From: Candidatus Jettenia sp. AMX2
Lineage (GTDB): Bacteria; Planctomycetota; Brocadiia; Brocadiales; Brocadiaceae
Assembly: GCA_030583665.1 (NCBI GenBank)
Contig: CP129469.1
Span: forward strand, 1,178,001 to 1,242,000
Direction: 5' to 3'
DNA length: 64,000 nt
Shown here: piece after piece, positions 1-64,000 of the stretch
Layout of the letters: every line of letters starts with the position of its first letter
Numbering within the stretch: the stretch's first letter is position 1
Made by a program: the position numbers and the translations under genes
Notes under the pieces: generated by a model
What the model was told of the DNA's origin: nothing
The model's database searches: none
The model's input: the letters and a program-made list of their open reading frames with translations, nothing else

Positions 1-2
1 TA

Positions 3-371
3 AAAAGTCTGAGTATTAGTTGCGGGCCAAATACAGTACCGACTGCCAGTGTACGGCTTAAGCTGCAGGATGGTCGCTTCGTGGACAATGCTACCATAGG
101 TGATGGTCCCATTGATGCACTTTTTAAGGCTATAGATCTGTCAACAGGGATTCCCGGCAAACTGCAGGATTACAATATTCACGCCGTCACAAGCGGGAAG
201 GATGCTATGGGAGAAGTTCATGTAAGTATTGATGTTGATGGGAAGATCATAGGGGGACGTGCGGTAAGTACCGATATTATTGAAGCAAGCGCAATGGCCT
301 ATTTAAATGCAATAAACAGAGTTGCTGCAACTAATCCAAAGTACGCAGTCCATAAGCAGGGCATAGCATAG
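3..371 (+). CDS. leuA: 2-isopropylmalate synthase, C-terminal part (5' end outside window)
   Basis: The frame is open from the first bases of the window to a TAG at 369-371, giving the last 122 residues of a protein whose start lies upstream. The segment matches the LeuA regulatory (dimerisation, leucine-binding) domain: a strand reading VRLKLQDGRF, then GDGPIDALFKAID, and a helical end EASAMAYLNAINR. LeuA condenses acetyl-CoA with 2-oxoisovalerate in the first committed step of leucine synthesis, and this domain carries feedback inhibition. The catalytic barrel is not in the window, so a related citramalate synthase with the same C-terminal domain cannot be fully excluded. An apparent GTG start at 81 is internal. 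Confidence 0.85.
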   Translation, partial: KSLSISCGPNTVPTASVRLKLQDGRFVDNATIGDGPIDALFKAIDLSTGIPGKLQDYNIHAVTSGKDAMGEVHVSIDVDGKIIGGRAVSTDIIEASAMAYLNAINRVAATNPKYAVHKQGIA

Positions 372-545
372 TATGACAAGTAGTTCCTTTGCATTTTGAA
401 AAAATAAAAAAGATATATTATCGGCAAAGCACCCGATAATTTCATTATATACTCAAATGGCAGTATAATAAGTCACCAGTAAACATATGTATTAGTATCT
501 ACTAATAGTTGTAAAATAAGATGGTTATCTTAGTACTCCTAATTT

Positions 546-797
546 GTGTCAGGGTTGGAAAGGCTCAAAGCATGGGAAAAACCAGTCTTAGTATTTATCA
601 GTCATTCTTCAGAGGACAAAGAGTTATACATTAAACCAATCGTTTCCGAGTTGAATAGCTGTGGTATCGAGGTATGGATAGATAACCAAAGAATATTGCC
701 AGGGTATGACTTGTGGGAATCAATTCGTGAAGGCCTGGATAGGGCAGATATGTATTGCTATTTTTTACAGAACATTCATTGCAGTCTAAATGGGTAG
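546..797 (+). CDS. TIR-domain protein, N-terminal fragment before a frameshift
   Basis: This fragment encodes the first part of a bacterial TIR domain: FISHSSEDKE (strand A), then EVWIDNQRILPGYDLWESIREGL. A GTG at 546 is the likely start, without a convincing ribosome-binding site. After residues DMYCYF the frame runs through a T6 tract (761-766) into unrelated sequence and stops at 797. The domain continues exactly one frame over, in the gene part beginning near 755: reading seven Ts instead of six gives YCYFFTEHSLQSKW, the expected TIR sequence. TIR domains in bacteria are often NAD+-cleaving defence effectors. As written this fragment lacks the WxxxE glutamate and should be inactive alone. 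Confidence 0.75.
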   Translation: MSGLERLKAWEKPVLVFISHSSEDKELYIKPIVSELNSCGIEVWIDNQRILPGYDLWESIREGLDRADMYCYFLQNIHCSLNG

Positions 798-1483
798 ATC
801 AGGAAATTAAGCATATATTAAGGAGGGAAAACTTAAAGAAGGGAAATGGCTTTGGCCTAAATAAAGTAATATCAATATACGATTCTCAAGATACATACAA
901 TGCAATTAACGAACAATACCCTAAGCTTACAGATAAACTGTTTCATTTTATGCCGAGAGACTATGATAAGATCCAGTTGGGACGATTAATCTCTGCAATT
1001 TGGTCAAAGTACTTTTCACTAAATGAATTATTTGTCAAGAATAAGAAACCATTAGGAGTTGATACCTCAACATTTGGACTAACACCAACCGTTAATCCAA
1101 CTTCAGAAACCGATCCCTCCCATCTCAGGGAGAGTCTGTCAAAGTACCTTGAGGGCTATAATGCATTGTCGGAGTTATGGTGGGAACAGGAGAAATACGT
1201 CCAAAACTCCTCTGGTAAGCTATTGGACTGGCAAGCATTTGTGCAGGAAATTGGAGAGAGGTGTTTACTTATTGCGCCAAGTACTTCTGTAGCAGCACCA
1301 TCCGGTCAAGGGGAAAGTAATGCCATGTACGCATGTTTTCCTGACTCGATAATAAAAGATATTGATAATTTTAACAGAGAGATATTGTTCAAATTCAAGG
1401 TACTATTGCATTTAATGGTGAGTATCTACCAGGATATGTTATCATTAGAAGAATCAAGAAAATTAAAGCTGATGAATGACTAA
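755..1483 (+). CDS. TIR-domain protein, C-terminal fragment after the frameshift
   Basis: This is the continuation of the TIR gene in the neighbouring frame. It starts with the end of the TIR domain (FFTEHSLQSKWVDQEIKHIL), including the conserved W-x-x-x-E whose glutamate is catalytic in NAD-hydrolysing TIR proteins. From about residue 100 onward there is a helical region that I do not recognise (motifs SKYLEGYNALSELWWEQ and IKDIDNFNREILFKFKVLL). There is no further stop until 1481-1483. Restoring one T in the 761-766 tract gives a single protein of about 312 residues. Initiation at 755 is not supported by a ribosome-binding site, so this part is translated only if the frame is corrected, by slippage or in a variant cell, or else it is a pseudogene or a sequencing error. 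Confidence 0.7.
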   Translation: MLFFTEHSLQSKWVDQEIKHILRRENLKKGNGFGLNKVISIYDSQDTYNAINEQYPKLTDKLFHFMPRDYDKIQLGRLISAIWSKYFSLNELFVKNKKPLGVDTSTFGLTPTVNPTSETDPSHLRESLSKYLEGYNALSELWWEQEKYVQNSSGKLLDWQAFVQEIGERCLLIAPSTSVAAPSGQGESNAMYACFPDSIIKDIDNFNREILFKFKVLLHLMVSIYQDMLSLEESRKLKLMND

Positions 1484-1615
1484 ACAAACTTCAGCAATAC
1501 CTTAGAAGAATGATGTTTTTTCTCAGCCTCCACCTCCAAACAAAGAGCCGCAAATAGGCAAACTTACACCCTTAAACTGTTTCATTTATTAATTGGAAAA
1601 TAGTCCACTATTGTT

Positions 1616-3103
1616 ATGATCTGCATACCTATTATTGCAAGTACTATGGAAGATGCTCTTAAGGACACTGAAGAGGCTTCAAGTGTTGCTGACTGTGTTG
1701 AACTGCGTCTTGATTGTATAAAAAAACCTGACTTAAGGCTGTTGCTGGAAAGGTGTACCAAACCCGTGATTGTAACGAACAGGCCTGTCCGGGAAGGGGG
1801 GATGTTTGACGGAAGTGAGGAGGACAGGGTAGCGTTACTGAAGCTCGCTCTTGAATTGCAGGTGGATTATGTAGATATTGAGCATGATAGCAGGGATAGG
1901 GTGCAATGTTCCCCTGAAAGCAAAACAAAATTGATTGTTTCTTACCATAATTTCAGGGAGACCCCTGATAATCTGATGGATATTTACCGGAAACTCCGGC
2001 AGTCTCACGCTGATATTATAAAAATTGTTACGTATGCGAGGAGTATTACGGATAATATCAGGATATATCAGTTACTTCAGGAGGGTATGGGCACTACACC
2101 AATAATCTCATTTTGTATGGGTGAATATGGTAATATTAGCCGGATATTATACAAGATATTCGGGAGTTATTTAACCTTTGCCTCTCTCCGGTCCGGAAAG
2201 GAATCAGCTCCGGGCCAGATCAATATTCATGAAATGTTAAATGTCTATCAGATCCGAAGGCACAACAAGCAAACATCAGTTTATGGACTCATAGGGAATC
2301 CCGTCTCTCATAGTATCAGCCCGATTATTCATAATACCCTTTTTACGGAAATGGGTTTTAATAATGTTTATGTTCCCTTTAAGGTTGATGTTATTGATGA
2401 TTTTATAAAAGAATTCAAAAAATTGGATATCAAGGGATACAGTGTAACGATACCTCACAAAGAATCTGTAATAAGTTGTCTGGACGGAATGGACCCGCTT
2501 GCAGAAAAGATTGGGGCGGTTAATACAATAGTGAATAAAAATGGCCGGCTGTTCGGATTTAATACGGATTGTGAAGCGGCGATCAGGACGCTGGAAAGTG
2601 TTGATCAGGCATCTGATGAAGAAGTAAAAACACATGGTGGTTTGTGCGGGAAAAGGGTTGCGATTCTCGGAGCAGGGGGGGTAGCCAGGGCTATTGCTTT
2701 TGGGTTAAAAGGCCGGGGATCACAGGTAACAATTTTTAATAGAAATGATGAACGCTCCAGATTACTTGCCAATGAAGCAGATTGCGATTCCGGAAAATTA
2801 TGTGATTTACCGGCAAGGCAAATAGATATTCTGATTAATGCGACCCCGGTTGGCATGTTCCCCGGGGTAAATGAGACCCCGGTTGATAAAAATATATTAA
2901 AACCCAATATGATTGTTTTTGACACTATTTATAATCCTAAAGAAACAAAACTCTTACGTGATGCAAGGGATAAAGGTTGCATAACTATTGGTGGCATGCC
3001 AATGTTTGTCCATCAGGCAGCAGCTCAATTCAAGCTCTGGACAGGGAAAACACCCCCGCTTGAAGTAATCGGGAAAATTGCATATAAGGGGTTGCCGGCT
3101 TGA
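1616..3103 (+). CDS. aroDE: bifunctional 3-dehydroquinate dehydratase (type I) / shikimate dehydrogenase
   Basis: A 495-residue fusion covers steps three and four of the shikimate pathway in the cytoplasm. Residues 1-215 are type I dehydroquinase: ELRLD at 29-33, active-site His111 in SYHNF and Schiff-base Lys136 in IIKIV. Residues 222-495 are shikimate dehydrogenase: SHSISP at 231-236, catalytic Lys282 in TIPHKE, Asp318 in FNTD, the NADP-binding GAGG at 352-355 and a C-terminal GGMPMFVHQAAAQF. The ATG at 1616 begins directly with the first barrel strand. The stop codon overlaps the aroK start, so the two are probably translationally coupled. Such fusions are known from planctomycetes, chlamydiae and plants. 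Confidence 0.95.
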   Translation: MICIPIIASTMEDALKDTEEASSVADCVELRLDCIKKPDLRLLLERCTKPVIVTNRPVREGGMFDGSEEDRVALLKLALELQVDYVDIEHDSRDRVQCSPESKTKLIVSYHNFRETPDNLMDIYRKLRQSHADIIKIVTYARSITDNIRIYQLLQEGMGTTPIISFCMGEYGNISRILYKIFGSYLTFASLRSGKESAPGQINIHEMLNVYQIRRHNKQTSVYGLIGNPVSHSISPIIHNTLFTEMGFNNVYVPFKVDVIDDFIKEFKKLDIKGYSVTIPHKESVISCLDGMDPLAEKIGAVNTIVNKNGRLFGFNTDCEAAIRTLESVDQASDEEVKTHGGLCGKRVAILGAGGVARAIAFGLKGRGSQVTIFNRNDERSRLLANEADCDSGKLCDLPARQIDILINATPVGMFPGVNETPVDKNILKPNMIVFDTIYNPKETKLLRDARDKGCITIGGMPMFVHQAAAQFKLWTGKTPPLEVIGKIAYKGLPA

Positions 3104-3636
3104 ATATTATCTTGATTGGATTTCGCGGTACTGGTAAAACAACCCTTGGGAAAATCCTGGCTCAGCGGCTTGGAAGGGAATTTATTGATGCCGATGAATA
3201 TTTGGAACAAAAAGAAAAGAAAACAATTAAGGACATCTTTACAGAGGGTGGAGAGAAATTATTCAGGGAACTTGAGGGAAAGGTTATCGGGGAACTATGC
3301 CTTCTTGATAACAAGGTTATCGCTACAGGTGGTGGTGTAGTCATGAGGGAAGAAAATGTCACGAATCTTAAAAGGAATGGGATACTGATTCTTCTTGAGG
3401 CGGATGCAGATACTATCTATAAGAGAATTTATGCGAATGCACAAACGCAGCAGGTCAGGCCAAACCTTACCAACCTGGACGGCTATCAGGAGATTAAGTA
3501 TCTCCTGGAATATAGAAAATTTCTCTATGACAGGATCGCAGATTTTGTAATAAACACAACCGATGCATCTGTACCTGATACGATAAAAAAAATAGTATTC
3601 CTTATTAATAATCACGTGGCAAATCTGAAAGGGTAG
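3100..3636 (+). CDS. aroK: shikimate kinase
   Basis: A 178-residue P-loop kinase that phosphorylates shikimate at the 3-OH using ATP, the step after the preceding aroDE. The Walker A GFRGTGKTT is at residues 7-15, the shikimate-binding Asp is in FIDADEYLE, the glycine-rich ATGGGVV follows, and the lid arginine is in QVRPNL. The start is a TTG whose last two bases lie in the aroDE stop codon (TTGA overlap at 3100-3103). No ATG in frame would preserve the P-loop, so TTG with coupled translation is the sensible choice. The length is normal for the family. Confidence 0.93.
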   Translation: MNIILIGFRGTGKTTLGKILAQRLGREFIDADEYLEQKEKKTIKDIFTEGGEKLFRELEGKVIGELCLLDNKVIATGGGVVMREENVTNLKRNGILILLEADADTIYKRIYANAQTQQVRPNLTNLDGYQEIKYLLEYRKFLYDRIADFVINTTDASVPDTIKKIVFLINNHVANLKG

Positions 3637-3710
3637 GATACGTGTTTTTGTGCGGCACTGCGGTGTCTGTAAATGTTTGTTTCGTCATATTATGAAAGGT
3701 TAGTAGAAAA

Positions 3711-4004
3711 TTATTTTCTCGACCGGTTGATTTCTTTCACCATTTTCAGTACCAGGTTTTCATACGATTGAAGAAGTTTTGTCCGATTATTTTTACCGAA
3801 TGATTTTAAGGGTGTGTTTTCTACTTCAGAAACAATTTCATCAATTCTCTTTATCAGAGATAAGGCAGATTCTGTATCGTCTGCGGATGTTAGCTTGACT
3901 TCTTTCGCATGCTCTTTTTTTGATCTTCGGTTGGAAGATGTCTTACCGGACACAGATTTTTTCAAAGGTATTCCTTTATCGGTAACATTTTTCTCTTCGT
4001 TCAT
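3711..4004 (-). CDS. small charged hypothetical protein
   Basis: A 97-residue, lysine- and serine-rich soluble protein that I do not recognise. The first 40 residues look disordered (KKSVSGKTSSNRRSKKEHAKE). The rest is predicted helical (ALSLIKRIDEIVSEVE, then SYENLVLKMVKEI). The ATG at 4004 is preceded by AGGAG at suitable spacing, which supports real translation. There is no cysteine, signal peptide or membrane segment. It stands alone between aroK (convergent) and the HAD-YvcK gene (same strand, about 200 bp downstream). Function unknown. Confidence 0.55.
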   Translation of the reverse strand: MNEEKNVTDKGIPLKKSVSGKTSSNRRSKKEHAKEVKLTSADDTESALSLIKRIDEIVSEVENTPLKSFGKNNRTKLLQSYENLVLKMVKEINRSRK

Positions 4005-4199
4005 TTTTTGCTCCTGTACGGTAGGTTGAAGCTGTTTTTCATTTGATTACGTAAATTCCGGATAATGCGTATATGTATACAGATAATTGTAATCAAAATC
4101 AATGATATTTTTCTCTATAACGAGATAAATATCTGTTTCGCATAATCGGGGGGTGTCTTGTGCTGTTTCTTGCTGATTTCCGAGGTGATACGGATACTT

Positions 4200-5897
4200 T
4201 TAACTTATTGTTGACAACGGCAGATTTGCATATATTCTGCAAATCGAGTCTGCAAGTTTATCAGGGTCATGCCTGATCAAATCCTGCTTTTCCCAAAGAA
4301 TGCGTTTTTGGCTAAGATCTTCTATCAAGTCTGCTTTTTTAATATTTACGTTCAGATTGTAGACGCCCTCATCCATGAAAGCCAATTCGGCTCCTTCCTT
4401 TTGATATTTTTCAAGTATTTCCTGACGGGGAATATTATTATTTACAACAACATAATCAAGAATGCCATCTCCGAGGTATTTTATTATTGTATTTATATGA
4501 TCAGATATTTTGTAATGGTCTGTTTGTCCCGGTTGTGTAACAATATTACAAATATAAATTTTTGTAGCTTTGCTGTTCCGTATAGCATTTTTAATGCCTG
4601 AAACTAATAAATTTGTTATAAGACTCGTATAAAGGCTGCCTGGCCCAATGACAATAATATCTGCTTTTAAAATCTCCTCTAAAGCTTCTGGCAAAGGTGT
4701 AACATCGTTGTTTTTGAGAAAAACATTTTTGATGGGTTTTTTCCCTACAGCTCGGACCTTGAATTCCTCTTCAATATAAGTACCGTCTTCCAATTCAGCA
4801 CAGATATGAGTATCTGCAAGCGTTGAAGGAAGTACCTTCCCCCGTATATTCAATATCTTGCTGGCCTTTTTAATCGCTTTTTCAAAACTGCCTGTGATGT
4901 CAGTAAGTGCGGCCATTAACAGATTCCCCAGGCTCATACCTTCGAGTGAGCCTCTGTTGAACCGGTACTGGAACAGTTGGTACAATTCACGTTCTTGTTC
5001 TTCTGTTTCGGAAAGTGCTACGAGACAGTTTCTGGCATCTCCCGGAGGAAGTATTCCGAATTCTTCCCGTAAAATGCCGGAACTCCTTCCCGAGTCTGTA
5101 ACGGTTACAATGGCAGTAAGATTTTTGCTGTAAGTTTTTGAACCCTCAAGTAAAATAGGTAGCCCGGTTCCTCCTCCGATAGCAGCGATTTTCAGCCTTT
5201 CTGGCGGCCTTCCCATTTTATTGAGTTGTAAAATAGTCGGTATCTGAAAAATGCGTTTGATCTTATAATTCGGCCTGTCGCATTCATTCACGAATGGTTC
5301 ATTTTTAAATTTGCCGTGAAGCATTTGAATGGTCGTCATGCCGAATGATTTGGCAATTCGTAGTTCCTCCCTTGGCTTATCACCTACGACAATAACTTCT
5401 TTAGGATTTAAATTATGTCGTTTGATAAGGTCCTGAATGCAATCCTCAACAAGGGGGCCAATTTCCTGATCGGCAATAATAATTTCATCAAAATACGGTT
5501 TTAATCCAAGTATCTGTATTTTTCGTTCCTGACGTTCGTGAACCCCTACCGTGATAAGAAAAAGTTTGTAATATTTTTCTTTTAGCTCGGTAAGTGTGGG
5601 GATGACATCGGGAAATAGCTTGATTTCTGACACTTCGCTGCTATTATATGCCTTGTATGCCAGAGTTACCAATCTATCATCGGCATGAAATTTTTGTACG
5701 ATTTCATCAAACACATGGTGATACGGACCATACGTATCAGCCAGATTTTTCTGCAACTGGTAAGCTTCTTCTTCAGTACACGGCAGTCCTGCCTCGATCA
5801 GTGCCTTTGCTGCGCGCCTTCTTGACGCTTCAATAAGTGAACCGGTACAATCATATAAGGTATCATCCAAATCGAAGATTACCGCTGTTATTTTCAT
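4200..5897 (-). CDS. HAD-like hydrolase fused to a YvcK/CofD-like protein
   Basis: A 565-residue two-domain protein. Residues 1-225 form a haloacid dehalogenase-type phosphatase domain, with nucleophile motif DLDDT at 9-13 (first Asp the nucleophile, second the acid/base), a ITVG motif II near 115 and VVGDKPREE at 171-178 for the metal. Residues 235-565 are the YvcK (UPF0052, gluconeogenesis factor) fold: GGGTG at 241-245, a VTDSGRSSG stretch, FGILPPGDARNCLVAL and SLGNLLMAAL. YvcK proteins bind UDP-sugars and influence cell-wall and carbon metabolism in Firmicutes and Actinobacteria. The start ATG has an AGAGGGGG ribosome-binding site. Both active-site sets look intact. The substrate of the HAD half is unknown. 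It follows nfi by 12 bp, so it is probably in one transcript with it. Confidence 0.88.
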   Translation of the reverse strand: MKITAVIFDLDDTLYDCTGSLIEASRRRAAKALIEAGLPCTEEEAYQLQKNLADTYGPYHHVFDEIVQKFHADDRLVTLAYKAYNSSEVSEIKLFPDVIPTLTELKEKYYKLFLITVGVHERQERKIQILGLKPYFDEIIIADQEIGPLVEDCIQDLIKRHNLNPKEVIVVGDKPREELRIAKSFGMTTIQMLHGKFKNEPFVNECDRPNYKIKRIFQIPTILQLNKMGRPPERLKIAAIGGGTGLPILLEGSKTYSKNLTAIVTVTDSGRSSGILREEFGILPPGDARNCLVALSETEEQERELYQLFQYRFNRGSLEGMSLGNLLMAALTDITGSFEKAIKKASKILNIRGKVLPSTLADTHICAELEDGTYIEEEFKVRAVGKKPIKNVFLKNNDVTPLPEALEEILKADIIVIGPGSLYTSLITNLLVSGIKNAIRNSKATKIYICNIVTQPGQTDHYKISDHINTIIKYLGDGILDYVVVNNNIPRQEILEKYQKEGAELAFMDEGVYNLNVNIKKADLIEDLSQKRILWEKQDLIRHDPDKLADSICRIYANLPLSTIS

Positions 5898-5909
5898 AGA
5901 AACCCCCTC

Positions 5910-6593
5910 TTATTCAATATGCTCTTTTCTCAATCTGTTTACCAGGAGATGTGCTTGCCGTATAGGTTCGGGAATACGATACCCATAACAATTTTTTAAA
6001 ACAATACGGATTGCGGATGGCAGGTCTATTTTATGCCCTGGTGATACAAAAACAGGTTTTGTATTCTTTTTTGTCCGAAGTGCTGCTCCTACAACGGTAT
6101 TTTTATAGACAAGGTCTGAGTATGTGCCTTGACTATTTTCTACAGGAGTATGGCTCCCAATTAATCTTGTTTTTGCACACCCGATAGAAGGTTTATCAAG
6201 AATTAAGCCCATATGGGATGCCAAACCAAAAGAACGGGGATGAGCAATTCCTTGCCCGTCAAATAGAATTATATCAGGATTATTGTTGAGTTTACTAAAT
6301 GCCTTAAGGAGAATTGGGGCTTCACGAAAAGAAAGGAGTCCGGGAATATAGGGAAAACAGACCTTGCCTACAGCCGAGGCTTCTTCAAGCCGTTCTAAAT
6401 ATTTGTTTTGTTTAAATACGATTACCCCTGCAAAAAAACAGTCATTTTTTTTATCATAAGAAACATCTGCGCCAGCTATTGTATGTATTTTAGTGAATTT
6501 TCTTTTAATGAGTAACTGATTTTTCAGGGTTTCTTGAATTTGAATAGCTTTCTTATACCCTACCCGCCAGGAGTGCAACTGATTGAATTTCAT
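5910..6593 (-). CDS. nfi: endonuclease V (deoxyinosine 3'-endonuclease)
   Basis: A 227-residue DNA repair nuclease that cuts one base 3' of deoxyinosine. The acidic metal-binding residues are visible in family order: the Asp of AGADVSY (about residue 44), the Glu of SFREAP, and the Asp of ILFDGQGIAHPR, together with the conserved histidine. The PYIPGLLSFRE block recognises the lesion. The length is typical. The ATG start lies 8 bp after the scpB stop, and the HAD-YvcK gene follows 12 bp later, so scpB-nfi-HAD/YvcK look co-transcribed. Confidence 0.92.
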   Translation of the reverse strand: MKFNQLHSWRVGYKKAIQIQETLKNQLLIKRKFTKIHTIAGADVSYDKKNDCFFAGVIVFKQNKYLERLEEASAVGKVCFPYIPGLLSFREAPILLKAFSKLNNNPDIILFDGQGIAHPRSFGLASHMGLILDKPSIGCAKTRLIGSHTPVENSQGTYSDLVYKNTVVGAALRTKKNTKPVFVSPGHKIDLPSAIRIVLKNCYGYRIPEPIRQAHLLVNRLRKEHIE

Positions 6594-6601
6594 TGTATGC
6601 G

Positions 6602-7129
6602 TTAAGGAGCTTCCAGTTCCTCAAGTTTTGGCAAATCTTTAATATCTTTTAACCCAAAGTATTCAAGGAATTTTTTCGTGGTTCCGTAAAGCAGGGGATG
6701 TCCTAATGAGGCATCTCTTCCCACAACTTTAACAAGATCTCTTTCCATAAGTACTTTGATAATCTGGCCGGACTGTACCCCCCGGATGGACTCTACGGTT
6801 GCCCTTATGACGGGTTGTTTATAAGCAATGATAGACAATGTTTCAAGAGCTGCCTGCGAGAGTCTTGTTTCTCCGGTTCTTTTTCGTAACCGTGATATCC
6901 ATTCATAATATTCCGGTTTTGTATAAAAATGATAACCACCTGCTACTTCTTCAATTTGGAATGCCCTCCCCTGTGTATCATATTCTTGCCTTAACTGTTC
7001 AATAGCCTTCTGAACAAGAGTGTTATCAGCATCTTCGATGATATCGGTGAGTTTCCGCAATGTGACCGGTTCTTCAGCCGCAAAGAGTAATGATTCAACA
7101 ATAGATTTGATTTCTTCAATTTCTCTCAT
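6602..7129 (-). CDS. scpB: segregation and condensation protein B
   Basis: ScpB is the winged-helix kleisin-partner subunit of the SMC-ScpAB chromosome condensation complex. Visible landmarks are IVESLLFAAEEPVTL near the N terminus, then LSQAALETLSIIAYKQPV (second winged helix), RGVQSGQIIKVLMERDLV and a C-terminal YGTTKKFLEYFGL. The open frame extends 13 codons further to a TTG at 7168, 4 bp from rnfG. The ATG at 7129 gives the usual family N terminus (MREIEEIKSIVESLL) and is preferred, but no strong ribosome-binding site decides. scpA is not beside it, which is unusual. Instead it follows rnfG. Confidence 0.9.
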   Translation of the reverse strand: MREIEEIKSIVESLLFAAEEPVTLRKLTDIIEDADNTLVQKAIEQLRQEYDTQGRAFQIEEVAGGYHFYTKPEYYEWISRLRKRTGETRLSQAALETLSIIAYKQPVIRATVESIRGVQSGQIIKVLMERDLVKVVGRDASLGHPLLYGTTKKFLEYFGLKDIKDLPKLEELEAP

Positions 7130-7172
7130 AAGGTGAAATAGTATTGATAAATCTATAGGAAAATGCAACTGT

Positions 7173-7901
7173 TTATCTGATTTCCCATGTTGAAGGCTGA
7201 ACCGTGGTTTTCATTTTATTGATGGCATCCTGTACCGCGCCAATTACTGCTTTTGTAGAAACCGTAGCTCCGGTAATAGCCGTAATTTTATCCGGATTTT
7301 TTACCTTCGATACAACAAGCTGATTATAGGTTTTTTCTTTAAATTGTTCCTGAAACCAGGGCAGATCCCTGGTTTTAGGTTCTTGTTCTAATCCAAATAT
7401 TTTTACTCTTTCCGGTTGTTTGAAAAACGGTAATTTCCACAATTCACTTTCGTACTGATTTATTGATGTCAGTTTTTTCCCGAAAATCAGACTCCAGAGC
7501 GTAGTTGTACTTTCAACCTCAATTACTTTCGTTCCTAAACCGGGAGTTTCATTTTGTGAGAGTATATTGATTCCAAGGATTTTCTCTAAGCTGGTATCTA
7601 TTCCTACCATGGCTTTAATTCTACTTGAGTATCCCTGGGCATCTCCACAGGTGGCGTACCCAATGACCTTGCCGGCCTTGTCGATGCCTTTATAAATTTT
7701 GTCCTGGTCTGCGGTATTTGCAGGTGTAATTTCAACAGATTCGTGTAAACCGGGAAGTACGGTGTATAAAGCTTCCATACGGATTGCCAGTTCCTTCTTT
7801 TTAATTGTATTCTCTGTAAGCAGAAAGACCGATGCCACTCCGAGGGCTGCCAAAAGTGAAACGGCAGTAAGAACGAGCGGATATTGTTTCTTCTTGTGCA
7901 T
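7173..7901 (-). CDS. rnfG: Rnf electron transport complex subunit G (covalent FMN)
   Basis: A 242-residue membrane-anchored flavoprotein of the Rnf complex, which couples ferredoxin:NAD+ electron transfer to ion translocation. One N-terminal membrane helix (about residues 8-28) is followed by an extracytoplasmic FMN-binding domain. The TAITGATVST segment near 208-217 holds the threonine to which FMN is attached through a phosphoester bond. It starts 1 bp after the rnfD stop. In most Rnf operons rnfE, rnfA and rnfB would follow, but here scpB does. Confidence 0.92.
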   Translation of the reverse strand: MHKKKQYPLVLTAVSLLAALGVASVFLLTENTIKKKELAIRMEALYTVLPGLHESVEITPANTADQDKIYKGIDKAGKVIGYATCGDAQGYSSRIKAMVGIDTSLEKILGINILSQNETPGLGTKVIEVESTTTLWSLIFGKKLTSINQYESELWKLPFFKQPERVKIFGLEQEPKTRDLPWFQEQFKEKTYNQLVVSKVKNPDKITAITGATVSTKAVIGAVQDAINKMKTTVQPSTWEIR

Positions 7902-7902
7902 C

Positions 7903-8931
7903 TTATACCTTCTTTACTCTGGAGCCATATAGCCTCGGTTTTGTAAACCGGTCAATAAGAGGTGTTGCCGTGTTCATGAGTAATATTGAATAACAGACGC
8001 CTTCCGGATAACCGGAATAAAAACGGATTAATACCGTAAGCACACCTGCACCGATAGCGAAGATAGTAAGTCCTGATTTTGTCAGGGGAGATGTGACCAT
8101 ATCCGTTGCCATAAAGAATGCTCCCAGGAAAAGCCCTCCCGCCAGAATGTGGTAAAAAGGATTATTTGCCCACGGTGTGCTTATCTGAGGGGGGAGAATA
8201 AGCACCATAACAAAAACACTGGCTACATAATATACTGGCACATACCATTTTATATAATTTTTATAAATCAGATAAATGCCCCCCATTAACAGTGCAATTG
8301 CAGATGTTTCTCCAATGCAACCGGGGACAGTACCCAGAAGCAATTCCATAATTTGATAGCTTTCTGCACCGGCTTCTTTAGTCAGGGGCGTTGCTCTTGT
8401 TATAGCATCCATGATCTTCCCATCGGATTCAATTCTGGTAATATTGTGGGCGATATTGCCAATGCCATGTTGCAGTGTGCGCCAATCTGAATTGAGTGCA
8501 GCGGGATACGCCGTTTGTAAAAATGCCCTTGCAGCCAGGGCAGGGTTCCAGATGTTATTTCCTAGTCCGCCAAATGCATGTTTAGCAATAGCAATTGCAA
8601 AGAAGGAACCGACCATGGGAATATACCATGAAGCGCCAGGGGGCAGGATATACGCCAGTAAAAGACCGGTAACGACAGCGCTTCCATCGAGAATGGCAGG
8701 AATTGCTGGCATTTTACGCAACCACATAATAAATGCTTCAGTAAAAATAGCAGTTGCGATACTTAGCATAATAATATAAAGACTGTAGTATCCAAAAGTA
8801 AAAACACCGGCAATTCCTGCCGGGATAAGGGAAAATGCCACTCCCCACATTATTTTTGAAATATTCTCTGCATCCCTTATATGTGGAGATGCACTAAGGA
8901 TTAAAGGCGTATTTTGTAATGGATTTGTCAT
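7903..8931 (-). CDS. rnfD: Rnf electron transport complex subunit D (covalent FMN)
   Basis: A 342-residue integral membrane subunit of the Rnf complex with about nine hydrophobic segments. The loop DAITRATPLT around residues 177-186 carries the second covalently bound FMN site of the complex. Other family signatures are the LPPGASWYIPMVGSFFAIAI region and GGLFLGAFFMATDMVTSP. The ATG lies 21 bp after the rnfC stop. The length is typical. Neighbours rnfC and rnfG confirm the identity over the related NqrB. Confidence 0.93.
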   Translation of the reverse strand: MTNPLQNTPLILSASPHIRDAENISKIMWGVAFSLIPAGIAGVFTFGYYSLYIIMLSIATAIFTEAFIMWLRKMPAIPAILDGSAVVTGLLLAYILPPGASWYIPMVGSFFAIAIAKHAFGGLGNNIWNPALAARAFLQTAYPAALNSDWRTLQHGIGNIAHNITRIESDGKIMDAITRATPLTKEAGAESYQIMELLLGTVPGCIGETSAIALLMGGIYLIYKNYIKWYVPVYYVASVFVMVLILPPQISTPWANNPFYHILAGGLFLGAFFMATDMVTSPLTKSGLTIFAIGAGVLTVLIRFYSGYPEGVCYSILLMNTATPLIDRFTKPRLYGSRVKKV

Positions 8932-8952
8932 AAGCTTCGTGTCGTGTCTGTA

Positions 8953-10311
8953 TTATCCTACAGATACGGTTCTTTGGGCCTTTTGTTTTATAATCTCAGC
9001 TTTTGTAAATTTAATAAGATGTACAATAGGTCTTTTGGCAGGACATATGTATGTACAGCAACCACACTCTTTACATTCAATTATGTTATTTGCCAATGCC
9101 TGTTGAACTTCTTTTGCCTCACATTGTATGCTTAATTCGCTGGGGTTCAGTCCATAAGGACAACTGTCTATACAACGCCCACACCGGATGCATGCCTGAG
9201 AATGATAGTTCCCGGCGTGTTTTATTGCAAGAATTCCCCCCGTTCCTTTAATCGTAACAGCCGAATTTATGTTTCCTTGTGCTATTCCCATCATTGGCCC
9301 ACCGAAAATAACCTTATCAGGATTTGATATTGCCTGTACTTCTTCAAGCAAGGTTTTGACAGGTGTTCCAATGCGTACAAGAAAATTTTGCGGCTTTTCT
9401 ACCCCATCTCCTGTAACAGTAACTATGCGTTGAATAAGAGGTCTTTTGAATTTTACCGCTTCATAAATAGCGAAAGCCGTTCCTGTATTAATGACGATAG
9501 CTCCTACTTCCAAAGGTAGCTGGGTTGGTTTCAGCTCCCTGTTGAGTAATGCTTTTATAAGCTGGTGTTCAGCTCCCTGCGGATATTTTACCTCAAGGAG
9601 ATCTACCTTGATATGAGGCTCGTTTGATAAGATGTCTTTGAAGAGGGCATATGCATCTTCTTTGTTTGCCTCTATACCGATATGCGCCTGCTTGCATCCT
9701 ACACATTTCATAACCAGCTTTAAACCCTGGATAATTTCATGGGGTTTATCCATCATAAGCCGGTAGTCACAGGTAAGGTATGGCTCACATTCTGCGCCAT
9801 TCAGGACTATCGTATCAATCGTTCTGTCTTTTGGAGGTGTAAGTTTCACATGGGTTGGGAATGTGCCACCGCCTAGTCCCACAATTCCTGCTGATTTGAT
9901 ATTTTCTATAATTTCATCAGGGGTAATCCGGTCTATATCTGCAGGGATATCAGCCTCTTCCGCCCATGAATCATCATCTTCCGTTCTTTCAATGATTACT
10001 GCTGTAGATTTTATGCCAGTAAGCGGATGGGGCCAAGGGGTAACATCAATTACTTTTCCGGAAACAGAGGCATGGACGTTTGCTGAAACAAAACCCTGCG
10101 ATTCTCCAACCTGTTGGCCCTTTTTAACACTATCTCCTTTTTTGACGGTTGGTTTGCAGGGGGCTCCGATGTGTTGATTCATAAGTAAGTATACAGTCTT
10201 TGGAATAGGGGCAGGCACCTCTTTTCTATACTTTGTAAGAGATTTACCGTCTTCCCGTGGATGAATACCACCAACAAAAGTTTTTAATTTTGATGTCATA
10301 AGATTTGTCAT
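8953..10311 (-). CDS. rnfC: Rnf electron transport complex subunit C (iron-sulfur, NADH/FMN binding)
   Basis: A 452-residue cytoplasmic subunit that exchanges electrons with NAD(H). An N-terminal barrel-sandwich segment (FVGGIHPREDGK, then KKGDSVKKGQQVG) is followed by the Rossmann-like nucleotide region with VGLGGGTFPTHVKL and LNGAECEPYLTCDYRLM, an SLBB part, and two 4Fe-4S motifs near the C terminus: CIRCGRCIDSCP and CKECGCCTYICP. The start could be the ATG at 10311 or the one four codons later. It is first of a tight rnfC-D-G set and lacks the long C-terminal extension seen in some proteobacterial RnfC. Confidence 0.94.
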   Translation of the reverse strand: MTNLMTSKLKTFVGGIHPREDGKSLTKYRKEVPAPIPKTVYLLMNQHIGAPCKPTVKKGDSVKKGQQVGESQGFVSANVHASVSGKVIDVTPWPHPLTGIKSTAVIIERTEDDDSWAEEADIPADIDRITPDEIIENIKSAGIVGLGGGTFPTHVKLTPPKDRTIDTIVLNGAECEPYLTCDYRLMMDKPHEIIQGLKLVMKCVGCKQAHIGIEANKEDAYALFKDILSNEPHIKVDLLEVKYPQGAEHQLIKALLNRELKPTQLPLEVGAIVINTGTAFAIYEAVKFKRPLIQRIVTVTGDGVEKPQNFLVRIGTPVKTLLEEVQAISNPDKVIFGGPMMGIAQGNINSAVTIKGTGGILAIKHAGNYHSQACIRCGRCIDSCPYGLNPSELSIQCEAKEVQQALANNIIECKECGCCTYICPAKRPIVHLIKFTKAEIIKQKAQRTVSVG

Positions 10312-10337
10312 TTTTTAAATGATATCTTCTTTATGAT

Positions 10338-11525
10338 TTATTTCAAGACACGATCAATCTGCCTGATAGCTTGCTTTAAACGCAATTCATTTTCTACAAG
10401 GGCAAGTCTTAAATATCCTTCTCCATTCTCCCCAAATGCAATACCTGGTGCAACAGCAACTTCTGCTTCGTTAATCAGTTTGAAGGCAAAATCTACCGAA
10501 CCCATAGAGCGGTATTTTTCAGGAATTGGTGCCCATACAAACATAGATGCCTTTGGTTTTTTTATATTCCATCCAATGCGGTTAAGTCCGTCGCAGAGTA
10601 TATCCCTTCTGGTCTGGTAAATTTTAGCCTGTTCTTTTGCATAGGTATTGCATTCCCGAAGTGCAATGATTGAAGCAATTTGCACTGGCTGGAAAATCCC
10701 GTAATCATAATATCCCTTCACCTTTGCAAGGGTACTGACAATTTCTTTATTCCCAACACAAAATCCTAATCTCCAGCCTGCCATATTAAATGATTTTGAC
10801 ATTGTATTGAATTCCACACCTACCTCTTTTGCTCCTTTGGCCTGTAAGAAACTTGGGGCTTTATAGCCATCAAAGGTAATCTCACAGTATGCAAAATCGT
10901 GAACAATGATAATATTGTGTTTTTTGGCAAAAGCTACTATTTTTTCAAAAAAATCCAGATCAACCGTTGCAGCAGTAGGATTGTGTGGAAAGTTCAGAAT
11001 AATTATTTTGGGTTTGGGGATAAGGCTCCTGGCTGTATTAAATAAATTGGGCAAAAAGTCTTCCTCTGCTGATAGTGGCACACTGACAACGCTTCCCCCC
11101 GCTAAGTTGACTGCGTGAATATGAATGGGAAATGCGGGATTAGGTACAAGAGCAATATCACCTGTTTCCAGTAATCCCAGGCACAGATGTGATATTCCTT
11201 CTTTTGATCCAATAGTACAAACCACCTCATCCGGATCCAATAAAACATTAAATTGTTTTTCGTAATATTTTGCAATTTCTCGTCTGAGGTTATATATACC
11301 ATTGGCCGAAACCGTATAACGGTGATTTCTTGGATCCTGTACTGCGTCGCATAATTTCTGAATAATTGGCTGCGGAGTCGGGTCATTTGGATTTCCCATT
11401 CCCAAATCAATCACATCGATATTATTACGTCTTTTCTCGTACTTTAACGCATTGAGTCTGCCAAAAAGGTACGGTGGTAACCGTTTAACCCTGTTAGCGA
11501 CTTGTATTGTAAATTCTTCTGACAT
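10338..11525 (-). CDS. alaC: class I aminotransferase, AlaC-type
   Basis: A 395-residue PLP-dependent aminotransferase closely resembling E. coli AlaC (glutamate-pyruvate transaminase). Shared blocks are RLPPYLFGRLNALK, VIDLGMGNPNDPTP, TIGSKEGISHLCL, VPNPAFPIHIHAV, the VHDFAYCEITFDG strand, and the PLP lysine in TMSKSFNMAGWRLGF. It probably makes alanine from pyruvate. Related LL-diaminopimelate and aspartate aminotransferases share the fold, so substrate is inferred. It lies just upstream of rnfC on the same strand with a 26-bp gap and may share a transcript. Confidence 0.88.
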   Translation of the reverse strand: MSEEFTIQVANRVKRLPPYLFGRLNALKYEKRRNNIDVIDLGMGNPNDPTPQPIIQKLCDAVQDPRNHRYTVSANGIYNLRREIAKYYEKQFNVLLDPDEVVCTIGSKEGISHLCLGLLETGDIALVPNPAFPIHIHAVNLAGGSVVSVPLSAEEDFLPNLFNTARSLIPKPKIIILNFPHNPTAATVDLDFFEKIVAFAKKHNIIIVHDFAYCEITFDGYKAPSFLQAKGAKEVGVEFNTMSKSFNMAGWRLGFCVGNKEIVSTLAKVKGYYDYGIFQPVQIASIIALRECNTYAKEQAKIYQTRRDILCDGLNRIGWNIKKPKASMFVWAPIPEKYRSMGSVDFAFKLINEAEVAVAPGIAFGENGEGYLRLALVENELRLKQAIRQIDRVLK

Positions 11526-11591
11526 TGAATTAACTAAGATAAAAAAATAACTACCTATTGGATGAATATAAGATGTGTATTCGTGTTAATC

Positions 11592-12542
11592 TTAATTCAA
11601 GTTTTTCGTGATAGAGGCTTTTTCTATCAGGCTGATGAGCCAGGGTCCTAGTTTTTCTCTATAATGTTGATCCCTGATGATTTTTTCCAGATCCCCTTTA
11701 ACGGACTGGAAACTTTTATTGCTGGCTGCCGTTCTGTTTGTAATCTTGATGATATGAAATCCGTGGTCGGTCCGGATAATGTTGCTTAGTTCTCCGATCT
11801 TCAGATTTGCTACTTCTCTTCCCATTCTGTCATTTGGGCTAAAAGTTTGCATCTTGCCACCTCTGGCTGCAGATACCCGATCGATAGATTCATTTCTTGC
11901 AAGGGTTTCAAAATCAGCCCCCATTCGTAATTTTCTCAGTGCCTCTTCAGCTTCACGACGAGTTTTATAGACAATCTGGCTGGCCTCTATTTTTTCACCG
12001 TATTCCTGGTCATACACCCTTTTCAGTTCTTCTTCCGTGATAGTAATTGTGTCGGCCATAGTCTTTTCTACAAGGAGTTCAATCTCTGCCTGTTTTCTCA
12101 TTTTTGTTGCTATTTTTTGTTCGAACTGTTCGTATGTGGTACCAACCCTGGCGAGTTCTCTTTCAAGGTCTGCCTTCTCTTTTATGTTATTCGTCCGCAT
12201 TAAAGCCTCAACTTCTTCATTGACCATCTTTTTTAACCTTTGTTCAACCTCATTGCGGGTAACACTAACCCCTCTCTTTTCTGCTTCCTGATATATCAAG
12301 GTCCTTCTGATAAGAATCTCCAAGGCATCCTCCCCGTAAGTTTCGATTAACAGGTCGGAAAGCTCTTGCCGTGTTATCTTTTGTCCGTTAACAATTGCAG
12401 CTATATTAACATCTGTGATAACCGCAGGCTCATTTCCTGGCAATATGCGCGGGTTTGTTTCTCTCCCGAAAATTGTTTTATGAGAAACAATTTCTAAAAA
12501 AAGAATTAAAACAGAAAGATAAACTATCGTGGCGTTTCTCAT
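11592..12542 (-). CDS. periplasmic peptidyl-prolyl isomerase / chaperone (SurA/PrsA type)
   Basis: A 316-residue exported protein. Residues 1-25 form a signal peptide-like hydrophobic segment (TIVYLSVLILFLEIVS). A SurA-type N-terminal chaperone region follows (AAIVNGQKITRQEL, with long charged helices to about 165). A single parvulin rotamase domain runs from about 175 to 280: ASQIVYKTRREAEEALRKL, ARGGKMQTF, GELSNIIRTDHGFHIIKI. It should help outer-membrane or secreted proteins fold. SurA has two parvulin domains and PrsA is a lipoprotein. This one has neither feature, so no gene symbol is given. Confidence 0.85.
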   Translation of the reverse strand: MRNATIVYLSVLILFLEIVSHKTIFGRETNPRILPGNEPAVITDVNIAAIVNGQKITRQELSDLLIETYGEDALEILIRRTLIYQEAEKRGVSVTRNEVEQRLKKMVNEEVEALMRTNNIKEKADLERELARVGTTYEQFEQKIATKMRKQAEIELLVEKTMADTITITEEELKRVYDQEYGEKIEASQIVYKTRREAEEALRKLRMGADFETLARNESIDRVSAARGGKMQTFSPNDRMGREVANLKIGELSNIIRTDHGFHIIKITNRTAASNKSFQSVKGDLEKIIRDQHYREKLGPWLISLIEKASITKNLN

Positions 12543-12666
12543 TTCAATACATTAGCTATTGTCTAGGGTTTAGAAATGAATTATAAAATTGAATTTCGAT
12601 TATATCAAAGTTAAAATTAATGTGTCAATGTTTTTTAACTATAGTATGAAATTTAAGGAGATATAT

Positions 12667-13236
12667 GTGACTGTGATTATCCTGGCAGGTGGGAAAAGCC
12701 GGAGGATGGGATCTAATAAGGCTTTTCTTAAATATGGAAATAAAACATTTATTGAGCATCAAATAGCGAAATTAAAGACGATTTTTTCCGAGATTATTAT
12801 TTCTTCAAATGATCATAATATCTATGAAGGTCTGAATTTACCTGTTGTGTCTGATGTTATCCCGGAGAAGGGGCCACTGAGTGGTATTTGTGCAGGATTA
12901 CTCTATACAAAAAATTCTCATGTCTTTGTGATTGCCTGTGATATGCCTTTTGTCTGCGAAAATGCGATCATGTATCTGAAAGAATATACCGGTAAGTATG
13001 ACGTTGTAGTACCACAGACGGAATATGGCTTGGAACCTATGCATGCTTTTTATTCAAAAAAATGCATTCAGCCGATGTATCGCCATATCAAAGAAGGTAA
13101 ATTGCGAATTATTGATTTTTTTTCTGAGGTCAATGTAAAGGTTGTTGATAAGAAAGAATTCAAGAATCTGGGCGCGATTGAACACCCTCTTCTTAATCTG
13201 AACACCCCCGATGAATATAAGAAATATATTACATAA
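12667..13236 (+). CDS. mobA: molybdenum cofactor guanylyltransferase
   Basis: MobA attaches GMP to molybdopterin to make the guanine dinucleotide cofactor. Visible motifs are the nucleotide-binding LAGGKSRRMGSNKAF at the very N terminus, PEKGPLSGICAGL, and ACDMPFV with the metal-binding Asp. The open frame reaches back to 12589, but an AAGGAG ribosome-binding site at 12655-12660 sits 6 bp before a GTG at 12667. That start gives 189 residues and the usual family N terminus, so it is chosen. It is divergent from the parvulin gene and convergent with the TPR gene (2-bp gap). Confidence 0.9.
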   Translation: MTVIILAGGKSRRMGSNKAFLKYGNKTFIEHQIAKLKTIFSEIIISSNDHNIYEGLNLPVVSDVIPEKGPLSGICAGLLYTKNSHVFVIACDMPFVCENAIMYLKEYTGKYDVVVPQTEYGLEPMHAFYSKKCIQPMYRHIKEGKLRIIDFFSEVNVKVVDKKEFKNLGAIEHPLLNLNTPDEYKKYIT

Positions 13237-13238
13237 AC

Positions 13239-14111
13239 TTAATTAAGATGGCCTTTAAGGCGCTCGTATTCTGCAAATGCTTTTTCTGCCTCTGCCTTCA
13301 TTCCTTTCTTTCTATACGCAAGACCTAAGTTATAATAAACATTCGGCGTGTTTGGTTCCAGCGCAGCAACCTTCTGAAATTCTTTTATTGCTTCGTCGTA
13401 CATACCCCTTTTACCATATTCTATGCCTCTCTCATTAATTTTTGTTATATCCAACTCACTAACCGTTCTCTCTGGCTGACGGACTGTCTCTCGTCTTTGT
13501 TCTTCGGATACCATGGTTACCTGCGCAGGAGATACTGTTGGCTTTTGAAGAGGGGCTTGAGGTTCCGGTGAAACAGAACCCTTGTTCATTTCCGCAACTG
13601 AGGGTTTTTTCTCTGCTGTTTTTTGAGTTGTACTTCTCGTACTGGTCTGGGTTTTCTGTGTTGTTACTGCTGATGCTGAACCTACGGGTCTTTTTACTAT
13701 CTGTGTTTTTTCTTTTAATAACTTATTATAAGCGACCTCCAGTCTTTTATAAGCGACTTCCAGCGATGCGGTCTTTCTCTTCAAGCTGTTATGTTCGTTT
13801 TCCAGCGCTGATTGTTTTGCCTGAAGTTGAGCATAGGCTCTGGATAATTTGTCTTTTTCAGATGAAATGGCGCTGACTTTTTCCTGAAGGTTTTGATTTG
13901 CTGCTTCAAGGTTGGATGCTTTTCGTTCCAGCGTGGTAAAGTTATTGTCCAGTGTTATTTTAAAGTGCCTCAAAGCACTATCCTGAAATCTCTTTTCCTG
14001 TTTTTCAAATTTATACGGATTTTCCCAACCAAAAGTTACATTATACCCTATTGTTATCAATGCAATCAATGAGATCAAAGGAATTATTATAACTTTAACA
14101 ACCTTTTTCAT
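13239..14111 (-). CDS. membrane-anchored coiled-coil and TPR protein
   Basis: From the N terminus there is a membrane or signal-anchor segment (VVKVIIIPLISLIALITIGY), then a long heptad-like coiled coil from about residue 45 to 140 (LERKASNLEAANQNLQEKVS and on). A Ser/Thr/Pro/Gln-rich linker follows to about 220, then two TPR-like repeats at the C terminus (YGKRGMYDEAIKEFQKVAAL and VYYNLGLAYRKKGMKAEAEK). The start is the ATG at 14111, 9 bp from a perfect AGGAGG at 14121-14126. An upstream TTG at 14129 overlaps the edge of that site and is rejected. Probably an envelope-anchored scaffold. Partner unknown. Confidence 0.8.
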   Translation of the reverse strand: MKKVVKVIIIPLISLIALITIGYNVTFGWENPYKFEKQEKRFQDSALRHFKITLDNNFTTLERKASNLEAANQNLQEKVSAISSEKDKLSRAYAQLQAKQSALENEHNSLKRKTASLEVAYKRLEVAYNKLLKEKTQIVKRPVGSASAVTTQKTQTSTRSTTQKTAEKKPSVAEMNKGSVSPEPQAPLQKPTVSPAQVTMVSEEQRRETVRQPERTVSELDITKINERGIEYGKRGMYDEAIKEFQKVAALEPNTPNVYYNLGLAYRKKGMKAEAEKAFAEYERLKGHLN

Positions 14112-14344
14112 TTTCATTCCCCTCCTCAAAAAGTGATTTGAATTATACCGTATTTACAACATATATATTATATTGAACAAAGTAAATTGCAAGTAATTTT
14201 AATCAAATTATAGTGAAATTCAGTGGATTTCAAGAATGTTTTTTTAGACAGTATAATTCTTTTTGCATTGACTTCTCTTAAAAATGTCAATAATATAGAT
14301 GCAGGATTAAATTATCCACACTGACCCTTATGGAGTAATGGTAG

Positions 14345-14536
14345 ATGAAAAATAAAAAAACCAGGAAAAGTATTTGCTTTGGGTGTAATTATGCAATTAT
14401 TCTTGATGGAAAACTAGCTTTTTGCAACGTTCTTATGCGTGATGTAGCCTATAAATCCTGCACTGCATTTGAAAGAAACTGGCAAATAGATGACATTGTT
14501 CAGGAAAAAACGAGAGAGAGAAGGAAGAAACAATAA
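14345..14536 (+). CDS. small cysteine-containing protein, possible zinc ribbon
   Basis: A 63-residue basic protein of unknown function. It has a CxxC pair (SICFGCNY, about residues 11-14) and two further cysteines (AFCNV and KSCTAF), which could form a four-cysteine metal site. The ATG is preceded by TGGAGTAATGGTAG, a modest ribosome-binding site. A strong hairpin terminator lies 20 bp after the stop, so it is a complete small transcription unit. I do not recognise the family. Confidence 0.6.
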   Translation: MKNKKTRKSICFGCNYAIILDGKLAFCNVLMRDVAYKSCTAFERNWQIDDIVQEKTRERRKKQ

Positions 14537-14556
14537 AAATATTTCTTGTTTTAAGT

Positions 14557-14595
14557 AAAAAGGGATAATTCTCCGAGGGAATTATCCCTTTTTTT
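14557..14595 (+). terminator. intrinsic terminator after the small cysteine protein gene
   Basis: A 14-bp perfect stem (AAAAAGGGATAATT at 14557-14570 with its complement at 14580-14593), extended inward by a few pairs around a short CGA loop, and ending in a run of Ts. Since the A-tract and T-tract pair, it can also work in the other direction. Confidence 0.85.
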
Positions 14596-14653
14596 ATAGA
14601 AATATTTGCAAAGAAACATCCCTTTGCGCCATTTGTCGCCATGGCTAATTTTA

Positions 14654-14682
14654 TTGACTACTTTTTTGATATATGCTAGACT
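14654..14682 (+). promoter_or_regulatory. candidate sigma-70 promoter for the dksA-like gene and lspA
   Basis: TTGACT at 14654-14659 and TAGACT at 14677-14682 are separated by 17 bp. They would give a leader of roughly 165 bases before the dksA-like gene. The -10 element matches only four of six consensus positions, so this is tentative. Confidence 0.35.
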
Positions 14683-14851
14683 TTTGAAAATTTAATCCTA
14701 TCATTGAAGTTGTTATTTATAATGACATCGTATTTTCGTAATTCCGGTACGCTATCAACGGTTAACTAAACATTGTGGCAATGGACGGTAAAAGAGAAAA
14801 GCACTATATTTTATTGATAAATTTCTTAATTTACCATGGAGATGAAGAGTG

Positions 14852-15220
14852 ATGAAAGAAGAATTTGCACAATATAAAAAGCTTCTTTTAGTATTAAGAG
14901 AGAGGCTGGTAGGCAAGGTTGATTCAATGCATGGAGAAGCCTTGAAAAGGTCCAGGCAGGATGCATCAGGTGATTTATCGAATGTGCCAATTCATATGGC
15001 GGATGTAGGTACCGACAATTACGAAAGAGATCTTATGATTGAACTCATACAATCCGGTGAACAAAGTTTACGCGATATAGATACCGCTCTTGAGAAAATC
15101 GAAGAAGGTAGTTATGGTATTTGTGAAATGTGCTCAAAAAAAATAAACAAGGAGCGATTAAAAGCCCTTCCTCATGCAAAACTTTGCATCGATTGTCAGA
15201 GAGAGGAAGAAATAGGGTAA
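14852..15220 (+). CDS. DksA/TraR-family zinc-finger protein
   Basis: A 122-residue member of the DksA/TraR family: an N-terminal coiled coil (residues 1-75), then a four-cysteine zinc finger CEMCSKKI...LPHAKLCIDCQ at the C terminus. DksA-like proteins enter the RNA polymerase secondary channel and modulate initiation, often with ppGpp. The acidic tip expected in true DksA is only loosely present, so it may be a YbiI/TraR-like relative. A GTG at 14849 directly precedes the ATG at 14852. The ATG is preferred. It lies 16 bp upstream of lspA, a common pairing in several phyla. Confidence 0.85.
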   Translation: MKEEFAQYKKLLLVLRERLVGKVDSMHGEALKRSRQDASGDLSNVPIHMADVGTDNYERDLMIELIQSGEQSLRDIDTALEKIEEGSYGICEMCSKKINKERLKALPHAKLCIDCQREEEIG

Positions 15221-15236
15221 AAATCTGTTTATACTT

Positions 15237-15704
15237 ATGAAAAATATACCTGCATTTCTTGGTATTACTCTGGGCGGTGTTGCCGTTGATCTTTTATCTA
15301 AATGGATTGTTTTCTCACAAATAGATAAATTTGAAAAAGTAACTTTAATTCCAAGATTATTGAATATATTGCGCAGTGAAAATGAGGGTATTATTTTTGG
15401 AATATTTCCTGGCAGAACTAATGCATTTATCTTTTTTTCAGCTCTGGCAATTATCATAATTTTATGTCTTTATTTTTGGTCAGAAGAAACAACTTTTATA
15501 CCGAATATTGCATTAGGGTTTATACTTGGGGGAGCAATCGGAAATCTGTGGGATCGGATATGGTATGGTCATGTAAGGGATTTTATAGATTTTCATATTG
15601 GTAATAAATATCACTGGCCTACTTTTAACGTAGCCGACAGTCTGATTTGTGTTGGTATTTCTATTATGATCTTTAGTTCTTTTTTCATGGAAAAACCAAA
15701 ATAA
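15237..15704 (+). CDS. lspA: lipoprotein signal peptidase (signal peptidase II)
   Basis: A 155-residue inner-membrane aspartyl protease with four hydrophobic segments that cleaves prolipoproteins before the lipidated cysteine. The catalytic aspartates are Asp115 in GHVRDFIDFH and Asp134 in FNVADS. The family Asn/Arg block GNLWDRI precedes them. Many lipoproteins in the window (for example at 43324, 44706, 44757, 62744) are likely substrates. The last codons form one arm of a 22-bp perfect inverted repeat. Confidence 0.95.
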   Translation: MKNIPAFLGITLGGVAVDLLSKWIVFSQIDKFEKVTLIPRLLNILRSENEGIIFGIFPGRTNAFIFFSALAIIIILCLYFWSEETTFIPNIALGFILGGAIGNLWDRIWYGHVRDFIDFHIGNKYHWPTFNVADSLICVGISIMIFSSFFMEKPK

Positions 15705-15735
15705 TGGTAACAATTTGGTTTTTCCATGAAAAAAG
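15679..15735 (+). repeat. 22-bp perfect inverted repeat at the lspA 3' end
   Basis: 15679-15700 and 15714-15735 are exact reverse complements over 22 bp, with a 13-base loop containing the lspA stop codon. The left arm is lspA coding sequence. It would form a strong hairpin in the mRNA. No T-tract follows, so classical termination is doubtful, but mRNA 3'-end protection or attenuation is possible. Confidence 0.8.
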
Positions 15736-15842
15736 AAGGGCGAAGCATTTACTCTAATCGGTATAAATACACTCATACCAAACAAGATAAAACGCTTCTT
15801 CCCTGCAAGATAAGGATTTTTTCAAAAAACTAAATTGTTACA
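15706..15842. mobile_element. MITE-like element with imperfect terminal inverted repeats
   Basis: The left end GGTAACAATTTGG and the right end read in reverse (TGTAACAATTTAG) are inverted copies, and both are followed by poly-T. The segment is flanked by the direct repeat AATAAT at 15700-15705 and 15843-15848, as a target duplication would be. It has no coding capacity. A 24-base stretch at its right end (15820-15843) recurs with one mismatch at 32802-32825. Short A/T-rich flanks could match by chance, so the element call is tentative. Confidence 0.4.
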
Positions 15843-15852
15843 AATAATGTAT

Positions 15853-16716
15853 CTATTCACTATTCTGAGTCAGATGCTGATATCCTTTCAGTAAATCCAA
15901 TGTGGTCTTACCTGGTTTACCGGTACCGATAGTCCTTCCATCAATCTTGACAACAGGAATAATTTCTGCGGCAGTTCCTGTTAAAAAACATTCTTCGGCA
16001 ATATACAGGTCATATCGTGTCATGAATTCTTCTTTCACCAGTATTCCCATTTCAGTTGCCAGTTTCATTACGGTATTCCTTGTGATTCCAATGAGTATTC
16101 CGGCGCTTTCCGGAGGTGTTAAGAGGGCATTGTTTTTAACAATAAAGATATTATCTCCCGCACATTCAGCCACGTATCCATCCTTATTAAGCATGAGTGC
16201 TTCACCTGCCCCTGCTTGTATTGCTTCTAATTTTGCAAGAATATTATTCAGATAATTCAGGGACTTTATTTTAGGATCAAGGGCAGAAAAATGGTTTCTT
16301 ATTGTTGGTACTGTTATAATATTCAACCCATTTTCATAGAGGGCTTTTGAGTACAGTTCAATGGTGTCCGCAATAATAATGACCTGCGGTGCTGAACACT
16401 TGTTGGGATCAAGTCCGAGTTTTCCAACTCCTCTGGTAACAATAAGGCGGATATAGGAATCCTTTAGATTATTTGCCTCTAGAGTTTTTTTTATGGCATT
16501 AGCCATTTCTTCTTTTGTTAACGGAATTTGAAGAGAAATAGCAGTTGCTGAATCATACAATCTGTCAAGATGCTGATCTAGGGTGAATAGTTTTCCGTTA
16601 TACGCGCGTATACCCTCGAATACTCCGTCACCATAGAGTAAGCCATGGTCAAAGACAGATATCTTGGCATCTTCCTCTGGAACTATTTGACCACTTATAT
16701 AAATTTTTAATCCCAT
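15853..16716 (-). CDS. ilvE: branched-chain amino acid aminotransferase (class IV)
   Basis: A 287-residue fold-type IV PLP enzyme that performs the last step of valine, leucine and isoleucine synthesis. Family marks are SVFDHGLLYGDGVFEGIRAY, IRLIVTRGVGKLGLDP, the PLP lysine in PKIKSLNYLNNILAK, EALMLNKDGYVAEC, and FLTGTAAEIIPV. D-amino-acid aminotransferase shares the fold, but the FEGIRAY and GTAAEI blocks favour IlvE. The ATG at 16716 has AAAGGAG upstream. It lies 25 bp after the lolD-like gene on the same strand. Confidence 0.9.
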   Translation of the reverse strand: MGLKIYISGQIVPEEDAKISVFDHGLLYGDGVFEGIRAYNGKLFTLDQHLDRLYDSATAISLQIPLTKEEMANAIKKTLEANNLKDSYIRLIVTRGVGKLGLDPNKCSAPQVIIIADTIELYSKALYENGLNIITVPTIRNHFSALDPKIKSLNYLNNILAKLEAIQAGAGEALMLNKDGYVAECAGDNIFIVKNNALLTPPESAGILIGITRNTVMKLATEMGILVKEEFMTRYDLYIAEECFLTGTAAEIIPVVKIDGRTIGTGKPGKTTLDLLKGYQHLTQNSE

Positions 16717-16741
16717 TGATGTATTCCTGCTCCTTTCCTAA

Positions 16742-17440
16742 TCATTCCAGAATACGTCCATCGGTAATTCTGATAATACGTCCGGCATGTTTCGCTATTT
16801 CTTCATCATGCGTTACGATTACAAGCGTTTGATGTAAGGTTTTATTGAGTTCCAGGATCAATTCGAGGATTTCAAGACCTGTCTTTGTATCCAGGTTACC
16901 TGTAGGTTCATCACACAAGAGTAATTCGGGATTATTAATTAATGCCCGGACAATTGCGACCCGCTGTCGTTCACCTCCGGAGAGTTGAGATGGTTTGTGA
17001 GTTAGTCTGTCGCCCAATCCGACTCTTTGGAGTAAAGAGATTGCTGCCTTTTTATAATTCCCGTTTGTTGATTTTTTGCTCAAAAAATTAGTTCCAATGA
17101 AGACTGGCAGCAAGGTATTTTCTAAAGCAGTAAAATCAGGGAGAAGATGATAAAACTGAAATACAAATCCAAATGTTCTGTTTCTTACCTCTGCTTGTTT
17201 TCGTGCGTTTAATCTGGTCAGATCTGTTCCTCTGTATATTACAGAACCGGCGGTAGGGGTATCCAGTATCCCCATGATATGAAGCAGGGTGCTTTTCCCT
17301 GCCCCCGATGCCCCGATAATTACTACAATTTCCCCCTTCTCAATAGATATATTTATTCCCTGCAACACAGGCAGTGTCCGCTCGCCATTTTTGTATTCTT
17401 TAAATATATTGATGGTTTGTAATAAACTATTACTTCCCAT
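16742..17440 (-). CDS. lolD: ABC transporter ATP-binding protein, LolD/MacB-type
   Basis: A 232-residue ATPase with Walker [17 protein letters not shown]-loop [12 protein letters not shown], signature [15 protein letters not shown], Walker [13 protein letters not shown] and the H-loop VTHDEE. The LPDFTALEN and DEPTGNLD blocks place it in the LolD/MacB/FtsE group. LolCDE extracts lipoproteins from the inner membrane. No permease partner (LolC/E) is beside it, so the exact transport role is inferred. Confidence 0.8.
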
Positions 17441-17895
17441 GATATTTTTTAATTACTTTATCCTTTGGCTTCATTGAGATAATTGTAGCCAAAAACTATA
17501 TCATACAGGTAACTGTTAGTCAAATTTTTATTTAGGGCTTTCTGACATTTCGCAGGATTTCACCAAATACCATTTGACATGAATGAATAAAATTTGGTAG
17601 TATCCGCAAAAAACTTCAAAGTTCGTATCGGGAAATCGTTTTCTTGATATGATAGTATTGCCTGCCAGCTGGAAAATAAGAAAGCAGATCATTTTTGCTA
17701 AAGTATATCCACTGAGACATGCAAATTCCACTATTCTGAACAAATATTTTTATAAAAAGGATGAAGTATTATCGTATTCCGGCCGTTTTACCTTGTTTTT
17801 CATGATAATGGTTTTTCCTTAAATTTACCAGACGTGACAAAAAATATTTTCTTAACTCACTAATTATAACTGTAATCTTTAATCAGAGGTGAAGG
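17441..17895. other. intergenic region upstream of the subtilase gene
   Basis: Some 455 bp between the divergent lolD-like and subtilase genes. A 71-codon minus-strand frame (17528-17743) has neither ribosome-binding site nor recognisable content and is not called. No clean promoter, repeat or hairpin stands out. Confidence 0.4.
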
Positions 17896-19899
17896 ATGCG
17901 TAATTTTAAGAGAAGTCTTATCATGGTAATAGTTGTTTTTCTGGTAACAGGTATTATGGGTGCAAGCTTTGCCCAACAGAATATTATCACAAAAGAAGTG
18001 GTGAGGACGTTTGAGAAACAAAAGTGGGCAACAGATGAAATCATTGTGAAATTTAAAGCGGATGTTTCTCAGGGTGAGATTAACCTGGCAAACCGTTCAC
18101 AAAGGTGTTCAGTCCTCTCAAAAAGCAACCGCGGGAAATTTATGTGTCTTCGGATACCGAAAAATAAAACCGCGAAGGAGATGGTTGATATTTATAAAAG
18201 AAGCCCTAAGGTAGCGTATGCAGAACCAAATTTCATAGCCTCTGCACTATGGGCACCTAACGACCCTATTTATTCCTATCAGTGGCACCTGTACAACTCT
18301 GAATATAAAGGTATTAATATGGAATCTGCCTGGGATATTCATAAAGGAGATTCTAATCCCAAAGTTATTGTGGCAGTACTTGATACAGGTGTGGCTTATG
18401 AAAATTATGGGATATTTAAACAAGCCCCCGATCTTGCCCAGACCTCTTTTGTTGCGGGATACGATTTTGTTAATAATACTACTCATCCGAATGATGATGA
18501 AGGTCATGGTACCCATGTAGCCGGGACGATAGCTCAGAGCACCCATAATAGTCTGGGAGTAGCCGGTGTCGCCTTTAATGCATCAATAATGCCGGTAAAG
18601 GTATTGAACAAAGATGGTTTGGGTACCTATGCAAATATTGCTGAAGGTATTTATTTTGCCACCGATAATGGCGCACAGGTAATTAATATGAGCTTTGGCA
18701 GCACGAGCGAGTCTAAGACCCTGGAGAATGCTTTAGCCTATGCTTATGGAAAAGGTATAACTATTGTATGTGCTGCCGGAAATCAAGGCAGGACAGGTAA
18801 TGACGAAGATGACCCTCCAGTATATCCTGCTGCCTATAATGCATATTGTATTGCAGTCGGTGCTACAAGGTATGATGAAAAAAGATCTTATTATTCCAAT
18901 AGAGGGAGTTACATAGATATTACAGCTCCAGGCGGGGATTTATACGTTGATCAGAACAAAGATGGGTATGGCGACGGTGTCCTTCAACAGACCTTTGGGA
19001 ATAACATGGCAAGTTTTGCCTATTATTTTTACCAGGGTACGTCTATGGCTTGTTCCCACGTTGCGGGCGTTGCCGCGCTGTTGATTTCTCATGGTATTAC
19101 CGGTCCGGATACTATAAGATTGGCTTTGGAGACAACAGCCAAAGATAAAGGGCCTTCGGGTTGGGATAGGGAATATGGCTGGGGTATAGTGGATGCGGCT
19201 GCAGCCCTTGACTATTCAATAACTCCTATCCATGATTTAGCTATTTCCAGTATATCAGTACCAGCACAGGTTTTTCAGGGAGACATTGTTCCTATAATAG
19301 TAAATGTTACAAATCAGGGTGATTTTGCAGAATCATCAACAGTTACCCTGGTTGATATCACTGATGATAAAATGATAGACGAGCAATCTGTTATCTTGTC
19401 GAGTGGGGAAACAGAAGAAATGGTATTTAATTGGGATGCAACAGATGCATCCTTAGGTGGACATACACTTAAAGCAGAAGTATGCACTGTATCGGGAGAA
19501 ACTAATACAAGCAACAATTCCATGACTGCCACTGTTACAATACAGGCAAAACCTGTTAGTTTGGCAATGCATATAGCAAAAATTTCTATGAGGCTGCGGA
19601 AAAAAGGTTCACACTACAGGGCAATAGCTGATGTAACTATTGTAGATCAAAGTAAGAATCCCGTTGCCGGAGCCATGGTAACGGGAGATTGGGTCTTAAG
19701 TGACGGTAAGATCGATACGAACATAAATACAGCTTCTAATAAAACAAACTGCTCCGGGATAGCTAGATTGAGTTCGGCTCGGGTTAAGGCTAAATCCGGA
19801 AACACCTTTGAATTAACAATCAAAAACGTTGCAAGGGATGGGTACTGGTTCGATTCTGACAGTAATGTAAAATCAAGTGGTTCAATCGTAGTACCCTAA
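17896..19899 (+). CDS. secreted subtilisin-like serine protease (S8) with CARDB domain
   Basis: A 667-residue exported protease. It has a signal peptide ending near ASFAQQ (residue 28), an I9-like propeptide to about 115 (IIVKFKADVSQGEINLA), and a catalytic domain with Asp163 (VLDTGV), His204 (GHGTHVAG), oxyanion Asn296 (AAGNQG) and Ser383 (GTSMACSHVAG). From about residue 448 a CARDB-type beta domain (NQGDFAESSTVTLVD) is followed by a second Ig-like or transthyretin-like domain to the end. Catalytic residues are complete. The ATG has GAGGTGAAGG directly upstream. An intrinsic terminator follows, so it is probably monocistronic. Likely role: extracellular or periplasmic protein degradation or processing. 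Confidence 0.93.
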   Translation: MRNFKRSLIMVIVVFLVTGIMGASFAQQNIITKEVVRTFEKQKWATDEIIVKFKADVSQGEINLANRSQRCSVLSKSNRGKFMCLRIPKNKTAKEMVDIYKRSPKVAYAEPNFIASALWAPNDPIYSYQWHLYNSEYKGINMESAWDIHKGDSNPKVIVAVLDTGVAYENYGIFKQAPDLAQTSFVAGYDFVNNTTHPNDDEGHGTHVAGTIAQSTHNSLGVAGVAFNASIMPVKVLNKDGLGTYANIAEGIYFATDNGAQVINMSFGSTSESKTLENALAYAYGKGITIVCAAGNQGRTGNDEDDPPVYPAAYNAYCIAVGATRYDEKRSYYSNRGSYIDITAPGGDLYVDQNKDGYGDGVLQQTFGNNMASFAYYFYQGTSMACSHVAGVAALLISHGITGPDTIRLALETTAKDKGPSGWDREYGWGIVDAAAALDYSITPIHDLAISSISVPAQVFQGDIVPIIVNVTNQGDFAESSTVTLVDITDDKMIDEQSVILSSGETEEMVFNWDATDASLGGHTLKAEVCTVSGETNTSNNSMTATVTIQAKPVSLAMHIAKISMRLRKKGSHYRAIADVTIVDQSKNPVAGAMVTGDWVLSDGKIDTNINTASNKTNCSGIARLSSARVKAKSGNTFELTIKNVARDGYWFDSDSNVKSSGSIVVP

Positions 19900-19927
19900 A
19901 TATATCTGTTTTCTTATATTTATTGTT

Positions 19928-19969
19928 AATTGCTGAGGTTTATTGGTGTAGACCTCAGCAATTCTTTTT
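19928..19969 (+). terminator. intrinsic terminator after the subtilase gene
   Basis: A perfect 12-bp stem (AATTGCTGAGGT at 19928-19939 with its complement at 19952-19963), a 12-base loop, then CTTTTT. Confidence 0.9.
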
Positions 19970-20113
19970 GTTCTATGAAAATAATTGTTCCGGATGTTTT
20001 ATCTTTCATTGGTCGCTTCACTTCTTCAAATAACAAGCATAGTGATTCCTTCGCTCTGTGTCATCTGAAGGCACTGTATGTCTTCTGATCTGAGCGTAGA
20101 ATCTCATGTAATA

Positions 20114-20719
20114 CTATGTCCGGGAATCAATTCCCTGGTTTGCCAATGCATCGGCACCGACGTTTTCCTCTCTGCGCACATGCTGAATTTCCCATACAGG
20201 TATCTTCTTGAGAAGCGCTATGAGTTTATGATAGAGAGGTAATATGTTTGTGCTCTTTACCTGATACATACCTTTAAGCTGCCTTACAAGGAGTTCGCTG
20301 TCCGTTTTAAAGGTTACTTTTTTAGCATTATAGTCGATGGCCTTCTGGGCCGCAAGTATCATGGCCTGATATTCAGCAACATTATTGGTCGATTTGCCAA
20401 TATATTTGCATATCTCTTCAATAATTTGATAATTTTTATTGAATACAACGATGCCGATACCCGCCTCCCCCGGATTTCCCCTTGATGCACCATCGGTATG
20501 AACGATGAGATGGGTGAATCCGCCTTCTTTTGGATGAGGTGTAGCTGAATGAGATACATTGGTATCTTCAATCCCTTTTCCCTTCGCACGGCAAGAGATA
20601 TTTTGAATGAGTGAATCAATCATCCTTTCTGTTATCCCCGGATTTTCTTTATATAATTTTTCCTTATCGATGTATTTAAACATGAGCAATAATAATTCAT
20701 TGGGAGGTATGTTCTTCAT
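20114..20719 (-). CDS. RNase H-like protein with N-terminal extension
   Basis: A 201-residue protein. Residues 70-198 are an RNase HI fold with the full acidic set Asp76 (HTDGASRGNPG), Glu116 (NNVAEYQAM), Asp140 (FKTDSELLVRQ) and Asp190 (NVGADALANQ). It probably cleaves RNA in RNA-DNA hybrids. It lacks the basic protrusion of E. coli RnhA and resembles the compact YpdQ/archaeal-type group. The first 65 residues (helical, MKNIPPNELLLLMFKYIDKE) are not an obvious hybrid-binding domain and I do not recognise them. AAAGGAG precedes the ATG at a good distance. Confidence 0.88.
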   Translation of the reverse strand: MKNIPPNELLLLMFKYIDKEKLYKENPGITERMIDSLIQNISCRAKGKGIEDTNVSHSATPHPKEGGFTHLIVHTDGASRGNPGEAGIGIVVFNKNYQIIEEICKYIGKSTNNVAEYQAMILAAQKAIDYNAKKVTFKTDSELLVRQLKGMYQVKSTNILPLYHKLIALLKKIPVWEIQHVRREENVGADALANQGIDSRT

Positions 20720-20973
20720 TACTGATAAGCTCCTTTTTTATTTTAAGCAATTCAAAAATATATTGTTATTCTAAAAGCCAGGTCATTGAATATCAAATAT
20801 TTTATAATTGTTCGAAATTTTGAGTTTGTTTATTTGTCTTGATACAACGGTACTTTTTCTTGACCTAAAATAAATTACAAAGTATCATTGCCTAATTGCA
20901 CTGCCTGGATAATTCCTAAAATCAAGCAAAAGTGTGAAGCAAGGTATGAACATAAGTTCTTCTAACATCAATT

Positions 20974-22491
20974 ATGAACGATAAACGTAGTATAACCCGA
21001 ATTATTTTGTTTTTACTAATTTGTCTTTTGATAACATATTTTTCTAGTTTAAAGGTATTTGCACACCAAAATACCCTTGAAAAGATTAAAGCCACTGGTA
21101 CATTAGTATGGGGTTTTGATGCAGAAGGGGGAGCGCCCTATGTGTTTTATGACCCTGCGCATCCTTCAGGGCTTATCGGTTTTGAGGTTGATCTGGTGCA
21201 TGCCATTGCAAGGGAAATGGGAGTAAAGGTGCAGTATTTTCAAAATGCATGGGATAGCATCCTGCTTGCCCTTCAGCGTGGAGATTTTGATATCGCAATG
21301 AATGGAGTCGAGATTACACCGGAAAGAGAACACGGTGTATTGTTCAGCAGGCCGTATTTTGTTTATGCAGAACAGATTGTTGTTCGTGCTTCAGAGGTGC
21401 GTATCAACAGCCTGGAAGACCTTCGGGGAAAGAAGGTTGGCACCTTGTATAATACAGTAGCTAAAAAAATGCTGGATGCAACAGAAGGCATAAAAGTCAA
21501 TACGTATAGTGGGCAGGTAGAGCCTTTTAAGGATCTTTTGTCAAGTCGCATTGACGCTGTTTTTGTAGACCTTCCCATTGCATCTTATTATGTCATGTCA
21601 AACCCGCAATTGCGCTTTGGAGGTGATCCTGTCGGAGAGGGATATTACGGGATTGCTGTCCGTAAGGAGGATACAGCCCTTGTTGAGGAGCTGAACAGAA
21701 TTATTGAGAGGTTATTGAGATCCGGTGAATTAAAAAAGATTTATGACCGGTGGGCATTGTGGAACCCGATGCAGGAAAGGCTTCTTTTGCATGAGGGACT
21801 CTTACGAAAATACATTGAAAATCCTGCAAACGTTTCCCAAAGGGTGCCCCTTCGTGTAACCACTTTTTTACCTACTTTGTTTAAAGGGGCGCTTGTTACT
21901 ATAGGAATATCCGTTTTATCCATGATGTTGGCGGTTACTTTAGGTTTAGTATTAGCGGTCATGAGACTCTATGGCAATACATGGACACAAAGGATTGCTA
22001 CAGCATATATCGAGATTTACCGGGGAACACCGCTTCTTATTCAGTTATATATTTTATACTACGGTTTACCTAATATTGGTATTACCTTAAATGCCTTTAC
22101 AGCAGCCATTTTGGGACTCGGCATGAACTACGCTGCTTATGAGGCTGAGATTTACCGTGCAGGTATACAATCCATACCAAAAGGTCAAACTGAGGCGGCC
22201 CTTTCCCTTGGCATGCCAGGGCGTTTAGCCCTCAGGCGGATCATTCTGCCACAGGCATTCCGTATTACGATACCGCCGATGACGAATGATTTTGTTGCTT
22301 TGTTTAAAGACTCGTCATTAGTTTCTGTTATTGCTATTATAGAGCTTACTAAAAGTTATAGTATGCTGGCTGCCGCATCAATGAATTTTTTTACCCTGGG
22401 AATTATAACAGCCCTTCTTTATTTTGGTATGAGCTATCCCCTTTCATTATATGCGAGGAAATTAGAAAAGAAATTAGCGGGAAAGAGTTAA
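20974..22491 (+). CDS. polar amino-acid ABC transporter, substrate-binding protein fused to permease
   Basis: A 505-residue fusion. It has a membrane/signal segment at residues 8-30, then a family 3 solute-binding domain (about 35-275: VWGFDAEGGAPYVFY, DIAMNGVEITPER, LRGKKVGTLYNTVA, GEGYYGIAVRKED). A HisM/GlnP-type permease domain runs from about 305 to 505, with the ATPase-coupling EAA loop EAALSLGMPGRLALRRIILP. The binding domain would sit tethered in the periplasm. Substrate is probably glutamine or another polar amino acid. The ATPase gene follows 178 bp downstream. Such fusions are known in several phyla. Confidence 0.9.
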   Translation: MNDKRSITRIILFLLICLLITYFSSLKVFAHQNTLEKIKATGTLVWGFDAEGGAPYVFYDPAHPSGLIGFEVDLVHAIAREMGVKVQYFQNAWDSILLALQRGDFDIAMNGVEITPEREHGVLFSRPYFVYAEQIVVRASEVRINSLEDLRGKKVGTLYNTVAKKMLDATEGIKVNTYSGQVEPFKDLLSSRIDAVFVDLPIASYYVMSNPQLRFGGDPVGEGYYGIAVRKEDTALVEELNRIIERLLRSGELKKIYDRWALWNPMQERLLLHEGLLRKYIENPANVSQRVPLRVTTFLPTLFKGALVTIGISVLSMMLAVTLGLVLAVMRLYGNTWTQRIATAYIEIYRGTPLLIQLYILYYGLPNIGITLNAFTAAILGLGMNYAAYEAEIYRAGIQSIPKGQTEAALSLGMPGRLALRRIILPQAFRITIPPMTNDFVALFKDSSLVSVIAIIELTKSYSMLAAASMNFFTLGIITALLYFGMSYPLSLYARKLEKKLAGKS

Positions 22492-22669
22492 ATATTGGGA
22501 AGTAGAGGCCGAGGATGGTAGAGTATCTTCAGGGATATATTTTTACATTTTCAGCAAAAATATTATTTATAGAGTCTGGAATTCCGCTTTACGTAAGGTT
22601 TCGGAGAAGGTTTTAATACTTCCCAACATTTGGCGCTCTTCAGACTCGCTCGGGTTAGGATTTCTCAGG

Positions 22670-23449
22670 ATGAATCATATGATCACGATTCGTAATCTCC
22701 GAAAAAGGTACGAACAACAATTCCTGTTTAAAGGGTTGGATTTGAACATAGAGAAAGGAAGCGTTGTTACCGTTATCGGACCTTCCGGCAGTGGTAAAAG
22801 TACACTCTTACGGTGTATGAATGGCCTGGAATCCTTTCAGAGAGGACACATCTCTTTTCATGATCAAAAGATCTATGGTACGGACGAACAAAATTACCAT
22901 AAGGAGCAGGAGCGATGTACCCTTAATAATATACGCAAAAGGGTAGGGATGGTCTTTCAGCAGTTTAATCTCTTTCCACACATGACCGTCCTGCAGAATA
23001 TTAGAGAAGCCCCGGTGTATGTATTGGGAATGAATCAGGCTGAAGCAGAATCACATGCAATATCCCTGCTTCGTAAGGTAAATCTGGAGGGAAAGGCAGG
23101 GAGTTATCCCGGGCAATTATCGGGAGGCGAACAGCAGCGCATAGCTATTGCACGTGCCATGGCCATGAACCCGGAAGCGTTGCTCTTTGATGAACCAACA
23201 TCATCTCTTGATCCAGAAATGATTGATGATGTGCTTCTGGTAATAAAGAAGCTTGTATCAGAGGGAATGACAACGGTGATAGCAACGCATGAGATGAGCT
23301 TTGCAAGGGAGATATCCACAAAGGTAGTTTTTCTTGAGAAAGGAGATATTGTTGAACAGGGCGAGCCACAGGAAATCTTTTATCACCCCAAAAATGACAG
23401 GACAAAGGCCTTTCTCGAACGCTTCAGGAGGATTATATCAGCTTCCTAA
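22670..23449 (+). CDS. glnQ: polar amino-acid ABC transporter ATP-binding protein (GlnQ-like)
   Basis: A 259-residue ATPase with Walker A GPSGSGKSTLLRCMNGLE, Q-loop VGMVFQQFNLFPHMTV, signature LSGGEQQRIAIARAMAM, Walker B LLFDEPTSSLDPE and H-loop ATHEMSFA. The QQFNLFPHMTVLQN and TSSLDPE blocks are typical of polar amino-acid importers. It should energise the binding-protein/permease fusion just upstream. Two ATGs (22670 and 22679) are possible. The first has TTAGGA 9 bp upstream. Confidence 0.9.
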   Translation: MNHMITIRNLRKRYEQQFLFKGLDLNIEKGSVVTVIGPSGSGKSTLLRCMNGLESFQRGHISFHDQKIYGTDEQNYHKEQERCTLNNIRKRVGMVFQQFNLFPHMTVLQNIREAPVYVLGMNQAEAESHAISLLRKVNLEGKAGSYPGQLSGGEQQRIAIARAMAMNPEALLFDEPTSSLDPEMIDDVLLVIKKLVSEGMTTVIATHEMSFAREISTKVVFLEKGDIVEQGEPQEIFYHPKNDRTKAFLERFRRIISAS

Positions 23450-23672
23450 GTGTGGAATTTGATAGTATATGATTTTATTAAGTAAATGTAAATCAACGAT
23501 TCGTAACTACGATGCTTCCTCGCTACGATGAAGACTCTGACTCCCGAAAACGTTACGCCCGTTCTCAGGTATCCCTCTGTGTCTTGCACATTACCTTCTT
23601 TTCTGAAGCAAAACAACTGGACATGCCGAAGCAGTTAAATACGTAATTATTTATGGCAAAGAAAGGAATGTA

Positions 23673-23816
23673 ATGGTAGCATATGAACAGCAGTATGCAG
23701 ATGTTAGGCTTTTGACAATACACCCTCTAAAAGAAGGTGAGGAAGCAGAAGTTGTAAAGATATCTTCAGTTGGCATATATCCCTTAATTGTGAAGTATCA
23801 GGTCTCAAGCCGGTAA
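23673..23816 (+). CDS. possible 47-residue small protein
   Basis: A short frame with AAAGGAA at 23661-23667 ahead of its ATG and a stop at 23814-23816. The product has a beta-rich look (RLLTIHPLKEGEEAEVVKIS, then GIYPLIVKYQVSSR), reminiscent of FeoA/SH3-like small folds, but I cannot assign it. It ends 60 bp before mscL and may be its upstream partner. Coding status is uncertain. Confidence 0.3.
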   Translation: MVAYEQQYADVRLLTIHPLKEGEEAEVVKISSVGIYPLIVKYQVSSR

Positions 23817-23876
23817 AGAGGTTTGAAGAGTGTATTAATTTTATTGAATTTATTTCTTACGAAAGGAGAAAGAGGT

Positions 23877-24317
23877 ATGAATGTTTTAAAAGAATTCAAG
23901 TTATTTGCAATGCGGGGCAACGTCCTGGATTTAGCGGTCGGTATTATCATAGGCGCAGCCTTCGGCAAAATTATTACTTCGCTGGTAAATGATGTGCTTA
24001 TGCCTCCCATAGGGTTACTTCTTGGAGGGATGGATTTCAGCAATCTTTTTGTTAATCTGTCAGATACGGACTATAGCAGCCGTGCAGAAGCGCTGGCAGC
24101 AGGGGCGCCGACTATTGGTTACGGGGCTTTTATCAATACCATCATTGATTTTACCATTGTTGCGTTCGCAATTTTTATGCTCGTACGTGTAATAAACAAA
24201 TTAGCACAGCCAAAACCGGTAGCCGTGCCGGCAAATACAAAAGAATGCCCCTATTGTATCTCTGTCATTCCAATCAAAGCAACCCGTTGTTCGTTTTGCA
24301 CTTCTGAAGTGAAATGA
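23877..24317 (+). CDS. mscL: large-conductance mechanosensitive channel
   Basis: A 146-residue inner-membrane channel that opens under osmotic downshock. The N-terminal amphipathic helix and first membrane helix read [30 protein letters not shown]. The second helix is around 75-100 ([20 protein letters not shown]). The usual C-terminal helix is followed by a zinc-ribbon-like tail with two CxxC pairs (CPYC and CSFC), an extension known in some MscL proteins. The frame reaches back to 23823, but the ATG at 23877 with AAAGGAG at 23862-23868 gives the canonical N terminus. Confidence 0.94.
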
Positions 24318-24455
24318 TGAGCACAAAAAAACCAACGAAGATAACTTGATTGTATAGGAATTTTCATTTTAATGAAGCGGGTTTGCGGGGAGGTGTAGTT
24401 ATAAGGTTGGTGATGGTAATATGATACGATAGTGTTTGTCCCAGTTCATGATCAG

Positions 24456-24488
24456 AACACTGTCAGGGTTGAGAACCCTGACAGTGTT
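24456..24488. repeat. perfect 15-bp hairpin
   Basis: AACACTGTCAGGGTT at 24456-24470 and its exact complement at 24474-24488 flank a 3-base GAG loop. No T-run follows, so it is a palindromic repeat rather than a standard terminator. Confidence 0.8.
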
Positions 24489-24546
24489 AATCTCCATTCG
24501 ACCCTACGTGTGGCTACAAACAAAGTCACCGAAGGCCTAATTGTAT

Positions 24547-24720
24547 ATGTATAGGAATTTCAAACTGTTAGTTCCTCCCCCCTGTCTGCGTGCGGTGACG
24601 CACGGGCAGGCTCGATGGGGGAGGTTAGGTGGGTGTGAAAGGAACAATCTGTGATCACCCTCCCTTAACCCCTCCCGTCAAGGGAGGGAAAATGTGTTTT
24701 TAGTCGCCGAAGGCCTAATT
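24547..24720 (+). repeat. dispersed repeat family A, copy 1
   Basis: This copy shares its ends and core with 54984-55186 (inverted) and 57319-57485. Common blocks are ATAGGAATTTCAAACTGTTA at one end, a first hairpin with TTCCTCCCCCCTGTCTGCG, then GAAAGGAACAATCTGTGATC, a second hairpin CCCTCCCTTA/AAGGGAGGG, and GTCGCCGAAGGCCTAATT at the other end. Confidence 0.85.
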
Positions 24721-24738
24721 TATGGGTAAATATGAGGC

Positions 24739-24922
24739 AACCCCGAAGGGGTGAGATGATTATAGCCAATACATAACCATAGATTAACAACCCCGAAGGG
24801 GTGGCATAAAACAACGATAATTCCAAAGGGATAGTATGAAGAATCTGTATTCTCTGTCACCCCTTCGGGGTTTAACCTATGTTTTGTACTTTTACTATAA
24901 TCATAACATCCCTTCGGGATTA
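24739..24922 (+). repeat. dispersed repeat family B, copy 1 (CCCCGAAGGGG palindromes)
   Basis: Several short palindromes AACCCCGAAGGGGT in both orientations, spaced by A/T-rich sequence with TATAATCATAACATCCCTTC near the end. The second copy is at 57049-57210 in the same orientation. Confidence 0.8.
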
Positions 24923-25074
24923 AAAAAGTGGCAACTTATCAAATCCCACCCTAACTTGTCATGGCAGGCGGGTATTCAAGCCAGTAGTTAAGAGTCATTT
25001 TTGTTAAAACAAAAACAGATATTTGTGAAATTATATGTTTCAAGGACATCTGAAATTTTTTATGGAGAAGCCTG

Positions 25075-25416
25075 ATGTCAAACATAACCAAAATACTTGC
25101 CCCTGATGGATCTGAAATTTATATCCAGTACGGAGAGGAAGAAAACGAAAAACTCCGGGCCGTTGGGGTTAGTAAAGAAGATATTTCTGGAAGGACGAAA
25201 AAATTTATGGAAGAGCTGCCCAAGACCATTCGCGGCTATTCAACGATGGTACTGAATGCTGTACAGGAAGGTATAACTGGCCAGATTGCACCCGAAAAAG
25301 TAACACTGGCATTTGGCCTGCAGATTGGGGGTGAGGCAGGTATACCCTTCATCACGAAGGGAACCGCACAGGCTAATGTTACAGTAAACATCGAATGGAA
25401 TTTAAAAAAAGGTTGA
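25075..25416 (+). CDS. trypsin-co-occurring domain 1 (Trypco1) protein
   Basis: A 113-residue single-domain protein resembling the CU044_2847/Trypco1 family: a beta-rich start (EIYIQYGEEE), a central helix (TIRGYSTMVLNAVQEGITG), PEKVTLAFGLQIGGEAGIPFIT, and an ending strand ANVTVNIEWNL. The family is known from comparative genomics to occur beside trypsin-like proteases in NTPase-dependent conflict systems. Here it precedes a trypsin-NACHT gene by 6 bp, exactly that arrangement. The ATG follows ATGGAGAAGCCTG, a reasonable ribosome-binding site. It may be a regulator or the substrate of the neighbouring protease; that is inference. Confidence 0.8.
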   Translation: MSNITKILAPDGSEIYIQYGEEENEKLRAVGVSKEDISGRTKKFMEELPKTIRGYSTMVLNAVQEGITGQIAPEKVTLAFGLQIGGEAGIPFITKGTAQANVTVNIEWNLKKG

Positions 25417-25422
25417 TGATAC

Positions 25423-26868
25423 ATGCCTCATTACGACATCGATACACTACGGGAATCGATGGTAAAGATCCTTCAGGATGATGGACAAACAACATCAGGT
25501 TCAGGTTTTATCATTCGCGAAGATGGATACATCGTCACTTGCCACCATGTCATTTACCAGTTAAAGAAACTCGGGGTAGAATATAAGAATCAGGTATTCG
25601 ATGCAACGTGGTGCGAAGACCTCTCAGATCCGGATGTTGATATTGCTGTCCTGAAAATAGATATTGAAAATGCCAAAACAGTACCGATTATTAAACCCAA
25701 AGAGCTGCAAGGACCAGTTACCGTTTATGGGTTTCCTGTTTCAAAAGAAGAATATTTTCCAAAAGGCTTTGATGTTCCTGCCGGTCAGATACAAAAAAGC
25801 GCATCCGTTAACACGCATGCTACTTACAACACCCTGGAAATTAAGTTTAACAATGCGTGGAACAGGCTTCCTCATAAAGATTCATGCTTCTCTTCTTATC
25901 GAATTCATGAAAAGGTTGATCCTGGCACAAGCGGTGGTCCCGTCCTTGCAGAAAATTTAGATGGGGTGGTAGGAATTGTGCAAAGCAGTAAAACCGGGGA
26001 GACCTATATTATTCGATGGGATAATATTCTCCCAAGCCTGGACAAACTGGGATTGGAGCCAAAGAAAAATGCGATATGCAGGTTCCTGGAAGACATTGAA
26101 AACAGATTCAAGGAAATAAAACTTTTCCACATCCGGCAAAAAATTCTTATGGAAAACCAATATATCCCCATTCAGGTCACCGTTGAGAGAAAATACCGTC
26201 ATGAAATAGAAACGTCATGGGGATATAGTGAGTCAGAGGAAGAATTGAAGCGTGCGTATGCCGTGAAAGGGGAGACAGAAGAATCGCAAAGGACTCAGGT
26301 ACCATGGGAAGATGCAAGGAAAGAGTATCAGAAAATTATGGTGCTTGCTGACCCGGGTATGGGAAAATCGACTCTCCTTCAGATGGAGGCGCTCGAAATT
26401 GCCATAAATGAACGGCAAAGTCTCAGGGAAGAAGGAAAAAACATTGAAGATATCATCGTTCCACTCAATATTAAGCTTTATGATCTGGCAAAGGATACGA
26501 GAGAGGTAGTGGATGTTATCCCGGATTTAGTTTCCCGTGACTACCCGAAAACTTCAAAGGGAATCACCGGTCTTTTAAAGGAAAAGTTGGAAGAAGGGAA
26601 GTGTACCCTGTTGCTGGATGCGCTGGATGAGGTGCCTCTGGAACACAGGAGAGAGCTGGCAGAAAGGCTTAACAGGTTTGCCGGAAATTATGACTGCCCG
26701 GTTATCTGCACCTCAAGAATTGCCGGATATGGCGGCGCTTTTTTGGATGGCGCCAAGGAAGTTGAGATCGTGCCCTTTGCCTGGAACAGACAGAGGATTA
26801 TATTCATACATGGTTTACCAATGCCAGGGATTTTATCAATGATGATTCGGTCTCTGCCACGGGATTAA
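25423..26868 (+). CDS. trypsin-like protease fused to NACHT ATPase, N-terminal fragment
   Basis: The first 450 or so residues of a large receptor-like protein. Residues 1-215 are a trypsin-fold protease with a complete triad: His42 (TCHHVI), Asp73 (DIAVLK) and Ser170 (GTSGGPV). Residues 295-450 start a NACHT STAND-type NTPase with Walker A ADPGMGKST (310-318) and Walker B TLLLDALDEVP. After VPFAW (26773-26784) this frame continues into unrelated sequence to 26868. The NACHT domain continues in the next frame as QTEDYIHTWF from about 26787. Restoring one G in the TGG of 26782-26784 gives WEQTEDYI, the usual NACHT sequence. So this is one broken gene, or one gene with a sequencing or programmed frameshift. 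Confidence 0.85.
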   Translation: MPHYDIDTLRESMVKILQDDGQTTSGSGFIIREDGYIVTCHHVIYQLKKLGVEYKNQVFDATWCEDLSDPDVDIAVLKIDIENAKTVPIIKPKELQGPVTVYGFPVSKEEYFPKGFDVPAGQIQKSASVNTHATYNTLEIKFNNAWNRLPHKDSCFSSYRIHEKVDPGTSGGPVLAENLDGVVGIVQSSKTGETYIIRWDNILPSLDKLGLEPKKNAICRFLEDIENRFKEIKLFHIRQKILMENQYIPIQVTVERKYRHEIETSWGYSESEEELKRAYAVKGETEESQRTQVPWEDARKEYQKIMVLADPGMGKSTLLQMEALEIAINERQSLREEGKNIEDIIVPLNIKLYDLAKDTREVVDVIPDLVSRDYPKTSKGITGLLKEKLEEGKCTLLLDALDEVPLEHRRELAERLNRFAGNYDCPVICTSRIAGYGGAFLDGAKEVEIVPFAWNRQRIIFIHGLPMPGILSMMIRSLPRD

Positions 26869-28025
26869 TGAAAGAGCTGAAAAACAAACCGCAGGTTCGT
26901 GGACTGGCTCAGAATCCTTTACTGTTATCACTTCTTTGCAGCCTGTATCAGGAAAAAGAGATTACCCTGCCCGCACAACGTTGTAAGATCTATGAAAAGG
27001 CAGTAACATACTTGTTGGAAAAATGGACCCGGAACAGGAACCCGCAACCGGATGCATATATTTACGCCAAAATCAGCTTGCTGGAGAGGCTTGCGTATGA
27101 TTTCACCTGTGAGGAAAAAGAGATTTTCACCGTGGGTGAGATTGCTAATAAAATTAGTGGATACAAGAAGCTTGACGAATTCTCTGACGAGTTTAGGGAT
27201 ACCAAACCCTCAGCATTGATTACAGAACTCTCTGAATCAGATGGTATACTTCAAAAACTTGAAAGGGAAGGCGACAGGTATCTTTTTCTCCACAGAACCT
27301 TTCAGGAATATCTTACGGCTTCTTATATCAACAGGGTTATCGAAAAAAAACGGGAAGAAGGTATTGGTAGAGCAAAAAGGCATTTTTGGGATTATGAATG
27401 GCATGAAACCTTAAGCTTGCTTGCCGGCATGATGAGAGACCCTGGCGCCCTGATCCGTGCCCTGATGGAGGAAAAAGATGATATCTTCTCCACCCTGCCA
27501 TTATTAGCAGGAAGGTGTATCGCCGAATGTACCGAATGTAATGTGCCTGATGACCAGCTTATTCATGGCATCATTGATCGTATTTACGGGTTATGGATGA
27601 AATACCCGGGGCTTGGTTTTATTCAAACCTGTGTGGTTTCTCTGGGTCAGAGCAGGGATCACATGATTAAACAATTACAAAAGGCGCTCAAGGACGGGGA
27701 TAGTGATGTGAGAGGGAGAGCTGTGTGGGCCTTAGAGAAGATAGGTGATGCCCGTGCCGTGGGTGCATTGATCCAGGCGCTCAAGGACGGGGATTGTAAT
27801 GTGAGAGGGAGAGCTGTGTGGGCCTTAGAGAAGATAGGTGGTGACCGTGCCGTAGATGCATTGATCGAGGCGCTCAAGGACAAGGATAGTATTGTTAGAG
27901 AGAGAGCTGCGGAGGCCTTAGGGGAAATAGGTGATGCCCGTGCCGTAGATGCATTGATCGAGGCGCTCAAGGACGGGGATTGTAATGTGAGAGAGAGCTG
28001 CGGAGGCGTTAAGGAAGATAGGTGA
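26868..28025 (+). CDS. NACHT-HEAT receptor, middle fragment
   Basis: The second frame of the receptor, open from about 26787, so the ATG at 26868 is probably not a true start. It carries the NACHT helical domains ([48 protein letters not shown]) and then, from 27683, tandem HEAT repeats of 31 residues ([20 protein letters not shown] type). In the fourth repeat the sequence GTGAGAGAGAGCTGC has two bases fewer than its neighbours need, the frame shifts and ends at 28025. Restoring an AG pair joins this part to 28036-28389. NACHT-HEAT proteins are ATP-switched sensors, with the repeats sensing the trigger. Confidence 0.8.
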
Positions 28026-28238
28026 TGCCCGTGCCGTGGGTGCATTGATCGAGGCGCTCAAGGACAAGGATAGTTGGGTTAGATGGAATGCTGCGGTGGC
28101 CTTAGGGGAGATAGGGGATGTCCGTGCCGTGGATGCATTGATCCAGGCGTTCAAGGATGAGGATAGTCGGGCTAGAGAGAGAACTGCGAATGCCTTAGGG
28201 AAGATAGGCACGTTAACAACGTTAGAAAAACTTATCAA
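27683..28238 (+). repeat. six 93-bp tandem repeats encoding HEAT units
   Basis: The GGCG(C/T)TCAAGGA landmark recurs at 27683, 27776, 27869, 27962, 28053 and 28146. Intervals are 93, 93, 93, 91 and 93 bp. The single 91-bp interval is the 2-base loss that breaks the frame. The first units differ from each other at only a handful of positions, so the array expanded or was homogenised recently. Confidence 0.95.
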
Positions 28239-28389
28239 GGATCCTGATCTTAATATTTTTGCTCCTGAAGTTTTTTCTCTTGCCAGATCGCTGGCGGTTC
28301 GATTCAGGAAGGAGAAATCAGATTTTATTCCTGTTTATCCGGAGTTGATTGATAAACATCGTAAACAGGTTTTATTTCATATATGTTAA
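28036..28389 (+). CDS. NACHT-HEAT receptor, C-terminal fragment
   Basis: The last 117 residues of the receptor in the third frame: two more HEAT repeats ([20 protein letters not shown] and [20 protein letters not shown]) and a helical cap ([20 protein letters not shown]). The GTG at 28036 is inside the repeat array and is unlikely to be a real start. With both deletions restored the whole gene 25423-28389 would encode about 989 residues: trypsin, NACHT, six HEAT units, cap. The stop overlaps the following phosphodiesterase gene by 7 bp. Confidence 0.75.
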
Positions 28390-29774
28390 TTAATAAAAAA
28401 AAGGTATTTGTTTTAGGGTTGGATTCGCTGCCACCCGAACTTTTATTTGACCGCTGGATAAATCATTTACCTCATCTAAAGCACCTCATTTCCCATAGTA
28501 TCTATGGCAAAATGAAGAGTACCATTCCTGCCATTACCTGCCCGGCCTGGGTGTCCATGATGACGAGTGCCGATCCCGGCAGATTAGGTTTGTACGGGTT
28601 TAGAAACCGTACCGGCTACGATTACAACGGCCTCTTTTTTGCCAATTCAAAATCAATTCATAGAGATACCGTATGGAATATTTTGTCCAGGGTTGGAAAA
28701 AAAGTAATAGTTATTGGCGTTCCTGTGACCTATCCCCCCCAGCCGGTTAACGGATGCATGGTTACCTGTTTTATGACGCCCGGTTCCAAATACGAATACA
28801 CATACCCTTTGGAATTAAAGTCTGAAATAGAGGAGATATCGGGGGGATATATCTTCGATGTGGGCGAATTCCGGAGTAATAATAAGGATCCCATTTTAAA
28901 GACAATTTATGAGATGACGGAAAAACGATTCAGGCTGGCACGGCATTTTATCCGCTCAAGGGCATGGGATTTTTTTATGATGGTAGAAATGGGGCCCGAC
29001 AGGATACACCATGCTTTCTGGAAATATTTTGACGAGTCACATCCCAAATATGTACCCGGGTCACCCTATCAGGATGCTGTCTTCAATTACTATAAATATC
29101 TTGATACGGAAATTGGTAATATCCTGAATCTTTTAAGTGATGATACCCTGCTTCTCATTGTCTCTGACCATGGGGCAAAAAGAATGATGGGGGGGATCTG
29201 TATTAACGAATGGCTTATACAAAACGGCTATCTGAGATTAATTCAATATCCTGATGAGGTTACACCATTCAATAAGCTTATTGTCGATTGGAAAAATACA
29301 ACTGTCTGGGGTGAAGGCGGATATTACGGGCGGATATTTATGAATGTAAAGAGGCGTGAACCCAATGGAATTATTGCTCCGCAGCATTACGAACATTTCA
29401 GGAATGAACTGATAAGGAAGCTGGAGGACATGAGGGATGAGAATGGCAAGGTTATCAATACACGGGCATTTAAACCGGAAGAGATTTATTCGGAGTGTAA
29501 TGGCATACCTCCCGACCTGATTGTGTATTATGGAGATCTTTTCTGGCGGGCCATTGGTACTGTTGGAAACAGGAAGATCTGGGCAGATGAGAATGATACA
29601 GGCGCTGATGATGCAAATCATTCCCAATATGGCATATTTATTATGAAAAATGGCAAAAATTCCCATGGAGTGCAGCGGGATGATGTTACGATCTATGATG
29701 TTGCCCCTACCATACTAGACTATCTGGATGTTACCGTACCCGGTGATATGGAAGGGAAGATTATTAAACAGTAA
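28383..29774 (+). CDS. alkaline phosphatase-superfamily phosphodiesterase / nucleotide pyrophosphatase
   Basis: A 463-residue protein of the type I phosphodiesterase (NPP-like) branch. Metal and nucleophile landmarks are Asp14 in GLDSLPPE, the nucleophile Thr52 in [23 protein letters not shown], and a late His in ANHSQYG. No signal peptide is seen, so it should be cytoplasmic, where substrates could be nucleotide or nucleotide-sugar phosphodiesters. Its ATG overlaps the end of the NACHT-HEAT gene by 7 bp, suggesting coupled translation with that module. Similar proteins also occur as free-standing genes, so a defence role is unproven. Confidence 0.85.
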
Positions 29775-29780
29775 TCTTTC

Positions 29781-30425
29781 TTATCCGGGGGTGTTCCTGG
29801 TGGTATATGTTGTTTCAACAATGTTTTTGACCTTATTGGTGAATTTGGTAATGAATTTGTCCAATTTTGGAACGAAGACAGGGCTTGCTGCTTTCGCCAA
29901 AAGGGCAAAAAAGGCATTATCGAATTTCAGATGAACCGTTGTTTTCACCTGCTCGGATGGTTCTGTGTTGTTGTCTTTTGTGAGATAGTCGACCTCCAGG
30001 ACAATAAGGCCTGAGAATTTTAGAAAGGTACTGGCATTGCCGTGTCCCTGGTAAATTACCTTATTCGGCTGCCATTCTGCCAGTTGGAATTTACCCGTGA
30101 TGTGTTTTGAGGGAATGTGGATATTGTATTGACTGTTGCCCTTCGCTTCGAGTATTAACTCACCCTTGCTGAAATCTCTTCCATGCTTTGTAAGCTCTTC
30201 CACGTGTTCCATGAAATATTCCAGGGTTTCCCTGTCCGTGTGAATGATAAAGGGTTCCTGAGTCCTTGTTATGGTGCTTTTCCGGATAATATTTTTTACT
30301 TCATCATCTGGAAGGCCTTCTGAATACAGAGACGTCAGCCATGAGAAACTGATCAGAAAAATTAACAGGAAATGGTGGACAGACGGTTTTGTGCGATACA
30401 TAGATCTATTGTATAGGTCTTTCAT
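29781..30425 (-). CDS. exported hypothetical protein
   Basis: A 214-residue protein with an N-terminal hydrophobic export segment (HFLLIFLISFSWLTSLYSEG). The mature part alternates strands and a long C-terminal amphipathic helix (VPKLDKFITKFTNKVKNIVE). The ELILEAKGNSQYNIHIPSK and GFLKFSGLIVLEVDYLTKD-like strands loosely recall lipid-binding START/SRPBCC folds, but I do not recognise a family. It is convergent with the phosphodiesterase (6-bp gap) and downstream of the amylase on the same strand. Confidence 0.6.
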   Translation of the reverse strand: MKDLYNRSMYRTKPSVHHFLLIFLISFSWLTSLYSEGLPDDEVKNIIRKSTITRTQEPFIIHTDRETLEYFMEHVEELTKHGRDFSKGELILEAKGNSQYNIHIPSKHITGKFQLAEWQPNKVIYQGHGNASTFLKFSGLIVLEVDYLTKDNNTEPSEQVKTTVHLKFDNAFFALLAKAASPVFVPKLDKFITKFTNKVKNIVETTYTTRNTPG

Positions 30426-30464
30426 GTTATTGAAACGTTTTTACAACAACCTCTAAGTCTTTTT

Positions 30465-32003
30465 TTAAGGGGCTTTGAGGAACTCATGTAACCATGCATC
30501 CGGGATTTCGATAGTCTCAGGTGGCTGATATTCCGGTATAGGAAATGCGTCCTTATATGAACTCTGTTGCAATTCAGGGTTTCCGGGAAGTGCAACCCAG
30601 ACTTTCCAGCCGGAACCATGAGCATATTCCCGGTAGTCTTTATAGTTTGAAAAATACGGTTGCCAATCCATGTCATTCCCTCCAATCCGGACATACAACT
30701 GGCCGTTTCTCCCCTGAATCATGGCTGCATAGATACCTTTTGCACGGGCGTTATTTTGTGTATAAATTGTACTTCCGGAATCTATACCCGTAACCTTTCG
30801 TGCATTGATTAAGGCTTTTATCTTCTGCTGTAAGTCGTTACCCCAGTCAAAATAATGCTTCCAGTATACACACGGAACTCCCGGATGAGTGAGAAGGTAA
30901 GCATAAGCCTGTTCAACTTCCCAGTTGTTTGAAAAATTGTCAAACGTATGATGTTCCTGAGGAGAGCCGTCTTCATTCGTGCGGTATCCTGTATCATGAT
31001 TTTCCAAAAAAGTGACCGCCTTGTTTTTCCATGTATATCCGTCAGTCAAATCACCGATCATTCCTATGCCTGTCCCATATTCGCCATACCATGCATAATA
31101 CTTTCCCTTATGATCTTTCAGGGTAAAGAAGGTGCTAAAATCAAATACACTGCTTGAGGTACTCAAATCACCGGGGGTTATTGCTGAATGCCATACCCAG
31201 CCACGTTGTTCTGCGTGTTTATCCCAGTCATATTCACCAACTGAAAAAGTGGGGGAGCTTCTTTTATTATAAAGGGCAATCCATTTGGCATGATATCCAT
31301 GGACCATATCATACCGCCATCCCCGATATCCAATTGATTTCAATTGTAGCAGATACTTTATAATATCACGGCGTACCTGTCTGTTTGTATGGTCGATATC
31401 CCGGAAGGATACATACTGATAGGTAGTGCCTCCGTGGTGTGTATATTCAACAGGGTGTTCCTCTTCGCCACCTCTTTCTTCCTCCGGTGTACCAAAAACC
31501 TCTGAATCCCGGTTCCAGAAAGCCTCGTCATTTTTCGTTATTGCCCAGGTGCCCCAATCGGGATTTTTAAAATCAGCCCATTGCATGAGACCGTCACGAT
31601 GGTTAATCACAATGTCAGCTACCGGTTCAATGCCATTTCTTAAGAGCTCTTCAAGCATAGCCCTCTGCTGATCAAAGTTACCATAGCTGTTGTTCAGATT
31701 AAAATATTCCTTAGGATTATATCCGGCGCTGAAATTACCTGAATATGAGGGGGGAGGAAGCCAAATCAGATCAAAACGGCCTTCCTTAATCTTCACGGCC
31801 TGATCATGCACAATTTCATACCACTTTTTGTTCCCGAAGTTTGGAAATTTCTCAGGATGGCCGTGACGATACGATTCCCAGTAAAATCCCTGCAGCATCA
31901 CACGGTCATCATGAAATCCTCCCTGTGGATAGGCTGGTTTGCAGTCAAAGAGAAGAACGATTACAAATACTATGAGTATGAATCGAACAGCCAGCTTTTT
32001 CAT
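30465..32003 (-). CDS. secreted alpha-amylase (GH13)
   Basis: A 512-residue starch-degrading enzyme with a signal peptide (residues 1-26). GH13 regions in order: region I VADIVINH, region II GWRYDMVHG with the nucleophile Asp, region III FSVGEYDW with the acid/base Glu, region IV FLENHDTG with the third Asp. The N-terminal VMLQGFYWES and the late GVPCVYWKHYFDWG resemble plant-type and maltotetraose-forming amylases. Catalytic residues are complete. It lies 39 bp from the next gene on the strand and has AAGGGAGGG upstream of its ATG. Substrate may be glycogen or external alpha-glucan. Confidence 0.92.
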   Translation of the reverse strand: MKKLAVRFILIVFVIVLLFDCKPAYPQGGFHDDRVMLQGFYWESYRHGHPEKFPNFGNKKWYEIVHDQAVKIKEGRFDLIWLPPPSYSGNFSAGYNPKEYFNLNNSYGNFDQQRAMLEELLRNGIEPVADIVINHRDGLMQWADFKNPDWGTWAITKNDEAFWNRDSEVFGTPEEERGGEEEHPVEYTHHGGTTYQYVSFRDIDHTNRQVRRDIIKYLLQLKSIGYRGWRYDMVHGYHAKWIALYNKRSSPTFSVGEYDWDKHAEQRGWVWHSAITPGDLSTSSSVFDFSTFFTLKDHKGKYYAWYGEYGTGIGMIGDLTDGYTWKNKAVTFLENHDTGYRTNEDGSPQEHHTFDNFSNNWEVEQAYAYLLTHPGVPCVYWKHYFDWGNDLQQKIKALINARKVTGIDSGSTIYTQNNARAKGIYAAMIQGRNGQLYVRIGGNDMDWQPYFSNYKDYREYAHGSGWKVWVALPGNPELQQSSYKDAFPIPEYQPPETIEIPDAWLHEFLKAP

Positions 32004-32021
32004 CCTCTGCCCTCCCTTATT

Positions 32022-32786
32022 TTATTCTTTTTCTTTTAACTTCTTTGGTTTGTCCGGTCCTTTTCCCGACCATTGACGGCCAATGTCTTCTATTGACTTT
32101 GGAACATCAACATCCGGAACCTGGTAGCCATACATCTTTCTTCGTTCACGGAGTTCATCTGTTGAAATACCGAACTGTTTATCGCGTTTGTCTATTAACT
32201 CTTTGCTGATCTGGCCGTCAGCGCCGGCAGACCACATTAGGAGCGGTTCTCCCATTGGAATTTCTGTGTTTGGGTCGGGCCAGGTGTGGAATGTCTTACC
32301 CCAGCTTGTCATGAAGCCTTCGAGTGCCTTATCTCCCATATCGGGTAAATCGGGCACAATGAGTTGTCCGGATATTATTTCATAGGCATGTGGATGCCAA
32401 TATTTCTTTTCCTGCTCCGGAAGCTTTTGGTAGGTCTCATCGCTAATAATGTACTCTATACCAAGAAGCTTCGCAGGAGCGTCCTTGGAGTCATATATGA
32501 TACATTGGTGGATATCTCCGCCGCTAATAGTAAGATTGCGCATTGAACAATAGTGATGAGCTTCTATCTGAAGATTTGGATTAGTTTTTGCAATATGGAA
32601 TGCACAGAGGTAAAGGTGGATATCCTTGACCGGATCAGCATACTTCAATTTGGAGACGTTATCAACGCCGTCGTGTTCTATTTCTGCTGCAGTACTTTTC
32701 GTTACCATCGTTATCAAACCAAAAAACATGGCGAACCAAACCAAAACTATTTTATTTACCATATTTTTATAGGAATACCGAAGCAT
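32022..32786 (-). CDS. exported DUF1264 (oil-body-associated-protein-like) protein
   Basis: A protein of 254 residues with an N-terminal export segment (IVLVWFAMFFGLITMV). The mature part closely follows the DUF1264/OBAP family: HLYLCAFHIAK, EAHHYCSMRN, HQCIIYDSKDAPAKLLGIEY, HPHAYEIISGQLIVP and WGKTFHTWPD. The family is known from plant oil bodies and occurs in bacteria without a defined function. The histidine/cysteine-rich cores (EAHHYC, HQC, HPHAYE) suggest a metal site. The open frame begins with TTG at 32807, but the ATG at 32786 with AGGAAAGGAG upstream is the likely start. It sits 18 bp before the amylase gene. Confidence 0.8.
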   Translation of the reverse strand: MLRYSYKNMVNKIVLVWFAMFFGLITMVTKSTAAEIEHDGVDNVSKLKYADPVKDIHLYLCAFHIAKTNPNLQIEAHHYCSMRNLTISGGDIHQCIIYDSKDAPAKLLGIEYIISDETYQKLPEQEKKYWHPHAYEIISGQLIVPDLPDMGDKALEGFMTSWGKTFHTWPDPNTEIPMGEPLLMWSAGADGQISKELIDKRDKQFGISTDELRERRKMYGYQVPDVDVPKSIEDIGRQWSGKGPDKPKKLKEKE

Positions 32787-32801
32787 TCTTATCTCCTTTC
32801 C

Positions 32802-32825
32802 TTTCAAAAAACCAAATTGTTACAA
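32802..32825 (+). repeat. solo copy of the MITE-like terminal sequence
   Basis: Identical to 15820-15843 except for one base (CCAAATTG versus CTAAATTG). The inverted copy at 15706-15723 shares its core AAAAACCAAATTGTTAC. It lies next to the ribosome-binding site of the DUF1264 gene. Confidence 0.5.
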
Positions 32826-32840
32826 GCTTTTACAAAAAAT

Positions 32841-34334
32841 TTAATGTAATGGTGTTTTTCTGTTCATCAAACCATGCACGATTTTAGCACAATATTCCGG
32901 GAGGGTATAGTCCCTTGCTCCCATTACAAGGATACAATCATCCCTTGTGGCAAGCCTTAAAATCTCAGGAATACTATCGTCACGTTGTTCAATAAAACAG
33001 GCATTTTTGCCGGATTTCTGTATTTGTTTTATGATGTCGGCTGAAGAAATGGTCTTTTTTGCAGTGCCGCCGGCATAATATATTTCAGGCATGAAAAGGA
33101 AATCATGAGGGGAGAGGGTTTTTATGAAAGCGTCAATGAATTCCTCTTTCATAAAGCTGGCAGGACCGTAGCCGTGAGGTTGAAAGATGGCAATGATACG
33201 CCGGCAGCCCGATTTTATTGTTTGTATTGCTGCCTTAACTTTCTCGGGGTTATGTGCATAATCATCAATTACTTTTATCCCGTCAACTTCTCCGATGATA
33301 TCCATCCGGCGTTGCACACCATTGAACTGTCTTAGTGCATCCGCAATTATGTTGCCAGAAATGTTTAAACTCCTTGCAACAGCGATAGCTGCAAGTGCAT
33401 TCGACACATTATAACTACCGGGCAGATTGATCTCAAAAAATTGATTATCTACAGAAAACGTGGATTGAAAAGGTTTCAGTACCATATTTCTTGCGTGGAC
33501 ACCGGCATCATTAGTTAATCCATAGGTGATAATATTCCTGTGTTTAACAGGTAATCTTTTTAAATGCGGGCAGTCAGCGTTCATGATGAGTGTTTCAGAG
33601 GTATTTTGTGAGAAGGTATCAAACATCTGAGTTATTTCTTCTACAGGTTTATGGTCTTTTGAAATATTCGTGAGAACGGATATACGGGGTGTATAGAGGA
33701 TAATACTGCCGTCACTTTCGTCAGCCTCGATTACCATGATTTCGGATGTTCCTGTCTTTGCGTTACCCAGATATCTTTCGTTTATATAATTTTTAATACA
33801 TCCGCCAACAAGAAAGGTAGGAGAGAGACCGGCATAATCCAGGATAAAACTTATCATACAGCTTACGGTGGTTTTTCCGTTGGTACCACCGACTGCGATT
33901 CCATACTTGTGATTAAACATCTTTGAGAGAAGGTCAGCACGTTTTATGATTGTTGTATGAAATATCCGGGCTTTTTTAATCTCCGGATTATCCTCTTCAA
34001 TGGCAGAGGAAACAACGACAAAATCGGTATTCTCATGAATATGTGAGCCGTCCTGCTTATAGAGTGGAATACCCTGGGATATGAGCCGGGAAAATACCTG
34101 AGGGGTAATTTGGTTATCGTAGTTTCTGTCGGAACCACTCACAGTATGTCCCTGTTCCTTAAGAACCTGGGCAATAGCACTCATACCTATGCCTCCCACA
34201 CCAACGAAATGGTATGAAAGCAATTCTGATCTCCTCCGGTTCCTTTTCCCCGTATGGAGGAAATATGAAGTTGCAGAAGGTAAATCCGGGGGCGATTGAA
34301 GCGTGTTTTGATTTGAAGTGTCTTTCATAAGCAT
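32841..34334 (-). CDS. divergent MurC/Mpl-like Mur ligase
   Basis: A 497-residue ATP-dependent Mur-type amide ligase. Residues 41-60 read YHFVGVGGIGMSAIAQVLKE, as in MurC. The P-loop is GGTNGKTT (149-156) where MurC has GTHGKTT. EADESDGS (203-210) is conserved. NISKDHK replaces the usual N-I-x-x-D-H-x-D block, and DDYAHNPEK has Asn where MurC has a second His. MurC adds L-alanine to UDP-N-acetylmuramate; Mpl reattaches recycled tripeptide. The changed residues make a third, related activity possible. A 40-residue Ser/Thr-rich N-terminal extension precedes the fold. A strong promoter lies only 5 bp upstream of the ATG. Confidence 0.8.
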   Translation of the reverse strand: MLMKDTSNQNTLQSPPDLPSATSYFLHTGKRNRRRSELLSYHFVGVGGIGMSAIAQVLKEQGHTVSGSDRNYDNQITPQVFSRLISQGIPLYKQDGSHIHENTDFVVVSSAIEEDNPEIKKARIFHTTIIKRADLLSKMFNHKYGIAVGGTNGKTTVSCMISFILDYAGLSPTFLVGGCIKNYINERYLGNAKTGTSEIMVIEADESDGSIILYTPRISVLTNISKDHKPVEEITQMFDTFSQNTSETLIMNADCPHLKRLPVKHRNIITYGLTNDAGVHARNMVLKPFQSTFSVDNQFFEINLPGSYNVSNALAAIAVARSLNISGNIIADALRQFNGVQRRMDIIGEVDGIKVIDDYAHNPEKVKAAIQTIKSGCRRIIAIFQPHGYGPASFMKEEFIDAFIKTLSPHDFLFMPEIYYAGGTAKKTISSADIIKQIQKSGKNACFIEQRDDSIPEILRLATRDDCILVMGARDYTLPEYCAKIVHGLMNRKTPLH

Positions 34335-34339
34335 TCTGC

Positions 34340-34368
34340 ACTATACAGGATGATCGTTACATTGTCAA
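34340..34368 (-). promoter_or_regulatory. strong sigma-70 promoter for the MurC-like gene (leaderless)
   Basis: On the minus strand TTGACA (34368-34363), a 17-bp spacer, and TATAGT (34345-34340). The ATG is at 34334, so transcription would begin at about the start codon, with no room for a ribosome-binding site. Confidence 0.6.
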
Positions 34369-34413
34369 AGTCAAAATATTTTTACGTCAAAATTTTTTAC
34401 CTTATAAACACCC

Positions 34414-34442
34414 TTGACAAGTTTTAAAATTAATTCTAGAAT
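34414..34442 (+). promoter_or_regulatory. strong sigma-70 promoter for speE
   Basis: TTGACA at 34414-34419 and TAGAAT at 34437-34442 with a 17-bp spacer. The expected transcript start near 34449 leaves a leader of about 120 bases. It is divergent from the MurC-like promoter. Confidence 0.6.
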
Positions 34443-34572
34443 CAAAACCTGACCCGAACAAGAACGAGCCTGATGAAACCAGTTCTAGTGTATTGTATAT
34501 TACTTTTACCGATTCCCCAAACAAAAATCTGTTCCGGCTTGTTCGAATCAGGAGAAGGTGATTGGATATCTC

Positions 34573-35502
34573 ATGGAAAAAACGCTGACTAACTGGATAG
34601 ATGAGTATTTCAACAGGTACGAACTGCACCGGCATGCTGTTAAACAAATCGTATATCAGGCCCAAACGGAAATTCAGAAAATTACGATAGCGGATACCTA
34701 TAATTACGGAAGATGCCTTATCCTTAATGATAAATTTCAAACTGCTGAGGTAGATGAATTTATTTATCATGAAGCACTCGTACAGCCTTCACTTATTTTA
34801 CATCCACATGCCGAGAGTGTCCTTGTCATTGGGGGTTGTGATGGCGCAACCCTCCGGGAAGTCCTGCGGCATAAATTGTTGAAGAAAGCTGTGATGGTTG
34901 ACATCGACAAAGAAATGGTAGAATGCGCAAAAAAATTTCTTCCCTCATTCCATGCAGGGGCATTTGACGACAATCGTGCAGAGCTTGTTATTGAAAATGG
35001 CAGGAAATATCTAAAGCAGACTAAGGAACAATTTGATGTAATAATCATGGATGTGAAAGATCTTTTACCGGATGATTCTTCCCGTGTGCTTTATTCGTTG
35101 GAATTTTATCAGATTGCTGCAGAAAGGGTGAAAGAGGGGGGAATAATGATTGTACAATCAGGTGCTGCATCTCTTGCAGAGGATTCTGCTTTTGCAAGCA
35201 TATGTAATACGCTGGGTGAGGTGTTTTCCCATGTATTCCCCTATGTTGCCTATATTCCTTCCTATGCATTGCAATGGGGATTTGCCATGGCAACACATAA
35301 TCCGGGTAATCTGGATATTACCAGTGAGGAGATCGATAATAAGATTGTTTCAGGAATTACGGGAAACCTTCGGTTCTATGATAGCATTACCCATCATGCA
35401 TTATTCAACTTACCAAAGTATTTAAGGTTAAGCCTGCAAAAACAAAAACGGATAATACGTGATAAGGAACCGGTAATATATCATTCTCACGGTACTTTAT
35501 AA
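34573..35502 (+). CDS. speE: spermidine synthase-like aminopropyltransferase
   Basis: A protein of 309 residues with the polyamine aminopropyltransferase fold: an N-terminal strand domain (YQAQTEIQKITIADT, LILNDKFQTAEVDEFIYHEAL), then a decarboxylated-SAM binding site VIGGCDGATLREVLRH, VDIDKEMVE, and the catalytic-Asp region IIMDVKDLLPDD. The last block and LYSLEFYQIAAERVKEGGI look more like thermospermine/ACL5-type enzymes than classical D-S-S-D-P SpeE, so the product polyamine is uncertain. A GTG at 34558 is possible, but it is only 3 bp from its GGAG. The ATG at 34573 has AAGGTGA 10-11 bp upstream. Confidence 0.85.
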   Translation: MEKTLTNWIDEYFNRYELHRHAVKQIVYQAQTEIQKITIADTYNYGRCLILNDKFQTAEVDEFIYHEALVQPSLILHPHAESVLVIGGCDGATLREVLRHKLLKKAVMVDIDKEMVECAKKFLPSFHAGAFDDNRAELVIENGRKYLKQTKEQFDVIIMDVKDLLPDDSSRVLYSLEFYQIAAERVKEGGIMIVQSGAASLAEDSAFASICNTLGEVFSHVFPYVAYIPSYALQWGFAMATHNPGNLDITSEEIDNKIVSGITGNLRFYDSITHHALFNLPKYLRLSLQKQKRIIRDKEPVIYHSHGTL

Positions 35503-36048
35503 GTGCATGAATTTTTGATTGCCTGTAATATTTTTCATTGTATGGTATTCCATATCCAGTAAAAACTTTTTAACAGGTAATCCTGAGGCATATCCAGTAA
35601 GACCTCCGTCAGACCCGATAACCCTGTGGCAGGGGATAACCGGTGGTAAAGGGTTTTTGTTATTGGCCATGCCTATTGCCCGGACGGCGTTAGGGTTTCC
35701 AATCTGCTCCGCAACCCATTTGTAAGACCGGCGTTCACCATAAGGGATTTCTTGTAGTTTTTCCCATACCCTTTTTTGGAATAAGGTCCCCTGGCTTACA
35801 TCTAATGGAAAATCAAAACGTACCTGTTTACCCTTAAAATATTTCCCCAGGAGGCCAATTTCGTACTTAAGCGCCAGATTATTTCTTTCCATTCTTATAA
35901 CCGGTTTCCCGGGAAAGTCAGAAAGAAAATCCTCTTCGCTGTGGCAGGGAAAAGATATCCGGCAAATACCCCTTGGGTTTTTAGCGATGTATACATTGCC
36001 AATTGATGTTGAAAAGCTGCTGAAATACCAAGTTTCCTGATTTGTCAT
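35497..36048 (-). CDS. ogt: methylated-DNA--protein-cysteine methyltransferase
   Basis: A DNA-repair suicide methyltransferase of about 183 residues. The C-terminal domain carries helix-turn-helix KLQEIPYGERRSYKWVAEQIG, the Asn hinge and the active-site Cys in PVIPCHRVIGSDGGLTGYA. The N-terminal domain begins WYFSSFSTSIGNVYIAKN. The open frame extends to 36357, but its first 90 residues are translated from intergenic CATTGCGAG-type repeats (rich in Arg, Ser and Cys, with no homology). ATGs at 36048 and 36075 are both plausible. 36048 gives the usual family N terminus. The stop overlaps speE by 6 bp (convergent). Confidence 0.88.
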   Translation of the reverse strand: MTNQETWYFSSFSTSIGNVYIAKNPRGICRISFPCHSEEDFLSDFPGKPVIRMERNNLALKYEIGLLGKYFKGKQVRFDFPLDVSQGTLFQKRVWEKLQEIPYGERRSYKWVAEQIGNPNAVRAIGMANNKNPLPPVIPCHRVIGSDGGLTGYASGLPVKKFLLDMEYHTMKNITGNQKFMHL

Positions 36049-36140
36049 GATTATTTCCGAGACCTTCACGGTCATTTTTGTACCATCGTAAATTTTTATA
36101 TTTTCATCTTTTTCGGGGAAACGATTCCGCCGGTCATGAA

Positions 36141-36365
36141 AGCTTGCTTCGCTAACGCTCGCAATGAACATGTGTTTGTCATTGCGAGGGTCTTGTCGAA
36201 GCAATCCCCTTCTGCAGCAACCGTCATTGTGAAGGCGAAGCCTGAAACAATCCCTCCCCCATGACCTTGAGATTGCGGAGCCTGCTGCGAGCGTTAGCGA
36301 AGCAGTCTCCGAGTTTTGTTCGTCGCTTTCGTTCCTCGCAACCGCTTCGCTCCTCACAATGACAG
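36141..36365. repeat. intergenic CATTGCGAG / GAAGCAATC-type repeats
   Basis: Several degenerate copies in both orientations of a repeat built from GTCATTGCGAGG and GAAGCGAAGCAATC-like words (for example GCTTCGCTAACGCTCGCAATG at the left). A single copy GTCATTGCGAGAAGCGAAGC is at 54231-54263. They account for the spurious upstream extension of the ogt frame. Confidence 0.8.
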
Positions 36366-36379
36366 AAACGGTCTTATTT

Positions 36380-36555
36380 GGTGGGCAATGCCCACCTTAC
36401 ATTGAAATTATTTTTAACACGAAGCGCACTACTATCCATCAATTTCTTGTTTTTTTGCGTATTTTTCAAAATACATAACCGTAAGGCAATGGTCAGATAA
36501 GGCTTACGTAAAGTTTTGGGCATTGAGTTTTTTGTCATTTGAAATTGTTTCGTAT
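36380..36555 (+). repeat. dispersed repeat family C, copy 1
   Basis: Starts with the palindrome GGTGGGCAATGCCCACC and ends with ATTTGAAATTGTTTCGTAT. It contains ATACATAACCGTAAGG, AGATAAGGCTTACGTAAAG and GGCATTGAGTTTTT. The second copy is at 56839-57015 in the same orientation, with small indels. Confidence 0.8.
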
Positions 36556-36650
36556 ATTGAGACTGTTTAATAAAAAGAGATTAGTAAGCGGCAAGGCTAA
36601 AATTTTGCCCTGCATTTCCCCCCGCGCATTCAAGTTCTGTTATGAAACAA

Positions 36651-37439
36651 CTACCTTGAAGGTGAACTGGACTTCGAACCCTTCCCGGAACGTTTACTTC
36701 CAAACGTTACGGTATATACTTTTGCAAAACCCATAATAATTAGCGTAACGAAAAGCAGTGGGACAAGTATTGTAAGGGTAATGGCAGTTGTTAGCCAAAG
36801 TTCTCTTGTGCAAAAAACCACCCAACTATTTTTTGACAATTGAACACCAAATTTTTCAATGAAAAAAAATATTCCTGAAAGAATTCCAAAGCCAGTAATT
36901 AGATATTTTATATCCTGTTTCTGAGGTGCTATGGAAACAGTAAAAATAATCATCAATATCAGAAAAAGAATATGTTGTATATTGCTTATATCAAACTGTT
37001 CCTTAAAGGTAACAAGGTTTGATAATACGGTAGTATACAGGTGATGTAATGACTCAAGAAACCCGCCAAACGTATCATGTAATTTTTTGGGATATGCAGT
37101 TTTGAAATAGATGGGGTTTGAGAGTACCCTTGGAATAAGATGGATGAACGCTACGCACCCAAAAACTGGTGCCGAAGTTATGATAAAATCAAATATACCG
37201 GGAACCTTTGGTCTGTCATACTTAATTCCTTTATCACCGGATGAGTACAGATTCAGTTCTTTGATCGTTGTTCCCGTTGCAAGGCACATAATTGCGTGGC
37301 TGAGTTCGTGAATAACGGTTCCGGGAAAGAGAAATATTTTAATGATCCGGTTATTGACATATTTAAACCACAACTCATGAATGGTGAAGCTGAGTAAAAC
37401 AATAAGAATAAGGCCAATTGCCAGCAGGAAGTATATCAT
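36651..37439 (-). CDS. M50-like membrane protein with HELSH motif
   Basis: A 262-residue polytopic membrane protein with hydrophobic segments at about 1-18, 85-105, 150-172, 178-195 and 215-242. Residues 39-49 read PGTVIHELSHA, an HExxH zinc-binding motif in a first-helix position as in M50-type intramembrane or membrane-bound metalloproteases. A later metal-ligand Asp or Glu is not obvious, so protease activity is inferred. The C terminus is Ser/Lys-rich. Its start overlaps the stop of hpnB by 4 bp, so the two are translated together. Confidence 0.65.
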   Translation of the reverse strand: MIYFLLAIGLILIVLLSFTIHELWFKYVNNRIIKIFLFPGTVIHELSHAIMCLATGTTIKELNLYSSGDKGIKYDRPKVPGIFDFIITSAPVFGCVAFIHLIPRVLSNPIYFKTAYPKKLHDTFGGFLESLHHLYTTVLSNLVTFKEQFDISNIQHILFLILMIIFTVSIAPQKQDIKYLITGFGILSGIFFFIEKFGVQLSKNSWVVFCTRELWLTTAITLTILVPLLFVTLIIMGFAKVYTVTFGSKRSGKGSKSSSPSR

Positions 37440-38656
37440 ATTTCACTTTTTCTTGTTTCTGTCCGGACACCTCTCCAGGTGCGGCGTCCTGCAAGATGAT
37501 CAATAGCAGATGATATTGTCATCGCCGTATAAAGGATGCCTGCAAAGGGCAAGGTGAATGCCTGGAATGTGTTAAGGCGGAAAAAACGGATCGCAGGGAT
37601 ATAGGTAACCGTCATGATAATAATTGTACCGAATGAGAGTATTGCTGTAAATGATAAAGAGGTATTGATAAAGAAAGCAGATATTCCAATGAGTGGTGCT
37701 AAAAACAGAACTAACAACCCCGTTATCGTTCCGGTTAAATAGAACCAGGAACACCGAAGTTGTGTGAATGCGGTACGCGCAACCATTTTCCAGACATCCT
37801 GAAGCTGACCGTAAGAACGGATACTGACTGCCGACCGTGACAGTGAAAGAGAAACGGGGAAGCCTGCGCGTTTCATTCTTTTTGCAAGCGCAATATCATC
37901 TATCCATGCATCCCGGTGACCGGCAATGCCTCCAATTTTTTCCAGGGCATGTCTGGAGAGTAATATGCACCCGCCAGCAGCGGCTGATATCCTGGAACGG
38001 ATATTATTTACCTTTTCAAAAGGATACATGGTATAAAAAAAGTAAACAAAGGCAGGGATTAATAAACTTGCCCATGTTCCTTTTGTGTCAAGATGTGCCA
38101 TGAGTGATACCATTGCCCTTTGTTCTGCTAATGCCTTCGCAACAAGACCTCGCCATAAATCAGGGCAATGGAGAATATCAGCATCGGTAAACAACAGCCA
38201 TTCACCGGAAGATGCCCTGACACCCTGTTCAAGCGCCCACAGTTTACCTGTCCATCCGGGTGGAGGTTTGGTACCTTTTATAATATGCACCGTCTTTCCG
38301 GATTGTGCCGTGATCCTTTTTGCATATTCTGCAGTACCATCGTCCGATTCGTCATCCACCAGAATAATTTCAGATTCCGGGTAATCTTGTTTCAACCACG
38401 ATGGCAGTGTTAACGGAAGGGATTTCCTTTCATTCCTTGCCGGTATAATAACTGACAAACTTGGCCATTCTGGTAGTGTTATGTGATGATGCTGAGCTGG
38501 ATCCCATTGTTCCGACATCCTCCAGCGCACCGGAGAACAGAGAAAAAAGAGCCAGATTACTGCTGAGGTAAGGCAAACAGAGAATAAAATTATGCTAACC
38601 ATAAAAGCTGAACAGGTTCTTTTCCTGTATAATTGATAGAAAGGGTACAAAGACAT
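37436..38656 (-). CDS. hpnB: hopene-associated glycosyltransferase HpnB
   Basis: A 406-residue GT2-family membrane glycosyltransferase. An N-terminal membrane helix (MVSIILFSVCLTSAVIWLFF) is followed by the GT-A domain with SVIIPARNERKSL, VDDESDDGT and TDADILHCPD (DxD). The HpnB hallmarks PPPGWTGKLWALEQGVRA, LIPAFVYFFYTMYPFEKVNN, AAAGGCILLSRHALEKIGGI and WKMVARTAFTQLR follow. Two or three C-terminal membrane helices close it. Members cluster with hopanoid synthesis genes. Here no other hpn gene is close, only the co-translated M50-like gene. Hopanoids are known from anammox planctomycetes. Its acceptor is not established. Confidence 0.85.
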   Translation of the reverse strand: MSLYPFYQLYRKRTCSAFMVSIILFSVCLTSAVIWLFFLCSPVRWRMSEQWDPAQHHHITLPEWPSLSVIIPARNERKSLPLTLPSWLKQDYPESEIILVDDESDDGTAEYAKRITAQSGKTVHIIKGTKPPPGWTGKLWALEQGVRASSGEWLLFTDADILHCPDLWRGLVAKALAEQRAMVSLMAHLDTKGTWASLLIPAFVYFFYTMYPFEKVNNIRSRISAAAGGCILLSRHALEKIGGIAGHRDAWIDDIALAKRMKRAGFPVSLSLSRSAVSIRSYGQLQDVWKMVARTAFTQLRCSWFYLTGTITGLLVLFLAPLIGISAFFINTSLSFTAILSFGTIIIMTVTYIPAIRFFRLNTFQAFTLPFAGILYTAMTISSAIDHLAGRRTWRGVRTETRKSEI

Positions 38657-38846
38657 TATGCGTCAAGGGATTAAGATGAGACAGATAGAAAAATGTACTC
38701 TTCACGGCTTTGTCTCTTCGAATCTATTTATATCTATGTATGCGGTTTTCTGTTTTAGAAATAGTTTGTACAATATACAGTGGTCTACTTTACAATAAAT
38801 GTTGAAAACTTGCAAGAGTGTTTTATCTGTATGTTGAGGAAAGATT

Positions 38847-41066
38847 TTACTGTTCTTCCAGAAGTTGTATTATTTTGTCTAAATCATTTGTGGGTGCCTT
38901 GCAGGCACGATTTTCACAAAGATAAACGGTAGCCTTGTTATCAAGACATTTCTGTTCCTTTACAAATTCTGCAATTTTCTCTATAGACCTGTTTTTTTCC
39001 GGGTGCAGTAACAAGACTTTTCCCGGTAAAAAACGTTTACGTATTTCCTGTAATATCTGTCTGGTATCGTCCGACTCAGGCTCTCCGGCAATAACAATCT
39101 CTTTTACAGGACCTAGGCCAAAATCCAGTCCGCAGAGGAACTGAGTATAGCCAGAAGGGAATTGATTTACAGTTCCCCCGAAGGTTTCGATAAGTTGTTC
39201 TGCTATTTTTCCCAGGTCTGTGTTTCCCGTCATATGTTCTAGTCGCAGGATATTGAGCAGGGCCACTGAGTTTCCCGATGGTATTGCCCCATCGTATATT
39301 TCTTTTGTCGGGGCAATGAGTTGTTCATTCTTTTTACCACTGAAAAGAAACCCTCCTTTTTCCTCATCCCAGAAGTTTTCAATGGTCTGTTTTGTGAGTT
39401 CCATGGCTGTCTTGAGATATTTTACCTCAAAAGTGGCTTCATAGAGGTCTATCAACCCCCACGTGAAAAATGTATAATCGTCAAGATAACCCGGGATGGA
39501 GGCCTCTCCCTGGCGGTAACGCCGTAACAACGTTCCGTCTTCCTGTTGTAATGTATGCAAAACAAATTCAGCGGCCCGTATTGCAGCCTGCGTGTATTTT
39601 GGTTCACATAAAACCTGAGCACCCTTTGCAAGGGCAGCGATCATCAATCCGTTCCAGGAGGTAAGTATTTTGTCATCCTTGTGCGGGTGAATACGTTTTT
39701 CCCTTGCAGAAAAGAGTTTTTTCCTGCCGGCATTGAGCAGTTCCTGGAGTTCTTCAGGGTTTATTTTTTTCGATTTGGCAAGAACAGATAATGGTATGTC
39801 AACACGGAGGATATTTTTCCCTTCGAAATTACCTTCTTTGGTAACATCATAATATTCACAGAAAATCTTTCCCTCTTCTTTACCCAGGATAGTCAGGATC
39901 TCCTCCGGAGTCCATACATAGAACTTCCCCTCGATTCCCTCACTATCAGCGTCTTCAGCAGTGTAGAAACCACCTTCGGGAGAAGTCATGTCCCTGAGGA
40001 CGTATTCAAAGATACCCTGTACCATACCGGCATAAAGTAATTTTCCCGTAGACTGGAATGCTTCGGTATAAGCGACAGCCATTAATGCCTGGTCGTAAAG
40101 CATTTTTTCGAAGTGCGGAACAAGCCAGTACTCATCTGTTGAATATCTATGAAAACCGCCTCCCAACTGATCATAGATGCCACCGTATCCCATGCGTTCC
40201 AGCGTTTTTTCAACCATTTCCAGGGCTTGCGGGTCATTACTTCTTTTCCACCAGCGGAGGAGAAAGGTAAAGTTGTGCGGTGTCGGGAATTTGGGAGATG
40301 TTCCGAATCCCCCGTATACGGGGTCGAAATTACTTCGCAATTGTTCATAAGCATGTTTTAATGTTTCTTTGGTCAGGGTTTCACCTGGTATTGTAACATC
40401 TGAAGATTGTAAAACCTTTGTTACCTGTTCACTTGAGGCGACTACGCTCTCGTTGTTCGTTTTCCATAAATCGGTAATTTTTTTAAGAATGTGGATAAAC
40501 CCGGGGTTTCCAAACCGTTCTGTTTTTGGGAAATACGTGCCAGCAAAGAAAGGTTTTTTTTGCGGGGTTAAGAAGAGATTCAGAGGCCAGCCGCCACTTC
40601 CGGTCATAGCCTGGCACACGGTCATATAAAGAGAATCAAGATCCGGACGTTCTTCTCTGTCCACTTTAATAGAAATAAAATTTTCATTCAGAATTTCTGC
40701 AACCTCTTCATCCTCGAATGATTCATATTCCATGACATGGCACCAGTGGCAGGTTGAGTAACCTATAGAAAGGAAGACCGGCTTGTTTTCCTTCGCAGCC
40801 TTCTGAAAGGCCTCCTCACCCCACGGATACCAATCGACAGGGTTATAGGCATGCTGTTGCAGGTAAGGGCTTTTTTCATGAATTAAACGGTTTGGTTTTC
40901 TTATCTCTCCGGTATTCGTTCCATGTTGGGAAGTTTTTGTTGGGTTGCCATTTTTATTTATTTTCATATCGCTCAAGGCATGGCCTTTCATAAAAAATAA
41001 TAAAATGAAACTGCAGACTGGAAGCAAATATTTATTGCGGTAAAAAATTGATAAAAATTTGTCCAT
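38847..41066 (-). CDS. YyaL/DUF255 thioredoxin-fold and glycosidase-like protein
   Basis: A 739-residue protein. An N-terminal hydrophobic segment (residues 12-30) suggests export. A thioredoxin-like DUF255 domain covers about 60-220: [31 protein letters not shown] with C106-H-W-C109, and [20 protein letters not shown]. An alpha/alpha-barrel follows to about residue 640 ([46 protein letters not shown]). The family (SPATA20 in animals, YyaL in Bacillus) has no firmly known function. Length and motifs are typical. The exported form is a point of interest, since many relatives are cytoplasmic. Confidence 0.88.
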
Positions 41067-41138
41067 AAGTACCTTTTCCGATATGACAGATTTTACCGTA
41101 AATTCAAATTTCTGAAGAAAGATGATGGTAAACGAAGT

Positions 41139-43298
41139 CTATGTGTTGCCATTTACCGGAAGTGTCTGTTTTCTTTTTAACGACAGGGAGATCCTTTTTC
41201 TTTTTACATCAACCTCAATCACAGAAACCGATACTTTCTGATGTACCTTAACCACATCGTTGGGGTCTTTTACAAAATGGTCCGCAAGTTCACTGATGTG
41301 CAGGAGGCCGTCCTGATGTACTCCGATATCCACAAAAGCGCCGAATGCGGTGATGTTGGTAATAATTCCCGGAACCTTCATGCCAGGTTTTAAATCTTCT
41401 ATTTTTTCGATACCTTGTGCAAATTCAAAGGTTTCAAACTTTTCCCTTGGGTCACGGCCTGGCTTTGCCAATTCTTCCATGATATCCTGTAATGTGGGAA
41501 GTCCTACGGTATCCGTTCTATATTTTGCAAGATCGATATTCTTTCTCAGGTTTTCGTTATGTATCAAATCGAAGACTGAACATCCCAGATCATTTGCCAT
41601 AGCAGATACTACCTGATAGCTTTCCGGGTGGACGGCGCTTCCATCAAGGGGATTTTCCCCGTTTCTTATACGTAAAAAACCTGCAGCCTGTTCAAAGGCG
41701 CCTGGTCCCAGACGGGGTACCTTTTTAAGCTCTTCACGTGATCTGAAGGGCCCATGTTCATTTCTGTATTTTACGATATTTCCGGCAAGCTGTGGTCCCA
41801 AGCCCGATACATACATGAGAAGTTCCTTGCTGGCAGTGTTTACCTCTACGCCGACCTTGTTTACACAACTGATAACTACATCGTCAAGACTCTTTTTTAA
41901 CGCATACTGGTTGACATCGTGCTGGTACTGTCCGACGCCTATAGACTTCGGATCTATTTTTACCAGCTCTGCCAGGGGGTCCATGAGACGTCTTCCTATG
42001 GAAATTGAGCCGCGCACGGTCAGATCATAATCGGGAAATTCCTCACGTGCTGCTTCAGAGGCAGAATATACCGATGCGCCGCTTTCATTTACCATTACGA
42101 CAATAATTTCTTTGGGAAGATTGAGAGATTGGATAAAGGATTCTGTTTCCCTTCCTGCCGTTCCATTCCCGATTGCAATGGCCTCTGTATAAAACCGTTC
42201 GCACAGGTCTTTGATTACTGAAGATGCTTCATGCGCAGCCGTATTTGATTGGTGGGGATATACCGTGCCTGTATGTACCAGTTTTCCTTGCCTGTCCAGG
42301 CAAACTATCTTGCATCCGGTACGGAAGCCAGGGTCTATTGCCAGCACATTTTTCTGACCGAGGGGGGATGCAAGCAAAAGCTGGCGCAGATTTTCGGCAA
42401 AAACTTTTATTGCCATTTCGTCTGCCCGTTCTTTTGTTTCCATGCGTATTTCTGTCTCCATTGACAGCGACAAAAGCCTCTTGTAACTGTCATGAACAGC
42501 CATCTTAACCTGTTGGGAGGCCGGTCCGTCTCCTTTGATAAAAAGTGCCTCCAGCAGGGCGAGTGCCTTATCTTCCGGAGGGCTAATGTGCAGGATCAGG
42601 AAACCTTCCTTCTCACCGCGTCTCATAGCCAGAATCCTGTGAGAAGGTGCTTTATTTACCGGTTCTTCCCAGTCGAAATAATCCTTATATTTTATGCCTT
42701 CTTCTTCCTTGCCCGGTATGATTTTTGTCCTGAAAACTCCTGCGTTATGAAAAAGATCGCGCATCTTTGCACGGGCGGTCTGGTCTTCGCAGACCCACTC
42801 TGCAATAATGTCACGTGCACCTGCAAGGGCTTCCTCTTCAGAATGAATTCCTTTCTCTGCATGAATAAAAGGAATAGCTTCCGCTGCGGGATCATTGATT
42901 TCCTGATCAAAGACGAGTCTTGCCAGAGGTTCCAATCCTTTTTCTTTTGCAATGAGTGCACGTGTACGGCGCTTAGGACGATAGGGGAGATAGATATCCT
43001 CAAGGACGGCCAGGGACTCTGCTGATGCAATTTTCTCTTTTAGTTCATTGGTTAATTGGCCTCTTTCTTCCAATGATTTTAAAATAGCCTCACGGCGTTT
43101 GTCCAGTTCTGCCAATTGATTGAGACGGTCTCGTATTGCGGTAATGGCAACTTCATCCAGGCTTCCCGTTACTTCTTTCCTGTACCTGGCAATAAAGGGA
43201 ATCGTTGCTCCTTTTTCAAGAAGGGAAATGGTTGACCTGACCTGATTCGGTGCTATAACGAGTTCTTCTGCAATTTTTGTTATGTGTGCTTCGTTCAT
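41139..43298 (-). CDS. tex: Tex-family RNA-binding transcription accessory protein
   Basis: A 719-residue cytoplasmic protein with the Tex architecture: N-terminal helical domain (FIARYRKEVTGSLDE), a YqgF/RuvC-like domain around 325-450 (VLAIDPGFRTGCKIVCLD), helix-hairpin-helix repeats (YVSGLGPQLAGNIVKYRNEH, VPRLGPGAFEQAAGFLRI) and a C-terminal S1 RNA-binding domain (GIITNITAFGAFVDIGVHQD). Tex proteins influence transcription and ribosome or stress functions. The ATG has GGGGGAAG upstream. The length is slightly short of the E. coli homologue but complete. Confidence 0.95.
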   Translation of the reverse strand: MNEAHITKIAEELVIAPNQVRSTISLLEKGATIPFIARYRKEVTGSLDEVAITAIRDRLNQLAELDKRREAILKSLEERGQLTNELKEKIASAESLAVLEDIYLPYRPKRRTRALIAKEKGLEPLARLVFDQEINDPAAEAIPFIHAEKGIHSEEEALAGARDIIAEWVCEDQTARAKMRDLFHNAGVFRTKIIPGKEEEGIKYKDYFDWEEPVNKAPSHRILAMRRGEKEGFLILHISPPEDKALALLEALFIKGDGPASQQVKMAVHDSYKRLLSLSMETEIRMETKERADEMAIKVFAENLRQLLLASPLGQKNVLAIDPGFRTGCKIVCLDRQGKLVHTGTVYPHQSNTAAHEASSVIKDLCERFYTEAIAIGNGTAGRETESFIQSLNLPKEIIVVMVNESGASVYSASEAAREEFPDYDLTVRGSISIGRRLMDPLAELVKIDPKSIGVGQYQHDVNQYALKKSLDDVVISCVNKVGVEVNTASKELLMYVSGLGPQLAGNIVKYRNEHGPFRSREELKKVPRLGPGAFEQAAGFLRIRNGENPLDGSAVHPESYQVVSAMANDLGCSVFDLIHNENLRKNIDLAKYRTDTVGLPTLQDIMEELAKPGRDPREKFETFEFAQGIEKIEDLKPGMKVPGIITNITAFGAFVDIGVHQDGLLHISELADHFVKDPNDVVKVHQKVSVSVIEVDVKRKRISLSLKRKQTLPVNGNT

Positions 43299-43323
43299 TC
43301 TTCCCCCGTATTTTTAAAGGTAT

Positions 43324-43935
43324 TTATGGCTGATTCCACCATCCTTTTGCCTTTTCAGGGATGTCTGATGTCCGGAATTTAAAGAAGAAAAAGACTGTAC
43401 GAAAAGTATAATGAGATTTACCATCTACAGGACCAGTGGCAAGCAGTTGTTTACCTGTGGAAATCTCATAAGCATTAAGAGCGAATTTGGCAACACCTAT
43501 CTGCATGACAGTCTTGAAAAGGGCTATTTCAGGAGTGTTGAAACTTCCGGCAAGAGGAATGGGTATACCAAATTCCGGTATACCGATAAGAGAATCTGAG
43601 CGGTCATTGGAAAAGGCACCCGATACTATTTCCAGAACTACATCAGCTTCTTCTACTTTTCTGACAACCAGAACGTCATGTTCACCGAGCAAGTGTAATA
43701 CCAGACCGGTAATATATCCCTTGTCTTCTCCTTCGAAATTGCTATTATCAGGAAATACCTTTCTTCCGGACAATACTGACAGATCTATATTTGCCAATGC
43801 ACGGTCAGCCGCAGTACTCAGAAGCAACTGCTCAACGGCTGTCCTTTTCGGATCTGTAATACGGGGATTACCCATACAACCGGTAACAAAAAGAATACTC
43901 AAGGTTCCAACGACAATAAGACATACTAATCGCAA
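43324..43935 (-). CDS. putative lipoprotein
   Basis: A 203-residue exported protein with lipobox FVTGC (Cys about residue 20) after a hydrophobic signal. The mature part reads ITDPKRTAVEQLLLSTAADRAL, then strand-rich sequence with VVRKVEEADVVLEIVSGAFS and AKFALNAYEISTGKQLLATG. The TDP-x-RTAxEQLLLS start recalls a lipoprotein family of planctomycetes (DUF6655-like), which I cannot confirm. It sits between tex and two DUF3568 lipoproteins on the same strand. Function unknown. Confidence 0.7.
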   Translation of the reverse strand: MRLVCLIVVGTLSILFVTGCMGNPRITDPKRTAVEQLLLSTAADRALANIDLSVLSGRKVFPDNSNFEGEDKGYITGLVLHLLGEHDVLVVRKVEEADVVLEIVSGAFSNDRSDSLIGIPEFGIPIPLAGSFNTPEIALFKTVMQIGVAKFALNAYEISTGKQLLATGPVDGKSHYTFRTVFFFFKFRTSDIPEKAKGWWNQP

Positions 43936-43998
43936 TATTCCAAACTCCTTTCATTGGTAGTGCACACGTTTCAAAAAGGTGGTATACTGGATATTGTT

Positions 43999-44706
43999 TC
44001 AAAAGAACAGATTTTTTTTTATTCTTTTTAAAACCAGGCGTGAAAGTGCTTCCTCTCCAAAAATGCCAACGCGGATCCTTATCTCTGTTGATTCCGATGC
44101 TAATTTTTTAAGGTTAATTTCAAGCTTCCTGTCACCTGCGCCGCGTGCAATGAGCTTTGTCCCTAATGCATTTTTGTCTATGCTGGTCACGGTATACTGT
44201 AAATCCATAACGGCTCTTTCCGCTGCCTGCCATGTTCTGTCGAGAGATGCCTCTTCAATAGATCTTAATGTTCCAAATGAATATACAGCAATCCCGGCTG
44301 CTGCTGCATCAATACCAAGGCCTAAGTTCTTTTTGAGCTGTTTTAGAATATTTCGGGAAAGTGTTTCATCACCGAATGTACCAACACGAATTCTTACTTC
44401 TGATAATTCTTCTGATATCTTTTTCAGTGTAGTAACAATTCTCCTATCATATGTTCCGCGGGCAACAAGTCGTCCCGTTAAGGTATCTTTTTCTCTGCTT
44501 GTTGTGATAAGTTCCAGATCTTCCATGGTTTTTTGTGTTGCTTCCCATACACGATCCAGTGATGCCTCCTCTAATGATCTTAATTCTCCAAAAGCATAGG
44601 TAACCGTTCCGGCAACCGTACCTCCACCTGACAAAGAGGCACATCCGTTGCCAGATAATATGACTGCCCCAAGAGATAGAATAAGGAGCAGATTTCTCAG
44701 TTTCAT
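43999..44706 (-). CDS. DUF3568 lipoprotein with two tandem domains
   Basis: A protein of 235 residues with lipobox LSGNGC (Cys about residue 22). It contains two copies of a DUF3568-type domain: the first opens with YAFGELRSLEEASLDRVWEA and ends EVRIRVGTFGDETLSRNILK; the second opens YSFGTLRSIEEASLDRTWQA and ends EIRIRVGIFGEEALSRLVLK. The next upstream gene carries a third copy, so the domain has duplicated locally. The frame extends to 44760, but the ATG at 44706 with AGGAGG 7 bp upstream is the evident start. Envelope-located; function unknown. Confidence 0.85.
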   Translation of the reverse strand: MKLRNLLLILSLGAVILSGNGCASLSGGGTVAGTVTYAFGELRSLEEASLDRVWEATQKTMEDLELITTSREKDTLTGRLVARGTYDRRIVTTLKKISEELSEVRIRVGTFGDETLSRNILKQLKKNLGLGIDAAAAGIAVYSFGTLRSIEEASLDRTWQAAERAVMDLQYTVTSIDKNALGTKLIARGAGDRKLEINLKKLASESTEIRIRVGIFGEEALSRLVLKRIKKNLFF

Positions 44707-44756
44707 AATCATGCCTCCTTTCATAAGATGATTTCTGAAACAGTTAAAAGTATTAA

Positions 44757-45161
44757 TCATAAAGATCCATTAAGATATTTCTTTATTCTTTCCAAAATTA
44801 ACCGGGAGAGAGATTCCTCTCCAAAAATTCCGACACGGATTTTAACTTCCGTTAAATTACCGGATACGTTCTTTAAGTTAATTTCAACCCTTTTGTTCGC
44901 TGTCCCGCGTGCAACAGCTTTGGCAGAAAGGCTGTTTTTTTCTTCACTTGTTATGATAAATTCAAGATCTTTAAGAGCCTTGTGCGTTGCCTGCCAGGTT
45001 TTATCAAGCGATGCTTCTTCCAGCGACTTCAGTTCACCCTTTAAGTAAGCAACTGTTCCTGCTCCTGCTCCTCCTCCTACGATCAAAGGGACTGCTACAC
45101 AGCCGCAAACGGATGATAAAATAATTCCAAGCAACACAATACGCAAGGGTTTTTCTGCCAT
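44757..45161 (-). CDS. DUF3568 lipoprotein, single domain
   Basis: A 134-residue paralogue of the adjacent gene: lipobox SSVCGC, then YLKGELKSLEEASLDKTWQA and EVKIRVGIFGEESLSRLILE. It is the single-domain version of the double-domain protein encoded 50 bp downstream on the same strand. AAAGGAAA precedes the ATG. The two are probably co-transcribed. Function unknown. Confidence 0.85.
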   Translation of the reverse strand: MAEKPLRIVLLGIILSSVCGCVAVPLIVGGGAGAGTVAYLKGELKSLEEASLDKTWQATHKALKDLEFIITSEEKNSLSAKAVARGTANKRVEINLKNVSGNLTEVKIRVGIFGEESLSRLILERIKKYLNGSL

Positions 45162-45435
45162 TAAATTACGTTTCCTTTCATGAAGTTTGTCTTGAATAAA
45201 GTATCACCTTTATTTACTACATACTCGTTCAGATCAGAATAGAAGAGATTTCAACTTTGATTGGAGGATGAAAAGGAGTGTGCCGGCTGGCAATACGTAT
45301 GATAGCATTATACACGGCGATAAAAACTGAATTCCTGATACTATCAGGAACGATAAGCTGTTTTGAACTTGTGTTATTTTGTATAGTAATAAAGGTCAAA
45401 TTACCGAACCTGTACTAAAGAAGATTACAAGCCTG

Positions 45436-46341
45436 TTACTGTTCCAAAGCCTTTCTTATAAAACCGCCATACGCATCTAACCTTTTCCTGGCTTCTCCGT
45501 AATCAAGGCCTAGTTTTTTCATGACGATCGCAATTTTTGCATTCCCAAAAGCATCAGCCAGAAACTTTTTTGCTTCTTCCTGACTGACACCGGTAGCAGT
45601 CATAATAATACGCTCCGCACGGTCTGTTAGTTTGGCATTTATTGCCCGAAGGTCTACCATAAGGTTTTCATAAACCTTCCCCATTTTAATCATGGCAGCC
45701 GTAGTTAATGTATTTAATATGAGCTTTGTGGCTGTGCCGGCCTTCATACGGGTTGATCCTGTTATGACTTCAGGTCCGACGATCGGTCTTATAATAACAT
45801 CAACATCAAAATTAGGAATAGTTTCGGGATTACAGCACAAAAAAATAGTTTTTGCATTCCTTTTTTTTGCCTCAAATAATGCACCCATGACATAAGGGGT
45901 AGTTCCGCCGGTTGTAATGCCCACAACGACATCTTTATGATTTACTTCTTTCACCTGAATGTCATGTACGCCGTCTTCGGGGAAATCTTCTGCACCTTCT
46001 ACCGATTGAAACACCGCCTTTTCCCCGCCGGCAATAATTCCTAGAATCATATGTGGATCGGTACCAAAGGTAGGAGGGCATTCTGATGCATCGAGTATGC
46101 CAAGCCTTCCACTGGTACCCGCACCAATATAGATGAGCCGTCCGCCACTTTGAAAGGCATCGACAATCAGCTCTACTGCTTTTGCTATATGCTCACGCTC
46201 TCTGGAGACTGCAGGAATAACCCGCGCGTCTTCGGCATTAATTATGTCGACGATTTCTAATGTGGTTTTACAGTCTATATCATAGGTTCGCGGATTGCGT
46301 TGTTCAGTTATCAGATGTGAACGGTCTTTTATTTCCGGCAT
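45436..46341 (-). CDS. murQ: N-acetylmuramic acid 6-phosphate etherase
   Basis: A SIS-fold enzyme that splits the lactyl ether of MurNAc-6-phosphate in peptidoglycan recycling. From the ATG at 46341 the protein has 301 residues and starts in the family style (MPEIKDRSHLITEQRNP). Landmarks are LIYIGAGTSGRLGILDASEC, GGEKAVFQSVEGAEDFPEDG, GITTGGTTPYV, and GSTRMKAGTATKLILNTLTT. The open frame continues 21 codons upstream to 46404 without homology. It is notable in a planctomycete-like genome because it implies muramic acid turnover, and it may relate to the MurC-like gene. Confidence 0.93.
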   Translation of the reverse strand: MPEIKDRSHLITEQRNPRTYDIDCKTTLEIVDIINAEDARVIPAVSREREHIAKAVELIVDAFQSGGRLIYIGAGTSGRLGILDASECPPTFGTDPHMILGIIAGGEKAVFQSVEGAEDFPEDGVHDIQVKEVNHKDVVVGITTGGTTPYVMGALFEAKKRNAKTIFLCCNPETIPNFDVDVIIRPIVGPEVITGSTRMKAGTATKLILNTLTTAAMIKMGKVYENLMVDLRAINAKLTDRAERIIMTATGVSQEEAKKFLADAFGNAKIAIVMKKLGLDYGEARKRLDAYGGFIRKALEQ

Positions 46342-46483
46342 GAAGAACATACTAACATTGAAAAAAGGGAATGTCAAAGAATATTTACAAACGGAGAAAC
46401 GCATGGTATTCTTTATGGTAAGTATTCATGTATTTACGTGCAAATAAAGAGTGTAAATCCGGACATAATAAAGAGAATCTTTT

Positions 46484-48328
46484 GTGCAATTGAATAATAA
46501 ATTGAAAAATATTCCCGCCTCGCCAGGGGTATATCTCATGAAGGATAGAAAACAGGGGGTGATTTATGTCGGCAAGGCAAAGAATCTCAGGAACAGAGTG
46601 AGGAGTTATTTTCAAAAAAGTTCCGATGACAGGCCCTATGCTGAGCAACTGGTACAAAGTATTGCAGATATTGACTTTGTGCTTACCGAAACAGAAAAAG
46701 AAGCCCTTATCCTCGAAAATAATTTAATTAAACAATTTAAACCGAGGTTCAATATAAACCTTCGTGACAATAAAACGTTTATAAGCATAAAACTTGAAAT
46801 GTATAATAAATTTCCCTATCCAAAAATAGTCCGGCAGATTGAAAATAACGGTGCGATGTATTTCGGCCCCTATGCCTCTGCCCGGGCAGTCAGAAATACG
46901 TTACGGTATCTTAACGAGATTATTCCCATTCGTAAATGTACTGATACGGTATTTAAGAAAAGGGTGAGACCATGTCTCTACTACCAGATTCATAAATGTC
47001 TGGGACCTTGCAGCGGCCTTGTTGATGAAGAATCTTACCGGGACCTTCTAAAACAGGTAATATGTATTCTGAAGGGTAAGCATGAAGACCTTATCACAAT
47101 GCTGAAGAAACAGATGCAGGAAGCATCCGGGGCGATGCAGTACGAGAGAGCGGCAAAGATACGGGACCGGATTCGCGCCATCGAAGAAACCGTGGAAAAA
47201 CAAAAGATACATTCCATGACTTTCACCGATCAGGATGTTTTCGGTTTTTACAGGAAAGGGAATGAGGTGTATATTCACGTCATGTTCATCCGGTCAGGTA
47301 ATATGGAAGATATATCTTCGTACCATTTTTCTACAAAATATAATATGATTGATGAGGTCTTTAGATCTTTTCTGAATCAATTTTATAGTCAGACACGTTT
47401 TATTCCTTCCGAGATAATTATTCCTGTCGGGTCTTCTGATTCAGGGTTGCTCGAAGAGTTGCTTAGTGAACGGAAGGGCAGGAAGGTGACGGTGATATGT
47501 CCGCAGAGAGGTTCCAGGATGCGGCTTGTTGAGATGGCGCAGAAGAATGCGGAAAATGCCTGTTGGGTATCCCAACCACACGAAAGCGACTTTGTGAAAA
47601 TAGCAAGGAATCTGAAGGAAACGCTCAGGTTGAAAAAGATTCCGGAGCGGATAGAGTGTTTTGATATCTCTAATATCTTCGGTAAGCAGGCAGTGGGTTC
47701 TCTGGTTACCTTTGAATACGGAAAACCCAATAAATCTCAATACAAACGGTTTAAAATTAAATCGATAGATCAGATTGACGACTATGCGATGATGTATGAG
47801 GTGTTGAGCAGAAGGTATAAAAGGGCGATAGAAGAGGATAATTTGCCTGATTTAACCATCGTGGATGGCGGTAAAGGTCAGCTGGGAATTGCACAAAAGG
47901 TGTTCGGGGAATTGGGAATTATTCATGTTGATCTGATTGCCCTTGCTAAAGGCCGGACAAAAAATACGGTTACAGGTGAAAAAAACGGTGAACAGGTCTT
48001 TGTGCCGAACCAGTCAGATCCTGTTCCACTGAGTCAATCTTCACCGGAACTTTTATTTCTTGATAAAATCAGGGATGAAGCGCATCGTTTCGCAATCACA
48101 TACCATAGAAAACTCAGGCATAAGGAATATTATAAATCCCCTCTCGGTGAAATCCCAGGTATAGGAAATGCCAGAAAGAGGGCCCTGATCAAGTCCTTTG
48201 GCAGTATTGAAGGCATAAGAAATGCCACTGTTGAGGAGTTGGTCAGTATTGGTAAACTTCCGGCAAAACTGGCAAATGCGGTATTTGATTATTTTCATAA
48301 ATCGGAAAAAATAACAGGTGAAGCATAG
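46484..48328 (+). CDS. uvrC: excinuclease ABC subunit C
   Basis: A 614-residue nucleotide excision repair nuclease. The N-terminal GIY-YIG domain (GVYLMKDRKQGVIYVGKAKN) makes the 3' incision. A UVR helical motif follows near 200-235 (MQYERAAKIRDRIRAIE). The RNase H-like domain (IECFDISNIFGKQAVGSLV, TIVDGGKGQL) makes the 5' incision. A C-terminal double helix-hairpin-helix (IPGIGNARKRALIKSFGSIE) binds DNA. It starts with GTG at 46484 or TTG two codons later. No ATG is suitably placed. It is divergent from murQ. Confidence 0.96.
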   Translation: MQLNNKLKNIPASPGVYLMKDRKQGVIYVGKAKNLRNRVRSYFQKSSDDRPYAEQLVQSIADIDFVLTETEKEALILENNLIKQFKPRFNINLRDNKTFISIKLEMYNKFPYPKIVRQIENNGAMYFGPYASARAVRNTLRYLNEIIPIRKCTDTVFKKRVRPCLYYQIHKCLGPCSGLVDEESYRDLLKQVICILKGKHEDLITMLKKQMQEASGAMQYERAAKIRDRIRAIEETVEKQKIHSMTFTDQDVFGFYRKGNEVYIHVMFIRSGNMEDISSYHFSTKYNMIDEVFRSFLNQFYSQTRFIPSEIIIPVGSSDSGLLEELLSERKGRKVTVICPQRGSRMRLVEMAQKNAENACWVSQPHESDFVKIARNLKETLRLKKIPERIECFDISNIFGKQAVGSLVTFEYGKPNKSQYKRFKIKSIDQIDDYAMMYEVLSRRYKRAIEEDNLPDLTIVDGGKGQLGIAQKVFGELGIIHVDLIALAKGRTKNTVTGEKNGEQVFVPNQSDPVPLSQSSPELLFLDKIRDEAHRFAITYHRKLRHKEYYKSPLGEIPGIGNARKRALIKSFGSIEGIRNATVEELVSIGKLPAKLANAVFDYFHKSEKITGEA

Positions 48329-48853
48329 CGTGGCGTAGCCACAACCAGAAAGTTTAACCAAGCAGTTTTTTACGACAACCCCCTAAATCCCCCTTTGTTA
48401 AGGGGACTTAGCAGGTACTAAATTATTTATTATTAAAAGGGTGCGTGGCAGTCATAATTCCTCCTTAGAAAAGGGGGTAAGGGGGTTGTAGAGACGCGGG
48501 AGGAAACACAACTTCCAGAATCTCTATTATCAATGGAGAATTAATAAGAAGTAGAGACGCAATATATTGCGTCTCTACTTGAAACAAGCACAAAAAACAA
48601 GAAGTTGATGAGTAGTACGAAGAAAAATCTTGTCCTGAAGAGGGGGGACAAGACTCATTCCTATTGGCAGCAACCAGACTTTATCCCCTGCTGGGGGGGG
48701 GGTAAGTGGGTGGACCGGGGTTGTGAAAAACATTGCTTAGGCTTAGGAATTTCAAAACAGATGTTCCTCCTCCTTGACGGGGAGGTTAAGTGGAGGCTGA
48801 CCCCTTCTGTCAAAAGTGGGGATGTTTGATTGTCAAATGCCTGATTTACTATT
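48329..48853. other. intergenic repeats between uvrC and cinA
   Basis: No gene is called. Inverted arms ACAACCCCCTAAATCCCCCT (about 48376-48395) and AGGGGGTAAGGGGGTTGT (about 48473-48490) face each other. A perfect 28-bp palindrome follows at 48551-48578, and then a G-rich stretch. A 74-codon frame at 48605-48829 reads through this repeat-like sequence and is not believed. Confidence 0.65.
48551..48578. repeat. 28-bp perfect palindrome
   Basis: GTAGAGACGCAATA joined directly to its reverse complement TATTGCGTCTCTAC. This type of GTAGAGACGC palindrome is a familiar intergenic repeat in several bacterial groups. No T-run, so not a standard terminator. Confidence 0.85.
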
Positions 48854-50101
48854 ATGACAACAGCAGAGATTATTACGATAGGCACAGAAATTGTGCTGGG
48901 GCAGGTCGTGGATACAAATGCTCCTTATATTGCAAAGGCATTAGCGGAAAGAGGTATTCGTGCGTGCTTCAGAACATCCCTGTGCGATGACAAAGAATTT
49001 TTGAAATCTGCCTTAAAAATTGCTACAGAACGCACAGACCTGATTATCACAACAGGGGGATTAGGTCTTACGGCAAATGATATCACACGTGAGGCAGTGT
49101 CTGAGTTTTCCGGTGTTCATCTGATACCCGGCAATGAGGTAAGTATTCATATTCGGGATGTCATGGGAAAACAACCGGTTCATGGAGTGAACGAATATAG
49201 CAAACAGATGCTTGTTCCGGAAGGTGCGCTGGTGATAATCAATGATAACGGAACTGCAGCAGGATTTGCCTTCTGTCATAACCAAAAGATAATTGTTTGC
49301 TTGCCCGGAGTTCCGGGGGAAATGCAATCCATGCTGCGAAAATTTCTGGAGGTTTCTGATTTACGATATAAAACAGAAGAAGGGTGTACTTTATCACGAG
49401 ATCTGCATACCTTCGGTATTTCTGAAATTGTTACAGAAGGTGTCGTAAAGAGATGCTTGTTTTCTGATTATCGTGTGAAAACAATGACGCTTGTACACGA
49501 TGGTATTATAACCATCAATCTCCTTTCAAATGCAACAACAAGAAGAGATGCAGTAAAACTCCTTGATACGGCGGAACACAATATAAGGCAGGGGCTTGGC
49601 TTCGCTGTATTCGGAGTTGGAGATGAAACTCTGGAATATTCGGTTGCAATGCTTTTGAAACAACGCAAGAAAACTATTGCAGTAGCTGAATCATGTACAG
49701 GCGGGATGGTTTCTGATAAACTTACCAACATTCCGGGCATTTCTGATTATTTTATAGAAGGGATTGTTGCTTACAGTAACAGGGCTAAGATTGAGAGGTT
49801 AGGTGTGCCTGAAAGGCTTATTACTAAACATGGTGCCGTAAGCTGGCAGGTAGCAAAGGCTATGGCTGAAGGTATTAGAGAAAGGGCATCGGCAGATATT
49901 GGTATTGGCATAACAGGAATCGCTGGCCCCGGCGGAGGAACAGAAAGAAAACCGGTTGGTCTGGTGTACCTTGGTGTTGCCGGAGATGGTGCAGGAGAAG
50001 TAAAAGAATGCCGGTTTCCGGGATCACGTATCAGTATCAAGAAATTTTCAACAAACACCGCATTGAATATGGTGAGGCTGAAATTGTTACATATTATTTG
50101 A
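48854..50101 (+). CDS. cinA: CinA: molybdopterin-binding-like domain and nicotinamide-nucleotide amidase
   Basis: A 415-residue protein. The N-terminal COG1058 (MoCF-binding-like) domain reads EIITIGTEIVLGQVVDTNA and ITTGGLGLTANDIT. In CinA this half can hydrolyse ADP-ribose. The C-terminal PncC domain (about 265-410: VAESCTGGMVSDKL, GITGIAGPGGGTERKPVGLV) deamidates nicotinamide mononucleotide in NAD recycling. The usual GGLGPTxDD block is GGLGLTAND here, a mild deviation. ATG start, convergent with proA (4-bp gap). Confidence 0.93.
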   Translation: MTTAEIITIGTEIVLGQVVDTNAPYIAKALAERGIRACFRTSLCDDKEFLKSALKIATERTDLIITTGGLGLTANDITREAVSEFSGVHLIPGNEVSIHIRDVMGKQPVHGVNEYSKQMLVPEGALVIINDNGTAAGFAFCHNQKIIVCLPGVPGEMQSMLRKFLEVSDLRYKTEEGCTLSRDLHTFGISEIVTEGVVKRCLFSDYRVKTMTLVHDGIITINLLSNATTRRDAVKLLDTAEHNIRQGLGFAVFGVGDETLEYSVAMLLKQRKKTIAVAESCTGGMVSDKLTNIPGISDYFIEGIVAYSNRAKIERLGVPERLITKHGAVSWQVAKAMAEGIRERASADIGIGITGIAGPGGGTERKPVGLVYLGVAGDGAGEVKECRFPGSRISIKKFSTNTALNMVRLKLLHII

Positions 50102-51369
50102 TATCCTATTTCCTCAGTTGTCCTGTTCCAAACACCACAAATTTATATGAGGTAAGCTCTTCTAGTCCCATTGGGCCGCGGGCGTGAAGTTTATCGGTGC
50201 TAATCCCTATTTCCGCGCCCATTCCAAATTCGTAGCCATCGGTAAAGCGGGTGGAGGCATTGACATATACGGCGGCTGAATCTACTTCTCTCGTGAATCT
50301 CAGGGCATTGGTAACATTTTCGGTAACGATTGCATCGGAATGGTTTGATCCGAATCTGGCTATATGGGCAATCGCATCATCAATGGCAGGAACAACCTTT
50401 ATGTTTAAGATCATATCGAGATACTCATTATAATAATCCTCATCCGTTGCCTGTTTTATCTTCTTTACGGTATTCTCATCACCGGATGTCATGAGATGGT
50501 TTCCGGACAGGATTTCAAATGATTGATTACACACTCTCAGTTCAACGCCTGCGTTAAGGAATGTATTTGCCATAGAAGGTAAAAAAACAGGTGCAATCTT
50601 TTCGTGTACCAGCATGGTTTCCATGGCATTACAGGTGGCAGGGCGCTGCACTTTGGCATTAAGACAGATCTCACCGGCCATTCTGAGATCGGCAAATGCA
50701 TCCACGTACGTATGGCAGATGCCTTTGTAATGTTTGATCACCGGAATAGTGGACTTTTCCACTACTGTACGAATAAGGGCCTCGCCTCCACGAGGGATAA
50801 CGACGTCTATATACTGATCTGCCTTGAGTAAATAATCGATGGCTTCACGCTCAATGACTTCTATAAGTTGAATGCCATTTTTATGTAATCCGGCTTTTTC
50901 AAGAGCAGAGACAAGTATCCTGTAAATTGCTTTATTGGAATGAATTGATTCTTTACCTCCGCGCAGGATAACGGCATTCCCCGCCTTCAGGCATAATGCT
51001 GCCGCGTCGGCAGTAACATTGGGCCGGGACTCATAAATAATAGCTATGACGCCAATCGGTACACGCATTTTCTGAATTTGAAGACCGTTAGGACGGGTGT
51101 AACCCTGCAGAATCACTCCTACGGGGTCTGGCAGGTTGATGATTTGCCTGACGCCTTCAGCCATGCCTTTGATGCGGCTGTCAGTGAGGCGGAGTCGGTC
51201 GATAATGGCATCAGAAAGCCCGGCTCTCTGTGCTGCCAGGACATCCTTTTCGTTTTCAGCCTTAAGCATTGAAAGTGAAGAAACAATATCTTCTGCAATA
51301 TGAAGGAGCGCAGTGTCTTTTACTGAAGTACTTGCCGTTGCAACAGAACGTGATGCTGTTTTTGCGTTC

Positions 51370-53264
<1,895 letters not shown>

Positions 53265-53350
53265 TCAGAATTACCTGAACTTGTCAAAAGATATTTAAAA
53301 ATAGTTACAAATGTCATATTGGTAAAATTCGGGCTTTATTCCAAAATCCC

Positions 53351-53378
53351 TTGAACACAAAAAGAATTAAAGTATAAT
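53351..53378 (+). promoter_or_regulatory. sigma-70 promoter for psd (very short leader)
   Basis: TTGAAC at 53351-53356, a 16-bp spacer and a perfect TATAAT at 53373-53378. The psd ATG is at 53388, only 9 bp after the -10 box, so the transcript would start within a few bases of the start codon. Confidence 0.6.
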
Positions 53379-53387
53379 TAATACCTT

Positions 53388-54047
53388 ATGCGTATTCCAC
53401 TTGCAAAATATGGTCTGAGAGAATTATTCCTTTTTGGTATTCCCTGTTGTATTGGAATAGGGATATCGGTCATATTCTTTCCCCTGATAACCCCTGTTCC
53501 GGTATTTCTTCTGATGTTCTTACTTAATTTTTTTCGTGATCCGGAACGGGAGGTGCCGGAAGGTACGGGGCTTATTATTGCTCCGGCTGACGGGGTTGTG
53601 TCCCATATTATACCGGTTTTTGAGGATAATTATTTAATATGCGATACTATAAAGATCAGTATTTTCATGTCTGTATTCAATGTACATGTAAACCGCATGC
53701 CGGTACACGGACGTATTGAATTTATAAAGCATACAAAAGGCAAATTTCTGGATGCCAGGGACGATGCCTGTTTCCGGGATAACGAAAATAATGTAATCGG
53801 CGTATCGTTAGTGGAAAAGGATGCAAAAATTGCAGTAAAACAGATTGCGGGTAAGATTGCCAGACGTATTGTATGTACATACAGGGTGGGAGACATATTA
53901 AAACAGGGACAACGCTTCGGTATGATAAAGTTTGGCTCACGGGTGGAGGTTTTTGTACCAAAAACAGTTACATTTGAAATTCTGGTTAAAGTAGGTGAAA
54001 AAGTAAAGGCAGGAAAGACAATACTGGGTAAAATAGACCCATCTTAA
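53388..54047 (+). CDS. psd: phosphatidylserine decarboxylase (archaeal-type, short form)
   Basis: A 219-residue proenzyme that makes phosphatidylethanolamine. Two membrane helices (LFLFGIPCCIGIGISVIFF and the following PVPVFLLMFLLNFF) precede LIIAPADGVVSHI, FMSVFNVHVNRMPVHGRI and the autocleavage site KFGSRVEVF, where Ser184 becomes the pyruvoyl group. Short forms of this kind are common in many phyla and usually pair with pssA, which is absent here. Start ATG at 53388 lies 9 bp from a perfect TATAAT, so a leaderless transcript is likely. Confidence 0.92.
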   Translation: MRIPLAKYGLRELFLFGIPCCIGIGISVIFFPLITPVPVFLLMFLLNFFRDPEREVPEGTGLIIAPADGVVSHIIPVFEDNYLICDTIKISIFMSVFNVHVNRMPVHGRIEFIKHTKGKFLDARDDACFRDNENNVIGVSLVEKDAKIAVKQIAGKIARRIVCTYRVGDILKQGQRFGMIKFGSRVEVFVPKTVTFEILVKVGEKVKAGKTILGKIDPS

Positions 54048-54230
54048 GAATTGTAAGAAGCTATCCCAAAACTTATTTTGGTATCAGGCATTCCTTATTA
54101 ATAATACTGAATGTTATGACCCCCCCGTAACCTAAAAATAGGTTTTAGGATGACTTCTATACACAGCAAAATAGATTGTTGCATATGATTTGTCGTGTAG
54201 CGTTTCAGTAAAATGTAAATGCAGAAAAAT

Positions 54231-54263
54231 GTCATTGCGAGAAGCGAAGCGACGAAGCAATCT
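54231..54263 (+). repeat. CATTGCGAG-type repeat, single copy
   Basis: GTCATTGCGAGAAGCGAAGC followed by GACGAAGCAATCT, related to the cluster at 36141-36365. It lies just upstream of ribE and is read through by a spurious upstream extension of that gene. Confidence 0.8.
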
Positions 54264-54279
54264 AAGGATAATATTCTTT

Positions 54280-54924
54280 ATGTTCACCGGTATAATAGAG
54301 CATTTGGCATCGGTAAAGAAATTGGTAGTAAAGGATGGCGGGGGAGAGCTGTTTCTCGATGTAAATGGATTTTACCAGGATCTTAAGCCCGGTGAAAGCA
54401 TAGCCATTAACGGGGCATGCCTTACAGTAAAAGAGATCAGGGGGGAGATTATCAGCTTTGATATTTCTCAGGAGACGCTGAGGAGAACGACCCTCGGCGC
54501 TTTACGGCATGCAGAAAACGTAAACATCGAACGGGCATTACGGGTGGGGGATAGAGTAGGGGGACACTTTGTCTCAGGCCATGTTGACGGATTAGCCCTG
54601 ACAAAAGAAAAGAAGCAGTCTGCCGGTCAATATACCTTCTCATTCTCTACAGAAAAACAATTTACTGACATGATGATTGAGAAAGGTTCTGTTACTGTTG
54701 ACGGCATCAGCCTTACGCTTGTTAGCGTATCCGATGGTGTTTTTTCGGTAGCATTGATACCCTATACACTGGCTTCAACGACGTTGGGATTCAAAAAAGC
54801 AGGGGATAAGGTGAATATTGAAATTGATATGATGGGCAAATGGATAAAAAAACTGCTGATAAATGTGCAGGATAAAAAAACTCCTCTTACCCGGGAGCAT
54901 TTGGCAGAACAAGGATTTTTATGA
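54280..54924 (+). CDS. ribE: riboflavin synthase alpha chain
   Basis: A 214-residue enzyme that dismutates two lumazine molecules to riboflavin. It has two lumazine-binding barrels: the first from MFTGIIEHLASVKKL with GESIAINGACLTV, the second around 98-190 with GGHFVSGHVDGLA and GSVTVDGISLTLV. The frame continues upstream to 54190 through the intergenic repeat. The ATG at 54280 gives the standard MFTGI start and has AAGGA 11 bp upstream. No other rib gene is adjacent. Confidence 0.95.
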   Translation: MFTGIIEHLASVKKLVVKDGGGELFLDVNGFYQDLKPGESIAINGACLTVKEIRGEIISFDISQETLRRTTLGALRHAENVNIERALRVGDRVGGHFVSGHVDGLALTKEKKQSAGQYTFSFSTEKQFTDMMIEKGSVTVDGISLTLVSVSDGVFSVALIPYTLASTTLGFKKAGDKVNIEIDMMGKWIKKLLINVQDKKTPLTREHLAEQGFL

Positions 54925-54983
54925 TAGGGTAAGAGTGAAACATATGGTTGGGGGGACGAAGGAGACTTTTCATACACAAATTC

Positions 54984-55186
54984 AATTAGGCCTTCGGCGA
55001 CTAAAAAACATTTTCCCTCCCTTGACAGGAGGGATTAAGGGAGGGTGATCACAGATTGTTCCTTTCACCCCCACCTAACCTCCCTCATCAAGCCTGCCTG
55101 TGCGCCGTGCCTGCGCCGCAGCGCGGCAGGCAGGTCACCGCACGCAGACAGGGGGGAGGAATTAACAGTTTGAAATTCCTATACAT
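54984..55186 (-). repeat. dispersed repeat family A, copy 2 (inverted)
   Basis: Reverse-orientation copy with AATTAGGCCTTCGGCGAC at the left, AAGGGAGGGTGATCACAGAT in the middle and AGTTTGAAATTCCTATACAT at the right. It has an extra G/C-rich hairpin arm (GCCTGCGCCGCAGCGCGGC) compared with copies 1 and 3. Confidence 0.85.
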
Positions 55187-55191
55187 AATAT

Positions 55192-55212
55192 GTAGGGTGG
55201 GCACCGCCCACC
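55192..55212. repeat. GTAGGGTGGGC..GCCCACC palindrome
   Basis: GTAGGGTGGGCACCGCCCACC. Related palindromes are at 56733-56753, 56836-56855 and 36380-36396. It lies just upstream of pdxA. Confidence 0.75.
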
Positions 55213-55232
55213 AAAAATAAACTGCTACCACT

Positions 55233-56270
55233 ATGAAAAATGATAATCCCGATAACAAAAAGAAGAAATCAAAACTGTTGATTGGTATTACGATGGGTGA
55301 TCCTTGCGGGATTGGCCCTGAGATTATCTTAAAATCATTGAGGTCTTCTGCGATAAAGAATAGTGCACACTATGTCATTATTGGAAGCGAAAGGGTATTG
55401 GAATGGACGGCAAAAAATTTAAAGATACCCATAAAATATCAAACAATATCCCACATATCAGAAATTCAGGATTCCAAATTCCCTGTCTCCCTATTGTCTA
55501 CGGGCGATTTTGATACAAGTCTTATAAAACAGAAAAAGCCTACCCCGGAAGGCGGTGAGCAATCTGTTCAATGGGTGATTAAGGGGATTAACCTTGCCAT
55601 GTGCGGATATATTGATGCCCTTGTTACCGCCCCGGTTTGTAAAGAGTCGATACATTTGGGCGGATACGGATATCCGGGACATACGGAGATGCTTCGTATC
55701 TTCTCCGGGGTTAAGCGGGTTGTTATGTTTATGGTAGGAGGAAAGATACGGGTGGCATTTGTAACTACCCATATTGCCATAAAAGATGTGCCGGGATTGA
55801 TTGCTGAAAAAGATGTCCTGGAGACAATAATGATAAGCAATGACAATCTTAAAAAATATTTTCAGATTCATAAACCAAGGATTGCCGTTTGTGGTTTAAA
55901 TCCCCATGCAGGTGAGGAAGGAATCTTTGGTGACGAGGAGAGGAAGGTTATTGTCCCTGCAATTGCAAAGGCAAAGAAAAAGGGTATCCGTTGCGAGGGG
56001 CCTGTATCAGCCGATACGGTATTTTATAAAGTAATGAAAGGCGCATACGATACCGTTGTAGTGATGTATCACGACCAGGGGGCAATACCGTTGAAATTAC
56101 ATGCCTTCGAAACCGGAGTGAATATTACTCTTGGCATTCCGTTTGTGCGGACATCGCCTGACCACGGCACTGCATATGATATTGCCGGGAAGGGGGTAGC
56201 AAATCCGCATTCTATGATGGAAGCAATTAAAATGGCAGTGAGGTTGTCAAATTATATGAAAAGGAGATGA
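55233..56270 (+). CDS. pdxA: 4-hydroxythreonine-4-phosphate dehydrogenase
   Basis: A 345-residue enzyme of pyridoxal 5'-phosphate synthesis (DXP-dependent route) that oxidises 4-phosphohydroxy-threonine. Landmarks are GITMGDPCGIGPEIIL, ALVTAPVCKESIHLGGYGYP with the metal histidine of GHTEML, VCGLNPHAGEEGIFGDEE, VVVMYHDQGAIPLK and RTSPDHGTAYDIAGKGVANP. The length is typical. A cupin gene follows 6 bp downstream, so the two are likely co-transcribed. Confidence 0.95.
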   Translation: MKNDNPDNKKKKSKLLIGITMGDPCGIGPEIILKSLRSSAIKNSAHYVIIGSERVLEWTAKNLKIPIKYQTISHISEIQDSKFPVSLLSTGDFDTSLIKQKKPTPEGGEQSVQWVIKGINLAMCGYIDALVTAPVCKESIHLGGYGYPGHTEMLRIFSGVKRVVMFMVGGKIRVAFVTTHIAIKDVPGLIAEKDVLETIMISNDNLKKYFQIHKPRIAVCGLNPHAGEEGIFGDEERKVIVPAIAKAKKKGIRCEGPVSADTVFYKVMKGAYDTVVVMYHDQGAIPLKLHAFETGVNITLGIPFVRTSPDHGTAYDIAGKGVANPHSMMEAIKMAVRLSNYMKRR

Positions 56271-56276
56271 TATTCC

Positions 56277-56636
56277 ATGTTGATAAAGCCCTTACAAAAA
56301 TGTGAAGAGATTGTAGCCGGAGATAAAGTCATTATCCGGGAGATATTGCATCCGGTGAAAGAAAGCCTGAAACTTCGTTACAGCCTGGCACATGGGACAA
56401 TCAGACCCGGAGAGTCTTCGCAGCGTCATAAACTGGTAAACTCGGAGGTATATTATATTCTGGACGGTGAGGGGATAATGTTTATCGATAACGAATCCGA
56501 AAAGGTTTATCCCAATCAAACAATATACGTTCCTCCCCATGCGGTGCAATTTATCAGAAATGCAGGACATCGTGACCTGCAATTCCTTTGTATTGTAGAT
56601 CCTGCCTGGCGGCCGGAAGACGAAGAATTGGTTTAA
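56277..56636 (+). CDS. single-domain cupin protein
   Basis: A 119-residue beta-barrel cupin. Motif 1 is RPGESSQRHKLVNSEVYYIL with metal-type His and Glu, and motif 2 is PNQTIYVPPHAVQFIRNAG. The first motif has one His where two are usual (QRH rather than HxH), so metal binding may be altered. Such small cupins often act as sugar or phosphosugar isomerases or as sensor domains. Substrate unknown. It follows pdxA by 6 bp. Confidence 0.85.
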   Translation: MLIKPLQKCEEIVAGDKVIIREILHPVKESLKLRYSLAHGTIRPGESSQRHKLVNSEVYYILDGEGIMFIDNESEKVYPNQTIYVPPHAVQFIRNAGHRDLQFLCIVDPAWRPEDEELV

Positions 56637-56838
56637 AGTTCCGCAGAAACGGTAAGAATTTCATTTTAATTTTAGCGGCCTTACCCTTACTCCGCGCATG
56701 AATCAAACGGAGGGATTTGTCCGTGTCCTCATGTAGGGTGGGCAATGCCCACCAAAAAAATAAATAATGTAAATAACCGAATGCTGTGTGGCAGGTGATG
56801 CCTACTTACGGACTTTATACACACAGATTACTCGGTAG

Positions 56839-57015
56839 GGTGGGCATTGCCCACCAAAAAACTGATACAAATTTATCCGTACTACAATCCATCAACAACT
56901 TGTTTTTTATGTTCGTTTTTCATAATACATAACCGTAAGGTAAAGGCAATGACCAGATAAGGCTTACGTAAAGTTTTTGGCATTGAGTTTTTGTCATTTG
57001 AAATTGTTTCGTATT
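56839..57015 (+). repeat. dispersed repeat family C, copy 2
   Basis: Matches 36380-36555 from GGTGGGC...GCCCACC through ATACATAACCGTAAGG, AGATAAGGCTTACGTAAAG and CATTTGAAATTGTTTCGTAT, with small indels between the blocks. Confidence 0.8.
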
Positions 57016-57048
57016 TCGATATTCGTATTTCGAATTTGGTTGCGCCAA

Positions 57049-57210
57049 GCCCGAAGGACTGACATGATTATAGTAAATAAACAACCAAAAACCAACAACC
57101 CCGAAGGGGTGGCATGATGGTAATATGATCGTGGGTTTCCTATGTCACCCCTTCGGGGTTAGAAATCTTTTGTATGACTTTTGCTATAATCATGACATCC
57201 CTTCGGGATT
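57049..57210 (+). repeat. dispersed repeat family B, copy 2
   Basis: Same order of palindromes as 24739-24922: a leading CCGAAGG block, AACCCCGAAGGGGTGGCAT, TGTCACCCCTTCGGGGTT, and TATAATCATGACATCCCTTC ending CGGGATT. Confidence 0.8.
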
Positions 57211-57318
57211 AGAAAACAAAAAATAAATCGTAATAGTTCATCGCAAAAGCGCAAAGAATGCATTTGAAATTGTTTCGTATTTCGAATTTGGTTGCGGCCA
57301 AAGGCCGCGCTGTGTTCA

Positions 57319-57485
57319 TGTATAGGATTTCAAACTGTTAATTCCTCCCCCCTGTCTGCGTGCTGTCGCACAGCACAGGCAGGGTGGTTAGGTGGAGGTG
57401 AAAGGAACAATCTGTGATCACCCTCCCTTAATCCCTCCCGTCAAGGGAGGGAAAATGTGTTTTTTTAGTCGCCGAAGGCCTAATT
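57319..57485 (+). repeat. dispersed repeat family A, copy 3
   Basis: Same orientation as copy 1 (24547-24720), including GAAAGGAACAATCTGTGATC and GTCGCCGAAGGCCTAATT. Its right end lies 8 bp before the rsmA ATG, so the translation initiation region of rsmA is partly repeat sequence. Confidence 0.85.
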
Positions 57486-57493
57486 TACGAACA

Positions 57494-58423
57494 ATGTCAT
57501 CAGAACAGAAAAGCGTTATTCCACATACACCCTCCATCCTGAAGCAAATTTTCAACAGCCGCGGGATTATCCTAAGCAAAAGATTCGGACAAAATTTTCT
57601 CGTGGATCAAAATACGTTATTATCTATTCCCGAGATTGGTGACCTGAAGGAAGACGATGTCGTTTTGGAAATCGGAACAGGAACAGGTGGATTGACCCGA
57701 TTATTAGCGGAAAGGGCCCGGTATGTATTTACGGTAGAAGTGGATAAGAAACTCTTTGAATTATCATCCGATATACTCAGGTTCTATAAGAATATTACTC
57801 TTATAAATGCTGATATCTTAAAGACAAAGCATACATTAAACCGGGAAGTTCTCTCCATCGTGGAAAACTGGTTAAGAGAACATAATCAGGACAGCATAAA
57901 AGTAATCTCCAATTTACCCTATAACATCAGCACGCCGGTGATTATTAATCTTTTAGAGAGTAATTTGCCAATCAAATTAATGATACTCATGCTTCAAAGA
58001 GAGATTACCGAACGTATGGTGGCTATACCCGGTACAAGGGAATATGGAATACTGTCTGTTATTGTTCAACTGTTTTCAGATACAGAGATCATAAAGACCC
58101 TTCCCCCGGAAGTGTTCTGGCCCAGGCCCGAGGTACATTCGGCTATTGTCTGGATACATGTTAACAAAGAAAAATATGCAGGCAGGATATCAAATTATCC
58201 GTTCTTCAGGAAGATACTGTATGCCATTTTTACCTCCAGGCGGAAGACATTGATCAACAGCCTTGAACAATTAAAATTGCCAGGGACATCAAGGGAACAG
58301 ATAAAAAAACTCATGAAGGATATGAATCTCGAAGAGAAGATACGGGGAGAGATGTTAAAACTTGAAGAATTCATAGTTCTTTCTGAAACGATTTATAAGA
58401 TGATAAAACAGGATTCACCATAG
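57494..58423 (+). CDS. rsmA: 16S rRNA dimethyladenosine transferase
   Basis: A 309-residue SAM-dependent enzyme (KsgA) that dimethylates two adjacent adenosines near the 3' end of 16S rRNA. Landmarks are SKRFGQNFLVDQNTL, the SAM-binding VLEIGTGTGGLTRLLAERA, motif IV ISNLPYNISTPV, and a C-terminal FTSRRKTLINSLEQL. The frame extends back to 57392, but those 34 codons are repeat family A, so the ATG at 57494 is chosen. No good ribosome-binding site precedes it. Confidence 0.93.
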   Translation: MSSEQKSVIPHTPSILKQIFNSRGIILSKRFGQNFLVDQNTLLSIPEIGDLKEDDVVLEIGTGTGGLTRLLAERARYVFTVEVDKKLFELSSDILRFYKNITLINADILKTKHTLNREVLSIVENWLREHNQDSIKVISNLPYNISTPVIINLLESNLPIKLMILMLQREITERMVAIPGTREYGILSVIVQLFSDTEIIKTLPPEVFWPRPEVHSAIVWIHVNKEKYAGRISNYPFFRKILYAIFTSRRKTLINSLEQLKLPGTSREQIKKLMKDMNLEEKIRGEMLKLEEFIVLSETIYKMIKQDSP

Positions 58424-58574
58424 TATCTTTCCAAAATAGTTTTGACATGTTTTAAAATCAATAGTTTTGTCCAATTAAATAACATGAAAATTCCTATACA
58501 AATAAATTATGTCTTTCTTCGTGAGACTGTTTTATCACTGGGAAATGTTCACCATTAAAGCATATCAAGAATAA

Positions 58575-58655
58575 CACGAACCGTATATGACGGGAGACTG
58601 TTCCGTACGGTTGTGTGAGAGGCTTGGGGTACGAAACTCCCCTTGCCTACTTGTT
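58575..58655 (+). ncRNA. group II intron 3' tail (domains V and VI), intron otherwise missing
   Basis: 58578-58613 can fold as a domain V hairpin: GAACCGTA pairs with TACGGTT, an inner ACGG/CTGT stem is capped by a GAGA (GNRA-type) loop, and a short bulge lies in the right arm. 58614-58655 resembles domain VI: GAGAGGCTTGGGG, a loop, CTCCCCTTGCCTACTTG, with the unpaired A near the end. The catalytic triad position reads AAC instead of AGC, and no reverse transcriptase or upstream domains are seen in the preceding 150 bp. It looks like a degenerate relic. Confidence 0.6.
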
Positions 58656-58686
58656 TTAACCGGCGCACAGTAAAAAAGGAGGAAAT

Positions 58687-60318
58687 ATGGGCAACCAAAT
58701 ACTTCATATTGTTCCGAAGTTATGGCTACATTGTATGAAAGGGGTTTTCTTCTTACTCTTTGCATATATAGCGATCATTTCACAGACGGGTTGCGCAACG
58801 ACAGAACAGACTGTGCCGGCAAAGGTGTCTATTGACGGTAAGGATTGGAATGGTCACCAGGCTGCTATTGAGAAACCGAATGACCAACCCGTACTGTCAA
58901 GGGTTCCGGGAGAAGATATTTCTGCGGCCGTCAGTCTGGCTGACGTTAGAAAATTAACGGATCAGACAATACTGAAAAAGATCGCCCTGGAGGACGAGTG
59001 CGAATATATTCGGTTGGCTGCAGCCGCACGGCTTGATGCCCTGTCTGCCTCTGCAGTAAGAATTAGGGGGATTTCCAGATCGGATATAAGGAAAGGTTAC
59101 GCAATTCTTAAAATGAAACCGGTTGAGGGAAAACAGGATATTGATGCGTTAATCGAACATGTTCGTGGTGCCAAAATGGTATTGCTTGGAGAAGGGTCAC
59201 ACGGAACGGTAGAATATTATCAATGGCGTGCAGAGATTTCACGAAGGCTGGTGAAAGATCACGGATTTAATTTTATTGTTGTTGAAGGGGACTGGCCTTC
59301 CCTTTACCAGGTCAACCGTTATGTGAAAGGTAATATCGACCGGTCAGATTTTCATACAGTTCTGGCCGGTCTTGATCGCTGGCCACCCTGGATGTGGAAA
59401 AATTCGGTAATTGCCGATCTGATGGAGTGGCTGAGGCATTACAACGAAACGGAAAACCGGCCGGTTGGTTTTTATGGAATGGATGTTTACGGAATATCCC
59501 GCTCATATGATCAGGTACTGGAAACAATTGAACGTGAGTTTCCGGAGTATTATCAAAAGGTAAGTGGATTATATGAGTGTCTGCAGTGGTTTAAGGATGA
59601 CATGCAAAGTTACGCCAGAGCGGTTGCGAACCGTACCGCTCATTGTGAAAAAGCAGTAAACCGGGCGTACGATTTTATTGCCGGAAATATCTTGCCTGTG
59701 ATTGATTCAGAACAAGCATTGAATTTACAGCAAAATGCAGCGGTACTGGTTTACGGGGAGAGACATTACCGGGCTATGGTTGATCCGAGAATGGACAGTT
59801 GGAATGAACGGGTGAAGTTTATGCATCAGGTGGTGACGCATTTACTTGACTATTATGGGGAGGGTGCACGCGGGATTATCTGGGCGCATAATACACACAT
59901 TGGAGATGCCCGTGCGACAAATATGGCACGGCAAGGTAATATCAATATTGGACAGATCCTCCGTGAATCCCTGGGTGAGCAGCAAGTAAGATTGGTCGGT
60001 TTTGGTTCTGCAACCGGCACGGTAAAAGCCGGACGCTCATGGGGAGCGCCGGGTGAGGTCATGAGCATACCAACGCCGGTTAAAAAGAGTTATGAGTACG
60101 TATTTAGCCAGCTACCTTATGAAATCATGATGTTTTTGTTTGACGATACCAATCGTCACGGACCACTGATGGAGCCGCTGGGGCACCGGGCAATTGGTGT
60201 TTTATACCATGCCGAACGGGAGCATCTGGGTAATTTTGTTCCTAGCGTTTTACCCTTGCGGTATGATGCCTTTGTCTTTTTTCAGAAAACCAGTGCCCTT
60301 CGGGAATTGAGATTTTAA
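58687..60318 (+). CDS. erythromycin-esterase-like lipoprotein
   Basis: A 543-residue exported protein. The ATG at 58687 has AGGAGG upstream. A signal segment leads to lipobox SQTGC (Cys about residue 36). After a short helical region (residues 75-120, EDECEYIRLAAAARLDALSA, perhaps a HEAT-like unit) comes an erythromycin esterase-family domain: VLLGEGSHGTVEYYQWRAEI, VVEGDWPSLYQVNRYV, VGFYGMDVYGI, and GIIWAHNTHIGDAR. The His and Glu residues of the EreA/EreB active site appear conserved. Most family members are not antibiotic esterases, so substrate is unknown and a membrane-anchored hydrolase is the safe call. Confidence 0.85.
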   Translation: MGNQILHIVPKLWLHCMKGVFFLLFAYIAIISQTGCATTEQTVPAKVSIDGKDWNGHQAAIEKPNDQPVLSRVPGEDISAAVSLADVRKLTDQTILKKIALEDECEYIRLAAAARLDALSASAVRIRGISRSDIRKGYAILKMKPVEGKQDIDALIEHVRGAKMVLLGEGSHGTVEYYQWRAEISRRLVKDHGFNFIVVEGDWPSLYQVNRYVKGNIDRSDFHTVLAGLDRWPPWMWKNSVIADLMEWLRHYNETENRPVGFYGMDVYGISRSYDQVLETIEREFPEYYQKVSGLYECLQWFKDDMQSYARAVANRTAHCEKAVNRAYDFIAGNILPVIDSEQALNLQQNAAVLVYGERHYRAMVDPRMDSWNERVKFMHQVVTHLLDYYGEGARGIIWAHNTHIGDARATNMARQGNINIGQILRESLGEQQVRLVGFGSATGTVKAGRSWGAPGEVMSIPTPVKKSYEYVFSQLPYEIMMFLFDDTNRHGPLMEPLGHRAIGVLYHAEREHLGNFVPSVLPLRYDAFVFFQKTSALRELRF

Positions 60319-60431
60319 CAGAGAATTTAGAGATAGTGGAAAATCTGAAAAATGAATTATTTTTTCATGGATAGACAGAATTGTTCCCGGAGGGGAGGTA
60401 ACGTACTACTTTTTAAATGCTTGATAATCTG

Positions 60432-60460
60432 TTGCTAAAATGCATTATTTTTACTATACT
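60432..60460 (+). promoter_or_regulatory. candidate promoter for the MNT/HEPN pair
   Basis: TTGCTA at 60432-60437, a 17-bp spacer and TATACT at 60455-60460, about 45-55 bp before the first start codon. Confidence 0.4.
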
Positions 60461-60503
60461 TCACTTCCTGCAAACCGACTAAATAATCTTTCCACAAAAA
60501 TAA

Positions 60504-60857
60504 GTGAATGTTTTAATGAAACTGGATGTTATCAAAGGGATTTATAAAAAGAAATCAGAAGAAAACGAGAAAAAGCGATTAAAAGCACTAAATGATGTTT
60601 TGGAAGCGCTCCGTAAGTTAAGGGAAGAGATTTTTTTTGAAGATGCCTATCTCTTTGGTTCTGTTACACGGCCATATAGCTTTGGAGAACATTCGGATAT
60701 TGATATTGCTTTTCAGGGCCTGTATGATGATAAATTATTTTACGCAACAGGTTTTTTGAGCTCTTCCGTGGAAAGGGATGTAAATGTTGTGAAATTAGAG
60801 AGTATACATTTTAAAGAAAATATTTTAAAAAACGGGATTAGATGGAAGAGAAATTAA
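60504..60857 (+). CDS. MNT-type nucleotidyltransferase (putative antitoxin)
   Basis: A 117-residue minimal nucleotidyltransferase. The active site is FGSVTRPYSFGEHSDIDIAF, with Gly52-Ser53 and metal-binding Asp65 and Asp67. An N-terminal basic helix region (residues 10-45) precedes it. It starts with GTG at 60504 or ATG at 60516. The ribosome-binding site is weak in both cases. It overlaps the HEPN gene by 16 bp, the usual order for MntA/HepT-type toxin-antitoxin modules in which the nucleotidyltransferase modifies and silences the HEPN toxin. Confidence 0.85.
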   Translation: MNVLMKLDVIKGIYKKKSEENEKKRLKALNDVLEALRKLREEIFFEDAYLFGSVTRPYSFGEHSDIDIAFQGLYDDKLFYATGFLSSSVERDVNVVKLESIHFKENILKNGIRWKRN

Positions 60858-61318
60858 CTGTCTATATTGCAGAAATCGATGCCCAATGGGAAGAAATACA
60901 GAAAATATACTCATCTATTGAGAAAAAGAGCGGTTTCCTTAGAGAGGATTTGGGAAATGAGGATTTAACAAATAGTCTGGCATATAAAATTCATAATTTA
61001 TATTCCGCTTATGAAGACCTTTTTAAATTAACGGCTCATTTTTTTGAAAATCAAATAAATGATTTTTCCGGGTATCATGTTAGTCTCCTGAAAAGGATGA
61101 AAATCGTGATAGAAGGGATGAGGCCGCGCTTTTTGTCTGACGAATCCTTTGCTATTCTGGATGAACTAAGGGGATTCAGGCATGTATTCAGACATGCGTA
61201 TGGTTATGCACTTGATGCAGAAAGGGTGTTATTAACAGCAAAAAAGTCTTTGCAGCTCGAGGAGCTATTTTTAAAGGATTTTATTCAGTTCAGGGAAAAA
61301 CTTAAAAAGGCTACATAG
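60842..61318 (+). CDS. HEPN-domain protein (putative HepT-like RNase toxin)
   Basis: A 158-residue all-helical protein. The HEPN catalytic signature R-x4-H appears as RHVFRHAYGY (Arg113, His118) in FRHVFRHAY, a form typical of HepT-like proteins paired with MNT nucleotidyltransferases. The LAYKIHNLYSAYEDLFKL helix is also typical. The predicted activity is metal-independent RNA cleavage, for example of tRNA, when the partner is lost. It overlaps the upstream gene by 16 bp, so translation is coupled. Both catalytic residues are present. Confidence 0.85.
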   Translation: MEEKLTVYIAEIDAQWEEIQKIYSSIEKKSGFLREDLGNEDLTNSLAYKIHNLYSAYEDLFKLTAHFFENQINDFSGYHVSLLKRMKIVIEGMRPRFLSDESFAILDELRGFRHVFRHAYGYALDAERVLLTAKKSLQLEELFLKDFIQFREKLKKAT

Positions 61319-61329
61319 TATTTTATATC

Positions 61330-61559
61330 GTCAAAAGCATCTGGTTATCAGGAAAATCAATTAAAAAAGCACCTGCGAAAGAAATTATAGCATACGTAAA
61401 GCGAACATTTGGAGTTGTCTATACTCCAGAGGGCAGGTACATACCTTCAAGAGATTGCATTTTACCTACAAAAAGACGACTGCGGTTCCCTCTAAGGCTG
61501 ATCCTGAAAAACAAAAGGAATTTATTGAAAAATCAGAAACGTTCCTGCGAAGGGGCAAA
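61330..61559 (+). pseudogene. IS630-family transposase relic
   Basis: Decayed transposase sequence in two frames: SGYQENQLKKHL and then EIIAYVKRTFGVVYTPEG (about 61335-61430), followed by QVHTFKRLHFTYKKTTAVP and SKADPEKQKEFIEKSETFL (61434-61550). These are the winged-helix and linker blocks of IS630 transposases. Parts between them are missing, stops occur, and there is no catalytic DDE domain. The relic runs directly into the start of the sugar dehydrogenase gene and creates a false N-terminal extension of it. Confidence 0.7.
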
Positions 61560-62726
61560 ATGAAAAGGGTAGCGATTATATTCATTATTACATTGTTTGT
61601 TTATCTTAACGCATGTAATGGGACAAACCGGTTACAAAATACCGGTATCATAGTCGGTGAAGTACCGCAGGGTGTTGAGGATGTTTTTCTCCCCCGGCCT
61701 GATGGTGTCACCGTTGTATCCTGGGTCGAGGGCCTTGAAATACCCTGGCAGCTTGTGTTTTTGCCGGACGGAAACAAGGCGCTTGTTACCGAACGGCCCG
61801 GACGCATACGTCTTATTGAGAACAACACGCTCCGTAACGAACCATACATGGTAATCAGGAACGTCGGGCATATCGGTGAAGGAGGATTGATGGGGCTTGC
61901 ACTTCATCCCGATTTTCCCGATGTGCCGTATCTCTATACAATGTATACCTATCGTGAAGGGGAAAAAATCTACAACCGGGTTTCGCGTTTGATTCATCGC
62001 GGTGATTATGGTGAATATGACTGTGTGATTTTAGACCGGATTCCCGGTCATAGCGTCCATAATGGTGGACGTATCCGGTTCGGCCCTGACAGAATGCTCT
62101 ATATTACGACCGGGGATATCTGGCAAGCGCATAGAGCGCAAGACGTAAACAACCTCGGCGGTAAAATCCTGCGTTTGACACCGGATGGAGACATTCCGGA
62201 TGACAATCCGTTTCCGGATTCACCGGTATATTCACTTGGACACCGTAATCCACAGGGGCTTGCCTGGCACCCGGAAACCGGTCATTTATTCATATCGGAT
62301 CACGGGCCATCGGGTGAATTCGGACTCAGGGGTAGGGATATGATTAAAGTCATCCAGCCGGGCGGCAACTATGGCTGGCCGGAAACGGTCGGATATATCG
62401 AAAAGAACAAATACCTTAATCCGCTCGTAATGTGGGTTCACGCGGTTCCGCCATCCGGCGTAGAATTTTATAACGGAGACCTCTTTATTGCAACCTTGCG
62501 GAGTCAGGCACTTATCCGTATTCAAACCGGGCATCAGGGAGAATATAAATACGAAGTGAAGAAGATCGAACGGTGGTTTGCTACAGATGAGTTCAGGGGT
62601 ACTTACGGAAGGCTTCGCGATGTTGTGGCAGGGCCCGGCGGACAACTCTACATTCTTACGAATAACCGTGACGGACGAGGCAGTCCCAGACCGGGTGATG
62701 ATAAAATATTGAGGGTGTCGTTTTGA
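61560..62726 (+). CDS. PQQ-dependent sugar dehydrogenase-like lipoprotein
   Basis: A 388-residue six-bladed propeller of the soluble glucose/sorbosone dehydrogenase family. Landmarks are IPWQLVFLPDGNKALVTERP, the catalytic-His region GLMGLALHPDF, GHSVHNGGRIRFGPDRMLYI, GHRNPQGLAWHPETGHLFIS, NYGWPETVGY and GQLYILTNNRDGRG. Residues 1-20 are a lipoprotein signal (LFVYLNACNG). The ATG at 61560 has GAAGGGG upstream. The longer frame from 61455 is derived from an IS630 relic and is rejected. It probably oxidises aldoses in the periplasm; the electron acceptor is unknown. The next gene overlaps by one reading frame but starts 17 bp later. Confidence 0.9.
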   Translation: MKRVAIIFIITLFVYLNACNGTNRLQNTGIIVGEVPQGVEDVFLPRPDGVTVVSWVEGLEIPWQLVFLPDGNKALVTERPGRIRLIENNTLRNEPYMVIRNVGHIGEGGLMGLALHPDFPDVPYLYTMYTYREGEKIYNRVSRLIHRGDYGEYDCVILDRIPGHSVHNGGRIRFGPDRMLYITTGDIWQAHRAQDVNNLGGKILRLTPDGDIPDDNPFPDSPVYSLGHRNPQGLAWHPETGHLFISDHGPSGEFGLRGRDMIKVIQPGGNYGWPETVGYIEKNKYLNPLVMWVHAVPPSGVEFYNGDLFIATLRSQALIRIQTGHQGEYKYEVKKIERWFATDEFRGTYGRLRDVVAGPGGQLYILTNNRDGRGSPRPGDDKILRVSF

Positions 62727-62743
62727 TTGGGGAAGGTAAGCAA

Positions 62744-63463
62744 ATGAAAAAACTGATTATCCTGTTCATAGCTGTTACAAACCTTATATTGGTTGGGTGT
62801 GAAACCCTGAGCAAGCGAATTCCAACCGTTATTTCTGAAACCAACGGTCTCACAATTGAAGAAATTGTTATAGGATTGAAGGAAGCGCTTTATATTGGCG
62901 CAAAGAATTCTGTTTTATCGGCTTCTGCTGCAAATGGTTTCTATGGCAATCCTCAGATCTACGTTCCCTTTCCTCCGGAAGCCATAAAAGTGAAGCATAC
63001 GCTGGAACAAGCAGGATTCTCTCATCTTATAACGGATTTTGAGAAGTCACTGAACCGCGCAGCAGAAGAAGCTTCAGGGAAAGCCCTGCCAATATTCATG
63101 GATGCCATTACCGGCCTGACGATTACCGATGCCATTGGCATACTCCGGGGTCCGGACAATGCTGCCACTATGTATCTTAAATTAAAAACAGAAACAGATT
63201 TAAAAAAAGAGTTTATTCCAATAGTAAAAATAGCAATACAAACAACGGATGTTACCAGTTACTGGAATCCCATTGCATTAGCCTATAACAGGATAGCAAG
63301 ATTTACCGGTGGATCGCAGGTAAATCCAAACCTGGAAGAGTATATTACACAGAAATCACTTGACGGCTTGTTCCTACTCATGGAAAAAGAAGAAAAGGAG
63401 ATACGGCAGAATCCTGCATCACGGGTTACGGATATCCTCAGAAAGGTATTTTATACAAAATAA
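62744..63463 (+). CDS. DUF4197 lipoprotein
   Basis: A 239-residue exported protein with lipobox ILVGC (Cys about residue 19 from this start). The mature part reads LTIEEIVIGLKEALYIGAKN, IYVPFPPEAIKVKHTLEQAG, AITGLTITDAIGILRGPDNA, and ITQKSLDGLFLLMEKEEKEI, which is the DUF4197 pattern. Function unknown. The open frame starts at 62723 inside the preceding gene, but ATG 62744 with GGGGAAGG upstream gives a clean signal peptide. Confidence 0.9.
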   Translation: MKKLIILFIAVTNLILVGCETLSKRIPTVISETNGLTIEEIVIGLKEALYIGAKNSVLSASAANGFYGNPQIYVPFPPEAIKVKHTLEQAGFSHLITDFEKSLNRAAEEASGKALPIFMDAITGLTITDAIGILRGPDNAATMYLKLKTETDLKKEFIPIVKIAIQTTDVTSYWNPIALAYNRIARFTGGSQVNPNLEEYITQKSLDGLFLLMEKEEKEIRQNPASRVTDILRKVFYTK

Positions 63464-63611
63464 AAATAGAGAATACAGCATTCCTCGGTACTATCTTGAA
63501 TGATAAAGATTTTCAGTAGCCTAAAACCGGAAAACCTAATGAGTAATTTGATGCGAATCTGAAAGCCCGTGACAGGTTGCATACTTTGTGTTCTGAAATT
63601 TCCTTTGGTTT

Positions 63612-63998
63612 CTATTCAACCTCTTTAGCGGCATTTATCATGATGCTTGAGAGGAGTTTATATGCATCACCCCATGCCTCTTTTGCTTCCCTGGTAAAAT
63701 CAGAACCCAGGGTTTGTTCTAAGGTCCAGAGTAAGGCTTCGCCTACCGTGTCATAGTACTCTTCCTTTACCTCATAATTAACATGGCGTTTTCCAAGTTC
63801 CTGAAGCGTTGGTAACAGCTCTTCGGAATTGTCTAAGTTTTTTACGGCAAAATCAATCATTTGCATGAGCATCATTCCCTGTACTTTCAGGTCTTTTTTA
63901 AAAAGCGACTTTAATGAAGGCTTTAGTTCAAATAAACGATGATAAAATAGTTCTGCTACTTTGTCAGAAACCGGCTTAATCTTTGCAAATGTTTTCCG
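63612..63998 (-). CDS. globin-family protein (5' end outside window)
   Basis: 128 residues are visible. The frame stays open from the stop at 63612 to the window edge, so the ATG at 63875 is internal. The sequence follows the single-domain globin / flavohemoglobin globin fold: FAKIKPVSDKVAELFYHRLF with a Tyr at the B10-like position, SLKSLFKKDLKVQGMMLMQM, LLPTLQELGKRHVNYEVKEE with the proximal His, and VGEALLWTLEQTLGSDFTRE. No reductase domain follows, so it is a stand-alone globin, probably for NO or oxygen handling. Confidence 0.88.
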   Translation of the reverse strand, partial: RKTFAKIKPVSDKVAELFYHRLFELKPSLKSLFKKDLKVQGMMLMQMIDFAVKNLDNSEELLPTLQELGKRHVNYEVKEEYYDTVGEALLWTLEQTLGSDFTREAKEAWGDAYKLLSSIMINAAKEVE

Positions 63999-64000
63999 GA

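What the first reader, a model, noticed from the sequence alone, without database searches (positions are those of the whole stretch)
25075..28389. Trypco1 + trypsin-NACHT-HEAT conflict module
Two adjacent genes encode a small Trypco1 protein and, 6 bp later, a receptor with a complete trypsin triad (His42, Asp73, Ser170), a NACHT ATPase and six HEAT repeats ending in a cap. This matches an architecture class known from comparative genomics of NTPase-dependent conflict systems. A plausible model is that the repeats sense a trigger, the NACHT domain assembles and the protease is activated on Trypco1 or a host protein. The activity has not to my knowledge been shown for this arrangement.
Basis: partly seen in the sequence, partly recalled or inferred. 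Interest (0 to 1): 0.75.

Follow-up and report, generated by a model that had tools for sequence, protein, structure and literature searches.

The report
Broken trypsin-NACHT receptor beside Trypco1 gene
An anammox bacterium carries a two-gene, immune-receptor-like module (a small Trypco1 gene followed by a protease-switch-sensor gene) acquired from elsewhere, but two reading-frame breaks in the receptor gene mean this copy is probably dead, although intact relatives exist in cyanobacteria.

Summary
25075-25416 is Trypco1 (PF19493, E=1.5e-18). Six bases later begins a trypsin-like protease with His42/Asp73/Ser170, then a NACHT-type P-loop ATPase and 5.7 HEAT units of 93 bp. The "receptor", however, is not one open reading frame. 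It is three, separated by frameshifts at about 26779-26784 and about 27990-27996. The Oscillatoria homologue reads uninterrupted across the homologous stretch with 49-55% identity, and Trypco1 lies just upstream of it. The second shift also shows inside the gene: one HEAT unit is 91 bp instead of 93. No other frameshift turned up in about 57 kb of the same genome aligned to relatives, so this copy is most likely a young pseudogene. The genome is anammox (two hydrazine synthase matches). The relatives' orthologous flank lacks the module, whose nearest kin are cyanobacterial, so it was acquired horizontally. In cyanobacteria, 37 of 80 Trypco1 genes have a trypsin gene directly downstream on the same strand, fused to NACHT-HEAT, nSTAND1, VMAP, EAD9 or TIR-AAA. 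Another 24 lie divergently beside a caspase(-nSTAND1) gene. The class is known (Kaur 2020). The mechanism, receptor assembly activating the protease on Trypco1 or a host target, is inferred.

The parts
25075..25416 (+). Trypco1 (trypsin-co-occurring domain 1; NCBI CU044_2847 family), 113 aa, intact
   Evidence: PF19493 E=1.5e-18; NF041216 E=9.5e-22; 59-60% identical to Brasilonema L050, 52% to Oscillatoria L051
25423..26868 (+). Receptor piece A, 481 aa: trypsin-like protease domain (aa 26-185; His42, Asp73, Ser170), linker, NACHT P-loop with Walker A and Walker B; last ~29 codons are out-of-frame tail after the first frameshift
   Evidence: Trypsin_2 E=8.7e-13; motifs; 54.9% identity to L051 aa 8-458
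26779..26784 (+). Frameshift 1: homology to intact relatives jumps frame here
   Evidence: two independent relatives, L051 and L139, break here and nowhere else
26784..28025 (+). Receptor piece B: rest of the NACHT module and the first HEAT repeats (first ATG at 26868)
   Evidence: 49.8% identity to L051 aa 461-862 over 26784-27992; HEAT_2 E=2.2e-27
27990..27996 (+). Frameshift 2, in a GA-rich tract of the fourth HEAT unit
   Evidence: unit spacing 91 bp between 27966 and 28057 where the three preceding spacings are 93 bp; frame jump against L051
27997..28389 (+). Receptor piece C: last HEAT repeats and C-terminal cap (listed ORF 28036-28389, GTG start)
   Evidence: HEAT_2 E=2.3e-15; 48.8% identity to L051 over 27997-28236; cap resembles the end of L139
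27682..28208 (+). Tandem 93-bp HEAT-coding units, 5.7 copies
   Evidence: TRF score 669
24341..24926 (+). Non-coding block with short inverted repeats, present in dozens of copies in the sister genome; likely 5' border of the acquired island
28383..29774 (+). Conserved family-wide phosphodiesterase-type gene (PF01663), outside the module; marks its 3' border
   Evidence: 68-77% DNA identity in nine relatives, all without Trypco1 or trypsin-NACHT upstream in the flank read

Best explanation
This is a horizontally acquired two-gene STAND/NLR-like conflict module (Trypco1 followed by trypsin-NACHT-HEAT) in an anammox planctomycete. Its receptor gene has been broken by two recent frameshifts, so this copy most likely no longer works. 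In intact relatives the most likely mechanism is as follows. The HEAT repeats bind an invader- or damage-derived trigger. The NACHT ATPase assembles into an oligomer. Crowding of the N-terminal trypsin-like domains switches on proteolysis. The first target is the co-encoded Trypco1 protein, which is either released or activated as a pro-effector or removed as a brake, and cell arrest or death follows. SHOWN here (by sequence): domains, catalytic residues, two-gene order, conserved pairing, both frame breaks, absence from the relatives' orthologous flank. INFERRED: sensing by HEAT, oligomerisation, protease activation, Trypco1 as substrate or regulator, defence function, loss of function of this copy. 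My rough sub-probabilities: identity of the module 0.95; this copy non-functional 0.8; protease activated by receptor assembly 0.65; Trypco1 a direct substrate 0.4, a non-cleaved regulator or adaptor 0.4.
For: Domains and triad. Frame breaks against two relatives and within the repeat array. Zero frameshifts in about 57 kb of other own-genome coding DNA aligned to relatives. The three pieces keep 49-55% identity with no further stop, so the damage is recent. Nearest Trypco1s (60%, 52%) are cyanobacterial and both are followed by a trypsin gene. Census: 37 of 80 cyanobacterial Trypco1 genes have trypsin directly downstream on the same strand, mostly within 15 bp. Fused partners are switch, repeat or adaptor domains: NACHT-HEAT, nSTAND1-WD40, nSTAND1-pentapeptide, VMAP, EAD9, TIR-AAA_35. 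Absent from the rest of the family searched. Anammox genome. The protease domain's best PADLOC hits are trypsin domains of LmuA and RT-Protease defence proteins. Experimental parallel: trypsin fused to HamA or Avs activates an upstream-encoded pro-nuclease, and forced dimerisation of the protease suffices for toxicity (PMC12799240).
Against: No Trypco1 protein has been characterised in the papers held. Trypco1 has no recognisable enzyme motif and its low-confidence model matches no solved fold. 19 of 80 Trypco1 genes have neither protease beside them, which fits a pure protease substrate poorly. The frame breaks could in principle be sequencing errors; the raw reads were not available.
Confidence: 0.7

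Rival explanations
1. The frameshifts are assembly or sequencing errors and the organism has an intact, working trypsin-NACHT-HEAT receptor.
For: The second break lies in a GA-rich tract inside near-identical 93-bp repeats, where assembly polishing can fail. The three pieces retain full homology without stop codons.
Against: The first break is not in a homopolymer. No frameshift was found in about 57 kb of other own-genome coding sequence. A second defence-type gene in the window, a TIR protein, also appears broken outside a homopolymer, which suggests decay of defence genes rather than random error.
Confidence: 0.2
2. Trypco1 is not a substrate but a non-cleaved adaptor, inhibitor or chaperone that holds an inducible protease (trypsin or caspase) inactive or recruits it.
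For: Trypco1 sits beside two unrelated protease families with different gene orientation: trypsin downstream on the same strand, caspase divergent. The 2024 DGR paper calls it an adapter (PMC10907252).
Against: In the best-studied analogous pairs (pro-nuclease with trypsin or caspase) the small partner is the cleaved substrate (PMC12799240). Nothing here separates the two readings.
Confidence: 0.4
3. The broken gene still functions: piece A (protease plus truncated ATPase) and the later pieces are made separately, by translational coupling or programmed frameshifting, and act as a split receptor.
For: The stop of ORF A overlaps the ATG at 26868. The catalytic triad and both Walker motifs lie in piece A.
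Against: Intact relatives keep one frame across site 1, so the shift is not a conserved recoding signal. I saw no slippery heptamer by eye. A second break further splits the repeats. The first in-frame ATG of piece B loses about 28 conserved residues of the module.
Confidence: 0.07

Closest known systems
Trypco1-trypsin pairs of the VMAP ternary conflict systems (Kaur et al. 2020, eLife, PMC7159879)
   Same: Trypco1 encoded next to a trypsin-like peptidase fused to a regulatory module; patchy distribution
   Different: Here the trypsin is fused to NACHT-HEAT rather than VMAP, and no MoxR or vWA genes lie alongside; the receptor gene is interrupted
Oscillatoria sp. S11.Bin022 locus L051
   Same: Trypco1 (52%) just upstream of a trypsin-NACHT-HEAT receptor with 49-55% identity; direct homologue
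   Different: Receptor frame uninterrupted to the contig end; the contig ends before the C-terminal cap
Nuclease-protease pairs of Hachiman, AVAST and Lamassu, and caspase-nuclease (canu) loci (PMC12799240)
   Same: [quoted passage not shown] the partner family also pairs with caspases
   Different: Partner is an MBL-fold pro-nuclease with shown proteolytic activation; Trypco1 has no known enzyme motif and no tested function
CARD-NLR systems (LypABC, Lysobacter CARD-NLR; PMC13236601)
   Same: Trypsin-like peptidases operate with NLR-type ATPases in lysis or abortive infection
   Different: CARD domains, TPR repeats and separate NLR gene; no Trypco1 mentioned (text search for the term)

Membership tests
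Trypco1 family (PF19493 / NF041216) | Profile match over the curated cut-off | tested here: met
   67.6 bits against 24.6; 77.5 bits against 23
Trypco1-trypsin conflict pair | Trypsin-like peptidase gene as immediate neighbour of Trypco1 | tested here: met
   6-bp gap, same strand; same arrangement in 37 of 80 cyanobacterial places
Trypsin-like (S1) peptidase | Domain match and His/Asp/Ser triad | tested here: met
   PF13365 E=8.7e-13; H42, D73, S170
NACHT/STAND NTPase | Pfam NACHT profile match | tested here: not met
   No PF05729 match for the window protein or genome; the module's halves lie in different frames
NACHT/STAND NTPase | Walker A and B motifs and homology to proteins annotated NACHT | tested here: met
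   GMGKST and LLLDALDE; 41% identity to a cyanobacterial protein annotated as containing a Nacht domain
HEAT-repeat sensor | Tandem HEAT repeats | tested here: met
VMAP ternary system | VMAP, MoxR ATPase and vWA genes alongside | tested here: not met
   None among the neighbouring ORFs seen at 20-34 kb; the planctomycete locus L008 appears to show this layout
Functional antiphage receptor | Intact open reading frame | tested here: not met
   Two frameshifts
Functional antiphage receptor | Protection against phage | not testable with these tools
   Needs experiment

The most novel reading that the evidence does not exclude
Trypco1 is a general partner of defence proteases, shared by two unrelated protease families (trypsin, co-directional; caspase, divergent) and by several STAND-type receptor classes. 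It would be a common substrate or regulator swapped between receptors, parallel to the pro-nuclease of the nuclease-protease pairs but with an effector or regulatory activity of an unknown kind.
Probability: 0.35. Interest if true: 0.65.

Novelty: new member of a known kind. Interest (0 to 1): 0.38.

Why it matters
The locus adds a horizontally acquired, probably decaying example in an anammox bacterium to a class known mainly from multicellular bacteria. The comparative result matters more. Trypco1 keeps a fixed gene arrangement with trypsin receptors and a different fixed arrangement with caspase receptors, which makes 'what does the protease do to Trypco1?' a direct, two-system test. The case also shows that reading a module from domain order alone can miss that the gene is broken.

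Tried and rejected
Structure of a Trypco1-protease pair: the two genes are in the same frame, so a read-through of the two TGA codons was folded as one chain with 30 rows. The result was poor (mean pLDDT 49, pTM 0.35; protease not modelled) and nothing is concluded from it. Trypco1 alone: 50 rows, pLDDT 67, a beta-beta-helix-beta-beta layout, no match in PDB at E<=0.001, so no fold is claimed. Sequence profile against PDB: nothing significant. A Trypco1-like hit in relative G020 has stops inside and lies within another gene's open frame; rejected as chance. No Trypco1 relative in viral contigs, so phage carriage is not supported. Programmed frameshifting at site 1: no conserved shift in relatives; rejected as unlikely. 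VMAP ternary membership: rejected for lack of VMAP, MoxR and vWA genes nearby. The 80 best genome hits are biased towards Trypco1 sequences like the query, so the separate family-wide cyanobacterial census is used for the proportions. It holds 80 of about 116 places found, the higher-scoring ones first. The frameshift scan covers only about 60 kb and does not detect site 2 by itself because repeats align ambiguously.

Full report
OBSERVATION. ORF listing shows a 113-aa ORF at 25075-25416 and, 6 bp later, an ORF at 25423-26868. The first is Trypco1 (PF19493, E=1.5e-18; NF041216, E=9.5e-22). The second begins with a trypsin-like domain (Trypsin_2, E=8.7e-13) whose triad falls exactly at His42, Asp73 and Ser170, followed by Walker A GMGKST and Walker B LLLDALDE. 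HEAT repeats follow as 5.7 copies of a 93-bp unit. So the domain reading is right and far beyond chance.

THE RECEPTOR IS NOT ONE GENE. Translation in three frames shows that the coding sequence leaves frame 0 near 26780, runs in another frame to about 27990, and returns to frame 0. An uninterrupted homologue in Oscillatoria sp. S11.Bin022 (L051, 932 aa to the contig end) aligns at 54.9% up to 26778, 49.8% from 26784 to 27992 in the shifted frame, and 48.8% from 27997. A second relative, Brasilonema L139, breaks at the same first site when compared with the window and itself reads through. The second break is visible without any relative: HEAT units start at 27687, 27780, 27873 and 27966, each 93 bp apart, but the next starts at 28057, 91 bp later.

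PSEUDOGENE OR ERROR? The first site is not in a homopolymer; the second lies in a GA-rich tract. Relatives' proteins were aligned to 20 regions of the same genome plus the window. They covered about 60 kb, 2.9 kb of it the receptor, and the only frameshift found was receptor site 1, seen with both relatives. At the receptor's density, roughly one per 1.5 kb, dozens would be expected. Similar identity on both sides of the breaks and the lack of further stops point to recent damage. I put 'real and inactivating' at about 0.8. Reads were not available.

ORIGIN. The genome (one contig, 3.46 Mb) holds two hydrazine synthase alpha matches, so it is an anammox bacterium. Trypco1 is absent from the sister species and the other members of the family searched (one chance hit rejected), and was found in 4 of 392 genomes of the phylum, this one included. 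The gene at 28383-29774 is conserved at 68-77% in nine relatives, and none has Trypco1 or the receptor upstream in the flank read. Upstream, 24341-24926 carries repeats present in dozens of copies in the sister genome. Module GC is 0.449 against 0.412 for the window. The nearest Trypco1 proteins are Brasilonema bromeliae (60%) and Oscillatoria (52%). This supports horizontal gain, most simply from the cyanobacterial pool; the donor is not proven.

RELATED SYSTEMS. In the 80 best genome hits for this Trypco1 subfamily, two have trypsin beside them (the two closest), 47 have a caspase-domain gene (45 divergent) and 31 have neither. A family-wide census in cyanobacteria (80 places) gives 37 with a trypsin gene directly downstream on the same strand, 24 with a divergent caspase gene (22 of them caspase-nSTAND1), and 19 with neither. 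Every trypsin neighbour is downstream and co-directional, most within about 15 bp. The trypsin proteins examined carry NACHT-HEAT (L242, Trypco1 4 bp upstream), NACHT (L208, L218), nSTAND1-WD40 (L178), nSTAND1-pentapeptide (L217), VMAP (L174, L186, L188, L195), EAD9 (L175), TIR-AAA_35 (L219, L232), TPR (L222) or an AAA domain (L241, L245). L242 is only distantly similar to the window receptor, so the same architecture occurs in distant branches. A tree of 55 Trypco1 proteins puts the six trypsin-linked ones on one side of a branch (97/88), but some branches are very long and their placement is unsure. Conversely, the NACHT-HEAT chassis of the window occurs in other cyanobacteria with a different N-terminus and, in two cases, a separate caspase-like gene upstream, identified by eye from sequence motifs. 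Effector swapping on a common chassis is therefore likely.

MECHANISM. By family knowledge, STAND/NACHT receptors sense through the repeats, bind ATP and oligomerise. In Hachiman and AVAST, a trypsin-like domain fused to the switch is activated by oligomerisation and cleaves an upstream-encoded pro-nuclease, and the same pro-nuclease family also pairs with caspases (PMC12799240). The Trypco1 arrangement mirrors this: a small upstream partner, trypsin fused to a switch, and a parallel caspase pairing. I therefore favour protease activation by receptor assembly with Trypco1 as the first target or the direct regulator. I cannot separate substrate from regulator. Trypco1 has no enzyme motif I can recognise and no structural match, and orphan copies exist.

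KNOWN OR NEW. Trypco1 was named by Kaur et al. 2020 as co-occurring with trypsin in VMAP systems (PMC7159879), and trypsin-STAND fusions are mentioned there too. In the library held, only that paper and the 2024 DGR paper use the name in this sense. The divergent caspase-nSTAND1 pairing is not described in the passages read, though the DGR paper notes Trypco genes near trypsin- or caspase-like peptidase genes; supplementary files could not be read. I file the locus as a new member of a known kind, and a probably broken one.

Noticed in passing
window 543-1480 (+): A TIR_2 protein gene also appears split by a frameshift near 745-790, not at a homopolymer: a second possibly decaying defence-type gene in the same window.
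   Followed up: partly
L053, L056, L057, L059, L070, L081 and others: In cyanobacteria (and a Desulfococcaceae genome, L070) Trypco1 is very often next to a caspase-nSTAND1-repeat receptor gene, almost always divergent, which its name does not suggest.
   Followed up: yes
L052, L061, L067, L078, L126: In Leptolyngbya/Nodosilinea-type genomes Trypco1 has no protease beside it and keeps a conserved neighbour with a '...AEDAQQILSIAIARQTESGELSRAQLLEIADELGIS...' sequence near a hypB-like gene.
   Followed up: no
window 29774-29784: Most of the relatives read have a P-loop APS-kinase-like gene between the phosphodiesterase gene and the following gene; it is missing here, so the locus has been rearranged on both sides.
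   Followed up: no
G000:C1:383159-383473 and 1143185-1143499: Two hydrazine synthase alpha matches with identical scores, suggesting a duplication.
   Followed up: no
L008 (planctomycete G098): Trypco1 followed by a trypsin-type gene, a MoxR-type ATPase and a further gene, in what looks like the layout of a VMAP ternary system.
   Followed up: no

Follow-up and report, generated by a model that had tools for sequence, protein, structure and literature searches.

A tandem 93-bp HEAT array in Candidatus Jettenia sp. AMX2: probable sensor of a bacterial trypsin-NACHT receptor family, carried here by a frame-broken gene

A stretch of 64,000 nucleotides from Candidatus Jettenia sp. AMX2 (Planctomycetota; assembly GCA_030583665.1, contig CP129469.1, positions 1,178,001 to 1,242,000 of the forward strand), hereafter called the window and numbered from its first letter, contains a run of similar 93-bp HEAT units behind a NACHT NTPase region. 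An initial annotation had taken this run for a rapidly changing sensor at the C-terminus of a NACHT receptor. The locus thus raises the question of whether such an array is the variable, ligand-binding end of a receptor or simply an unstable repeat, and whether the gene that carries it is still whole. We consider it probable, at roughly 0.6, that the array forms the EZ/PBS-type HEAT sensor at the C-terminus of a STAND (NLR-like) receptor, shaped by shuffling of its units and by diversifying selection on one face. The idea of a rapidly changing sensor was for the most part borne out by array turnover and face variation in homologues; it did not hold in the same way for the window copy, which is frame-broken twice.

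TRF detected a tandem array with a 93-bp period at 27682-28208 (5.7 copies, 84% matches). The landmark GCG[CT]TCAAGGA starts at 27684, 27777, 27870, 27963, 28054, and 28147, giving spacings of 93, 93, 93, 91, and 93 bp; these spacings agree with the initial annotation, which had noted the single 91-bp step and overlooked that it is a frame break. At offset 93, 184-nt self-matches reached 88.6% in the array, versus 44% for the top 184-nt self-match at offsets 60-150 outside it in the whole window, and the self-similarity of the array is far above chance. The repeat corresponds to a 31-residue, two-helix unit with a PBS-HEAT signature (PF13646, PF03130; alphaRep matches in the PDB).

All units lie on the plus strand: unit 1 at 27684..27776 (93 bp, 31 residues), unit 2 at 27777..27869 (93 bp, 92.5% identical to unit 1), unit 3 at 27870..27962 (93 bp), unit 4 at 27963..28053 (91 bp), unit 5 at 28054..28146 (93 bp), and unit 6 at 28147..28239, with a HEAT-like first half and a diverged cap as its second half. 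The array is therefore real, but its description as six near-identical units was too generous. Pairwise identity among units 1-5 ranged from 78.5 to 92.5%, i.e. 7-20 differences, so that adjacent units were not, as had been stated, different at only a few positions. Unit 6 was 61-67% identical to the other units, with the resemblance confined to its first half, because a different capping sequence takes up its second half. Unit 4 has a mosaic make-up: over the first third it is identical to unit 2, and over the last third it has one difference from unit 1, which is the pattern that unit exchange inside the array would be expected to leave. A genome-wide search found no second copy of the array that could have acted as a gene-conversion donor.

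The array belongs to a module whose first gene (25075..25416, plus strand) encodes a 113-aa Trypco1 (trypsin-co-occurring domain 1) protein (PF19493, E=1.5e-18), the sole Trypco1 in the genome. The receptor gene that follows consists, in the window, of three plus-strand ORFs in successively different frames (25423-26868, 26868-28025, and 28036-28389). ORF 1 (25423..26868) encodes a trypsin-like peptidase (Trypsin_2, PF13365, E=8.7e-13) and the first half of the NACHT P-loop NTPase; inspection revealed H, D, and GTSGGP serine motifs, a Walker A motif (ADPGMGKST), and a Walker B-like motif (LLLDALDE). The P-loop region matched NPHP3_N just below the cut-off, the match being weak because the gene is broken, and homologues at 46-58% identity matched NACHT (PF05729) above the cut-off. 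ORF 2 (26868..28025) contains the second NACHT half, the helical domains, and HEAT units 1 to 4 (the last in part), with matches to HEAT_2 (E=2.2e-27) and HEAT_PBS (E=5.7e-25), and shares 54-56% identity with proteins of Sphaerospermopsis and Anabaena. ORF 3 (28036..28389) holds the remaining array and a C-terminal cap, of which a 23-residue segment is kept in homologues. In a PDB sequence search, the HEAT array matched artificial alphaRep binders with E-values down to 2e-100.

The position at the C-terminus of a NACHT receptor thus stands as far as domain order is concerned: Trypco1 is followed by trypsin, NACHT, and HEAT, an order of effector, NTPase, and repeat which in the window is divided among three ORFs instead of one. 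In four homologues (L122, L124, L127, and L132), effector, NTPase, and repeat sensor are joined in one open protein; these are the four Trypco1-linked loci with Pfam-scanned N-termini, and all four matched Trypsin_2 and NACHT. Trypco1 was found upstream at six homologous loci (these four, L130, and L131), with 50-57% identity. At two further loci (L128 and L129), EAD10 replaces trypsin at the N-terminus of the same NACHT-HEAT core, and we therefore consider that effector domains have been swapped on one core.

The NACHT part of the gene (26868-27680) was used as the query for the distribution of the module, which proved patchy. At a cut-off of E<=1e-25, no match was found in 391 other genomes sampled from the organism's own phylum (392 including its own), and its own taxonomic family contained weak NACHT relatives only, at about 30% identity. 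The NACHT was present in 19 of the 217 genomes of the family of Anabaena catenula (G034), at 46-58% identity, and no relatives were found on viral contigs. In the NACHT tree, the branch leading to the window sequence is long and weakly supported, and we claim no direction of transfer. The neighbours of the module encode an ABC transporter, MscL, and a type I phosphodiesterase; no MoxR ATPase or vWA gene adjoins it at the locus. The genus sister has the phosphodiesterase (77% DNA identity) without the module and carries, by reading, a kdsA-like gene on the module side of it. Two other genomic settings were also observed. The NACHT-HEAT query matched plasmid 3 of Scytonema sp. NIES-4073 (L023) at 15 separate places amid numerous transposase genes; the matches include HEAT arrays of about 10 units with a 99-bp period, and the plasmid carries scattered NACHT/HEAT fragments. 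At L085, two tandem 109-bp copies (7624-7837; 93% matches) adjoin a NACHT ORF (4213-7614, minus strand).

Two frame breaks, neither of which the initial annotation had recognised, rule out a single intact NACHT-HEAT receptor in the window. The first (26786..26868, plus strand), across which homology to relatives shifts from frame 1 to frame 0, is a one-base frame change near 26790, within the NACHT, in unique sequence with no homopolymer. The second lies in unit 4, where a GA run lacks two bases, which accounts for the 91-bp step; ORF 2 stops just past this deletion, and ORF 3 continues in another frame. All calculations counted the codon left incomplete in unit 4 as missing, and no frame was restored. 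The homologues are open across both sites. Programmed frameshifting was considered and rejected, as the first break showed no slippery heptamer. ORF 1 stops and ORF 2 starts within an overlapping TAATG (26866-26870), for which coupled translation of both gene halves is conceivable in principle; the overlap is probably a coincidence, because ORF 2 begins at a natural Met codon where the sequence is conserved. Another disrupted member (L136; G214:C411) was observed, with an in-frame TAG in its NACHT match and an early end.

The window copy is probably decaying or newly inactivated, or else misassembled, and it may be dead. Whether the module was gained horizontally, its receptor then lost by frameshift, and its array left as a functionless relic is, in our judgement, an even call for this copy. 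The two breaks point that way, as does the absence of the module from the genus sister and the rest of the sampled phylum. The surroundings also argue for real decay over error-prone assembly: neighbouring genes are intact, no other gene in the window is evidently split, and overlapping neighbours checked by Pfam proved to be separate proteins, so that a generally poor assembly is unlikely. The broken gene itself has no nonsense codon and retains its catalytic and nucleotide-binding motifs; any inactivation would therefore be recent, and it would concern this copy only, which is compatible with a sensor role for the array in the family.

Alternatively, the breaks, and perhaps the exact number of units, may be consensus errors in a gene that is intact in the organism. 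The genome is a single 3.46-Mb contig, one break falls in an error-prone dinucleotide run within a repeat, and the homologous genes have an intact reading frame. These points are countered by the break near 26790, in unique sequence where no homopolymer would favour an error, and by the intact genes on either side, and we regard an artefact as possible, with the odds leaning against it.

The behaviour of the array was examined by comparing the homologues. Unit number and sequence had been proposed as the comparison to make, and between species both were found to change quickly. In the closest pair (L122 and L123), the NACHT nucleotide sequences are 95.8% identical and align without gaps, whereas the arrays are 80.4% identical and comprise 9 versus 11 units, the count of 11 being provisional because L123 is on a small contig. 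Apart from the last unit, the units of this pair show no positional correspondence. Similarly, L122 and L127 are 93.7% identical in the NACHT and 84.5% in the array, with 9 versus 6 units. These differences in repeat number (6, 9, and 11 units in close homologues) are differences between species. High-identity arrays in complete homologous genes ranged from 6 to 15 units.

Several homologues retain old, diverged arrays, and these behaved differently. Two such pairs were nearly collinear, with identities of 96.7% in the NACHT and 95.5% in the array (L137 and L138) and of 90.2% and 89.4%, respectively (L133 and L135); old arrays thus diverge in step with their NACHT. In the homologues with high-identity arrays, the sensor end has been replaced and re-sorted while the NTPase core stayed put. 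A tandem arrangement was seen at L124 (3722-11227; G218:C1), where two trypsin-NACHT-HEAT genes with 11 and 13 units lie behind one Trypco1; their NACHT regions are 83% identical at the amino-acid level, and this recent duplication already differs in array length.

We then considered where within the units the changes fall. In alphaRep libraries, positions 18, 19, 22, 23, 26, and 30 of the 31-residue unit are randomised, and these six positions form the concave binding face (PMC3754942). They correspond to codons 7, 8, 11, 12, 15, and 19 in the register used here, which was set by the spacing xxVRxxAAxALGxIG in alphaRep alignments, the face being assigned from solved alphaRep structures. In units 1-5 of the window, all six face codons vary, compared with 7 of the 25 others (Fisher p=0.002), and 53% of the nonsynonymous differences fall in these 6 of 31 codons (permutation p=0.0009). 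Values of pN were 0.40 at the face and 0.091 elsewhere, with a pS of 0.105 overall. The expectation that variable codons would cluster on one face of the solenoid was thus confirmed, the changes being concentrated at the six alphaRep positions of the predicted face.

The same concentration of nonsynonymous differences was found in 10 of the 11 arrays analysed (the window and ten homologues; p<=0.0011), the exception being L132 (p=0.16). At the face, pN exceeded overall pS in all 11 arrays; this is a plain comparison of pN with pS, and recombination can inflate selection tests. The eleven arrays represent about five lineages, since arrays of sister proteins are not independent events. Scaffold positions L17, I20, V9, and R10 were nearly fixed. 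As judged from the alphaRep alignments, the changes lie at the contact positions of designed binders with this fold.

As controls, we used 29 HEAT loci, the best HEAT_2 matches across the organism's own taxonomic family. A roughly 93-bp TRF array was absent from 27 of them, in line with the remark in the initial annotation that ordinary HEAT arrays are more diverged. The two exceptions were a NACHT-HEAT protein (L057) and a HEAT-only protein (L068/L088), and further high-identity arrays were found in two NACHT-HEAT proteins (L074 and L083) and a P-loop protein (L090). The HEAT-only protein (L088 1047-2528; G030:C12) has 494 aa and about 8 units at 78% identity, lacks a NACHT, and shows a similar face concentration (pN 0.43 versus pS 0.24). 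The P-loop protein (L090 2569-5364; G028:C90) is 932 aa long and carries a P-loop motif; a HEAT array with a 99-bp period and 90% identity lies close to its N-terminus, and the changes in this array are likewise concentrated at the face. In L083 and L074, which belong to the organism's own family, pN at the face was below pS.

The face pattern recurs in 10 of 11 receptor-type arrays, but as a sign of a sensor it is weakened by its presence in HEAT-only L088; we rejected it as proof of an immune role and regard face variation as common to young HEAT arrays in general and not as a mark of immune receptors. That the arrays reflect neutral instability alone, with unequal crossing-over changing the units, the face varying as the least constrained surface, and neither selection for specificity nor a sensor role, is unlikely: it could draw on the face concentration in L088 and L090, on the closeness of off-face pN to pS in the window (0.091 versus 0.105), which indicates weak overall constraint, and on prokaryotic WD40 proteins, whose high internal identity has been ascribed to recent duplication without immunity (PMC5587647), yet relaxed constraint alone cannot raise pN above pS, the scaffold residues are held nearly fixed, and young arrays are rare among ordinary HEAT loci and recur in several NACHT-HEAT genes of the organism's own family.

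Taken as a sensor, the array would work within a two-gene module formed by Trypco1 and trypsin-NACHT-HEAT, with the HEAT solenoid as the putative ligand-binding part. Recombination would duplicate, delete, and shuffle the 93-bp units, giving internally similar arrays of changing length, and diversifying selection on six exposed positions per unit would give each array a different binding surface. By analogy with other STAND proteins, ligand binding may lead to oligomerisation of the NACHT and this, in turn, to activation of the trypsin domain, possibly with Trypco1 as its partner; the outcome would most likely be a defence or cell-death response. The window copy would then be a probable recent casualty of two frame breaks in a family with intact relatives. 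The stronger proposal, that repeat-cassette recombination with a six-residue hypervariable face per unit creates new specificities for a protease wired through the NACHT, is more tentative and, in our estimate, falls somewhat short of an even chance.

In the literature searched, with incomplete coverage, we found no bacterial NACHT-HEAT receptor described as having both repeat turnover and a hypervariable face. If correct, this reading would add a repeat-shuffling route to bacterial anticipatory immunity beside the reverse-transcriptase route of DGRs, and a natural counterpart to the alphaRep binder library; the arrays would list natural binding surfaces, for which ligands could be sought directly. 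Turnover of the array and not of the NACHT, together with change at six positions, makes the question testable in culturable cyanobacteria.

Among known systems, bNACHT anti-phage proteins share the NACHT core with an effector and a C-terminal sensor; the family described here differs from them in its trypsin effector with Trypco1 and is known from sequence only. To our knowledge, rapid array turnover has not been described for bNACHT proteins. Trypco1 was named by Kaur et al. 2020 (PMC7159879), and the conflict systems described there resemble the present module in that Trypco1 neighbours a fusion of a trypsin-like peptidase with an NTPase region and that superstructure-forming repeats are the proposed sensor. 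In that paper, Trypco1 and trypsin are paired within VMAP / MoxR-vWA ternary systems, whereas here trypsin is fused to NACHT-HEAT. In prokaryotes, WD40 proteins are enriched in Cyanobacteria and Planctomycetes, and some have high internal identity (PMC5587647).

The likeness to fungal NLRs drawn by the initial annotation was apt. Repeat-shuffling sensors under selection at the binding face are well described for fungal NLRs, whose repeats are highly conserved internally, polymorphic in length, and selected at surface positions (PMC4986451); the arrays studied here show the first two features, together with a pN above pS at the predicted face. The fungal proteins (HNWD, NACHT-ANK, and TPR; PMC4986451, PMC12222747) likewise combine a STAND NTPase, an N-terminal effector, and high-identity C-terminal repeats with length polymorphism and variability at few surface positions. 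They use WD40, ANK, or TPR repeats, whereas the present family is bacterial, with HEAT (EZ/PBS) repeats and a protease effector, and its variation was seen between species and not between alleles. Together, these features suggest a bacterial counterpart of the fungal high-identity NLR sensors, which is supported in the relatives more than in the window. DGR-diversified NACHT and ternary-system sensors (PMC10907252) are likewise putative antigen sensors of bacteria that have a link to NACHT and Trypco1 and diversify rapidly, but by a reverse transcriptase acting on C-type lectin domains, in place of the repeat duplication and shuffling proposed here. Finally, the artificial HEAT-like alphaRep binders (PMC3754942) share with these arrays the 31-residue unit, the sequence match in the PDB, and the same six variable positions; their variability was designed, whereas that of the present arrays is natural.
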